Positions 1 through 42,896 of a stretch of DNA of 42,896 nt are shown here, one piece after another. The stretch lies in the NCBI GenBank assembly GCA_030698625.1, contig JAUYMS010000038.1, forward strand, positions 1-42,896. Direction: 5' to 3'. The DNA comes from Candidatus Omnitrophota bacterium (lineage in GTDB: Bacteria > Omnitrophota > Omnitrophia > Omnitrophales > Aquincolibacteriaceae). The position numbers and the translations under genes were made by a program. Under the pieces are notes generated by a model. It was given only the letters and a program-made list of their open reading frames with translations, was not told the DNA's origin and made no database searches. Within the stretch, counting starts at the first letter, position 1. Every line of letters begins with the position of its first letter.

Positions 1-43
1 ATTCATTACAACACGATCAGACCGCACAGCAGTTTGGGCGGCA

Positions 44-142
44 AACCCCCAGCACCTCAGGCTATCGAAGCTAAATTAACTTTACTCGCGGGATGAGTTT
101 CATTAGCATGGAAGGTGGTACAAAAACTCCCGGCTGGTCAAC
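44..142. repeat. Left copy of a 99-bp terminal inverted repeat
   Basis: Bases 44-142 are identical, base for base, to the reverse complement of 42798-42896, the last 99 bases of the window. The match ends exactly at 142/143, where this copy continues into TTTTTATG and the right copy into a different sequence. Bases 1-43 probably belong to the same element, but the other copy runs off the window before reaching them. Read on the minus strand, the outer edge begins GTTGACCAGCCGGGAG. No transposase can be recognised in the visible part. A long repeat at both ends of a contig is typical of an insertion sequence or other multicopy element where an assembler breaks. Confidence 0.9.
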
Positions 143-251
143 TTTTTATGCAAGAATTAATTTGGTTTTCATGTTCTAGATCTTGCGCATTTGCAAAGCA
201 CACATAACCGAACAAAGAAAATATGCTCAATCCTAGTAAGACCCTACTCAT
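138..251 (-). pseudogene. N-terminus of a secreted protein, cut off at the repeat border
   Basis: An ATG at 249-251 opens a 37-codon frame with a clear Sec signal peptide: basic start MSR, a hydrophobic core of about 15 residues (LLGLSIFSLFGYVCF), then a signal peptidase I site ANA followed by QD at residues 20-24. Only about 15 mature residues follow (QDLEHENQINSCIKS). The stop, TGA at 138-140, lies inside the terminal repeat, so the natural reading frame was probably truncated there. The remaining non-coding stretch up to 454 is AT-rich and holds a TTGACA hexamer (minus strand, 322-327) but no convincing -10 box. The mature protein cannot be assigned. Confidence 0.45.
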
Positions 252-454
252 GCCATCTTAATACCTCGCCGCAGTTTCAAGAGATAGGTGTTGGGGCTTT
301 ACTTTTTACTTTTCGCCGGTTTGTCAAATGTAAAGCTCTGATCCTCAGTTCACGCAACCCTAATGCTGCTCCCCATACTGCGCGGTGGACAGGTGAAAAT
401 TTCTTTGATTTTACAGCAAAATGAGCCGCTTATCAGCCTGAATCTGGTGCCCCA

Positions 455-1615
455 CTAATCGGATTCGTGCTTCGCGAGGTGTTGGATCAGTTCCTCAAGG
501 GAAACAAAATCTATGTTGACCGGCCCGGCTTTGCGCTTAAAAGGCCGGTCCACGTCGCGGGCCACCACAAAATTCTGCCCTTTGGGATAGGCGTACCGGA
601 AGGCTTTCATTGCGGCAGCGTCGAAATCATCCGCCGACCACTTGCATTCGATGGCCACGGGATCCTGCCCCCGTCCGGTCCAGACAAAATCGACTTCATG
701 TCCCCGCTTGTCCCGCCAATAACGGATATTGCGTTCTTGCAAACGCCCGTGAATTTCATTGAGCACGAAATGCTCCCATAACTGGCCGCGGTCCGAAGGC
801 CGGAGTTCGTGCCAGCCCCGGAGATAGGCCGCAAAACCGGTATCGAATCCGTAAACTTTGGGTGCGGCAACAATTTCGGTCGCCCTTCGCGTGCTGAAAG
901 GACGGACGACATGAGCCACAAGGGTCGCCTCCAGCACACGCAGATAATTGGCGATCGTAGTTCTGCTCACTTCGCATTCCGGGGCAAACTTGGAGGCCTC
1001 GAAGATCCCTCCGCTTCGGGCCATCACCAGTTCCACGAAACGCAGAAAGGAGTCCCTGCGTTCCAGGCGGAAAAGCTCCTGAATGTCCTTGGCCCAATAC
1101 GCATCCAGCCATTCCTGAAAATCCCGTTCAGGAAATTCCTGCGCCAGAAAGAACGGAGGGACTCCCCCGCGCAAAAGACGCCGGTCCATATCCTTCGTGC
1201 CGAAATCCTCAAGGTCGTGAAAAATCATGGGGGTCAGCCATAAGGAAACCTTTCTTCCGGTCAGCGTATCTTTAAACTTGCGGGAAGCGCCGAGGGTCGA
1301 GGAACCCGTAGCAATAATCCGCACTGTTGGGTAATGATCCGCAGCGATTTTGAGCAGTTCGGCAGGGGCGTTCAGTCGGTGGATTTCATCCAGAATAATC
1401 CGCTTTCCCGAGAGGCTTTCCAGAAATCCCTCCGGGTCTTTCATGGACTGGCGAGTGCGGGGAAGCTCGCAGTCAAAGTATTCCACCTTGTCGAGACTCT
1501 GGCAAAGAAAGGTCTTTCCTACCCGGCGCACACCCGAAAGCCAGAGCACGGGGCGGTGCCGCCATGCCCGCTCGATCCGGTCGATCCAATAATGCCGTTT
1601 GATGTGCTTTTCCAT
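455..1615 (-). CDS. AAA-type ATPase with C-terminal DUF4143 domain
   Basis: The protein is 386 aa and belongs to the widespread ATPase/DUF4143 family of unknown cellular role. The N-terminal AAA domain has a Walker A (GVRRVGKT, residues 28-35), a Walker B (ILDE, 74-77) and a sensor-like ATGSS. The C-terminal half is DUF4143, ending in a PD-(D/E)XK-like core (HEVDFVW, then AIECKW). I prefer the ATG at 1615 to one six codons upstream because AGGG lies 9 nt before it and the family usually begins about here. It stands alone, next to the repeat end of the window and a gene-poor stretch. Many members sit in mobile or strain-variable regions, which fits, but function is not known. Confidence 0.85.
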   Translation of the reverse strand: MEKHIKRHYWIDRIERAWRHRPVLWLSGVRRVGKTFLCQSLDKVEYFDCELPRTRQSMKDPEGFLESLSGKRIILDEIHRLNAPAELLKIAADHYPTVRIIATGSSTLGASRKFKDTLTGRKVSLWLTPMIFHDLEDFGTKDMDRRLLRGGVPPFFLAQEFPERDFQEWLDAYWAKDIQELFRLERRDSFLRFVELVMARSGGIFEASKFAPECEVSRTTIANYLRVLEATLVAHVVRPFSTRRATEIVAAPKVYGFDTGFAAYLRGWHELRPSDRGQLWEHFVLNEIHGRLQERNIRYWRDKRGHEVDFVWTGRGQDPVAIECKWSADDFDAAAMKAFRYAYPKGQNFVVARDVDRPFKRKAGPVNIDFVSLEELIQHLAKHESD

Positions 1616-1710
1616 ACGCCAAAACCCTATCATAAAGTGCTACTATATGCAAGTCTGCTTTCGCATAGTTTTAACGGCAACCGGGAATCAGGTGCGGCGG
1701 ATATTTATCG

Positions 1711-1737
1711 GTAAGTTACTCCAGTAAAATAACTTAC
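1711..1737. repeat. Small inverted repeat upstream of the ATPase gene
   Basis: GTAAGTTA (1711-1718) and TAACTTAC (1730-1737) form perfect 8-bp arms around an 11-nt spacer. It lies about 100 bp upstream of the minus-strand ATPase start, inside the 1616-1910 gap. There is no T-run, so it is not a convincing terminator; an operator or chance palindrome is possible. Confidence 0.35.
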
Positions 1738-1768
1738 GAAGAACCAACAGATGCTGTTCATGGAATCC

Positions 1769-1885
1769 TTATTCTTCTGCCCTCTGTCCGCGGAGAACGG
1801 CGACGGCGTCCACATCTTGCTCCTTGTAAATAAATCTCTCCAGCCGGCTGTCATAATCGGTCAGTTGAAAACGGATTGAATCCCC
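1769..1885 (-). pseudogene. Orphan 38-codon reading frame, possible gene remnant
   Basis: A minus-strand frame runs open from just after a TGA (1886-1888) to TAA (1769-1771). It encodes GDSIRFQLTDYDSRLERF followed by IYKEQDVDAVAVLRGQRAEE. The composition is protein-like, with charged helical spacing, but there is no start codon in a sensible place. It lies between the stop of the GT4 gene and the ATPase promoter region. It may be the C-terminal scrap of a lost gene. I do not recognise the family. The rest of the 1616-1910 gap shows only the small inverted repeat. Confidence 0.2.
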
Positions 1886-1910
1886 TCAAAAAGGTGTAAT
1901 CAATCGAGAT

Positions 1911-3101
1911 TCATCTTGGGACAAGGACGCTGCGGTAGACGTCAAGAACTTTGGAGCAAATATTTTGTAAAGAAAAATGTTCCAGGATTGTCTGCCGGGC
2001 CCTTTCTCCAATAGCCCTGCTCTTTTCCTCATCCCGCAACAATCCCACGAGCGTTTCGGCCAGATACCGGGGATCGCGGGATTCGAGCAAGACGACGTTC
2101 TCGCCCGACTTCAGGATCCCCGGCCCGTACGTATTCTCACTTGCCGCGGCCACGACCGTTTTTCCTGCTGCCATGGCCTCCAGTGATGCCGTTCCCAGGG
2201 ATGTCCTTTCCGGCTCGTCCTGATTCAGCCAATGCGCTTCAAGATCCGCGGCGGCAAGAAAGGCAGGCACACGCGAGTAGGGAACCGCCCCGGTTAAAAC
2301 AATGTGACGCTCAACCCCGAGGCTGCGGGCGAGAGCCATGACCGAAGCATCGCCGACATGTCCCACGATCACCAATTTCACGTTCGCAATCTCCTTCAGC
2401 ACCCAGGGTAGGGCCCTCACGAGATCCTTTCGATTACGCAGTGCATGAAGATGCCCCAATGACAAAATAATTTTATCACCGCGCAGTCCATACTCTCCAC
2501 GAAGATCATCAATCTCCTCTTGAGAACACGCATGAGGAAATTGAATGGCATGAGGAACGATCGCAATACGCTTATTGCCGAACACACGCGACACGTACGT
2601 CGAGACGTTCTTATCGAGACAAATGACGGCGTCCGCCAGGTTCACCACAAGGGGCTTAAGAACAAACCGGTCTATCGGCACGAGAATAAGATTATAAAAG
2701 CCCTCGACATGCCTGAGCATGGTGTGCACCGTAAGGATCAGAGGGACCCCCGTCCAACGCCGCATCAAAGCGGCGCTGAAGGCAAGATCAAAGATGTGGT
2801 TATGAAGATGGAGGACATCCGGCTGTTCTTCTTGAAGGATCTTACGAATGCGCTTCAGGTTTCCGATCGTGAAAGTATAGGTCATCCACGGAAAATTGAG
2901 CCAAAGGGGCAACTTGGGAAACCGCAAGGCCGGAATACGATGAATTTGGATATTGCCCGAACTTTCGAATTCCGCAGATCCCTCGACAATACGGGGCGTA
3001 ATCACGATCACGCGGTTGCCCCGCTCTGCCAGCTCCCGGGAAAGTGTTGCGACATGGACCGAGGATCCGGTTATCACGGGCGGGTAAAGATTACTGAACA
3101 T
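1911..3101 (-). CDS. Glycosyltransferase family 4 (GT-B fold)
   Basis: This retaining glycosyltransferase transfers a sugar from a nucleotide-sugar to a growing glycan at the cytoplasmic membrane face. The N-terminus (MFSNLYPPVITGSSVHV) carries the usual GT4 glycine-rich loop. The C-terminal GT1-like domain has KIILSLGHLHALRNRKDLV and the donor-site region with the E-x7-E type motif (ERTSLGTASLEAMAAGK). About 396 aa is a normal size. A TTG four codons upstream (3113) is possible, but ATG at 3101 fits the family start. The start lies inside the 3' end of the acetyltransferase gene, so the two are probably translated together. With the next two genes it forms a small surface-polysaccharide locus. 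Donor and acceptor cannot be told from sequence. Confidence 0.88.
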   Translation of the reverse strand: MFSNLYPPVITGSSVHVATLSRELAERGNRVIVITPRIVEGSAEFESSGNIQIHRIPALRFPKLPLWLNFPWMTYTFTIGNLKRIRKILQEEQPDVLHLHNHIFDLAFSAALMRRWTGVPLILTVHTMLRHVEGFYNLILVPIDRFVLKPLVVNLADAVICLDKNVSTYVSRVFGNKRIAIVPHAIQFPHACSQEEIDDLRGEYGLRGDKIILSLGHLHALRNRKDLVRALPWVLKEIANVKLVIVGHVGDASVMALARSLGVERHIVLTGAVPYSRVPAFLAAADLEAHWLNQDEPERTSLGTASLEAMAAGKTVVAAASENTYGPGILKSGENVVLLESRDPRYLAETLVGLLRDEEKSRAIGERARQTILEHFSLQNICSKVLDVYRSVLVPR

Positions 3102-3744
3102 GCATATAATCAAGGGGCTCGCTCGGGCTCGTCTCAGGCAAAGGAGAATCTTCGGACCAATCCAGACAGCGCATCAATCCCGGCTCAACCTCACGGTAGC
3201 GCCACCGGCTTACCGGACAGAGCATGATGCCGTCCTTATTTGGTTTTTCCAACCGCCGTCCGTGACGGCTCACCCAACCACACCGCCTAGCCGGCACGCC
3301 CATGACCAAAGCATAATCGGCGACATCACGGGTCACCACCGCACCCGCCGCTGCCATCGCATACATGCCCACGGTCAAACCACAGATAATCGTGGCATTT
3401 GCACCGAGCGACGCACCCCGACGTACGAGTGTGCGTTCAAAATTATGATCTAGAGAAATACCAGCCCTGAAATAGGTATCGTTGGTAAACACGCATGACG
3501 GACCGCAGAAAACATCGTCCTCGAGTTCAACGCCCTCGTAAATCGAGACGTTGTTCTGAATCTTCACATGATTGCCGATAAGGACCCGGCTGCCGACAAA
3601 AACATTCTGCCCCAGAGTACAGCCTTCGCCGATGCACGCATCCTTCATCACGTGACTAAAATGCCATATTTTTGTTCCTGCGCCAATAACCGCCGGCGCA
3701 TCGACAATGGCTGTTGGATGAATAAAGATGTTTTGTTCCCTCAT
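3091..3744 (-). CDS. wlbB: WlbB/WbpD-like sugar N-acetyltransferase
   Basis: This is a left-handed beta-helix acyltransferase of 217 aa. The sequence KIWHFSHV, GQNVFVG, KIQNNVSIYEGV, DDVFCGPS and LVRRGASLGANATI follows the pattern of WbpD/WlbB enzymes. Those enzymes use acetyl-CoA to acetylate the 3-amino group of a UDP-2-acetamido-3-amino-glucuronate during O-antigen synthesis. Hexapeptide repeats fill residues 8-155. The C-terminal 60 residues (two Cys, in IMLCPV and LMRCLD) are longer than the minimal family and resemble the tail of WlbB homologues. An AGGAGG ribosome site lies 9 nt upstream of the ATG. Its sugar partners (dehydrogenase and aminotransferase) are not in the window, so the exact substrate is inferred. 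Confidence 0.85.
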   Translation of the reverse strand: MREQNIFIHPTAIVDAPAVIGAGTKIWHFSHVMKDACIGEGCTLGQNVFVGSRVLIGNHVKIQNNVSIYEGVELEDDVFCGPSCVFTNDTYFRAGISLDHNFERTLVRRGASLGANATIICGLTVGMYAMAAAGAVVTRDVADYALVMGVPARRCGWVSRHGRRLEKPNKDGIMLCPVSRWRYREVEPGLMRCLDWSEDSPLPETSPSEPLDYMHVQ

Positions 3745-3756
3745 GAAAGGTCCTCC

Positions 3757-5685
3757 TTATACGACGTCCCACGCGGGAGCCTTGAGCTGCCGGCAAACCA
3801 CCCGGGGCTTCTGAGACCGATCTCGATACTTCAAATGGAATACAGCATAACCCCCATCTCGATATAGCGTCTCAATATGCAACCAATCAGGCACACTGTC
3901 AAGATTGAAGGAATCCCGAACGCCCTCATATGCATCCTCATAGAAGATCACGTATTGAAACCCCCTGTCATGCAAATAAGCCCATCGTTTCTCGGCCTGA
4001 AGGTGCTCCGCATGCTCCGTCTCGGAAGACGAACACTGCGCGAGGTCCGCCCGCAACCAATAGGGATAATGTGCAGTAAGGAAGACGCGCTCGCCCGGCA
4101 AGGCCTTCTGGTTCACAACGTCAAAAGCGCGGCAAATTGATACCTGAGCATCGCACTCCGGTAATAGGCCGAGCGCATGGCGAAGCGGGTCGGTGCTCCT
4201 GATTTGCCGAAGATGCGTATGCATTGTCATGGTTAGCATGAAGCCAAGGCAGAAGAGAACCGCGGTACGGAGCCACCGTGATTGGGATTTTGCCTGAAAA
4301 AGATATTCTGCGCCCGCCGCCACAGGAACGCTGAGGACGAGTAGGGTTGCGAGCAGAAATCTCGGAGCAATGGCGTACGGGCGAACAAATTTCCACAGCA
4401 TTATCCCCATTATGGCAGCCAGCGAAAGCTGAACCATGGGGCTCCGCGACCATCGTTGGGCTTTGGGAAGGAGCAAAACCAGCGGTGCGAATGCCAGCAG
4501 GAGGGGTGAAAGATTGCCTATCTGTAATTGGGATTTCCCGAATGTGAGCATAATGGGAAAGGCCCACAGGCTTGATGCCGGTAACTCCGCAGACACAGAA
4601 GTGTCTTTCACCCAAACAGAAAACCATGGCCCCACAAAGGGCGCCAAGGGCTCTCCGAATAGCCTGCTGTTCTTGAACATATGCGGAAGTAGCGGCAGCA
4701 CGACCCAAAATCCAAAAGCTAGAACCGTCCGAACGACCAAGACCAAAATGCGGCTCGCGGTCCTGGGGTTTGCATCCAGAAGGCGTCTCCATACGACTAA
4801 GATTAAAACGCTGGGAAGCAGCGTTGCCGCATAAGGGATCTTTGCCACAACGGCAAGGCCCGTAAACAGGCCAGCCAAAGGCAGCGCTGTGCTTTTTCGG
4901 CCGTCTCCCACATGAAGCCCCCAATAATAAGCGGCTATGCCCATGGCCGCGGCAAATAGGTCCACCTTCGCTACCCAAATTGAATGCGTTACGACTGTGG
5001 AGGTAATCACGATCATGAGCACGATCCATTTACCTCGACGTCCGAGACCCAAATGGGATGCAAGGGCCACGGACATGGCACCCACGGCAAGGGCCTCGGC
5101 CCAATTAAAAAGTCTTGCCGCTTGCGGGCCGTTCAGGCTCATTAAGGCCGCATAATGCAATTCGGCCTGCAGGCCTATTTGCGTAAAACTCTCAAGCCCA
5201 GTCAGCGGCACAAGCTTGTAGGACGAGGAAATCAACTTTGCTATGGCCATATAGAATACAGCGGCATCCTCTCCCGGGCGTAAGGGTTGCAGGGCCAGAA
5301 CGGCCTGATACATGAAAAGCAGGACGGTCATTCCGGCCAAAACTATCCATATCGGAGGACTCATTTCAAGACTGGAGAGGAAAGACCGATAGAGTCGCGG
5401 AATCAGGACAAGCCGCGGCAGACAGACGATTCCGAGCGCCACCACGCCCAGGGCCACAACTCCCATGATGATCTGCGGTGAAAAATGCGCGCCTAAGGCA
5501 AGCAAGAGCCACACGTTGGCCAGCAACCCCTGCCCTAAAAGAAAGGAAGTACCCCACACGCCCAAGGGAATGGCACGATCCGCGTCAGCGTCCGCAGTCA
5601 TAAAACTCCGGGCCAGCACGTAGCCAAACCCGAGACAGGCCATCACATAAAACCCCACCGCACCCGCCGTCGTGGCTAATAACAT
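3757..5685 (-). CDS. Polytopic GT-C-like membrane glycosyltransferase
   Basis: This 642-aa protein has about 11-13 membrane segments and a C-terminal soluble domain (about residues 515-642). The layout, with an early periplasmic loop carrying RPGEDAAVFYMA and a later soluble tail, resembles GT-C enzymes of the ArnT/PMT (GT39) or DUF-type group that move sugars from polyprenyl phosphate outside the membrane. I cannot name the family with certainty. The gene ends 12 nt before the WlbB-like gene starts, so it probably shares that transcript. The tail (FLTAHYPYWLRADLA; YVIFYEDAYEG) looks like the periplasmic domain of such proteins. No ribosome site is evident before the ATG. Confidence 0.65.
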   Translation of the reverse strand: MLLATTAGAVGFYVMACLGFGYVLARSFMTADADADRAIPLGVWGTSFLLGQGLLANVWLLLALGAHFSPQIIMGVVALGVVALGIVCLPRLVLIPRLYRSFLSSLEMSPPIWIVLAGMTVLLFMYQAVLALQPLRPGEDAAVFYMAIAKLISSSYKLVPLTGLESFTQIGLQAELHYAALMSLNGPQAARLFNWAEALAVGAMSVALASHLGLGRRGKWIVLMIVITSTVVTHSIWVAKVDLFAAAMGIAAYYWGLHVGDGRKSTALPLAGLFTGLAVVAKIPYAATLLPSVLILVVWRRLLDANPRTASRILVLVVRTVLAFGFWVVLPLLPHMFKNSRLFGEPLAPFVGPWFSVWVKDTSVSAELPASSLWAFPIMLTFGKSQLQIGNLSPLLLAFAPLVLLLPKAQRWSRSPMVQLSLAAIMGIMLWKFVRPYAIAPRFLLATLLVLSVPVAAGAEYLFQAKSQSRWLRTAVLFCLGFMLTMTMHTHLRQIRSTDPLRHALGLLPECDAQVSICRAFDVVNQKALPGERVFLTAHYPYWLRADLAQCSSSETEHAEHLQAEKRWAYLHDRGFQYVIFYEDAYEGVRDSFNLDSVPDWLHIETLYRDGGYAVFHLKYRDRSQKPRVVCRQLKAPAWDVV

Positions 5686-5727
5686 GCTCTTAACATTTCC
5701 CGATTCACGGATCCTGCTTTTGAAGAT

Positions 5728-5910
5728 TTAAGTACCTGAAAAAAAGGGCATTAGGAATTCCCGTACTTGATCGAGAATATAAAGGTGACCCACCTCATCC
5801 CACAGAGATCGCGTCCACATATCGCGATACGTGACGCACTCCAGGAAAAGAATGCCGAACATCCAGACGAGCATTGCACATTTAAAGATACGTTCGATCA
5901 GGGCCTTCAT
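5728..5910 (-). CDS. Small single-pass membrane protein, unknown
   Basis: A 60-aa frame starts 4 nt after the trhA stop codon. It has one hydrophobic segment at residues 11-27 (CAMLVWMFGILFLECV) followed by an amphipathic, aromatic-rich tail (WDEVGHLYILDQVREF). The tight spacing behind trhA and the membrane-protein composition favour a real gene, but there is only a weak ribosome site (GGA, 8 nt upstream) and I recognise no family. Confidence 0.4.
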   Translation of the reverse strand: MKALIERIFKCAMLVWMFGILFLECVTYRDMWTRSLWDEVGHLYILDQVREFLMPFFSGT

Positions 5911-5914
5911 TCGA

Positions 5915-6559
5915 CTATCCGGAGCTGATGTAAAACAGAAGGCCGAAGAAATGGGCGGCGCTCCCGATCATGACGAAAAGGTGCCAGATGGCGTGATGAA
6001 AGGGCAGCCTATACCAACGGTAGAATAAAGTGCCCAGGGTATAAGCCAACCCGCCGACAAGAAGCCAGACAATAAGACCCATGGGCGCTGAACGAGTCAA
6101 CGGCTTGAGGGCAATCACGACAAGCCAGCCCATAGCAATGTAGGTAAGGACCGAAAAGAACTTTAGTTTTTCTATTCTGCACGCCTCCAAAACGATTCCG
6201 ATTACGGCGATCCCCCAAATGAGCCCAAACAGAGTCCAGCCCCAAGGTCCGCGCAGCGAAACTAGGACGACCGGCGTGTAAGTGCCCGCGATAAGAAGAT
6301 AGATGGAACTATGATCCAGGATTTTAAACACACGTTTTGCGCGGTCATTGCTTAAACCGTGATAAAGCGTGGATGCAAGATAGAGAAAAATCAGGGTCGC
6401 ACCGTAAATGCTGAGGCTGACGATTCTCCAACTGTCGCCGGTGGAGGCTGCAAAGACAGTCAGAATCACGAGCGCAGCCACACTCAAAGCCGTGCCGATA
6501 CCGTGAGTGATACTATTGGCGATTTCTTCGCCCGGGGTTTGCGTTCGCTGGGGACACAT
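5915..6559 (-). CDS. trhA: Hemolysin III / TrhA family membrane protein
   Basis: The 214-aa, seven-helix protein belongs to the HlyIII (PAQR-like) family. Signature features are NSITHGIGTALS near the N-terminus, STLYHGLSN after helix 2, LDHSSIYLLIAGTYTPV, and the C-terminal HHAIWHLFVMIGSAAHFF. The conserved His and Asp residues form the presumed metal site of the PAQR fold. In Bacillus the protein acts in membrane-fluidity homeostasis; older work called homologues haemolysins. The start lacks a ribosome site, but TATAGT (6567-6572) lies 7 nt upstream, so the mRNA may be leaderless. It lies 20 bp downstream of the response regulator gene. Confidence 0.9.
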   Translation of the reverse strand: MCPQRTQTPGEEIANSITHGIGTALSVAALVILTVFAASTGDSWRIVSLSIYGATLIFLYLASTLYHGLSNDRAKRVFKILDHSSIYLLIAGTYTPVVLVSLRGPWGWTLFGLIWGIAVIGIVLEACRIEKLKFFSVLTYIAMGWLVVIALKPLTRSAPMGLIVWLLVGGLAYTLGTLFYRWYRLPFHHAIWHLFVMIGSAAHFFGLLFYISSG

Positions 6560-6566
6560 AAGGAGT

Positions 6567-6572
6567 ACTATA
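6567..6572 (-). promoter_or_regulatory. -10 box close to the trhA start
   Basis: TATAGT on the minus strand, 7 nt before the ATG of trhA. No good -35 hexamer is visible at 16-18 bp. Transcription starting 6-8 nt downstream would begin at or near the ATG. Confidence 0.35.
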
Positions 6573-6579
6573 AACGCGA

Positions 6580-6957
6580 TTAAGCGCCGACGAAAGAGTG
6601 AATTTCGCGCACGAGATTGTCCGTGTCAAAGGGCTTGCTGTACAGCGCATAATGCCTGCCTTGAACGGCGTGATCCTGCGGGTGCCCGTCGGCGAGTGCC
6701 GACATGAAAATGACGGGAATATTCTTGTCCAATCCGCCCGCGAGCAGACGATTGTAGACATCGACACCGTTGCTATTACCCAACATGATATCCAAAAGGA
6801 TCAGGTCAGGTCTCTCACTGAATGCTTTTTCGCGAAACTCGTCGGCATTATTCGCCGAAATGACTCGCAGATTGGTGTCCCGCAGGTGATCGGCAAGCAG
6901 TTCGCAGATGGCCCATTCGTCGTCTACAATAAGTACGGTTTTCCGGTTCGCGGTCAT
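6580..6957 (-). CDS. Receiver-only response regulator
   Basis: This single REC domain (125 aa) has no output domain. VDDE at residues 11-14 gives the acidic pocket, Asp56 in LILLDIML is the phosphoacceptor, Ser/Thr is in FMSAL and the conserved Lys is in YSKPFD. Such proteins act as phospho-switches through protein contacts, CheY/Spo0F style; no cognate kinase is in the window. The ATG at 6957 is favoured over one six codons upstream because REC domains start just here and TATGTT lies 6 nt before it. It lies 77 bp downstream of the exonuclease gene and 20 bp upstream of trhA. Confidence 0.88.
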   Translation of the reverse strand: MTANRKTVLIVDDEWAICELLADHLRDTNLRVISANNADEFREKAFSERPDLILLDIMLGNSNGVDVYNRLLAGGLDKNIPVIFMSALADGHPQDHAVQGRHYALYSKPFDTDNLVREIHSFVGA

Positions 6958-7034
6958 ACAAGTAACATAACACACATTGCGGGTCGGCAGCGGGTTTGCA
7001 AAAACTAAGCCGTAACTCTTTTGATACTAAAGGA

Positions 7035-8306
7035 TTAAGTGTGTAACGAAGTGTTTTTTTGCTTCCGGAGCAACCGGTCGCGGCGGGAATGTAGATCTCG
7101 GGTCTCTCCGGCGGCTTTTGACGGAAAGAGACGTCTCTCGCGACCCAGATGGCTGAGGGCGGCCTCGGTAACAGCCAGCGCCTCAGAAATAGATTTTTTC
7201 CGGTGTTCGTAGTACTTCGCGAGTTCCTCATAGGGAAAGAGGTCGAACATTCTTCGCTTCTCGATCAGATCTTTCCACAACCGGACGGCATCTTCGTAGC
7301 GGCCGGTGGATTTCAAGAGGACCGAATAAAATTTCGCCAGGGACGGGTCCCCTCCTTTCGGCCCGGCTGTCGCCAGCGAAGCCTCCACCCACGCGAGCGC
7401 CTTCTCGTGATCTTTGAGATGGTAAAAGATCTTCCCGATCGAATGTTTCTCGGCCACCTCCCCGTCGGAGAACGCGGCGATGTCGTTCAATTTTACGGCC
7501 AGGGCGATCAGACTTAAAAGGTCGGTGCGGTTGTGACTAAAGATCGGTGCGACGAGTTCCGCGTTCCGGCTCGTGAGGAAATCGAAATAAGTCTGAGGAA
7601 TGGCCGCGCTGGGGATATCGTGATCGCGTTCAATGCCGAAAAGCAAACGCTCCAAGGTGCCCAGGCGGCAATCCGCGAACATATCTTTCCAGAGGCGTCT
7701 GGAAGCGTGCAGGAGATCCAAGTGCACGATCTTCTGAAACGGACTCGGCATGCGGTGCATACGAAACCGCGCCCGCAACAATTCTTCATCGTAAGACTTC
7801 CCGTTGAAACTGACCATGTGTTTCGCGCCTCCAATGAGCTCTCCGAGTATTTCCAGAAGCAGCGACTCTCCGGAATAGTCTTCGATAAAAAGCTGATGCA
7901 GAATAAAATGCGCGTCGCGATAGATCACGCACCCGACCATAAAAGCAACCGTCCCGCTGCCGCCGGCCAAACCCGTGGTCTCCGTGTCGAAAAAGAAGGT
8001 CTCTTCTGGCGTGAGCGTCCGCGCCCGCTCATCTTTGGTGACCACCGACAACCCGTGATAATTCCCACAGCGCCACGGCCCCAATTCCTGGGAACCGTGT
8101 TTTGCCGAAACCGGAATTTTTTCCTCGACACAAAAGACGCGAACGCCGGCGCTTTCAACCCACCGGCCCGCAACCAAACTTTCAAGGGGACCCGTTTCTG
8201 CGCGGAAACTCGGGAGGGGATCCGCTTCAGCCGAACTCTGAAGCCGGTTTAGGCGGTCGGAGAGAGAGAGTCTTTTCTTATGACGAAAGGGGTTCGAGTA
8301 GGGCAT
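7035..8306 (-). CDS. mrfB: MrfB/YprB-like DEDD exonuclease with TPR-like tail
   Basis: This is a ribonuclease H-like 3'-5' exonuclease of 423 aa. The DEDD acidic residues are visible: Asp107 and Glu109 in FFFDTETTGL, Asp173 in FNGKSYDEELL and Asp262 in HNRTDLLSL, with His258 nearby. Residues about 285-400 form TPR-like helices. This is the architecture of Bacillus subtilis YprB (MrfB), which with the helicase YprA (MrfA) excises mitomycin C damage independently of UvrABC. The start overlaps the 3' end of the helicase gene by 29 bp, so the two are co-transcribed and probably co-translated, as in Bacillus. Finding the pair in a diderm is consistent with its wide but patchy spread. Confidence 0.85.
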   Translation of the reverse strand: MPYSNPFRHKKRLSLSDRLNRLQSSAEADPLPSFRAETGPLESLVAGRWVESAGVRVFCVEEKIPVSAKHGSQELGPWRCGNYHGLSVVTKDERARTLTPEETFFFDTETTGLAGGSGTVAFMVGCVIYRDAHFILHQLFIEDYSGESLLLEILGELIGGAKHMVSFNGKSYDEELLRARFRMHRMPSPFQKIVHLDLLHASRRLWKDMFADCRLGTLERLLFGIERDHDIPSAAIPQTYFDFLTSRNAELVAPIFSHNRTDLLSLIALAVKLNDIAAFSDGEVAEKHSIGKIFYHLKDHEKALAWVEASLATAGPKGGDPSLAKFYSVLLKSTGRYEDAVRLWKDLIEKRRMFDLFPYEELAKYYEHRKKSISEALAVTEAALSHLGRERRLFPSKAAGETRDLHSRRDRLLRKQKNTSLHT

Positions 8307-10662
8307 GGAGAATTCCGAGCGAAAGACGCTTGCTTTCCGAGCCCGGGCGCAGGATGGGGCCGACGCATGACGGGCATCCCTCCTGACACGGACAAGCGGC
8401 GATCAGATTTCTTGCTTCCTTAAGGAGATCGCCGTGATGCTCGAAGAGAACCGGGCTGAATCCCACGCCTCCGGGGTAGTTTTCATAGATGAACAGAGTC
8501 GGTTCGAATAACTCGACGCCGTCGAGATCCACTTGCACACCGTCTTCAGCGACAGCCTCGGTATAGCTGCCTCGATGGCCGTAGGACTGCGTCATAAACC
8601 ACTTGGCTTGGCGGTCGCCCACCGAGCGGTTGATATCGCGAAAATCGCACATGAGGAGCAGCGTCGCCATATGATGCAACGCATAACTCGTGCCGAGCAA
8701 ACCGTCAACGATCTCGGACCGCGTCAGATTCAAATCCTTGAGAACCGTACCCGCAATCGTGAACCAGTAGGCCGTCGTGTGCATCTCCTGATCGGGCAGG
8801 TCAATTTTTCCGTAACCGAGATTCTCCAGCGTATAGAACTTGATCTTTTTGAAACCGGAGATATGCGTCAGCACATGCACTTCTCCGTGTTCGGTGAGGG
8901 ATGAAGCATCGTCGCGCGAGGCAAAGATATCGAGAATCCGCACATTGGTGCTGTCGATCGCCTCGGTATAATAAATCCCGTCGGCCTTGCGGATAAAGGC
9001 CTTCTTCTCGGCAAAGTCGAGACGGTCCACAATGTAGGGGGTCTGCTCCAGCATATAGATCGCATCTTTATGCACCATAAACGGCGCGCTCGGCAGGTCA
9101 ACCTCGGCCACGGGTTTGTTTCCCTGATCCATATCGAAGATAACGACATTATCGGGATTCGCGCTCCTCAAGCTCACCTGATCGGCGGGATAGGCATCAT
9201 TCATCCAATGCCACTTGTCCCCCGAATGCCGCAGGACTTTTTCGTTTTCCAGATACTGCAGAAGTTCGATGAGATTTTCCTTCCCGAAGGATTCCCCGTC
9301 GCAAAAAGGCAGCTCGAAGGCAGCACACTTGATGTGGCTCATAAGAATAGAGAGATTGTCGGAATTAATCAGTCCGTACTCCGGCGACGCCCCGAAGAAA
9401 TAAGTCGGGTGATTGATGATGTATTGGTCGAGAGGATTGCTGCGTGCAACAAGGACAGCGACCGACTCGGTCGTCTTGCGGCCGGCCCGCCCCGCTTGCT
9501 GCCAGGTGCTGGCCACCGTGCCCGGGTAACCGGCTAAAACGGAAACGTCCAACCCGCCGATATCGATTCCAAGCTCGAGTGCGTTAGTGCTGACCACACC
9601 GCGGACCTCGCCATCGCGCAGTCCCTTTTCGATTTCACGCCGCGTATTCGGAAGATAGCCGCCGCGATAGCCGCGTATCCTGCCTTTGTCCTGAATCTTC
9701 TTTTCGAAATCGTCTTTGAGATACTTTGACAGCACCTCCACATTCAGGCGCGAGGTCGTAAAAGAGATGGTCTGCAAATCCCGCGTGATTGCCTTTTTGG
9801 CCACGGATCGCGCCACCTGCAATGAGTTGGCCCGGATACCGAGATTTTTATCGACAATCGGGGGGTTCACAAAAAAGAAAAACTTCCGGCCCCGCGGTGC
9901 ACCCGATTCGTTGATCAACTCGACATCCTGTTCAATTAAGTCCCGTGCGAGTTCTTCCGGATTGGCAATCGTCGCACTCGACAACAGAAAGAGCGGCTTG
10001 GCGCGGTAAAACGAGGCGATGCGCTTCAAGCGCCTGATAAGATTTGCCAAATGGCTGCCGAAAACGCCCCGGTAGTAATGCATTTCATCAATCACGACAA
10101 ACCGTAAATTTTCGAAAAACTCGATCCACTTTGTATGATGGGGCAAAATGCCCTGATGCAGCATATCGGGGTTCGACACCACGATGTGGGCATGGCCGCG
10201 AATGGCCTTCCGCGCATCCTGCGGCGTATCTCCGTCATAAGTGAAGCAGCGGATATCGGTTTCCAGCTGCGACGAAAGCGAATGAATTTCATCCATCTGA
10301 TCCTGGGCAAGGGCCTTGGTCGGAAAAAGATACAGGGCACGCGTGGAAGACTGCTTGAGAATGCTGTCAATGACAGGCAGATTGTAGCAAAGGGTCTTGC
10401 CCGATGCCGTCGGCGTTACGGTGACGATATTTTTCCCTGACAAAACCGCATCGACAGCGGCTCGTTGATGCGTGTACAGTTTTTCGATGCCGCGACCGCG
10501 CAGTGCGGCGACGAGAGCCGGATCCATTGCGTCGGGATAGTCAGCATACTCGGCGGGCTGTCGCTCGAGAAGCCGGAAGGCCGTTTTGCGGGGATCGTTG
10601 TGTAGGTCGCGAACCAAATCACCTACTTTTTCACTTTGGAAGACGGCTGTGGGGGTATTCAT
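8278..10662 (-). CDS. mrfA: MrfA/YprA-like DEAD/DEAH helicase with DUF1998
   Basis: This SF2 helicase is 794 aa. Motifs run in order: Q-motif region YTHQRAA (64-70), Walker A TASGKT (85-90), DEMH box (192-195), SSAT motif III, then VVSTNALELGIDIGGLD and QQAGRAGR (motif VI) in the second RecA domain. The C-terminal DUF1998 domain ends with a four-cysteine metal site, CPCQEGCPSC, near residue 760. This matches MrfA/YprA, an ATP-dependent 3'-5' helicase of the mitomycin repair pair. The partner nuclease overlaps its 3' end. The ATG has no ribosome site; TAACAT lies 6 nt upstream, 17 bp from TTGATT, which suggests a leaderless mRNA. Confidence 0.92.
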   Translation of the reverse strand: MNTPTAVFQSEKVGDLVRDLHNDPRKTAFRLLERQPAEYADYPDAMDPALVAALRGRGIEKLYTHQRAAVDAVLSGKNIVTVTPTASGKTLCYNLPVIDSILKQSSTRALYLFPTKALAQDQMDEIHSLSSQLETDIRCFTYDGDTPQDARKAIRGHAHIVVSNPDMLHQGILPHHTKWIEFFENLRFVVIDEMHYYRGVFGSHLANLIRRLKRIASFYRAKPLFLLSSATIANPEELARDLIEQDVELINESGAPRGRKFFFFVNPPIVDKNLGIRANSLQVARSVAKKAITRDLQTISFTTSRLNVEVLSKYLKDDFEKKIQDKGRIRGYRGGYLPNTRREIEKGLRDGEVRGVVSTNALELGIDIGGLDVSVLAGYPGTVASTWQQAGRAGRKTTESVAVLVARSNPLDQYIINHPTYFFGASPEYGLINSDNLSILMSHIKCAAFELPFCDGESFGKENLIELLQYLENEKVLRHSGDKWHWMNDAYPADQVSLRSANPDNVVIFDMDQGNKPVAEVDLPSAPFMVHKDAIYMLEQTPYIVDRLDFAEKKAFIRKADGIYYTEAIDSTNVRILDIFASRDDASSLTEHGEVHVLTHISGFKKIKFYTLENLGYGKIDLPDQEMHTTAYWFTIAGTVLKDLNLTRSEIVDGLLGTSYALHHMATLLLMCDFRDINRSVGDRQAKWFMTQSYGHRGSYTEAVAEDGVQVDLDGVELFEPTLFIYENYPGGVGFSPVLFEHHGDLLKEARNLIAACPCQEGCPSCVGPILRPGSESKRLSLGILHALLEPLSS

Positions 10663-10668
10663 TACGGT

Positions 10669-10697
10669 ATGTTATTCCCCTTGGCAGGGTCAATCAA
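10669..10697 (-). promoter_or_regulatory. Probable promoter of the MrfA-like helicase gene
   Basis: -35 TTGATT (10692-10697), a 17-bp spacer and -10 TAACAT (10669-10674), ending 6 nt before the ATG. The predicted transcription start is at the start codon. It lies in the 61-bp divergent gap shared with the plus-strand gene. Confidence 0.5.
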
Positions 10698-10723
10698 CTA
10701 AAAAAGCTGCCGATAGAGATTCT

Positions 10724-11362
10724 ATGCAACTCGGTTGGCTCGGCGACTTCGCTTATGTCTTAATTGTATGCTCTTACCTGGTCAAGGACATGCTTTGGCT
10801 GCGGAGCCTGGCCATCCTGGCTTCCTTATCTATGATCACCTTCAACTATTTAGTGCCGGAAACCCCACTATGGGTCATGGTGCGCTGGAATGCCGTCATG
10901 CTCCTCATTAATGTCGCGCAGATCGTCATCCTGGTCCACGAACGGCGGGGAGCCCAAATGAATGAAGAGGAAAAGGAGCTCTACACCACCCTGTTCCGGA
11001 ATATGTCGCCGGTCGAGTTCATGAAGCTGATACGCCTCGGAGATTGGGATAGGGTGCCGCGGGGGCGCGTCGTTCTCCGGGAGGGTGACAAAGTCGACCA
11101 CCTGACGCTTGTTTATAACGGGGCCATGAATATTACCCGGGAGGGACAGGAAGTCGCCACTTTAAAAGACGGCGCTTTTATCGGAGAGATGAGCTTCATC
11201 ACGGAAAAACCGGCTTCAGCAACCGTGACCGCAACGACAAACTCCCGCATTATTCAGTGGCCGAAGGACGCGCTCAATCGGCTTCTCCTGCGGAATCCGG
11301 CCATGCGAATTTCCATGCAAGCGGCTTTGGGCTCGGATATGGCAACAAAACTGGGCAGCTAA
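10724..11362 (+). CDS. Membrane protein with Popeye-like cyclic-nucleotide-binding fold
   Basis: The protein is 212 aa. About three hydrophobic segments fill residues 5-72, followed by a linker (EEEKELYTTLFRNMSPVEF) and a cNMP-binding beta-barrel (about 100-190). The layout of three helices plus this linker matches bacterial Popeye-domain proteins. In the phosphate-binding cassette, FIGEMSFITEKPASATV keeps the Gly-Glu pair but has Ala where CRP-type domains have the phosphate-binding Arg, so cAMP binding in the usual way is doubtful. It is the only confident plus-strand gene here. It is divergent from mrfA and convergent with the reductase gene, with stop codons overlapping in CTAA. A longer reading from 10586 would run into the helicase promoter. 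Confidence 0.75.
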   Translation: MQLGWLGDFAYVLIVCSYLVKDMLWLRSLAILASLSMITFNYLVPETPLWVMVRWNAVMLLINVAQIVILVHERRGAQMNEEEKELYTTLFRNMSPVEFMKLIRLGDWDRVPRGRVVLREGDKVDHLTLVYNGAMNITREGQEVATLKDGAFIGEMSFITEKPASATVTATTNSRIIQWPKDALNRLLLRNPAMRISMQAALGSDMATKLGS

Positions 11363-13491
11363 GGTTGAATCTTGGGGGTCTCTGCGATCATCGCCTTAGC
11401 GAGTTCGATGAGGTTCTTGGCGCGATCTTCGGTGGGTTCGGCGACTTTTTCGGCCTCTAACTTCTCGGAAATATGGAGCCACTTCTGGTCTGCACGTCCG
11501 GCACGGGCAAAGACATTCTCAAACTCCCAGATTGCCTGCTCGGAAGTAAACGGATCGATCAACGACGCATAAAGAACCACCCTTGCCGCGCCGGCAACCG
11601 CTTCATAGGCCTCGATCTGGGCATTGGCATACTCCTTATGCATAAAAAATGCCTCGGCCTGATGCAATCGTTCGCGGGCATCTTCCATCACCGGCGCCTT
11701 TTCCTGCACCGGCGCCCCCGCGCACTCCCCCTTGATTCCGGTACGCGTCGCAAACTTCTCATTCTCGTGACCCCAGTCCTTGTAAAAGTCGGGGTCATCT
11801 TTCATAGAAGGAATTTCCTGAAGCGGCGCAAGCAGTTCCTTAATGCGTTCCTTACCCACCCGCTTCATGCAGACACTGAAAGACTCCTCGCCCTGCTTCT
11901 CTGCGGAATACAACTCCAGGAGTTGTCCTACGACCTTCGGGCAGTTACGCGCCGGGAATTTTCCCATACGCTCCCCAAAAGCCGTATTGCCATAATCCAT
12001 GATGCCGCCCACAAAAAGTTCATGCGAGGGAACGGTATTGCCCTCTTGTTTCTGCGCTGCGCCCTGAAACCCGATATCAGCGATGCCGTGCTGGGCGCAT
12101 CCGTTCGGGCACCCCGAAACCTTCACCTTGATATTCCTGGCGAGTTCCCGGTATTTACTCAGGCCGTTATTCAGGGCCTCGGTCACACTCTGCCCAAGGC
12201 CCTTGGCCGAGGTAATTCCCAGGCGGCAGGTGTCAGCGCCCGGGCATGTGGTCGTGTCTTCAATCGTTTCTGCTCCGCTTTCGCCTAGCTTGATATCGCA
12301 GAGTGCCTTGTACAAAGCCGGCAAAGCCTTTTCGGGAGCCCACGGCAGATAGAGATTTTGCTCCATCGATACCCTGAGCTGTGAGTGCGAGAAAGTCTTT
12401 GCGACCGCAGCCAGCGAACGCGCCGTGTCGCACATGAGATCGCCTAACTTTAGGCGTACGTGCACGCCTTTGTAGCCTGCATGTTTATGCTCTTCGACAT
12501 TGTCTCTGAGCCACGCCTGGTAGCCTGGGTCTTCATCGAGCCCTGCGGGATTTTCCGGAAGGTCCGTAGGCATCGGCGGCACGGGTTTCGTGCTTCGGGC
12601 CTCTTTGAGGTAATCGTTGAATGATTCCGGCAGCATCACCTTCTTCCTTTCTTCGTCGAGTGCGGCCTTAAATTTGTCGATACCCATCTTGCGGACCAGG
12701 AACTTCATGCGTGCTGCCATACGGTTTTTGCGCTCGCCGTAGCGGTCAAACAGCCGTACGGTCGCGGCGGCAAACTCAAGCAGTTCCTCTTCGGGCAGGA
12801 ATTCGGAATAAAGGTGGCCCAGGATCGGAACACCCCCGAGTCCCCCGCCGATAAAAGTGCGGAAACCCCGGCGCTCCCGGCCTCCCTCTTGCTTGACGAC
12901 TGCCTTGAAACCAAGGTCATGAAAAAGCATGCCGGAGTCGTCTCTCTCGGTACTTTGAAACGCGATCTTGAACTTACGGCCCATGACCTGGTTGTATTTG
13001 TTGCGCACGAGAAACTCATAAAGGGCCTGGGAATGCGGTGTGGCATCAAAGGGCTCCGACGGCGCAATCCCGGCCCGGAAAGAGCACGTAACATTACGGA
13101 CGGTGTTACCGCAGGCCTCGCGCGTGGTAATGCCGGCGCCCGCGAGTTCGCGCATCATGTCGGGACATTCTTCAAGCTTGATGTAATAGATCTGGAAATC
13201 CTGGCGAGTCGTAATATGAAGGAAGCCGCTGCCGTACTTGTCGGCGACGTCGGCCAGCCGGATGAGCTGATCGGCAGAGACGGTCCCCCCCGGAATCTTG
13301 ATGCGCTGCATCTGCACGCCGTCCTGGCGTTGGTGATAAGTGCCCAGCTGCAGGCGGATCTTCTGCATCTTGATCTCACCGATCCCGCCCGCCCGGTACT
13401 TGCCGATCCACTCGGCATATTTCTGCAACTCGAGGCGTGTGGCTTCCGGCAAGGCGGAATCGTCTACTTTTTTCGGAGGTGCTTGTCCCAT
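11359..13491 (-). CDS. Siroheme sulfite/nitrite reductase with C-terminal HEPN-like domain
   Basis: This enzyme would reduce sulfite to sulfide or nitrite to ammonia with six electrons from ferredoxin. Both ferredoxin-like half-domains and both siroheme domains are present. The cluster ligands are Cys416 and Cys422 (TCPGADTC) and Cys461 and Cys465 (SGCPNGC), in the C-x5-C...C-x3-C pattern that holds the 4Fe-4S cluster bridged to siroheme. Residues 603-702 form an added helical domain (RERLHQAEAFF, YEAVAGAARVVL) that looks like a HEPN domain, giving 710 aa against about 550-600 for the plain enzyme. Sulfite or nitrite cannot be chosen from sequence alone. TATAAT lies 9 nt upstream of the ATG and there is no ribosome site. 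Confidence 0.88.
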   Translation of the reverse strand: MGQAPPKKVDDSALPEATRLELQKYAEWIGKYRAGGIGEIKMQKIRLQLGTYHQRQDGVQMQRIKIPGGTVSADQLIRLADVADKYGSGFLHITTRQDFQIYYIKLEECPDMMRELAGAGITTREACGNTVRNVTCSFRAGIAPSEPFDATPHSQALYEFLVRNKYNQVMGRKFKIAFQSTERDDSGMLFHDLGFKAVVKQEGGRERRGFRTFIGGGLGGVPILGHLYSEFLPEEELLEFAAATVRLFDRYGERKNRMAARMKFLVRKMGIDKFKAALDEERKKVMLPESFNDYLKEARSTKPVPPMPTDLPENPAGLDEDPGYQAWLRDNVEEHKHAGYKGVHVRLKLGDLMCDTARSLAAVAKTFSHSQLRVSMEQNLYLPWAPEKALPALYKALCDIKLGESGAETIEDTTTCPGADTCRLGITSAKGLGQSVTEALNNGLSKYRELARNIKVKVSGCPNGCAQHGIADIGFQGAAQKQEGNTVPSHELFVGGIMDYGNTAFGERMGKFPARNCPKVVGQLLELYSAEKQGEESFSVCMKRVGKERIKELLAPLQEIPSMKDDPDFYKDWGHENEKFATRTGIKGECAGAPVQEKAPVMEDARERLHQAEAFFMHKEYANAQIEAYEAVAGAARVVLYASLIDPFTSEQAIWEFENVFARAGRADQKWLHISEKLEAEKVAEPTEDRAKNLIELAKAMIAETPKIQP

Positions 13492-13500
13492 AGAACAGTC

Positions 13501-13506
13501 ATTATA
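13501..13506 (-). promoter_or_regulatory. -10 box close to the reductase start
   Basis: TATAAT on the minus strand, 9 nt before the ATG of the reductase gene. No strong -35 hexamer is at the right distance. It may give the reductase its own near-leaderless transcript in addition to read-through from the genes upstream. Confidence 0.4.
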
Positions 13507-13521
13507 ACGCCGGGGTCAAAT

Positions 13522-14991
13522 TTAGGCTATCCACTTCTGGCGGCGCAAAACCTCTTTGAATTTCGGCATATCCAATGACAGCGGCGGAAGATAGCTGCGC
13601 ACGAACGTGCGCTTCCACCAGTGGCCCGTACTCCTGCGCTCTTCGGCCGTCGTAAAATGGTATTCATAGAGCTCGGCCCGAATAAACTCAGGCGGCGTAT
13701 CCGGAAATGGGTTGTGATCGAGCAGGCTTAAGACCGGCCCGTCATTCTGAAGCAGTTTGGCCACCAAATTGAGGAACCAGGGGTGGTTCGTGAAGGTATT
13801 CATGGCCGCGAACCAGATCTGCCAGTCGAGCCGCCAATGATAAGGCGACATCAGGCATGGCGCACGCGCCACATTGCCCGGCTTGCACTTGAATTCGTAT
13901 TCCTTCCACACCGCAGCCGGCCCCAGCACGGGGCTGTCGGTGCCCTCGATAATGACCTCGTTACGCGTACGCGTCACACTGCCGAAGGCCCCGTAGGTGT
14001 TGACCAGATGCAATGGCGTAAAACTCGCGTTCATGAGCTGCCGCTTCGAAAAGAGATTTAGGGCCGGTGGAATACTCAAGATGACAATCAACACCGAAAG
14101 GGCAATGAGCACGCCGCGGCGCCGCCAGGAGTCGGGACGAAACTCCGGAATCCGAAGCCGCATCATCCTTGCAAGGAACCGGTCATCAAAACACGCCATC
14201 GAGATCACGATCGTGATGTAGTTGAGCCACGAGAGATTCCCGCTCAGAATCAGAATGCCCTGAAAAAGAATCGTCACGATACCGGCCGCATATCCGGCAT
14301 GCCTCGGAATAAAATAGGCCCACGGCACAATGAGCTCGACGAAGTGCGTGTAAAGCACTCCCCCTTTGTGCCAGGCTGCCGGCATTTTGTGGAAGTACCA
14401 ACTTAGGGGATTAGGAATCGGTTGCGTCTCATAGTGATAATCCATGCACGTGAGATCCCGCCAGCAGGAATCGGCGCGCAGTTTAATCATGCCTGCTCCG
14501 AACATGATCCGAAACAATACCCATCGCAGCATCCAGATCACGAGCGGCGGCGGCCGCGTGTCTGAAGACCCCATAAAAATGGCCAGAAAACCCGTTTCCA
14601 GGAGAATCGATTCCCAACCGAAGCCGTAAAAGGTCTGCCCCACATTCACAAACGATTGGTAGAAGATCCAGAGCACGGCCCACACGGCCGCTGAAAACCA
14701 CACCCCATAGGCATCTGAGAGACCGGTCAGGGCAAGAATGGCCAAGGTCAATCCGGACCAGCCGAGAATCAGGAGGGTGCGGTCGGAGGCGTCAATCCAG
14801 AAAAGGCTTGGGGCCTGCCAGAAGGAAACAACCTCCAAAAAATTCGAGACCGGATAAAGGCCGTTCTCCCCCAGGAGCGGGACGTACTGGCGGATAATAA
14901 TGAGGAACCCGATCGTATAGATAAAACCGAGTGCCCGCTGAAAACAAAAACGCGTCAGCCAGTACCCGTTCTCAGGTTTGGAATTGCTCAT
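13522..14991 (-). CDS. Lipase maturation factor (LMF1/DUF1222) family membrane protein
   Basis: The 489-aa protein has about 9-10 membrane segments and follows the LMF1 family throughout: YPVSNFLE near the N-terminus, GQTFYGFGWESILLETGFLA, FGAGMIKLRADSCWRDLTCM, then the C-terminal soluble part with FGSVTRTRNEVIIEGT and RLDWQIWFAAM. In animals LMF1 helps lipoprotein lipase fold in the ER; the role of the bacterial members is not known. No lipase gene is nearby. Its start overlaps the 3' end of the preceding unknown gene by 20 bp, and it ends 30 bp before the reductase start, so it lies inside a co-oriented gene run. Confidence 0.9.
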   Translation of the reverse strand: MSNSKPENGYWLTRFCFQRALGFIYTIGFLIIIRQYVPLLGENGLYPVSNFLEVVSFWQAPSLFWIDASDRTLLILGWSGLTLAILALTGLSDAYGVWFSAAVWAVLWIFYQSFVNVGQTFYGFGWESILLETGFLAIFMGSSDTRPPPLVIWMLRWVLFRIMFGAGMIKLRADSCWRDLTCMDYHYETQPIPNPLSWYFHKMPAAWHKGGVLYTHFVELIVPWAYFIPRHAGYAAGIVTILFQGILILSGNLSWLNYITIVISMACFDDRFLARMMRLRIPEFRPDSWRRRGVLIALSVLIVILSIPPALNLFSKRQLMNASFTPLHLVNTYGAFGSVTRTRNEVIIEGTDSPVLGPAAVWKEYEFKCKPGNVARAPCLMSPYHWRLDWQIWFAAMNTFTNHPWFLNLVAKLLQNDGPVLSLLDHNPFPDTPPEFIRAELYEYHFTTAEERRSTGHWWKRTFVRSYLPPLSLDMPKFKEVLRRQKWIA

Positions 14992-15658
14992 GGAGTTCTA
15001 TGGTGTGGTCGTCGGTGACCACATAGACCGGCACCTGCGTTTTTTCCAGAAGTTTGCGGAGCCGCTCGGTTTGTTCTTCATTGCCGAACTGAAAAATCGG
15101 TTTTTTGCCGAGATCATGAATCACCGCAATGTTTTCCCCTTCGGCCGGCATATGCCGTAAGAGACTTTTGACGTGGAGATCAAACCGACCGGTCTCTTTC
15201 AGGAACACCTCGACGTGGTGCCGGAAATCAATCTTTGCCCAATCCTCATCCACCCTCTTGTGAAAAACGGCAAACATCTGACCGTAACGGACGAGCGCCT
15301 TTTCTCCGGCCTCGAGCTTCCGCCCGTGGTTGACGAGCAACTGGCTGAATTCCGCGGGCTTAAAACTCCGGACACCTTCATTTAGGTCCGTCGAAAGCAT
15401 CTCAAATCCGAAGAGCCCTCGCAAAGACGCCGCCGCCAGCTTAATGCCCTGCTGAAGTATTTCCGAATAAGATTTCCAGGTCAGAGATTCGTCCCTGCCG
15501 ATCACGGAGGAAAAATAGAGCGCGGCTTCATTACCTTCCGAGGTAACCGTAAATTTTAGAATTTTAGGGGGAACGGCCCCTTCAAGGACGATTCGCCGAA
15601 ACGGCGGAAGGCCGCCTAAAAAACCTGCCTGTGCAAATTCAGCAATTTCTAAGGACAC
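14972..15658 (-). CDS. Unknown cytoplasmic protein between methyltransferase and LMF genes
   Basis: This 228-aa protein starts with GTG and overlaps the methyltransferase stop by 10 bp and the LMF-like start by 20 bp, so it is locked into the gene run. It has no signal peptide or membrane segment. Visible features are a beta-rich N-terminal half (KILKFTVTSEGNEAALYF), a central helical part (VRYGQMFAVFHKRVDEDWAKI) and a C-terminal alpha/beta part (ENIAVIHDLGKKPIFQF; VPVYVVTDDHTIEL) that could be a small Rossmann-like unit. I recognise no family and propose no function. Confidence 0.7.
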   Translation of the reverse strand: MSLEIAEFAQAGFLGGLPPFRRIVLEGAVPPKILKFTVTSEGNEAALYFSSVIGRDESLTWKSYSEILQQGIKLAAASLRGLFGFEMLSTDLNEGVRSFKPAEFSQLLVNHGRKLEAGEKALVRYGQMFAVFHKRVDEDWAKIDFRHHVEVFLKETGRFDLHVKSLLRHMPAEGENIAVIHDLGKKPIFQFGNEEQTERLRKLLEKTQVPVYVVTDDHTIELHEQFQT

Positions 15659-16443
15659 GGCGTTCCGTAACCGACAACGGTGGCGGGAGGCTTCATTGCG
15701 GCATCCGGAAGCCCCTGGAAAAACCCCTGTTTCCCGAGAAAGACCTCGGTCTGCAATTTATCGGCAATCGGCCATACGACGTTCAATACGACCAGGCCCA
15801 AAGCCTTCAGGTCTCTGAGAAACTGTTCCCAGTCGTAGAAGACCGCTTGCGTGGGATCCACCGCGTTGACATAGAGGCAGTGCTGATGCGGAGCAAGCAT
15901 CGGAAAAAGCCGTTTATTAAAGAAGAACCAGGTTGTCCTTGCCGCCCCCTTTAGCTTTAAGACACGGCTGATCTCATTGAGGTAGTACAGGGATTGATCG
16001 TGATACAGATGCGTGAACACAGAATTAACATTAGCGAAACTGAATTCCGCGGCTTCGGCGGGAAAGGGCAATGCCCTCTTGCGACCGCGGTTTTTTGGCG
16101 CGTAGCTGATGTGATAGATGTCGCGATAAATAAATCGAAAGTTCTTATTGTGCGGAGTCAGGTTTTTTTCACACCACCGGATCATTCCCTTCGATATGTC
16201 GATGCCGAGGTATTTCTTCGGCGGACCGTGCATCAGCATGAGCCGGCGGGCTTCGCGACCGCAGCCCGAGCCAAAATCGAAAATACTCTCGTAAGCCTCG
16301 CCCGGTTTCAAGCCTTCAAATGCAAGGTCACCCCAGATTTGACCGCCATTGGGATTATCGAAATACTTGATGTCGACACCGCCGATCATTTGCCGGTACT
16401 CCTGCGGCGGATAAGGAATCTGGTGGGCGAACACCGTATTCAT
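15649..16443 (-). CDS. SAM-dependent class I methyltransferase
   Basis: A Rossmann methyltransferase of 264 aa from the ATG at 16443. Motif I is SIFDFGSGCGREARRL, which binds SAM, followed by YLGIDISKGMIRWCEKNL (motif II acid) and a motif IV/V region around EFSFANVNSVFTHL and LNEISRVLKLKGA. The family is used on many small molecules, lipids and sugars, so the substrate is open. An extra 20 codons upstream would be read through a pair of palindromes and are not favoured. It lies 65 bp downstream of the small secreted protein gene and overlaps the next gene by 10 bp. Confidence 0.82.
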   Translation of the reverse strand: MNTVFAHQIPYPPQEYRQMIGGVDIKYFDNPNGGQIWGDLAFEGLKPGEAYESIFDFGSGCGREARRLMLMHGPPKKYLGIDISKGMIRWCEKNLTPHNKNFRFIYRDIYHISYAPKNRGRKRALPFPAEAAEFSFANVNSVFTHLYHDQSLYYLNEISRVLKLKGAARTTWFFFNKRLFPMLAPHQHCLYVNAVDPTQAVFYDWEQFLRDLKALGLVVLNVVWPIADKLQTEVFLGKQGFFQGLPDAAMKPPATVVGYGTPCP

Positions 16444-16463
16444 GACGGAACTTTCAGCGGTTG

Positions 16464-16508
16464 AAGCGAAGGACCTTCGCTTAGGGATTGGCACATGTGC
16501 CAATCCCT
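16464..16508. repeat. Two abutting perfect palindromes
   Basis: Bases 464-482 of this kilobase (16464-16482) form arms AAGCGAAGG/CCTTCGCTT about a single central base. Bases 16483-16508 form a perfect 26-bp palindrome with 13-bp arms AGGGATTGGCACA/TGTGCCAATCCCT. They touch with no spacer. They fill the space between the stop codon of the secreted protein gene and the leader of the methyltransferase gene. There is no T-run after either on the minus strand, so a classical terminator is unlikely; an RNA processing signal or operator is possible. Confidence 0.75.
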
Positions 16509-16843
16509 TAGTTCATCATGCCGGGGATGGGCGCGGTCAGAAAATTGAAGGCACCCCTAAAAAACTGTTCGAGCGTGTCCTTGGCGCCCAGGAAAACACC
16601 TTTGACGAGGCCCGTGGGGCAGTAGCCTGCATTTACCCATTCGTCGAAGGGCCGAAACATCAAATTGTAGGGCGACACGATCATCTCAACGAAGCCGTGA
16701 GATTTTTTAAAACTGGTCTCGAGGAGATAGGAATCTGTATTGCGGGTCGTTACAAAATCGTCCGGCAGCGCCATTTCATCTGCCATTACAGAACCGACTC
16801 CGAGCATCATAAAAACGATCAACAAAAAAGCGATTTTATTCAT
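16508..16843 (-). CDS. Small secreted protein
   Basis: The 111-aa protein has a Sec signal peptide (MNKIAFLLIVFMMLGVGSVMA, cleavage near residue 21) and an 90-residue mature part. The latter has VEMIVSPYNLMFRPFDEW, a GLVKGVFLGAKDTL segment and a FLTAPIPG ending. This layout recalls the small TIGR04073-type exosortase-associated proteins found in uncultured lineages, but the match is by eye only. A strong GGAGG lies 5 nt before the ATG. It heads the gene run leading to the reductase. Confidence 0.7.
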   Translation of the reverse strand: MNKIAFLLIVFMMLGVGSVMADEMALPDDFVTTRNTDSYLLETSFKKSHGFVEMIVSPYNLMFRPFDEWVNAGYCPTGLVKGVFLGAKDTLEQFFRGAFNFLTAPIPGMMN

Positions 16844-16992
16844 GTTTGCCTCCCGTTTCCCCGTTCCGATTTGTAATATGAGTTCTTAAGTCCCTTTATC
16901 GTCAAATCCTCGGGAATTATAACACAGTTTATCACGCTAGCGCAGGACGGCCAGGAAACACTCCTCCAAAACGCGCTGCTACGCTCGGAGTT

Positions 16993-17020
16993 AATTTTTG
17001 GGACTGTCGCCCCAAAAATT
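16993..17020. repeat. Perfect 10-bp stem-loop
   Basis: AATTTTTGGG, loop ACTGTCGC, CCCAAAAATT. On the minus strand the same structure forms. The A/T and G/C blocks are inside the stem and no separate U-tract follows, so an intrinsic terminator is possible only in a weak sense. It separates the lipid-gene operon from the secreted protein gene. Confidence 0.5.
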
Positions 17021-17168
17021 TATCACCTCGTCTCCGCAAGAAGCGCTAATTGTTTTTCCGGGGTATTCCCTGTCCGTCCCTCCTTTTGCCCCAAGCGTCC
17101 CAGGCCTGCGAGGTGAAAACGAGGCTGTCAGAAACATGCGCAGGATTTCTCCGGCCGTATCAGCGAGT

Positions 17169-17201
17169 ATCAAAGTCCCCGGTTCTCAGCAAGACTTTGA
17201 T
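17169..17201 (-). terminator. Possible 3' hairpin of the fadI-to-CYTH operon
   Basis: Perfect 9-bp arms with a 15-nt loop directly after the CYTH stop. It is the right place for an operon end, but no U-run follows, so it may instead protect the 3' end of the mRNA or aid factor-dependent termination. Confidence 0.3.
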
Positions 17202-17209
17202 GCGCAGAA

Positions 17210-17746
17210 CTACCGATCTATCCCAACGCCCCATCGCTTGCCTTGCCTACTCTGCGATAAATCAAGGTAGGTCCGCTCTTCGCGGTCTTCGGCTTTGAGG
17301 CCTAGCTTTTTCTCAATGGCTGCGATTTTGGCCGTCGGCCCTTCTATTTCGACGAACCACCCCACTCCGGCGAGGCGGTCGATGGTCACATGCGCATCTC
17401 TCAGCGCATATTCTTCGCGCATCTTGCTATAGGATGCCGTGACCTCAAATCCGATATTTTTCAAGACGCCCTTCATGCCTTGATAGTCGACGCACAGTTC
17501 CGTCTCCACCCGCTTCTTATACTTCCCCTTCAAGCGCGGGCCTTTAAAAGTAAGTCTGGCGGCACCCGAGCCGTGGCGCCGCAGTCTGAGAACGCATTTT
17601 TTGCCGAGCAGCATTCTGCCGGCATCAAAGAGTTCGTTTCTCTCAAGGCCGGACGCGATCTTGCGGGCATTCATGCGGCCCAGAAGGGTGCGGAATTTCT
17701 TCGGGTTCAGAATTCGGTACTTCTGTTCTATTTCGAATTTTTTCAT
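17210..17746 (-). CDS. CYTH domain protein (CyaB-like cyclase / triphosphatase)
   Basis: The 178-aa protein opens with the family signature ExExK (FEIEQKYRI) and continues with charged strands lining the tunnel: [45 protein letters not shown] and [13 protein letters not shown] proteins bind triphosphates with divalent metals; members include class IV adenylate cyclases, thiamine triphosphatase and tripolyphosphatases. Length and motifs fit the CyaB/ThTPase group, but the reaction cannot be chosen. The ATG overlaps the sugE stop as ATGA, so the two are coupled. A longer frame starting at 18019 is antisense-like noise over sugE and is rejected. Confidence 0.85.
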
Positions 17747-18063
17747 GCGGGGGTCAATATTTTTAAGCCGACAATACCGGCGACAATGAGGACGAGACAG
17801 AGCATACGAAAGACCGACGCGGATTCTCCCAGAAGCAGGATTCCGAAAACAACGGTACCGATCACACCGATGCCCGTCCACACCGCATAAGCGGTCCCTA
17901 CCGGGATCACTTTGATGGCCTGCGCAAGCAGGTAGATACTGAGGAGTGCTGCGACGCCGGTCATGACTGAAGGCCAGAGGCGGGTAAATCCTTGCGTGTA
18001 TTTCATCCCTACGGCCCAAACAACTTCAAGAACACCCGCTAGTAGTAGCGCTACCCACGCCAT
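17743..18063 (-). CDS. sugE: SMR family guanidinium exporter SugE/Gdx
   Basis: The protein has 106 aa and four membrane helices. Glu13 in [12 protein letters not shown] is the proton- and substrate-binding acid, and [11 protein letters not shown] is the SugE/Gdx signature that separates this group from EmrE-type drug pumps. Gdx proteins work as antiparallel dimers exchanging guanidinium for protons. Expression is often under a guanidine riboswitch, but no leader sits here: the gene starts 17 bp after the transporter stop with its own GGGGAG ribosome site. Being inside an operon with lipid genes is unusual for a Gdx. Confidence 0.92.
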
Positions 18064-18080
18064 AACAATGCTCCCCGGGC

Positions 18081-20297
18081 CTAGTTACGCCAAAAGGCAA
18101 ACCGGCTTCGTCTGGGTTTCGGTTCGTCCGACGCAGAGCCTTCCCCTTCGCCGTCTTCGTCTGCGCCTGTGCTTCCCGCAAGGGTCGGCAGCACCACCAG
18201 CGCCGCGATGGCCGACATGATGCTTCCCGATACGACGGCAATACCGAATCGCTGTGTCGGGGGAAAATAGGAGAGCATAAAAATAGCGAAACCCGCGCAC
18301 ACAATACTCATCGAAGTTAATACAGGCTTCCACAGGCGAGCGGAAGTCTCCGACCAGGCAAGCGAGAGACTCTTCTCATGCTCCTTGTGAAGGCGCCGAG
18401 CCATGACAACCATGTGAATCATGGCATCCACACCCATCGCAATCGCAAGATTGGTGGCGGGTGCGGAAATCATGTCGAGCGGGATCTTGAGATGCCCGAT
18501 AAGACCCAGCAGCCCTACCGGAATGGCGACAAGACTGACGAACAGCGCCCCGGTAACAAAGATCGATTGCGAGAGGGCAAGCCCGATAAGAAAGAAAAGC
18601 GCGAGCAGAATCCCCAGACCAATGAAAAGACTCGAGAGGACAAGGCTCCCGAGTTCCCCCTGTAGGAGATAGAGACCTCCGACAATCTCAGGCACGAAAC
18701 CCTTGGCCCAAATGGTCGTCTTGATCCTTTCGATCGCCGCCATGCGCGGTTCCTCCCGGTAAAGAGCTTTCATGCGAAGGAGCAACAGACTCCGCTTTCG
18801 GTCCCCGGAGACAAACTGCTGAGAAATGCCTCCGTATTCGGGCCGCTCCAGATGCTTCAGAATGCGCTCCCAACTCACCATGAATCTCGGCAGCGGCACA
18901 CGCGCGCGCGCCTCAGCCATGATCAGCGGAACGGAAACAACGCTTCCGATCGCCGGATACTGTTCCAAACGCTCATGTAACTGCGTCAGGTTTTCGTAAG
19001 TCTCCTGTTGATTGAACCGGCGTCCCTTTTCGTCGTGAATAACAATCTTAAGGACGCTGCTCCCCCAGTTGCGGTCGATATAATCCAGGCCTTCGCGAAG
19101 CGCGGACCCTTCCTTGAAGTAGGACAACAGATGCGGATCGTTATTGATCGAGCGAAGCCCGAGCCCTGTCCCGATCACGACAAAAAAAACAAGGGCCATC
19201 AACACCGGATGCCGGCGCGAAAAAAAGTGCGTCAGCGGCGCTAGAATCGGTTTCGCGGTCTTCAGCAGTTGAGTCGGCCTCGCCTTCCAACGTAGAAACC
19301 ACGGATAAAATAGATAGGCCGAAGCGAATGCTATCAGGGTTCCGACGGATCCGGTAATCCCCAGTCTCCGAAACGGCGCAGCCTCGACAAAGATCAGGGT
19401 CACAAACCCCAGAAAAGTCGTGAACATACTCCAAAAGGAGGGCCGAAAAGTCATCTTCACGGCCTCCCACGCCGGATCTCCCCTATACGTTTGGGGGTCT
19501 TCCACGATATGCTTCCAGTTGAAGGTCATGTAAGCGATGTGGGATAGTGTCAGCACGAAGACGATCGTCGTCAGGTTGGCCGTTAGCGGCCCGATGCTGA
19601 TATGGAGCCAGTGGGCCGCAAAGAGCGTCGCAATACTGGCATTGGTGCAAGCCACGATTGTGCCCACAAGAATACGCAGCGAATGAAAAATGCTCAACAT
19701 GACCAGCGTAAAAATGGCAAGCGCGGCAACGCTGAAAACCTGGAAGTCGCGCACCAGGTAGCGGCGTATCAAATCGATGACGTAGGGCGACCCTGAAATA
19801 ATCGCGCGGAAATTCTTATCCTCGTAATGTTCCGCGATCTGCTCGATCTGAGTGAAAATCTCAGGGCCCAATTCCTCGTAGGTAAACAATAGAATCAGAG
19901 TCGACTGCCCGTCTTTGGAAAAGACCACCCTCTTCCACAGAGGGCTTGATGCCGCCTGTGCCGGGCTCTTGGGCCCTAGCGTTAGCGATTGAGCCGCAAA
20001 AAAAGACGGCATCCCTAGAAGGTCGATGGTGAGGTTGCGAATCTTTTCTTCATATTCCGGAGAGCCGACTCGGCCTCGCACGGCCAACGCGATCTGTTCC
20101 GGCTCGGGGAAGATCTGGGCAATCTTGTGGTCTTCGCGGTAAGCCGGATCGTCCTCAGAAAAAAAGAATTGGGATTCAACTTTAGGCTGCAGGTCGACGA
20201 TCTCGAAAAGAAGCTTGCCCGAAAATACCGTAACCGCAACCAGCGCAAGCGGTATGATCGCCAGTGAAAGCTTCGCAAGGATGTTTTTAAAGCCCAT
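18081..20297 (-). CDS. MMPL/RND superfamily exporter, lipid-type
   Basis: This 738-aa protein repeats the RND half-unit twice: one N-terminal helix, a large periplasmic domain (about 32-190), five helices, then a second periplasmic domain and five more helices. [15 protein letters not shown] and [18 protein letters not shown] are the two TM4-type motifs, as in MMPL/Patched-like exporters of lipids and hopanoids rather than drug pumps of about 1050 aa. The C-terminal tail is acidic then basic ([16 protein letters not shown]). It starts 18 bp after fadJ with a GAGG ribosome site. The link to fatty-acid genes suggests a lipid or fatty-acid derivative as cargo, which is inference. Confidence 0.85.
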
Positions 20298-20315
20298 GCG
20301 GAAATCCCTCGGTGA

Positions 20316-22466
20316 CTACTGGGTAAAGAAACCGCTGTTGTTTTCGGCGAGTTTTTCGAGAAAAGGGGCGGGGGCAAAACGTTCCGCGTCGATCGTCTCC
20401 TGAAAACGCTTAAGGTCCCGGACAATATTTGCGGCTCCGACGGAGTCGGCATAAGCAAGAAGCCCTGCGCGAAACGGCGGAAACCCCGTTCCCATAACCA
20501 TCCCGATATCCACGGTTGCGGGTCCGTCAATAATCTTTTCATCGAGGCAGCGAGCAGCCTCGTTGATCATGATATAGACCATGCGCTTCAAAATATCTTC
20601 AGGTGAAGGAGTCGCCCCTGTTGCCTTGCCGAACGTCACGCCCGGGTTGAGATCTTTCTTACCGGCACGATACCGGTAAAATCCACTTCCCGACTTGACT
20701 CCGAGAAAACCCTTTTTGTAGACAGTTTCTAAAATGGGGGCGACTTTCATTCGGTCTCCGAAGGCCGCGTGCAAAATATGCGCGACCTTGTAACCGACGT
20801 CGATTCCTACCTGGTCGGTCAACTCCACCGGCCCCATCGGCATGCCGAAATCCCTGGCAATCTTGTCGATAACGTCGGGCGTCAGGCCTTCCTGCATCAT
20901 ATAAGCCGACTCGTTCAAATACGGAAGCAGAAGACGGTTCACCAAGAATCCGGGAGCATCTTTAACCACAATCACCGTCTTACCCAGGCCGCGGGCAAAT
21001 TGGACGGTCCTTTCTACGGTCTCATCCGATGTCTGCGAAGCGCGAATGACCTCCACGAGCGGCATGCGGTGAACCGGGTTGAAAAAATGAAGCCCGACAA
21101 CCCGCGCCGGATTTTTGCATACAGACGCCATCTCGGTAATCGAAAGCGAAGACGTGTTGGATGTCAGGACCGCATCAGGCGAAGCAATCTCGCTCAGTTC
21201 GGCGAAGACCTTCTTCTTGATGTCCATATTCTCCACGACGGCTTCCACCAGCATGTCTGCGGATTTCAAACCGGCGTTGGTCAATCCGACTGAAATCAAC
21301 CCCATCTTATATTCCAAGTCGTGCTTTTTAATTTTCCGCCGCTTGAGTGCGCCGTCAAAGACCCGCCGGGCCTCCCGGAGGGCACCGCCGAGCGCCTCTT
21401 CATTAATATCTTTAATGCGGACTGGGATATTCTTAGAGCTGACAAGCTGAGCAATGCCGCCGCCCATGACACCCGCCCCGACAATGCCGCATTTCTTTAC
21501 CTTTGCGCTCGGGACCTTGGCGGCGGTCCACGCGTACTTCTTGTACTTCTCACTCAAGAAAAAAAGCTTGATCAGGTTTTTCGAAACCTCAGTTACCGCC
21601 AGCTTTGCAAAATGCTTACTCTCAAGCTTGTAAGCGCGAGAGGGGTTCTTGCCGTATGTTTTTTGCAGAAGATCGAGAATCTCGACCGGCGCCGGGTAAA
21701 ATCCCTTTGTCTTCTTCAACACGTCTTTGCGGGCCTTGCCGAAAACAATCCGTCTTCCGGCCGGCGTCTTTTCCAGAAACCAATTGACGAAATGAGTCTT
21801 CCCCTTCTTCCGCATCGCGCCCGGTACCTGCGCGATGAGATCCTTGGCGAAATGGATCGTGTCTTCAAGGAGACTCTTTTCGGCAAAGAGTTTGTCGACC
21901 ATGCCGTACCGCAGAGCGTCCTCAGCGGAGACAATACGGCCGGCAAGAATGAGCGGGAGTGCCTTCAAGAGACCGAGGAGCTTGGGTAAACGAATACTGC
22001 CGCCAAAGCCGGGAAGGATTCCCAGATTCACTTCCGGAAGACCGATCTTAACATTGGGCGAAAACGACGCCACCCGGTAATCCGCAGCCAGGGCCAATTC
22101 ATAACCGCCTCCGAGACAAGCCCCGTTAATGACCGCAATCGTCGGCATGGGGAGGTCTTCAAGCATCTGCAGCACCACTTTGCCTTGGTGGGCCTTGTCA
22201 AAGGCTTCCTGCTCTGTCGAAATGCCTTCTATCTCGCGGATGTCGGCACCCGCAATAAAGATGCGCTTCTTCGCGCTCGTAATAATAAGGGCCTTCAGAT
22301 CTTTGCGCCGCGCGATGGCGGCAACATGATCCCTGAATTCGGCAATATTCCCGGAGGTCAGGACATTGACCTCGGTCGCGGCCTGGTCGAGCTCGAGAAT
22401 GCCGATTCCCTTTTCTTCCCGCAGCTTCCAAGCCTGCGGACTTACCTGTGTCTCAGCGGTTGGCAT
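20316..22466 (-). CDS. fadJ: Fatty-acid oxidation multifunctional enzyme (enoyl-CoA hydratase / 3-hydroxyacyl-CoA dehydrogenase)
   Basis: This is a 716-aa FadB/FadJ-type alpha subunit. The N-terminal crotonase domain has IAGADIREIEG and NGACLGGGYELALAADYR, with the oxyanion hole and catalytic acid region. The dehydrogenase domain begins near residue 330 with the NAD loop GAGVMGGGIAQL, followed by LHFFNPVHRMPLVEV carrying the catalytic His, and a C-terminal dimer domain (DQVGIDVGYKVAHIL). It hydrates and oxidises 2-enoyl-CoA in beta-oxidation. The start at 22466 overlaps the thiolase stop as TGATG, a classic coupling site. The thiolase-first order and lengths resemble fadIJ rather than fadBA. 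Confidence 0.92.
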   Translation of the reverse strand: MPTAETQVSPQAWKLREEKGIGILELDQAATEVNVLTSGNIAEFRDHVAAIARRKDLKALIITSAKKRIFIAGADIREIEGISTEQEAFDKAHQGKVVLQMLEDLPMPTIAVINGACLGGGYELALAADYRVASFSPNVKIGLPEVNLGILPGFGGSIRLPKLLGLLKALPLILAGRIVSAEDALRYGMVDKLFAEKSLLEDTIHFAKDLIAQVPGAMRKKGKTHFVNWFLEKTPAGRRIVFGKARKDVLKKTKGFYPAPVEILDLLQKTYGKNPSRAYKLESKHFAKLAVTEVSKNLIKLFFLSEKYKKYAWTAAKVPSAKVKKCGIVGAGVMGGGIAQLVSSKNIPVRIKDINEEALGGALREARRVFDGALKRRKIKKHDLEYKMGLISVGLTNAGLKSADMLVEAVVENMDIKKKVFAELSEIASPDAVLTSNTSSLSITEMASVCKNPARVVGLHFFNPVHRMPLVEVIRASQTSDETVERTVQFARGLGKTVIVVKDAPGFLVNRLLLPYLNESAYMMQEGLTPDVIDKIARDFGMPMGPVELTDQVGIDVGYKVAHILHAAFGDRMKVAPILETVYKKGFLGVKSGSGFYRYRAGKKDLNPGVTFGKATGATPSPEDILKRMVYIMINEAARCLDEKIIDGPATVDIGMVMGTGFPPFRAGLLAYADSVGAANIVRDLKRFQETIDAERFAPAPFLEKLAENNSGFFTQ

Positions 22467-23746
22467 CAGTTCCTCTCCAAAATGAGCGCGCTTCCCTGCC
22501 CGCCGCCCACACACAGGGAAACCAAGCCCCGTTTAAGCGAACGACGCTTCAATTCCTTTAAACAGGTCAACACCAGCCGTGCTCCGGTCACACCCACCGG
22601 GTGGCCGAGGGCGATCCCGCCGCCGTTGACATTGAGCCGTTCGGGATCGATTTCACCGACCGGCGCCCTACCCGAAAAATTTTCTTCGGCAAACTTTTTA
22701 GACGCGAGGGCCTCGACTGATGCCAGGACCTGCGCGGCAAAGGCCTCGTTAATTTCAAAAAGGTCGATCTCTTTTAGGGATAGGCCCGACTTCCTCAGCA
22801 CTTTTTCGATGGCAAAGGCAGGACCCATTCCCATCTCGCTGGGCTCCAGCCCGACATACTCATATTCGCGAAGCGTACCGAGGATCTCATACCCCATCGC
22901 TTTGGCCTTGGCCTCATCCATGACCAGAAGCGCACATGCCCCGTCGGTAATCTGCGAGGCATTGCCCGCCGTCACTGTTCCGGAGCGGCGGTCGAAAATC
23001 GTTCTTAGTTTCGCGAGCGCCTCGATGCTTTGGTTCTCACGCGGACCGTTGTCGTCCTGAACATATTTGCCGTACTTCGGAGAAATATGAACGGTCATGA
23101 TTTCCTCCCGCAATAGCCCCCGGGCCATAACGGCCTTCTTATGACTCTGTACGGCGAACTCGTCCTGCCTTGCGCGCAGCACTCCGAATTTCTTCGCCAC
23201 GACTTCGGCTGTTTCTCCCATATTGAGACCGCACACGGGGTCCGTAAGTGCCAACTGTAAAGCGGCAACAGGTTTAAAGTGTCTCGGGCGCATCCCGGCG
23301 ACAATGCCGAGTTTTTGAGACAGGGTTTTCGCTCTCGAAAGTTTCAGCAGTAACGTCGACATTTCCTTCGTAAAGGTGAAAGGGGCATTTGACATGGATT
23401 CGGCACCGCCGGCAATGACGATTTCATCGACGCCCGCGCGAATCTTCTCGGCGGCGCTGGTCAGGGCCTCAAATCCCGAGGCACAATTGCGGTTAACCGT
23501 GTAGGCCTTCTTATCCTTTGGGATTCCGGCATAAAGGCTGATGACGCGCGCGACATTTGCGGCGTCGATCGGCTGGCCGACACAGCCCATTATAACTTCA
23601 TCAACATTTTCCGGATTAAAGTCAGTGCGTTGGAGCAGTTCGGTAACACACATGGCGCCCAGCCTCTGAGCAGGCAGGCGGTCAAAATGCGTCCAGGCCT
23701 TTACGAACGGTGTTCGAACACCGTCGACGATGGCGATTTTCTTCAC
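22466..23746 (-). CDS. fadI: 3-ketoacyl-CoA thiolase
   Basis: This 426-aa thiolase makes acetyl-CoA plus a shortened acyl-CoA. Cys88 in VNRNCASGFEAL is the acyl-accepting cysteine; GGGIALGHPVGVTGAR holds the conserved His and LCVGGGQGSAL the second catalytic cysteine. AKTLSQKLG and an inserted loop make it closer to the FadI type than to short biosynthetic thiolases. It starts with GTG after an AGGA ribosome site 7 nt upstream. It opens a five-gene operon with fadJ, the RND exporter, sugE and the CYTH gene. Confidence 0.92.
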   Translation of the reverse strand: MKKIAIVDGVRTPFVKAWTHFDRLPAQRLGAMCVTELLQRTDFNPENVDEVIMGCVGQPIDAANVARVISLYAGIPKDKKAYTVNRNCASGFEALTSAAEKIRAGVDEIVIAGGAESMSNAPFTFTKEMSTLLLKLSRAKTLSQKLGIVAGMRPRHFKPVAALQLALTDPVCGLNMGETAEVVAKKFGVLRARQDEFAVQSHKKAVMARGLLREEIMTVHISPKYGKYVQDDNGPRENQSIEALAKLRTIFDRRSGTVTAGNASQITDGACALLVMDEAKAKAMGYEILGTLREYEYVGLEPSEMGMGPAFAIEKVLRKSGLSLKEIDLFEINEAFAAQVLASVEALASKKFAEENFSGRAPVGEIDPERLNVNGGGIALGHPVGVTGARLVLTCLKELKRRSLKRGLVSLCVGGGQGSALILERN

Positions 23747-23857
23747 GCGGCTTTCCTATCTATAAGGCTTTGATCCAGTTCCCAGGGTGTTACTTATGTT
23801 ATCTATTCTAGCGGATTCCGCCGCCAAAGGCTAACGGAAGCTTTTGCTCCCTACAGG

Positions 23858-24466
23858 CTAGTGTTTCTTGATCTTAACCACACAGTCCGGGCATATTCCG
23901 TGAGAGAACCTCGCCTCAGAAATCTCTTCGAAGTAGTCCTCGACCTTCTTCCAATAACCGTCATCATTGCGGATGCTTTTGCAATAAGCGCAGATAGGAA
24001 GCAGGCCCGTCAGGGTCTTCACTTTACTCAAGGCCTCTTCCAGTTTTTTGATAATGAATGCCTTCTCAAGGGCTGTGCGCTTGCGCTCGATAGCATAGCG
24101 AAGAACCCGCGACAGCACTTTCTCGTCGAACCCGCCCTTCACCAAATAATCCTGCGCGCCCCTGCGCACGGCTTCCAGCCCCAGGGATTCATCGACATAC
24201 CCGGTAAGCACAACTATCGCCGCACTCTCCGCATGTTCGTTGATCCGGACGACGGTTTCGATCCCACGGCTATCAGGTAACTGGAGATCCAAAAGGATGA
24301 CGTCATAATCGCGCTGTTTGAGGAGGGTGACTGCGTCTCGGACGGTATGTGTGGAGGTAACTGTGACCTTCTTGCTAAAAACCCGATTGAGGGTCATCTG
24401 CATGACCGTAATGTAGTTCTCTTCGTCTTCGACAAAAAGCAATCGTAACGGTGCGCCTTCGCTCAT
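23858..24466 (-). CDS. Response regulator with C-terminal Cys-rich segment
   Basis: The 202-aa protein has a REC domain at residues 8-125 (acidic pocket FVEDE, phosphoacceptor Asp60 in VILLDLQLPDS, Thr in VVLTGYVDE, Lys in YLVKGG), a coiled-coil linker (ALEKAFIIKKLEEALSK) and a tail with LLPICAYCKSIRND and HGICPDC. The tail is the Cys-x2-Cys pair motif common at the ends of proteobacterial sensor proteins; four Cys could bind zinc. It is not a DNA-binding domain. GGGGAT precedes the ATG, and the leader has a small ACCGCC/GGCGGT stem at 24509-24524. No kinase gene is next to it. Confidence 0.85.
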   Translation of the reverse strand: MSEGAPLRLLFVEDEENYITVMQMTLNRVFSKKVTVTSTHTVRDAVTLLKQRDYDVILLDLQLPDSRGIETVVRINEHAESAAIVVLTGYVDESLGLEAVRRGAQDYLVKGGFDEKVLSRVLRYAIERKRTALEKAFIIKKLEEALSKVKTLTGLLPICAYCKSIRNDDGYWKKVEDYFEEISEARFSHGICPDCVVKIKKH

Positions 24467-24596
24467 AAATCATCCCCTTTACTGGTTGCGACGCGGGTTA
24501 CATTGCGAACCGCCTCATGGCGGTCTTCTATAAGCTCTATATATAAGGATACTTGTGGAATCCGGGATAAGCAAATGGCGTATTGCGTGCAGACGG

Positions 24597-26234
24597 CTAT
24601 TCTTCGTCGGAAGCCGTGGGCGCCGTTCTGAGGCTTGCGAAAAAATCGTTCCCTTTGTCATCGCAGACGATAAAGGCGGGAAAGTCCTTCACCTGAATTT
24701 TGCGGACCGCTTCCATGCCCAGTTCTTCAAAATCTACGATCTCGACGGCCTTGATATTCTCTTTGGCGAGAATCGCGGCCGGCCCGCCGACGGAACCGAC
24801 GTAGAATCCCCCGTATTTCTTACAGGCTTTACTGACGGCCGGTGAACGGTTCCCCTTTGCCAGCATAATCATGGAACCGCCATGAGACATAAACTCGTCG
24901 ACGTACACATCCATCCGGCCCGCCGTCGTCGGCCCGAAACTCCCGGTCACCATACCGGCGGGCGTCTTCGCCGGACCGGCATAATAAATCGGGTGCTGCT
25001 TCAGGTACTCAGGCATGGGTTTGCCTTCATCGAGCATCTTCTTGATTCGTGCGTGGGCGACATCCCGGGCTACGATGAGCGTCCCGTTCAGCGCCAACCT
25101 CGTCTTGACAGGATATTGAGAGAGTTCTCCGAGGATCTCTTTCATAGGCCGGTCGAGATCGATTGCCACCGGCGCCTGGCTCTGCAGGGTCTGCTTGGCC
25201 GGAAGAAAGCGCTCTGGTTTCTTGTCGAGCTCCTCCAGGTAGATGCCGCCGGCGGTAATCTTCGCCTTGATATTGCGGTCCGCGCTGCAGCTCACTCCCA
25301 AGCCGACCGGGCAGGAGGCCGCATGGCGCGGCAGCCTGACAACTCGAATATCGTGCGCCAGGTATTTACCGCCGAACTGGGCCCCGATTCCCGTGTTGCG
25401 TGATAATTGCATAACCTTCTTTTCCCATTCGGGATCGCGGAAGGCCTGTCCGCCTTCATTGCCGGCCGTCGGCAGTTCGTCATAATAACCTGCGCTCGCG
25501 AGCTTCACCGCTTTCAGGGTGGCCTCGGCGCTTGTGCCGCCGATGACGACCGCAATGTGATACGGGGGGCAAGCGGCCGTGCCCAGGGAAAAAAGCTTAT
25601 CCGCTAAAAAATCCGCGAGTGTCTTTTCGTTCAAAAGCGACTTCGACATCTGGTAGAGGAAAGTCTTGTTGGCCGACCCGCCGCCCTTCGCGAGAAACAA
25701 AAACCGGTATTCGTTTCCGGGCACACTGTGAATATCAATTTGCGCCGGGAGATTGGTCGCCGAATTTATTTCGTTAAAAAAACTCATGGGAATCATCTGG
25801 GAGTAACGGAGATTCTTCTGCTGATAAGTTTCGTAGATACCTTGCGACAAAGACTCCTCATCGCAGGCGTTCGTCCAGACACCCTCACCCTTCTTCGCAT
25901 AAACGACCGCTGTGCCGGTATCCTGGCAGGAAGGCAGCTCGCCTTTTGCCGCGACGACAGCATTCTGCAGAAGTGTGAGAGCCACGAACCGGTCGTTGTC
26001 GGAGGCCTCGGGGTCGTCGAGAATAGCGGCCACCTTTGCGAGATGCGCGGTCCTCAAATAAAAGGAAACGTCGCTGAAGGCTTCGCGCGCAAGTATTGTA
26101 AGGGCTTGGGGATCGACGTGCAGGACTTCGCGCCCCCCGATCTTTTCGGTGCGTATGTAATCCTTGGTGAGAAGGCGGTAGGGGGTATCGTCGGCGGCCA
26201 GAGGAAAAGGGTCTTGATACTTAAATTTCGCCAT
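24597..26234 (-). CDS. fumA: Class I fumarate hydratase (4Fe-4S)
   Basis: The 545-aa protein is a homodimeric iron-sulfur fumarase of the FumA/FumB type, which hydrates fumarate to malate in the TCA cycle. The three cluster cysteines fall at Cys103 (PSCQDTG), Cys222 ([14 protein letters not shown]) and Cys316 (VSCSADRN), each two residues earlier than the known ligands of E. coli FumA. Length also agrees. Class I enzymes are oxygen-sensitive, so the organism probably meets low-oxygen conditions at least sometimes. No ribosome site precedes the ATG; a promoter ends 7 nt upstream. Confidence 0.93.
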
Positions 26235-26241
26235 GGCTACT

Positions 26242-26270
26242 ATTGTCGATCAAATCGGGGAGAACTTCAA
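26242..26270 (-). promoter_or_regulatory. Probable promoter of the fumarase gene
   Basis: -35 TTGAAG (26265-26270), 17-bp spacer and -10 GACAAT (26242-26247), ending 7 nt before the ATG, so the transcript would start at or next to the start codon. Confidence 0.4.
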
Positions 26271-26316
26271 TCCTCATTTCTCCCATATACCTCGGCCGTC
26301 TCTCTTGGTCTCCTCA

Positions 26317-27153
26317 CTAGGGCGTCTTGACGACATTACGCGTACCGCGACAGCCGGGGTAGTTCATGCAGGACCAAAACTCGCCGAACTTGCCCGTGCG
26401 AAGTTTCATCCCGCCGTTGCATTTTGGGCATTCCGGCGCACCGGCATCCGCTACAGCCTCTTTGGGCGGGGCCGCCTTTTCCATATCGAAATTCTCCATC
26501 CGGCTCCGGTACCTGCACCAGTTACAATCCGGCGCAGGCTCGGGCGCCTTTTCGGCGGATGCGACTTTCAGCACCTCCCGCAAGAATTGCAAAAACTGCT
26601 CGTCATCGCGCTTTATTTCAACCCAGGATAATTTCCCCTTGAATGCTTGATTGGTTAAATCGAGCTGTTCAAAACCCTCGGGTGTAAAAAACAGCAGGCC
26701 CAATTTCGTAATCGGAGAGAGGCTGTGACTCCCCTCCGCCGCATTCTCCAAGGCATAGGCATAAGCCTGAAGCTGCCTGCCGTACATTGCGGCCTTTGAA
26801 TCCGTCGGCCTTGAGGTCTTGAAATCAATAACCCCGAATGACCCATCATCGAATTTGACCACTACGTCAAAGCGGCCTTTGATAAAGCATTCATCTTTGG
26901 TGCCCGGGAACGGGATCGGCCGCGACTGCACCCACTCTTCACCCAAGTGAACGACACCGCGCGGCAGCTCCTTGCAAAACTCTTCCGTTAGCTTACCTCC
27001 ATAAAAATCCTTTTGGAGGCCTGCAATCGTGCTGAAGATGCCCGGCATCGGCATCGACGGCTGGCTGATGCCGTGCCGCACCTTCAGCCAAAAGCAAAAC
27101 TTGCAGCCCTCGTAAAGGTAGGTCAATTCGGAGGGGGATAATTTGTAGTTCAT
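26317..27153 (-). CDS. Cas4-like PD-(D/E)XK nuclease with topoisomerase-type zinc ribbon
   Basis: The 278-aa protein has a RecB-family nuclease core: Asp96 in KGRFDVVV, Asp110 and Lys112 in GVIDFKTS and a QLQAYAYAL motif at 127-135. Cys17 and Cys20 near the start pair with Cys210 and Cys213 after the core, the arrangement that holds an iron-sulfur cluster in Cas4/AddB-like nucleases. A zinc ribbon of the topoisomerase I type follows (Cys242, Cys245, Cys262, Cys268; YPGCRGT). This suggests a DNA-end-processing enzyme that contacts single strands. The ATG overlaps the truD stop as ATGA. No cas genes or repeats are nearby, so this is not a CRISPR component. Confidence 0.8.
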   Translation of the reverse strand: MNYKLSPSELTYLYEGCKFCFWLKVRHGISQPSMPMPGIFSTIAGLQKDFYGGKLTEEFCKELPRGVVHLGEEWVQSRPIPFPGTKDECFIKGRFDVVVKFDDGSFGVIDFKTSRPTDSKAAMYGRQLQAYAYALENAAEGSHSLSPITKLGLLFFTPEGFEQLDLTNQAFKGKLSWVEIKRDDEQFLQFLREVLKVASAEKAPEPAPDCNWCRYRSRMENFDMEKAAPPKEAVADAGAPECPKCNGGMKLRTGKFGEFWSCMNYPGCRGTRNVVKTP

Positions 27154-28262
27154 GAGGCAATTATACCGCTTTGGCCGCTATCTTTCGCTTCTTCTTTTTC
27201 CACATAATTCATTTTTTCTTTTCCGATTTCGCCGAGGAGTTCTGTCGCGTAACATCCGGACGGAAGCATAAAGCATAACTTACAATAAGGGCCGGCTTCA
27301 TCTTCGCCTTCCTCAAAACTCAAGTCTCCCGGTCGAACCCGCAGGGCGCGCCTGGCTCCGGGCAAACGCCGCGCATGTTTCGTGCGGAAATCCTCCGGCT
27401 TCACCTTGAATTCATCAAGGATTTCCTGTTCTAATTCACCGGCCCGGCCTGTCGCCCTTGTCATCTTGTGACCAAAGACGGGCCCGGAAGGCGATATTTC
27501 AAAATCATCCACGCGTTTCTGTTCTGCCCGAGGATCCTCTACTGAGAAAACGGCGCCGCTGTCATGACGAAACGCCAAATCCCCGAGCCACAAAGTCTCG
27601 ATCGCATCAATCCGGCGAGCCAGATAGTGGTTGAACAACCACGACTGAAACGCGCTCACGTAAAAGGCGACCATCCTTCTGTTCTGAAGGTTGTGCCATC
27701 CGGCGAGTTTTCGGGCAAGCGCCTTATCCTCTTTGAGAATCGCCTGCCCTATTTCCCAGGTATTGCCGTGCATACCAAATCGCTGCACGCCGAAATAATT
27801 GGGCATGCCCTTCTCATAGAGCCTTTGGAAAACACGCCGCATGGCGGGGACATCTTCTGAATTGAACTCCCGAAGCTTGATGATGAATCGATTACCCCGG
27901 AGATGGCCGATCTTAAGTTTATTGGCATGGCGAGTCGCGTTCAGCACGCGAACGCCCCGGACATCGAGGGATTCCGGCGTGCCCGGCATGTGAAGGCTGA
28001 GCGTTTGCCGCGTCTTGGCGCGGGCATCTTTAAGCCCGGCCATTCCGATCGCCTGTTCAGGCACCCCAAGTGAACGGGCAATTGAGCGCACCGCCTTCAT
28101 GGTGGAAATTCCGGTCTTTTCGATCAGCAGGTAAGCGTGTTCCCCTTCGCCGCACGGTTCGTATGAAAGGACCTCGTCAACTTCAAAGTCAGACGGCGTC
28201 GTCTTAACCGAGAACGCAAACCCGGGAATCTCGGAAGTCCTGTATGGAAAGTTAACGCTCAA
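27150..28262 (-). CDS. truD: tRNA pseudouridine synthase D
   Basis: The 370-aa enzyme converts uridine 13 of several tRNAs to pseudouridine. The catalytic Asp79 lies in GMAGLKDARAKTRQ, and the family motifs FEVDEVLSYEPCGEGEHAYL and NYFGVQRFG are present, with the TruD insertion domain after it (about 140-300). The start is TTG (28262), supported by a GGGGTGG run just upstream and by alignment of the N-terminus. The tail is short and polar. It heads a two-gene unit with the PD-(D/E)XK nuclease gene. Confidence 0.93.
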   Translation of the reverse strand: MSVNFPYRTSEIPGFAFSVKTTPSDFEVDEVLSYEPCGEGEHAYLLIEKTGISTMKAVRSIARSLGVPEQAIGMAGLKDARAKTRQTLSLHMPGTPESLDVRGVRVLNATRHANKLKIGHLRGNRFIIKLREFNSEDVPAMRRVFQRLYEKGMPNYFGVQRFGMHGNTWEIGQAILKEDKALARKLAGWHNLQNRRMVAFYVSAFQSWLFNHYLARRIDAIETLWLGDLAFRHDSGAVFSVEDPRAEQKRVDDFEISPSGPVFGHKMTRATGRAGELEQEILDEFKVKPEDFRTKHARRLPGARRALRVRPGDLSFEEGEDEAGPYCKLCFMLPSGCYATELLGEIGKEKMNYVEKEEAKDSGQSGIIAS

Positions 28263-28351
28263 AACGCCACCCCGCGCTCAGGGAGATTTGGCTCTTTCAT
28301 CACATGTTTCACGGCGCGTTTTACGAGATAAAGCTCCCACAATTTAACCAT

Positions 28352-30709
28352 TTAAAACTCTAGCCTCATGCCGCCGCCCCAGCCATACTCCGAGTGCCAT
28401 TTTCCAATCAGTGAAATATGCTTACTCACAAGATACGTCGCACCGGCTTCGCCTTCCCATTGCGTGTGTGTATCGTATTCGGTCTCTCCAAAAATCGAAA
28501 GACGCGGCGTCAGTTCAAGATTTTTGCTCAGAGCAATTCTACCCCCACCTTCATGATCAACCCATAGACGGCTTTCAATATTAAGCGGAAGCCGGTAATC
28601 AAACCCAATGATCCCGCGAGCTTCCTCCAAATCATCCTCCGGCCCGAGCGCTGCAATCATATCGGAGCCCGCGAATACAGAAAGAAAGCGATTCACATAG
28701 TAACTCCCCAATGGGATCGCCTCAAGCTCACTACCCTCGACGTTTTGCCAGCCGTATTCCCAGTTCACTGAAAGCATATATCGGCTATTTGCAAAGCTGA
28801 CCACGCCCTCACTCATATGGCTCATCCCATCCGCATGGCCGTAAAAATACCACATGCTTTTATATAGTTCGGAACGAAGGGCTTGGACTTCCGGACTCGG
28901 GGTGAAATCCTCATATTCAACTGTCCGAGCCATGCCGTCTTCCATGTGATAGAGAAGATGACAATGGAAAAACCACTCCCCTTTTTCATTTGCATTAAAT
29001 TCAATAATCGTTGTTGTCATCGGCTCTACATCCACCGTGTGCTTTAAGGGGGAATAATCACCCTGTTCATTAAGAACCCTGAAAAAATGACCGTGTAAAT
29101 GCATCGGATGATGCATCATGGTGCGGTTGATCATAATAAAACGGACAATCTCACCTTCTTTGATGCGGATCACATCTTCGGAAGAAAGTGTTTTGCCGTT
29201 AATCTTCCAAATGAAACGCTCCATATCCCCGTCCAGAGTCAGCCGTATATCCCGGCGGGGTTTATCTTCATCAAAACTTGTTTTATGAGTTGCACGCAAA
29301 TCCCTGTATGGAACACCAGGCAGTTCTTCACTCATCCCTGGCATGGCAGGATTTTTAAAACGAGAGACATCAGACGCAAAAGGCATAAAATTAAAACCAT
29401 AACTGTTTGCAACGTACTCTTTTGCTTCAGGCTCGGGATAGGTTTTACCGGCAGCATATGCATGCTTTTTCATCGGCATGTCCATCATCTTATGCCCCTC
29501 ATGCCCTGTCAGGCCACCCATTTTGTCACCCGCCGTCTTCATCGAAGCCATACCTGCATGCTCGGACATATCACCCATACCGTGCATGCCGGGAGAATCT
29601 AAAAGGCCCCGATGAACCGCGCGGCTCGACATTCCCATCGTACCGCCCGGAGTGAGTGCAAAAATTCGGGAAAACGACATATCCCCCATAAATGAGTAGA
29701 GGTTTGGTTTAGGTATTCTGGGGGCCGCGTGCTTTTCTCCCGAACCCAGCCAAACACTGCTGAACGCTGACCCGTCGTGCGCAGTCGCTCTCAATTCATA
29801 CGCTCCCTCAGCAGGAAGCGTGATAAGAACATCATACGTTTCTGCGACACCCACCAGAAAACGTTTTTTAGAAAGAGGTTCCACCGGCTGACCATCCGCT
29901 GAAATAATCGTCATTTCACCACCCGCAAATTCCACATAAAAAAAAGTCGATGCAGCGCCATTAATAATACGTAATCTGATTTTTTCGCGGCCTTTTGCCT
30001 CTAATGTTGAGACCGGCTTTCCATTGGCCCAAAAGCGGTCGTAAGCAACATCTGAAAGATCCATCACAGGCATACGTAAGAGTTCTCGTTTGAAATAATC
30101 GTCTATCATTCCGAGCCGCAAGGCGCCAATAAGGCTTTGCGCTGTTCCTTTTTGAATGGAGAACCATTCACTACCGCGTTTTAGTGTATGAAGCACGTTG
30201 TGAGGATTTTGGTCCGCCCAATCCGACAGGACAATGACGTGGTCCCGGTCGTATTTTTCCTCACCTTCCTTCGGGTGAATCACGATAGCCCCATAAACGC
30301 CTCTCTGCTCCTGAAGCATCGTATGCGAATGGTACCAGTACGTGCCGCTTTGTCTTATTGGAAATTCATAGTCGAATGTTTCATCCGGTTGAATAGGCAG
30401 GAAACTAATAAAAGGGACGCCATCCATATTCGGAGGCACCAGCATGCCATGCCAGTGAATCGAGGTCTCAACTTTCATTTCATTTTTAACGTGAATACGC
30501 GCAATATCCCCTTCCTTAAAATAAAGCACAGGGCCAGGAATCCCTGAGTTAAGGGTCATCGCTCTGACATTGCTGCCCGTAAAATTAACTTCTTCTTCCG
30601 CGATGGTTAAATGATATTCCGTAACGGTCGATTCTTTTGCGAGCGCTGGCGCGACAAGCAGGCAAGCAAAGAAACCTACGTAAGCAAATAATGGGAAAAG
30701 ACGATTCAT
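28352..30709 (-). CDS. copA: Multicopper oxidase (CopA type) fused to a CopB-like outer-membrane barrel
   Basis: The 785-aa precursor has a signal peptide (residues 1-24, MNRLFPLF to PALAK). Three cupredoxin domains carry all four copper motifs: HWHG (85-88), YHSH (126-129), HPMHLHGH (534-541) and HCHLLYHM (582-589). A Met/His-rich loop at about 360-415 (GMHGMGDMSEHAGM) is the usual CopA copper-loading segment. From about 640 to the end the sequence is a beta-barrel-like domain of about eight strands with CopB-like phrases (SYYVNRFLSVFAGSD, NIESRLWVDHEGGGR, WHSEYGWGGG) and a final Phe, as in BAM substrates. Plain CopA is about 600 aa. It would oxidise periplasmic Cu(I). The annotated start is the ATG before the signal peptide; a TTG 22 codons upstream is unlikely. 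Confidence 0.88.
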   Translation of the reverse strand: MNRLFPLFAYVGFFACLLVAPALAKESTVTEYHLTIAEEEVNFTGSNVRAMTLNSGIPGPVLYFKEGDIARIHVKNEMKVETSIHWHGMLVPPNMDGVPFISFLPIQPDETFDYEFPIRQSGTYWYHSHTMLQEQRGVYGAIVIHPKEGEEKYDRDHVIVLSDWADQNPHNVLHTLKRGSEWFSIQKGTAQSLIGALRLGMIDDYFKRELLRMPVMDLSDVAYDRFWANGKPVSTLEAKGREKIRLRIINGAASTFFYVEFAGGEMTIISADGQPVEPLSKKRFLVGVAETYDVLITLPAEGAYELRATAHDGSAFSSVWLGSGEKHAAPRIPKPNLYSFMGDMSFSRIFALTPGGTMGMSSRAVHRGLLDSPGMHGMGDMSEHAGMASMKTAGDKMGGLTGHEGHKMMDMPMKKHAYAAGKTYPEPEAKEYVANSYGFNFMPFASDVSRFKNPAMPGMSEELPGVPYRDLRATHKTSFDEDKPRRDIRLTLDGDMERFIWKINGKTLSSEDVIRIKEGEIVRFIMINRTMMHHPMHLHGHFFRVLNEQGDYSPLKHTVDVEPMTTTIIEFNANEKGEWFFHCHLLYHMEDGMARTVEYEDFTPSPEVQALRSELYKSMWYFYGHADGMSHMSEGVVSFANSRYMLSVNWEYGWQNVEGSELEAIPLGSYYVNRFLSVFAGSDMIAALGPEDDLEEARGIIGFDYRLPLNIESRLWVDHEGGGRIALSKNLELTPRLSIFGETEYDTHTQWEGEAGATYLVSKHISLIGKWHSEYGWGGGMRLEF

Positions 30710-30867
30710 AGTTTTAATCTTAGCGAGTTCATGATCACCGGCGATGGCATCGCAATGTTCCTGAAGAAATTGCAATTAACCGGATCTTCGGTCACTCCAC
30801 TCGGCCGCGTGGCATTTCCCCAGCCGGGAGAGTGCCTGCCAATAATCACCCGCCGTATCTTTCGCGG

Positions 30868-31167
30868 TTAATGAGCATGCCCCTCTGGCTCAGGGGCTTC
30901 ATGATCGTCGCCCCCATGCGGAGCCGTCTTTGCCGCTTGAAGGCCCGTCCATACCGTCACCGCTGCAGACAAGGTTCCAAAATAAAGAGCCCATTGGCCC
31001 GCCGCTAAAAGCTCCTCTTTCTTAAAAATACTGCCCAAAAAATAAAAGGCAGTTGAAGTCAGCAGAAGCGCTATCGGAAAATGAACAAAGAGCGGATGAA
31101 TGTTGATAAGTTCATCCAGACCCATGAGTCCCCATTGCACGTTCAATAAAAGTGTCATACTTGACAT
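30868..31167 (-). CDS. Short DUF2231 membrane protein with His-rich tail
   Basis: The 99-aa protein has the DUF2231 start (LDELINIHPLFVHFPIALLL), then two more hydrophobic segments (ELLAAGQWALYFGTLSAAV). It ends in GGDDHEAPEPEGHAH, a metal-binding-like tail. Usual family members are 140-200 aa with four helices, so this one looks like a reduced form. GGAGG lies 9 nt before the ATG, and the gene starts 17 bp after the cusA stop. The place in the operon and the His tail point to metal handling, but the family function is not established. Confidence 0.75.
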   Translation of the reverse strand: MSSMTLLLNVQWGLMGLDELINIHPLFVHFPIALLLTSTAFYFLGSIFKKEELLAAGQWALYFGTLSAAVTVWTGLQAAKTAPHGGDDHEAPEPEGHAH

Positions 31168-31184
31168 AGTTTACTGCCTCCTTT

Positions 31185-34100
31185 TTAAGTTCCCGCGCCG
31201 TCATCATGCGCTGCAAATCGCTCATCATGAACTCCGTGTTTTAGTTTCCATTCCATGACGGCGCAATAAAGTACGGGTACGATAAAAACCGTGATTAAAA
31301 CAAGCGTCATACCGCCAAAGGAAGGAATCGCCATCGGAACCATCACATCGGCACCGCGCCCCGTTGAAGTTAAGACCGGGATCAGGGCTAAAATGGTTGT
31401 GGAAACGGTCATTAAACAGGGACGTATTCGCCTGCTCGCTGCAGCTACTGTCGCCTGTCTTGCTTCCTGTATCGTTTTAATTTCGCTCCGATTGAAAGTT
31501 TGATCCAGATAGGTGGCCATAATGACGCCGTCGTCTGTCGCAATACCAAACAGCGCAAGAAAGCCGACCCAAACGGCAACACTAAGATTGATGGGATGGA
31601 TTTGAAAAAGGTCCCGCATGTAAACTCCGAACACATAGAAATCAAAAAACCAGGACTGCCCATAAAGCCAAAGCATGAGGAATCCCCCGGCCCAGGCAAC
31701 CAGCACGCCGGAAAACACCAGGCACGTTGTCACCACCGATTTAAACTGAAAGTACAAAATGAGGAATATGGCGAAGAGCGCAAGAGGCAGGACGATCACC
31801 ATTCTCTTGGTGCTGCGCACTTGATTCTCATAACTTCCGGCAAAGGTATAACTCACCCCCGCAGGCAAGTCGAACTCACCGCTTTTGATTTTTCCTTTAA
31901 GATATCTCTGGGCTTCCTCAACCACATCCACTTCCGCTTTGCCGGCCTTCATATCAAAAAGAACATAGCTGATTAAAAAGGTATCTTCACTTTTAATCGC
32001 CTGAGGACCGCGAAGATAGTTAATTGCGGCAAGCTGCTTCATGGGAATCTGGGCGCCGCTCGGTGAGGGCACAAGGATATCTTCCAAAGACTCGATCGTG
32101 TCTCGAAGCTCCCGCAAGTATCGAACACGGACGGGGTATCGCTCACGGCCTTCTACCGTCGTTGTGATTTTTTTACCTCCGATCGCAATTTCAATCACAT
32201 CCTGAACATCACGAATACGAATGCCATAGCGGGCGATCGCTTCCCTGTCAATATCGATTTCCAGATAGGGCTTGCCGACCACGCGGTCTGCGATTACGGC
32301 CGATGCTTCGACGGAGGGAACCTCTTTGAGAAACTTTTCAATCTGAAGCCCTACCTGCTCGATGGTTTCAAGATCAGGGCCTTTAACCTTGACGCCCATA
32401 GGAGCCCGCATCCCGCTTTGAAGCATGACGATGCGAGCGGCAATCGGCTGAAGTTTCGGCGCAGACGTTGTTCCCGGAATTTCCGTTGCGTTTATAATTT
32501 CCCGCCAAATATCATCTGAGCTCCTGATGTGATCCCGCCATTGCCGGTAAGGACGCCCCCGCTTATTTTCGATGAGATCACCGCCCGGGGTTCTGAGGAA
32601 TTCCTTTTTCCAGCGATCGTATTTAAAACGCCTGCGATGCCCGTTATCGTCCAGGATATATTCCGGCTTATAATTAATGGTTGTTTCAATCATCGAAACC
32701 GGAGCAGGGTCCAGGGGGCTGTCCGCACGCCCGAGCTTGCCCACCACAGAATCGATTTCAGGAATGCCCCGAATGGCCCTATCCTGTTTTTGCAGGACAT
32801 CAAGCGCTTCTCCGATGGAGGCATGCGGCATGGTTGTCGGCATAAAGAGAAATGAGCCTTCATCGAGAGCGGGCATAAATTCTTTACCGAGACCCGGAAA
32901 GGTTCTTCCGACCCAGGAGACAGGCGGATTATTTCTTATAAACCCGGGAATCACGCCAAAGACTTTATCAAACCCAAGCCAAATGGTGAGACCTAAAATG
33001 ATCACGACGAGCGGCATCATTAAAAACGTCTTCTTATGTTCAAGGCACCATCGCAAAAGCGGGGTGTAGTTGCTTTGAAACAGATGAAAAAACCAAAGCA
33101 GACCCCCGATGAGCAATCCGACGAAGACGAAATTAAGAAGCATTCCTTTGTCCGGTCCAAGCGGCAGCCATTGGCGCGTCAGCGTGAAGGTAATCGCCAA
33201 TACCGCTAACCCGTTGAGGGCCGCAGGTATTTTAGGCTTCCATTTCTCAGGGACGTGATCTTCAAAGGCCCGGAGCAGGCCGAATAATGCGACCGCCAGG
33301 CCCACCCAAACCGAAAACTTCAAAAAAAGAAAGAGGCCGAACGCCATCACGGCCCACCCGGTAAGCCGTCTCACCTTCAGGCTTGTTTCCCGGCGTTTAA
33401 ATAGCCAGTGAGCAGCGGGCGGGATAATCGTAAGCGCCACGATTACCGAGGCTATCAATGCAAATGTTTTTGTGAAGGCTAAAGGTTTAAACAGTTTTCC
33501 CTCAGCCGCCTCCATCGTAAAGACCGGCAGAAAGCTTACAACGGTTGTTGCGACGGCCGTAAGCACGGCACTTCCGACTTCTGCGGCCGCCCGGAAAATG
33601 ACTTCCTTTCTATCTTCTTCGGGCTTGGCTTGAGCAAGATGCCTGAGAATATTTTCCGTAATCACGATGCCCATATCCACCATCGTGCCGATTGCAATCG
33701 CAATCCCCGAAAGCGCCACAATATTGGCATCCACGCCGAAAATTCTCATCGCGATAAAACACATCAAGACGGCCAGGGGCAGCAGTCCTGAGATTAGAAG
33801 CGAACTGGCAAGATGCATGACCGAGACAATCACGACAATAATGGTGACAAGAATTTCCTGCTCTAAGGCATCATTGAGTGTGCCCAGGGTTTCATAAATA
33901 AGGCCGGTGCGGTCATAAAAGGGCACGACTGTGACTTGACTGACGGTCCCGTCCTCAAGCGTTTTCTTAGGCAAACCGTCTTTAATTTCTTCAATCTTGG
34001 CCTTGATGTTTTTAATCGTCGCCAAGGGATTATCCCCATACCGGACAACAACGACGCCCCCGACAACCTCGCTCCCCTCCTTGTCCAATGCCCCCCGGCG

Positions 34101-34997
34101 AAGCGCCGGCCCCAGGCTGACGTTGGCCACGTCTTTGATAAAAATAGGCGTATCTTTGTATGTTTTGACAACACTCATTTCAAGATCTTTGAGCTCTTCA
34201 ATAAAACCAAGCCCTCGAATCACATATTCAACGCGATTGACTTCTATGGTGCGGGCACCCACATCAATATTGGCCATTTGAACGGCGTGAAAGACTTCCT
34301 GAAGCGAAACCCCGTAGGCCCGCATGGAGTCGGGGTCAACATCGACTTGATATTCCTGGATAAATCCGCCGATTGAGGCGACTTCGCTGACACCCTTTGC
34401 GGCAAGGAGAGCGTAGCGCACATGCCAGTCTTGAACCGACCTTAACTCATGCGGGTCCCAGCCGCCCGTCGTTTTTCCATTTTTATCCTGCCCTTCAAGG
34501 GTGTACCAAAATATTTGCCCGAGAGGTGTTGCATCGGGACCCAGCGCAGGCCGAACACCTTCGGGAAGTGTCCCCGCCGGAAGGCTGCTCAGCTTTTCTA
34601 AAACACGTGAACGCGACCAATAGAAATCAACCCCCTCTTCAAAAATAATATAAATAGAAGAGAAACCGAACATGCTGTAACTGCGTACGGTCTTCACTCC
34701 CGGCACACCCAAAAGCGAAACCGTCAGGGGGTAAGAGATTTGGTCTTCGACATCCTGCGGGGAGCGGCCCATCCAATCGGTAAAGACAATCTGTTGATTC
34801 TCACCGATATCCGGGATGGCATCGGTCGGCACGGGGTCACGGGGTAATCCGCCGGCATGCCAGTCAAAGGGCGCAACCAGAACCCCCCAGGCAATGAAAA
34901 ATAGAACGAAGAGAGTCACCACCAATTTATTATCTAAACAAAACCGGATGGTCGCGGCGATAGGGCCGCGCGACTCTTTGTCTCCCTTAGTGGACAT
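31185..34997 (-). CDS. cusA: CusA-type heavy-metal efflux RND pump
   Basis: This 1270-aa inner-membrane proton antiporter exports Cu(I)/Ag(I). The proton-relay motif GIAIAIGTMVDMG lies in TM4, and the three copper-binding methionines match the CusA triad: Met719 (FMPTTMP), Met769 (SMIETT) and Met858 (RIVMLQSG). It is about 220 residues longer than E. coli CusA. One insert of about 100 residues between TM6 and the second periplasmic domain carries about four hydrophobic segments, and another of about 40 residues lies between the second and third methionines. The ATG overlaps the cusB stop by 11 bp; a longer start at 35021 adds only MHHAGDPP. Confidence 0.93.
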   Translation of the reverse strand: MSTKGDKESRGPIAATIRFCLDNKLVVTLFVLFFIAWGVLVAPFDWHAGGLPRDPVPTDAIPDIGENQQIVFTDWMGRSPQDVEDQISYPLTVSLLGVPGVKTVRSYSMFGFSSIYIIFEEGVDFYWSRSRVLEKLSSLPAGTLPEGVRPALGPDATPLGQIFWYTLEGQDKNGKTTGGWDPHELRSVQDWHVRYALLAAKGVSEVASIGGFIQEYQVDVDPDSMRAYGVSLQEVFHAVQMANIDVGARTIEVNRVEYVIRGLGFIEELKDLEMSVVKTYKDTPIFIKDVANVSLGPALRRGALDKEGSEVVGGVVVVRYGDNPLATIKNIKAKIEEIKDGLPKKTLEDGTVSQVTVVPFYDRTGLIYETLGTLNDALEQEILVTIIVVIVSVMHLASSLLISGLLPLAVLMCFIAMRIFGVDANIVALSGIAIAIGTMVDMGIVITENILRHLAQAKPEEDRKEVIFRAAAEVGSAVLTAVATTVVSFLPVFTMEAAEGKLFKPLAFTKTFALIASVIVALTIIPPAAHWLFKRRETSLKVRRLTGWAVMAFGLFLFLKFSVWVGLAVALFGLLRAFEDHVPEKWKPKIPAALNGLAVLAITFTLTRQWLPLGPDKGMLLNFVFVGLLIGGLLWFFHLFQSNYTPLLRWCLEHKKTFLMMPLVVIILGLTIWLGFDKVFGVIPGFIRNNPPVSWVGRTFPGLGKEFMPALDEGSFLFMPTTMPHASIGEALDVLQKQDRAIRGIPEIDSVVGKLGRADSPLDPAPVSMIETTINYKPEYILDDNGHRRRFKYDRWKKEFLRTPGGDLIENKRGRPYRQWRDHIRSSDDIWREIINATEIPGTTSAPKLQPIAARIVMLQSGMRAPMGVKVKGPDLETIEQVGLQIEKFLKEVPSVEASAVIADRVVGKPYLEIDIDREAIARYGIRIRDVQDVIEIAIGGKKITTTVEGRERYPVRVRYLRELRDTIESLEDILVPSPSGAQIPMKQLAAINYLRGPQAIKSEDTFLISYVLFDMKAGKAEVDVVEEAQRYLKGKIKSGEFDLPAGVSYTFAGSYENQVRSTKRMVIVLPLALFAIFLILYFQFKSVVTTCLVFSGVLVAWAGGFLMLWLYGQSWFFDFYVFGVYMRDLFQIHPINLSVAVWVGFLALFGIATDDGVIMATYLDQTFNRSEIKTIQEARQATVAAASRRIRPCLMTVSTTILALIPVLTSTGRGADVMVPMAIPSFGGMTLVLITVFIVPVLYCAVMEWKLKHGVHDERFAAHDDGAGT

Positions 34998-36990
34998 GGG
35001 CGGATCCCCGGCGTGATGCAAACTTATCCTGCAGCGTTCCGCATGTTTGCATCTCTTTTCCGAAAAAGGGGTTCATGATTTGATCATTCGACTGCAGCCA
35101 AGCCGCTCCTTTGGCCGCCGAAGCCATGGGACAAAATACTTTATAATGGTCGCCCGCGCCGACATGTCCGAATGTCCTCTCGAGGCTGATAAGCTCTCCG
35201 CTCATATCTTCAAGAACATCGGTCCTGATGTCTTCTATCGTTTGGGCTTCAAGTCCCAACACGATGCTGTTGTTTATCCTCTGATCGAGGTCCATCCATT
35301 TCGCGTGAAGCTGATCTTCAAGCAGGTTCATGTCAACACCGCCAAAGGCTTCCTTTATCGCTCCGAGCGCCGCTTTTGCTTTTTCAAAATCGTCCATCGC
35401 AAGCGCTGTTTGATACTCAAAGTAAGCCTCGTAGACAGGGCTTAATTGTTCGAGGAATTCTTCAGGGGCCATTTCCTGGTCCGACTGTTTAGCATCACGG
35501 CTTCCGTCCATTTTAGACATGTCGTGTCCGCCGCCGCCCGCTCCGCCCTCGGGGTTCATCATGCTCGGCTTGGCTTGAATCTGAAGTGCGCTGTCAATTT
35601 TGAAATTTCCGTTGACGACAACCCGTTCACCTTCGGCCAATCCTGACTTTACAAGGTAATGATTTCCGGCCCTCGGACCCAACACAATCTCCCGGCCTTC
35701 AAACGTGGGTTTGGAAGCCTGCTGGTTTTGAACATAAACCACGGCTCGTTTTCCGGTCTTTAGAACGGCTGATGCCGGAATCACAATCGGGGCTTCGCCT
35801 TCATCAATCTTGATGTACCCCATTTTTTCTGTGGGAACCAACGGCATCTCACAAATCGGACAAGCCCCTGACTCCTCTTGAATGATTTCAGGATGCATGG
35901 GGCACATCCATTTCCCCTCCAAGTCGGGCGCCATAACCCGGCCGAGTCCGGCAACCTGGGCTCGCACAATTGAGCGGACAAACATGCCCGGCTTTAACTG
36001 GCCCGCTTCATTTTTAACATTGACGCGGACTTTCACGGTACGCGTCGTTTCATCAAGGATAGGCGCGATGAATGAAATTCTGCCGTGAAATATCTCTCCG
36101 GGATAGGCTTCGGCCTCGAATTCCACGTCCTGTCCATACCGCAACCACTCCAAATCTTTTTCATAAGCGTCGAGCTTGACCCACACCTCACTTAAATCCA
36201 CAATCGAGTAAATGCGCGATCCCGTTTGAACGTAAGTCCCTTCCTGGACCTCCCGGTTAACGACAATCCCCGTCGCCGTCGCATAGATGGTCATGTGGTC
36301 ACTCGGGACCTTTTGCTTTTCAAGCTCGGCGATCTGCTCATCCGTCACCCCGAGAAGCTTTAACTTCTCTCTTGAGTTTTTGATGGTGTCCTGCGAAGTG
36401 GATTTGATGATATCCAGATGACTCGCCTTAACGTTTTCTGCGCCCTCAAGCGATTGTAAATATTCCTCCTGCGCCGCCAAAAGTTCCGGGCTGTAAAGAT
36501 AGGCCAGGTGATCGCCCTTCCTGACAGGCACACCGGTTTGGTCGATATAGAGCCGGTCAATCCTTCCGCCGGCCCACGCCGTGATGTAAGCGATTTTGGT
36601 CTCATCGTATTCTACTTTTCCGACCATTCGGATTTCAGTCGACACAAACTTTCTCTCAACTTCGGCTGTTTGAATCTCAGCTAACTTTGCGGCGTCCGGA
36701 GACATCACAAGGCGCCTCACAGACGGCATGCCTTCGCCGTCATGGCTCGCAAGCGGAATCAGGGCCATACCGCACAAAGGGCACTTGCCGGGCTTTGGTA
36801 ACTGAATGTGCGGATGCATGGCGCAGGTCCAAATCTTGGGCTGCTTCTCAGATCCGTGAGCGTGCTCGGATGAGCTCTTCGGAGAATTTCTTGGACCCTG
36901 TAATATGCTTGAGGCAAGCCATCCCGTGCCCAGCGCAATCATCACGAGAATGACAACGGCTCGCCTGCGGTTTTTAGAATTGTTATCCAT
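34987..36990 (-). CDS. cusB: CusB-type periplasmic adaptor with two heavy-metal-binding domains
   Basis: The 667-aa membrane-fusion protein links CusA to the outer-membrane channel. After an N-terminal membrane anchor (11-30) comes one YHS-like heavy-metal domain (WTCAMHPHIQ...CPLCGM, 54-75). The barrel and lipoyl domains follow, interrupted at 361-386 by a second copy (WMCPMHPEII...CPICEM). A glycine-rich linker leads to a C-terminal DUF3347-type domain (513-655) with FCPMA and MQTCG cysteines. Plain CusB is about 400 aa. GAGG precedes the ATG, and the gene begins 4 nt after the cusC stop. The extra domains suggest strong metal capture before hand-over to the pump. Confidence 0.92.
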   Translation of the reverse strand: MDNNSKNRRRAVVILVMIALGTGWLASSILQGPRNSPKSSSEHAHGSEKQPKIWTCAMHPHIQLPKPGKCPLCGMALIPLASHDGEGMPSVRRLVMSPDAAKLAEIQTAEVERKFVSTEIRMVGKVEYDETKIAYITAWAGGRIDRLYIDQTGVPVRKGDHLAYLYSPELLAAQEEYLQSLEGAENVKASHLDIIKSTSQDTIKNSREKLKLLGVTDEQIAELEKQKVPSDHMTIYATATGIVVNREVQEGTYVQTGSRIYSIVDLSEVWVKLDAYEKDLEWLRYGQDVEFEAEAYPGEIFHGRISFIAPILDETTRTVKVRVNVKNEAGQLKPGMFVRSIVRAQVAGLGRVMAPDLEGKWMCPMHPEIIQEESGACPICEMPLVPTEKMGYIKIDEGEAPIVIPASAVLKTGKRAVVYVQNQQASKPTFEGREIVLGPRAGNHYLVKSGLAEGERVVVNGNFKIDSALQIQAKPSMMNPEGGAGGGGHDMSKMDGSRDAKQSDQEMAPEEFLEQLSPVYEAYFEYQTALAMDDFEKAKAALGAIKEAFGGVDMNLLEDQLHAKWMDLDQRINNSIVLGLEAQTIEDIRTDVLEDMSGELISLERTFGHVGAGDHYKVFCPMASAAKGAAWLQSNDQIMNPFFGKEMQTCGTLQDKFASRRGSAHVH

Positions 36991-36994
36991 AGGT

Positions 36995-38347
36995 TTATCC
37001 TCGCAATGATTCGCCGACCATCATCTCAAGCTCCGCGAGACGCTGCTCATAGTCGCGGATGGCTTTGTAATAGGACAGCTGAAAATTAAGAAGCGTTCTC
37101 TGACTATCAATAAGGTTCAAGAAATCGACTCTACCGCCCGAATACGCTGTTTCTGACGCATTCAACGACTGCTCTGCTTTAGGAATAAGCGCGTTACGAT
37201 AGAGATTAATCTGCCTTTCCGCATTTTCGATTTGGAAGTAGACCATTTTTATTTTGGCCGACAAATTATTCTCAAGCTGCTCATGCTCTGACTCTGCCGA
37301 TTCCCTCAGCGCCTTCGCCTCATCGACCTGACTCTTTTGCTTTCCATACCACAACGGGACATTGACCTTAAACATGACGGATGCTGCATCCCGTCCGTTG
37401 TCGGGAACGTTTACGGGTCCGTTCCCGATACTAATATAGTCAAACGAGACGTTGACGTCGGGAAGATAATCAAGGCGCGCAAGCCACACCTTCTTTTTTG
37501 TCTCCTCAATGCGCTGTGCGGCCCCTTCCAGATCCGGATTATTGCCGTGAAACTTTTCATACACCAACCGCTCGTCCAAGGGTTTGACCTCATGATCGAT
37601 TTCTTCGGGCCATCCTATAGACATTTCCACGTCACGATTTAAGACCGCGTTCAATCGTGCCGTGATGGGCTTCCGATAGTCATTGAGCGTTAAGATGTCG
37701 TTTTCCAGTTTTCCAAGCTCGACTTGAGCCTTCAGAAGATCCTGGTTACTCGCAATGCCTGATTTGAATTGTGATTGGGCAACGCCTTCGAAACGTTTCA
37801 AGAATTCGCTGTTTTTTTCCGTCACTAATATATTTTTGTACAGAAACCAATACTCGTAGTAGGCATCTTTGAGCTCATAGAAATACTGCAGTTTAATCAT
37901 TTGATATTCGGCGTATTTTTGCCGCGACATCGCGACGGCTTCTTTGCCCTGAATATAAAGTTTGCCCGGGAATGGAAGGTGCTGGCTGACGGAATAAGCA
38001 TCCTCCTGCGGCCCGAGCCGTGTTTCGACATGCTCGATGCCCAATTTAAAAGACACCTGCGGGTCCTCCAATGATGTCGACTGTTTCACGTCGTGCACAG
38101 ACGCTTTCCACCGGTAAAACGCCGCTCTTAGGGATGCGTTCTTGAGCGATCCGTAGCGGAGCGCTTCATCAAGACTCATCGCCTCTGTAAGCTCATCGAC
38201 GGCAGTGTCTTGATAGGCTTTATGTGTTGCCTTGAGCTCTCTTTTCTCTTCCCGGGAAACGCCTGCTGTCACGGCCGGACTCATAGATAGAATCATGAGT
38301 CCGCTTAACAGCCCTGATATTGTCCACCGTTGAAATTTGTTTGGCAC
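36995..38347 (-). CDS. cusC: TolC-family outer-membrane efflux channel (CusC type)
   Basis: The 450-aa protein has a signal peptide (about residues 1-28, ending AVTAG) and two OEP repeats forming the beta-barrel and alpha-helical tunnel, with the usual signatures SLDEALRYGSLKNASL, LRESAESEHEQLENNL and YSGGRVDFLNLIDSQRTLL. There is no lipobox cysteine, unlike E. coli CusC, so it is probably not lipidated. The start is GTG, with GGAGG 5 nt upstream. It precedes cusB by 4 nt and completes the tripartite pump. Confidence 0.9.
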   Translation of the reverse strand: MPNKFQRWTISGLLSGLMILSMSPAVTAGVSREEKRELKATHKAYQDTAVDELTEAMSLDEALRYGSLKNASLRAAFYRWKASVHDVKQSTSLEDPQVSFKLGIEHVETRLGPQEDAYSVSQHLPFPGKLYIQGKEAVAMSRQKYAEYQMIKLQYFYELKDAYYEYWFLYKNILVTEKNSEFLKRFEGVAQSQFKSGIASNQDLLKAQVELGKLENDILTLNDYRKPITARLNAVLNRDVEMSIGWPEEIDHEVKPLDERLVYEKFHGNNPDLEGAAQRIEETKKKVWLARLDYLPDVNVSFDYISIGNGPVNVPDNGRDAASVMFKVNVPLWYGKQKSQVDEAKALRESAESEHEQLENNLSAKIKMVYFQIENAERQINLYRNALIPKAEQSLNASETAYSGGRVDFLNLIDSQRTLLNFQLSYYKAIRDYEQRLAELEMMVGESLRG

Positions 38348-38379
38348 GTTCGCCTCCGTTGAAATGAATGCAAGCTGAG

Positions 38380-38405
38380 ATAGACCTGTTTTGTGCAGGG
38401 TCTAT
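38380..38405 (-). other. Stem-loop between the Cys-rich protein gene and cusC
   Basis: On the minus strand ATAGAC-C-CTG, loop CACAAAA, CAG-GTCTAT gives nine base pairs with one bulged C. It lies in the 80-bp gap upstream of cusC. No U-tract follows, so it may be an mRNA processing or stability element that sets unequal expression within the operon. Confidence 0.45.
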
Positions 38406-38427
38406 TCAAATACGGGGTTTTAAATTT

Positions 38428-38844
38428 CTAGATTAAAAGGGACTGAACGGCGAGATAGATCGGGGTATCGTAAAAAGGCACACCATGGGCGCGCTCTAAG
38501 TGAAACGTCGGAATTTCCGGCAAAAAAGAACCGGGCGCAATAAACCTTAGCGCACCGGCTTGGGAACCATAGGGGGTAAGCCTTGAAAATTGACCTTGTG
38601 TAAGACTCGACACTTGAATACTCGGCGGGAAGGGGGCCCGGCTCTCCACCTGACAGCCCGAGCAACATTCATCTTCTACTTTTTTACTTTGAGCTTCCTC
38701 GAAACCGTGGCAATCCATATTTTCGGAAGTCTTGTGCGCTGACATCTCCATTGCAGCTGCATACGCACAACCGCAATCCAAGGCGCCGACGGCGACCCAG
38801 GCAACGGCGAAGGCTAAGATCGAGGAAAGGACCCGCTTCTTCAT
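38428..38844 (-). CDS. Small secreted Cys/His-rich protein at the head of the cus operon
   Basis: The 138-aa protein has a signal peptide (MKKRVLSSILAFAVAWVAVG, cleavage near AYA-A at residue 29-30). Cysteine and histidine motifs follow: DCGCAYA, MSAHKT, MDCHGF and DECCSGC. The C-terminal half is hydrophobic and proline-rich with no clear fold. The position directly before cusCBA and the soft-metal ligands suggest a periplasmic copper or silver chaperone or sensor-like protein, though no known family (such as CusF, which uses Met and Trp) fits. Other starts lie 6 and 13 codons upstream. Confidence 0.65.
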   Translation of the reverse strand: MKKRVLSSILAFAVAWVAVGALDCGCAYAAAMEMSAHKTSENMDCHGFEEAQSKKVEDECCSGCQVESRAPFPPSIQVSSLTQGQFSRLTPYGSQAGALRFIAPGSFLPEIPTFHLERAHGVPFYDTPIYLAVQSLLI

Positions 38845-38853
38845 AACACGTAA

Positions 38854-38883
38854 AGAGTACATCACCTTCGGGGCCCGTGTCAA
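38854..38883 (-). promoter_or_regulatory. Possible promoter of the metal-resistance operon
   Basis: TTGACA (38878-38883), an 18-bp spacer, then TACTCT (38854-38859), 9 nt before the ATG of the Cys-rich protein gene. The -35 is perfect, the -10 weak. The -35 overlaps the stop codon of the EVE protein gene. No CueR- or CusR-type operator is recognisable. Confidence 0.35.
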
Positions 38884-39347
38884 CGTCCGGGAAATTCCTC
38901 AAAAATCACTTTCCAGTGCGCCCGGGTTACCGGCTGCACCGAAAGGCGCTGGCCTCGCTGCAATAGAGGCATGCCCTCGAGGGCCTTGATTTTCTTCAGG
39001 TTTTCGAGGGGAATGACGGCGGGGAACTTCTCGCTGAATTGAATATCCACGACATACCAGAGCGGCTTTTCCTTACTGCTCTTCGGATCGAAGTACTTGC
39101 TCTTCGGGTCAAACTGCGAAGGGTCGGGGTAACCGTCGCTCGTGACTTTCGCGACGCCTGCAATCCCGGCAAGATCGGCATTGCTGTGATAGAAGAAAAC
39201 TTCGTCGCCTTTTTTGATGCTGTCGCGCAGGAAATTGCGGGCCTGGTAATTCCTGACCCCTTCCCAGTAAGTGGACCTATCGCGCTTGAGATCATCAACG
39301 GAATAGTTGCCCGGTTCGCTTTTCAGCAGCCAATATTGCCCCGCCAT
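38880..39347 (-). CDS. EVE domain protein
   Basis: The 155-aa protein has the EVE (PUA-like) fold: QYWLLKSEPGNYSVDDL, then YWEGVRNYQARNFLRDSIKKGDEVFFYHSN and the C-terminal PLLQRGQRLSVQPVT. EVE domains bind modified bases or RNA; the closest characterised relative is human THYN1. AGGA precedes the ATG at 39347 by 6 nt. It lies 9 bp downstream of the yihY stop and its stop overlaps the promoter-like -35 of the metal operon. Confidence 0.9.
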   Translation of the reverse strand: MAGQYWLLKSEPGNYSVDDLKRDRSTYWEGVRNYQARNFLRDSIKKGDEVFFYHSNADLAGIAGVAKVTSDGYPDPSQFDPKSKYFDPKSSKEKPLWYVVDIQFSEKFPAVIPLENLKKIKALEGMPLLQRGQRLSVQPVTRAHWKVIFEEFPGR

Positions 39348-39356
39348 CAAGTTCCT

Positions 39357-40706
39357 TTAGCGCACAGCTGCCGGGCGGGCACCGGCATTGATGGATTTCA
39401 AGGCAACGTTCGCGGGCAATTGATCGATGACCGCTCCGAACGCGGCAAGGACGCCTTTAATCTCCTGTAACTCGGGCGACTGCCCGAAAGAAATCTCATT
39501 AAAACCGTGCTGTTCCAGAGAATCCATCACGCTTTTCACGGTAAGGCCGTCGACATCGCGGGCGGGTTGATAGGCAAGTTCCCGGTCCCCGTTCGAGGTG
39601 ACGGTCGACAAGACGCCGGCTTCGGTCAAACGCGACAGGGTCTGCCGCATGAGCCTGATCGGAATCTCGAGCTCATCGCCCATTTGTGCCGCTGTCTGCG
39701 GGCCTTCTCGGCGGCAAAACCGCTCGATACACCTGTGCGTGATTCGCAGCGACAACACTTTTTTCATATGCTCACTGATGCGAAGGCAGTCGGGCTCGAA
39801 TTCAAAGGTCTCTTCGTTTTGATGCGCAAAAGAAAGCTCCGCGCCGTAGAGCACGATAAGCCAACTCAATTGCAGCCACATCAAAAACAAAGGAAGCGCC
39901 GCGAAACTCCCGTAAATCGCGCCGGCATTGCCGACACCCACCTGAAAATGGATATAGAGCTTCTGCACCACCTGATAAATGGTCCCGCCGATGACGCCGC
40001 CGATAAGCGCCGACTTAAACTGAATCTTCCCGTTCGGCATAAACATATAGATATAGGTCAGCAAACCCCAGAGCACGCAGTACGGCAGAAAGCTCAGCCC
40101 CCAAAGAATCACCGGCGCCACCGCCCCGAGAAACGACAGCTTCGCCGTCACCAGCGTGATCTGGCTGGTAATAAACACCGTGGCCCCGCTCGAAAGAATT
40201 AACAAGGCCGGGCAAATCAGCATGAGTGAAAGGTAATCACTGAACTTCCGGCCGAGGCTCCGCTCTTTGGTAAGCCCCCAAATCGCGTTAAACGAGCTTT
40301 CGATATGCCCGAGGACTTTGATGACCGTCCAAAATAACAGAAGAATACCGATACCCGCGATCACACCGCCCTTCGCGTTATCGAGCAAGGTTTCGGCAAA
40401 GCTGATCACGCGCGTAATGACCTCTTCCTGCCCTGCCATATTCTCGATAAGCCTATTCTTGAGCGCCTTGTCGGCACCGAAACCCTTGGCGATACCGAAG
40501 GCCATGGCGAAAACCGGCACAATGGACAGGAGGGAATAAAAGGTAAGCGCCGAAGCCCTAAGGGCACAGCGGTCGATTGCGAACTCGCGAAACGAAACAA
40601 TAACGATGCGGAGCATCCTTATAAAAAAGGATTTCCTCTTCGGGAGTTTGCGGGCGCGAATGCGCCAGATATCGTGTTGAAGGAACGAGAGGACTTTATT
40701 CAACAT
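39357..40706 (-). CDS. yihY: YihY/BrkB (UPF0761) family membrane protein
   Basis: The 449-aa protein has six membrane segments in residues 35-300, with family signatures CALRASALTFYSLLSIVPVFAMA, FNAIWGLT and GAIYGSFAALPLFLMWLQLSW. Older databases call the family RNase BN, which is wrong. The C-terminal 150 residues form a winged-helix-like part (TAAQMGDELEIPIRLMRQ; LSRLTEAGVLS) and a tail, an extension also found in other members. Its molecular function is not settled. The start lies 15 bp downstream of the small secreted protein gene and has no ribosome site. Confidence 0.9.
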   Translation of the reverse strand: MLNKVLSFLQHDIWRIRARKLPKRKSFFIRMLRIVIVSFREFAIDRCALRASALTFYSLLSIVPVFAMAFGIAKGFGADKALKNRLIENMAGQEEVITRVISFAETLLDNAKGGVIAGIGILLLFWTVIKVLGHIESSFNAIWGLTKERSLGRKFSDYLSLMLICPALLILSSGATVFITSQITLVTAKLSFLGAVAPVILWGLSFLPYCVLWGLLTYIYMFMPNGKIQFKSALIGGVIGGTIYQVVQKLYIHFQVGVGNAGAIYGSFAALPLFLMWLQLSWLIVLYGAELSFAHQNEETFEFEPDCLRISEHMKKVLSLRITHRCIERFCRREGPQTAAQMGDELEIPIRLMRQTLSRLTEAGVLSTVTSNGDRELAYQPARDVDGLTVKSVMDSLEQHGFNEISFGQSPELQEIKGVLAAFGAVIDQLPANVALKSINAGARPAAVR

Positions 40707-40721
40707 AGAAGTGATTGCCGG

Positions 40722-40997
40722 CTATTCCAGACGGTCTTGGCGCTGCTCACGCAGGTGTTCCTGCCGCTCTTCGCGAAGCTGACGGGAGAGTTCCTGCTGC
40801 TCTTCGACCCGGATCTGCGTCTCGTCCTGGCCCGGTTCCTGACCCCAGAACCGCCACCACGGCTTGGCGCTCTCGCCCGCCGCCGCTTCGATCCCGGTGC
40901 CGCCGCTTGCGGCATAACCTGTTGAGGTCATTAGTGTTGCAACGAGCACCAAAATTCCAAGTCCTGCGCTTTTGATGATTAATTGATGGGTTTTCAT
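40722..40997 (-). CDS. Small secreted Gln/Glu/Arg-rich protein
   Basis: The 91-aa protein has a Sec signal peptide (MKTHQLIIKSAGLGILVLVA, site after GYA at residue 29). A Gly/Ala segment (SGGTGIEAAAGESAKPWWRF) is followed by a charged helix repeating EEQQELSRQLREERQEHLRE. The tail is likely a coiled coil. No known family is recognised; it is taken as real because it has the best promoter in the window and a clean signal peptide. It lies 15 bp upstream of yihY. Confidence 0.65.
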   Translation of the reverse strand: MKTHQLIIKSAGLGILVLVATLMTSTGYAASGGTGIEAAAGESAKPWWRFWGQEPGQDETQIRVEEQQELSRQLREERQEHLREQRQDRLE

Positions 40998-41003
40998 AGG
41001 CCC

Positions 41004-41031
41004 ATTATAGACGAGCGGCAGAACAAGTCAA
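41004..41031 (-). promoter_or_regulatory. Strong promoter of the small secreted protein gene
   Basis: -35 TTGACT (41026-41031), a 16-bp spacer and a perfect -10 TATAAT (41004-41009). The -10 ends 6 nt before the ATG at 40997, so the expected transcription start falls on the start codon itself. There is no ribosome site. Confidence 0.65.
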
Positions 41032-41043
41032 ATCCGGGAAATT

Positions 41044-41328
41044 TCATGAAATGGCCTCCCAACGCCCGCCGGCACCGCTCTGGGTCTCGGCTTCCAGCCT
41101 GTATTCCCGGCAGCAAACCGTACAGCCGACCTTGAAGTCGATACGATCCCCCCATTTCCTGACGAGAGTATCCATCGGATTGACCCCGAGCGTCCCCCCG
41201 AGATAGCGGAACATCCCGTAGCGGAGCATATCGTAGATCTGCCACAAGAGCTGTTTCAAATCCTCGGGCGATTCCATCTGGAGCGGCTCATCGAACCCCC
41301 CGCAATTGGTGCAATTAGTGAGCCCCAC
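41044..41328 (-). CDS. Small cytoplasmic protein with two Cys pairs, unknown
   Basis: The 94-aa protein starts at GTG 41328, supported by a GGAGG ribosome site 5 nt upstream. TNCTNCGG near the N-terminus and GCTVCCREY near the C-terminus could form a four- or five-cysteine metal site. The middle is helical (EDLKQLLWQIYDMLRYG). I recognise no named family. The start overlaps the stop of the upstream 71-aa membrane protein gene, so the two are translated together. Confidence 0.65.
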   Translation of the reverse strand: MGLTNCTNCGGFDEPLQMESPEDLKQLLWQIYDMLRYGMFRYLGGTLGVNPMDTLVRKWGDRIDFKVGCTVCCREYRLEAETQSGAGGRWEAIS

Positions 41329-41530
41329 GCAAGCCTCCGGTAGCCAGCCATTCAAAAAACTCAATCCCGGCCGGGTAAATGTAAAAAACAACCACCAGAC
41401 TCAACGGGATCAATATGACCCAATTGATAATTTTCCGGACGCGCTCGTCGGCAGGATAAATCCAGATCGGTATCGCCGTCAGCAAGGCAAATACCGCGAG
41501 AGTAATCCAAACCCATTTCCAATCCATCAT
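41315..41530 (-). CDS. Small two-helix membrane protein, unknown
   Basis: The 71-aa protein has two hydrophobic segments (WVWITLAVFALLTAIPIWI and INWVILIPLSLVVVFYI) with ADERVRK between them. AAGGA lies 5 nt before the ATG. Its stop overlaps the start of the following Cys-pair protein gene. Unknown family; the two proteins may act together. Confidence 0.6.
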   Translation of the reverse strand: MMDWKWVWITLAVFALLTAIPIWIYPADERVRKIINWVILIPLSLVVVFYIYPAGIEFFEWLATGGLRGAH

Positions 41531-41550
41531 TTAATCCTTACCTTGATATC

Positions 41551-42477
41551 CTATCGCAGAGTGAGACCCGCTTGAAGTAATTCCGTGGTGATGTCTTTAC
41601 CGCCGACCCACACATCGGCAAGATAGCGGCCGTATTGATCGGATTTAGCGGTCTTGATGAGCACCTGCTTTCGCCGGCCGGTGAGCAGGCCTTCGAGCGC
41701 TTTCTTCGCCCTTATCCCCGCCCGCGTCGGAAGCTCATCCGCATTAAGCGCCCGCAGCCGCAGCCTTGCTTCCAACACAATCCCAAAACCCAGCGCAATG
41801 TGCGCATAGAAGCTATCGCCGTCGACCACCCGCGTGACCTCGGCATGATAGGTGTACAAATCTTCCTCAGCCGGCCCGCCCTTCTTGCCCCGCCCGGCCT
41901 TCCCTTGCACCGGATAATAAGTTGAAAACCCGAGGTCATAATACCGCCGGCCCTTAATCGCAACAACCCCGTAAGTGCCGGGCTTGCCGGGCCGTGCCGG
42001 AGCTCGGGTCACAAGCGCCTTAGGCGCACTCCCCGCCCCCGCCTTCTTTTTCTTAATTTCCGCACGCAGGCGCTCACGTGTCCAATCATTTTGAGCGGCC
42101 AGATGCGCAAGAGCCTGCCGTTTATCACCCGCATTAATGCCAAGTAAATCCCGTTAATGCGCCCTCGACACGTCGGCCGCCGGCGGCCGAATCGGGTAAG
42201 CGCGCCCGAACTCCACCATATAACGAAGCTCCCGGTCACTAACACCGATATCCTGCCCCAGTCTGGCAATGACCGCCTCCCCATACTCGGCACGATCTTT
42301 ATTCAGCAGAATGTGCTCAACAATCAGCTTGCCCACATCCCACGAAGCACGCACCTTCTCCCGCTCCACCGCCCGAACCGCGCGCTCCTTGCCCAGGGCA
42401 ATCGCCTTGCGAACCGCAGACCGAAGAGAAGAATAAGTTTGAAGCGAACCCGCTTTTGCAATCGCAGTCTCAGACAT
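41551..42477 (-). pseudogene. DUF1016-thermonuclease fusion broken by one in-frame stop codon
   Basis: Read in one frame, the region encodes a 308-aa protein interrupted once by TAA at 42154-42156. The N-terminal part (from ATG 42477) is DUF1016: SWDVGKLIVEHILLNK, VIARLGQDIGVSDREL, ending VSRAH. The frame then continues straight after the stop as RDLLGINAGDKRQALAHL and into a staphylococcal-nuclease domain (VTRVVDGDSFYAHI, RLRALNADELP and YGRYLADVWVGG, with Arg, Glu and Arg at the catalytic places). In DUF1016 proteins a His-Tyr-Arg follows this point, so the stop replaces the Tyr codon by a single base change. It may be a true nonsense mutation, an assembly error or, less likely, read-through. 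The second half alone could start at GTG 42012. Confidence 0.8.
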
Positions 42478-42593
42478 GCACCCGACCGACCTTTGGGTTA
42501 TGAGGGGGCTAATTGCATTAGCCAACGTTGACCAAATTTAACCGATATGGCCGGGTGGTCTACTTTGACTATCCCCTAGCTATTTTACGAACA

Positions 42594-42797
42594 TCAGTAG
42601 TATTTCTCTTCTTTTAATGTGCGCAGTTCCATCTCAAGCTGCTCCAACTTATTCTGACTCGCCCTTTGCGCGCTAAGCATCTCCTCTTGCAATTCAACTT
42701 GTCGTCTCAATAATAGTTGCTGTTCCAATTTTCTGGACACCTCTCTTTGTTCAGCGCTGACTTTCGCTTTAGCTAAGCTTTCACCTTGCCGCACCAG
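42594..42797 (-). pseudogene. Coiled-coil protein fragment cut at its 5' end by the repeat
   Basis: A minus-strand frame leaves the repeat border open and runs for 67 residues to TGA at 42594-42596. It is an almost pure coiled coil rich in Glu, Gln, Arg and Leu (EQREVSRKLEQQLLLRRQVE; KLEQLEMELRTLKEEKYY). A GTG at 42794 could start it, but there is no ribosome site and the frame stays open 13 codons back into the repeat. It is best read as the 3' end of a longer gene whose beginning lies beyond the element. Confidence 0.45.
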
Positions 42798-42896
42798 GTT
42801 GACCAGCCGGGAGTTTTTGTACCACCTTCCATGCTAATGAAACTCATCCCGCGAGTAAAGTTAATTTAGCTTCGATAGCCTGAGGTGCTGGGGGTT
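42798..42896. repeat. Right copy of the 99-bp terminal inverted repeat
   Basis: Perfect reverse complement of 44-142. The sequence ends with the window, so the real length of the shared element is at least 99 bp and probably more. The outer edge GTTGACCAGCC faces the coiled-coil fragment, in mirror image of the left end. No direct target-site duplication is seen between the two flanks (AAAAA at the left, CTGGTG at the right), which argues for two separate copies or an element without duplication. Confidence 0.9.

Follow-up and report, generated by a model that had tools for sequence, protein, structure and literature searches.

The DNA analyzed here, a contig of 42,896 nucleotides from an Omnitrophota genome (hereafter, the window), contains a minus-strand gene that poses two questions. 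Does it encode a CopA-type multicopper oxidase and a CopB-type outer-membrane barrel as a single protein and, if so, where would such a protein act and what would it do with copper?

One gene for a copper oxidase and a C-terminal barrel

The open reading frame starts with an ATG at position 30709, runs to position 28352 on the minus strand, and encodes 785 residues ending in WGGGMRLEF (Table 1). Starting instead from an upstream TTG at 30775 would lengthen the protein by 22 residues; the ATG was preferred, as it yields a normal signal peptide. The first-pass annotation, which gave no strand, had read oxidase and tail as one frame, and this reading is correct. Independent assemblies and finished plasmids show the same unbroken frame, which excludes chance or a missed stop codon. 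The window gene is therefore confirmed to encode a one-piece protein comprising a copper oxidase and a C-terminal barrel.

Table 1. Features of the fused gene and of the genes upstream of it in the window.
Feature	Position	Strand	Evidence
Fused CopA-type multicopper oxidase/CopB(PcoB)-type barrel gene, 785 aa	28352..30709, stop codon included	-	ORF, Pfam, TIGR01480, motifs, AlphaFold2
Sec-type signal peptide, about residues 1-24 (MNRLF...LAKE), no twin arginine	30638..30709	-	Sequence; cleavage site inferred by eye
Three cupredoxin domains, residues 26-599	28913..30634	-	PF07732, PF00394, PF07731; TIGR01480
Met/His-rich segment, residues 380-420, predicted disordered	29450..29572	-	pLDDT under 50
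Linker, residues 600-620, one short helix 606-616	28850..28912	-	AlphaFold2 model
C-terminal 12-strand outer-membrane barrel (predicted), residues 621-785	28355..28849	-	Two models, structural search, PF05275 in relatives
DUF2231 small membrane protein, directly upstream of the fused gene	30868..31167	-	Pfam
CusA-type RND copper efflux pump	31185..35021	-	PF00873
CusB-type adaptor with heavy-metal-binding domains	34987..36990	-	PF16576, PF19335, PF11827
CusC/TolC-type outer-membrane channel	36995..38347	-	PF02321

The three Pfam cupredoxin families score strongly on the window protein, while the NCBIfam CopA model TIGR01480 reaches 451.9 bits, slightly under its cut-off of 478.95. All four CopA-type copper motifs noted in the first-pass annotation are present (HWHG at residues 85-88, WYHSH at 125-129, HHPMHLHGH at 533-541, and HCHLLYHMEDGM at 582-593), and their copper ligands are invariant in an alignment of 77 relatives (HWHG, HSH, HHPMHLHGH, and HCHLLYH...M). 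The T1 and T2/T3 copper ligands of the oxidase are thus complete, and a Met/His-rich loop is also found. The presence of three cupredoxin domains together with the four copper-ligand motifs supports the assignment of the window oxidase to the CopA/PcoA type, as judged from domains and motifs. CueO and other TIGR01480-type Cu(I) oxidases share the three cupredoxin domains, the Met-rich segment, and the T1 and T2/T3 sites; unlike the window protein, however, they are soluble periplasmic enzymes that are exported by the Tat pathway and carry no barrel.

Kinship of the tail to CopB and PcoB

The first-pass annotation had proposed a tail of about 145 residues (640-785) with barrel-like strands. Its barrel-like character was upheld, but the domain is longer, with strand 1 beginning at residue 621 and a total length of about 165 residues. 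An AlphaFold2 model of the full-length protein, computed with a 77-row alignment (pLDDT 90.1, pTM 0.89), contains exactly twelve strands between residues 621 and 784, and a model of the tail alone (pLDDT 94.1) has the same twelve strands. Structure prediction thus yields a confident 12-strand barrel, neither globular nor disordered. The region from residue 600 to 785 is 31-53% identical to its counterparts in relatives. Hydrophobic and polar positions alternate along it, three glycines (G702, G778, and G780) are invariant, and the last residue is aromatic in about 95% of the aligned rows, which together form the usual signature of an outer-membrane protein.

PcoB itself forms a barrel of 12 strands that conducts Cu(II) (PMC9210255). 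When the tail model was compared with solved structures using Foldseek, E. coli PcoB (PDB: 7PGE) was the first match (E=3.4e-6, TM about 0.55) and outranked every other barrel in the list; the predicted tail therefore has the 12-strand fold of 7PGE. The sequence evidence is more remote. The CopB profile PF05275 gave no match to the window protein even when E values of up to 10 were allowed, and Pfam returned nothing acceptable in its tail; the expected profile match is accordingly missing for the window protein itself, but is found in the tails of 19 of the 77 relatives, with a best E value of 2.9e-6. At E<1e-3 a CopB profile matched 12 of 77 tails and none of 1540 shuffled tails. Conversely, a profile built from the tails detected four stand-alone CopB proteins (E values of 2e-5 to 3e-7). 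Alignment-to-alignment comparison of the tails with eight CopB proteins gave a weak match (probability 45, E=2e-4), and a search of PDB sequences with the tail profile missed PcoB, returning designed barrels and one chance match and nothing else. A weak Pfam match of the tail to TamB, below its cut-off, was set aside and ascribed to generic amphipathic beta-strands. Since CopB profiles miss the window protein, the link to CopB runs through its relatives and through structure. The twelve modeled strands, the top structural match to PcoB, and the PF05275 matches in relatives bear out the CopB-type label given in the first pass. Taken together, these data indicate that the window tail is a diverged and shortened CopB/PcoB barrel.

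Distribution, origin, and genomic setting of the fusion

The same two domains occur in the same order, oxidase then barrel, in PcoA-PcoB of the E. coli pco system and CopA-CopB of the Pseudomonas cop system, which also share the copper motifs, the 12-strand barrel, and the copper-resistance context with the window fusion. In those systems they are two proteins, and PcoA is usually exported folded through Tat, whereas the window encodes one chain predicted to be Sec-exported. PcoB also starts with a disordered stretch at its N-terminus and has longer loops than the window barrel of about 165 residues; no separate CopB was found in the window's genome. The first-pass statement that CopA and CopB are separate in known systems is nevertheless too strong: separation holds for the classical systems, but a 2012 paper notes, in one sentence and from genomic evidence, that five Legionella species have PcoA and PcoB fused (Hernandez-Montes et al., PMC3548706), a fusion of the same kind. 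Beyond this mention, we found no description of a wide fused clade in the open-access literature.

A scan of 84,980 species genomes returned at least 580 related stretches, the best 80 of which align over their full length, including the tail, except at contig ends. As the ranking of these 80 favors full-length matches, a separate check was made in the phylum to which Halodesulfovibrio belongs. Of 247 genomes, 11 contained a close oxidase, with the tail in all 11, while remoter oxidases were tailless. Surveying homologues, as the first-pass annotation had suggested, therefore shows that every relative of the same oxidase clade has the tail wherever the contig extends that far. Judged by record titles and taxonomy labels, which for metagenomes may be wrong in single cases, the fused clade spans at least ten phyla, including Thermodesulfobacteriota, Verrucomicrobiota, Nitrospirota, Nitrospinota, Acidobacteriota, Bacteroidota, Ignavibacteriota, Elusimicrobiota, Omnitrophota, Armatimonadota, and Fusobacteriota. 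Complete plasmids carry fused genes as well, both in Bacteroidota (Hymenobacter, Pontibacter, Spirosoma, Bernardetia, Flavobacterium, and Ornithobacterium) and in Fusobacteriota (Ilyobacter), where these genes are annotated as 'multicopper oxidase domain-containing protein' with no mention of the barrel. Among 40 other fusion-bearing genomes, a separate CopB above cut-off was found in one, where it adjoins a separate CopA. Fusion of this kind thus has precedent and marks a widespread clade; it is no peculiarity of the window genome. In one Verrucomicrobiaceae genome (locus L079), two fused oxidase-barrel genes that differ from each other stand in tandem, at 5370-7415 and 7809-10259.

To trace the origin of the fusion, we built a maximum-likelihood tree of 66 oxidase domains with the tail left out. 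The 49 fused proteins fall on one side of a single branch (support 99), with classical PcoA/CopA as their sister clade (support 100); the rooting is moderately secure, as the tree search was quick and some of the outgroup branches are long. Within the window's own phylum, the tail was found in only 3 of 285 genomes, and the oxidase-barrel gene with most of its operon has a G+C content of 47-52%, against 54-56% in the flanks. Both observations fit horizontal acquisition.

The predicted export route sets the fused proteins apart from most unfused ones. PcoA and CueO are Tat substrates (PMC7558416). The Tat signal of the CopA/PcoA family is absent from the window protein, whose signal is Sec-type, and no twin-arginine motif was found in any of 100 fused proteins, as compared with 10 of 14 rows scored as unfused. 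The other four comprise two truncated fused genes (L078 and L092), a sequence cut at its start (L096), and an Acinetobacter CopA (L100, 298-2181) that is unfused yet genuinely lacks a Tat motif, an exception to the rule. An outer-membrane barrel must reach the BAM machinery unfolded; a fused protein is therefore expected to use Sec, and the Tat counts agree with this. A BamA gene is present in the window's genome.

In the window, the genes for CusC, CusB, CusA, and the DUF2231 protein all lie upstream of the fused gene in the same direction, and no promoter-like site was found in the 158-base gap between the fused gene and the DUF2231 gene. Given this arrangement, the fused gene is probably the last of a cusCBA copper-efflux operon. 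The CusB-type adaptor consists of three parts, carrying a DUF3347 domain at its C-terminus in addition to two HMBD stretches. The gene heading the operon (38428-38883) encodes a small Cys/His protein with a signal peptide and the motifs NMDCHGF and ECCSGC; this protein has no Pfam match and possibly binds copper. No copper P-type ATPase above the family cut-off was found in the window's genome (95% complete), and the cus pump together with the fusion may be its main copper defence. Across 39 large fused loci, CusA and CusC genes are close by in only 6 and a Cu-ATPase in 15; the cus operon is thus no universal partner. DUF2231 genes also lie near fused genes on Hymenobacter and Pontibacter plasmids (L121, 3736-4599; L123, 2282-2944), a closeness in unrelated bacteria that suggests a copper-linked role for DUF2231.

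Predicted arrangement at the outer membrane and competing explanations

We propose that the window protein is probably a Cu(I) oxidase fixed, on the periplasmic side, to a PcoB-like barrel of its own and working beside CusCBA, a reading that draws on sequence features and structural models. The chain would cross the inner membrane unfolded via Sec, and its C-terminal domain, with a BAM-type aromatic residue at the end, would be inserted into the outer membrane by BAM. The outer-membrane location is well supported by prediction. The oxidase would fold in the periplasm and stay next to the periplasmic opening of the barrel: a barrel with an even number of strands has both ends in the periplasm, and the linker of about 20 residues is too short to cross the pore. 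By analogy with known oxidases, Cu(I) oxidation would then occur on the periplasmic side of the outer membrane, with O2 used to convert Cu(I) to the less toxic Cu(II). At a minimum, the barrel would serve as an anchor for the enzyme, and it may also let Cu(II) through in the manner of PcoB; the fusion would act beside the Cu(I)-expelling CusCBA system, which is apparently encoded in the same operon. In Caulobacter, PcoB stabilises PcoA (PMC12509749).

Conduction of Cu(II) through the window barrel is the least certain of these steps, and less certain than anchoring, since the barrel is shorter than PcoB and its loops are trimmed. A serious rival, and one we consider quite possible, is that the barrel serves as an anchor only, keeping the oxidase at the outer membrane and conducting nothing, while copper exits through CusCBA. 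The shortened loops and the encoding of CusCBA in the same apparent operon would fit this explanation, as would the pore residues in part: PcoB D97, which is needed for copper binding, has no aligned counterpart in the window tail, and E207 aligns with a serine (S728). However, E744, E712, and E634 of the window tail are the counterparts of PcoB E223, E187, and N115; these acidic interior positions are conserved across the fused clade, and PcoB, not some generic anchor barrel, is the nearest match of the tail. The alignment of PcoB E130 is ambiguous by two residues. Import of copper through the barrel, with the oxidase handling incoming metal for acquisition or for its own loading, seems improbable. 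PcoB expression increases copper uptake and the PcoB pore is electronegative on the outside (PMC9210255), but the genes neighboring the fusion encode an efflux pump, and PcoB of Caulobacter has been described as an efflux protein (PMC12509749).

Less likely still is an autotransporter-like protein, in which the 12-strand barrel would carry the oxidase out to the cell surface to oxidise metals or organic compounds outside the cell. The order of an N-terminal passenger, a helix, and a C-terminal 12-strand barrel does resemble the autotransporter layout, and the NalP translocator occurs in the Foldseek list; it ranks only 24th (E=4e-3), behind PcoB, and the tail is CopB-related. The linker helix, at 11 residues, is too short to span the barrel, and a folded three-domain oxidase would not be expected to fit through a 12-strand pore. 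We therefore rejected a type V autotransporter on linker length and homology. An assembly or frameshift error that merged separate copA and copB genes, which are adjacent and in the same order in Pseudomonadota, has a negligible probability: dozens of independent genomes, as well as complete plasmids, carry the same fusion, and this explanation was rejected.

The tethered Cu(I) oxidase at its own barrel, our preferred reading, bears on a wider dispute over the role of PcoB/CopB, which has been assigned to import, to export, or to stabilising PcoA, and over whether it cooperates physically with PcoA (PMC9210255, PMC12509749). A widespread fusion of apparently single origin is strong comparative evidence that PcoA and PcoB act as a unit. 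It ties the two together across many phyla and would keep oxidase and barrel at a 1:1 ratio and in a set place on the periplasmic side of the outer membrane. A single chain also allows the two to be tested for a common function, with direct measurement of Cu(I) oxidation coupled to movement of Cu(II). More tentatively, the fusion may be the main form of Pco outside Pseudomonadota, an oxidise-and-expel unit in which the oxidase passes Cu(II) directly to the barrel; it may have arisen once, exchanged Tat for Sec to allow BAM assembly, and spread horizontally through many phyla.

A redox domain likewise precedes an outer-membrane barrel in the porin-cytochrome proteins of the Cyc2 type (PMC5566968); their haem domain is unrelated and serves iron oxidation, so that the likeness is one of analogy only. 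The database label borne by the fused proteins misses their membrane half. Lac_CB10, a 'CopA-laccase' of Chitinophaga with 728 residues, shows laccase activity as a recombinant protein (PMC10298561, PMC11237711) and extends about 200 residues beyond its last copper motif, like the fused Bacteroidota proteins. Its authors describe no barrel, and its membership in the fused clade, judged from length, is only a lead. Laccase prospecting may unknowingly pick outer-membrane proteins.
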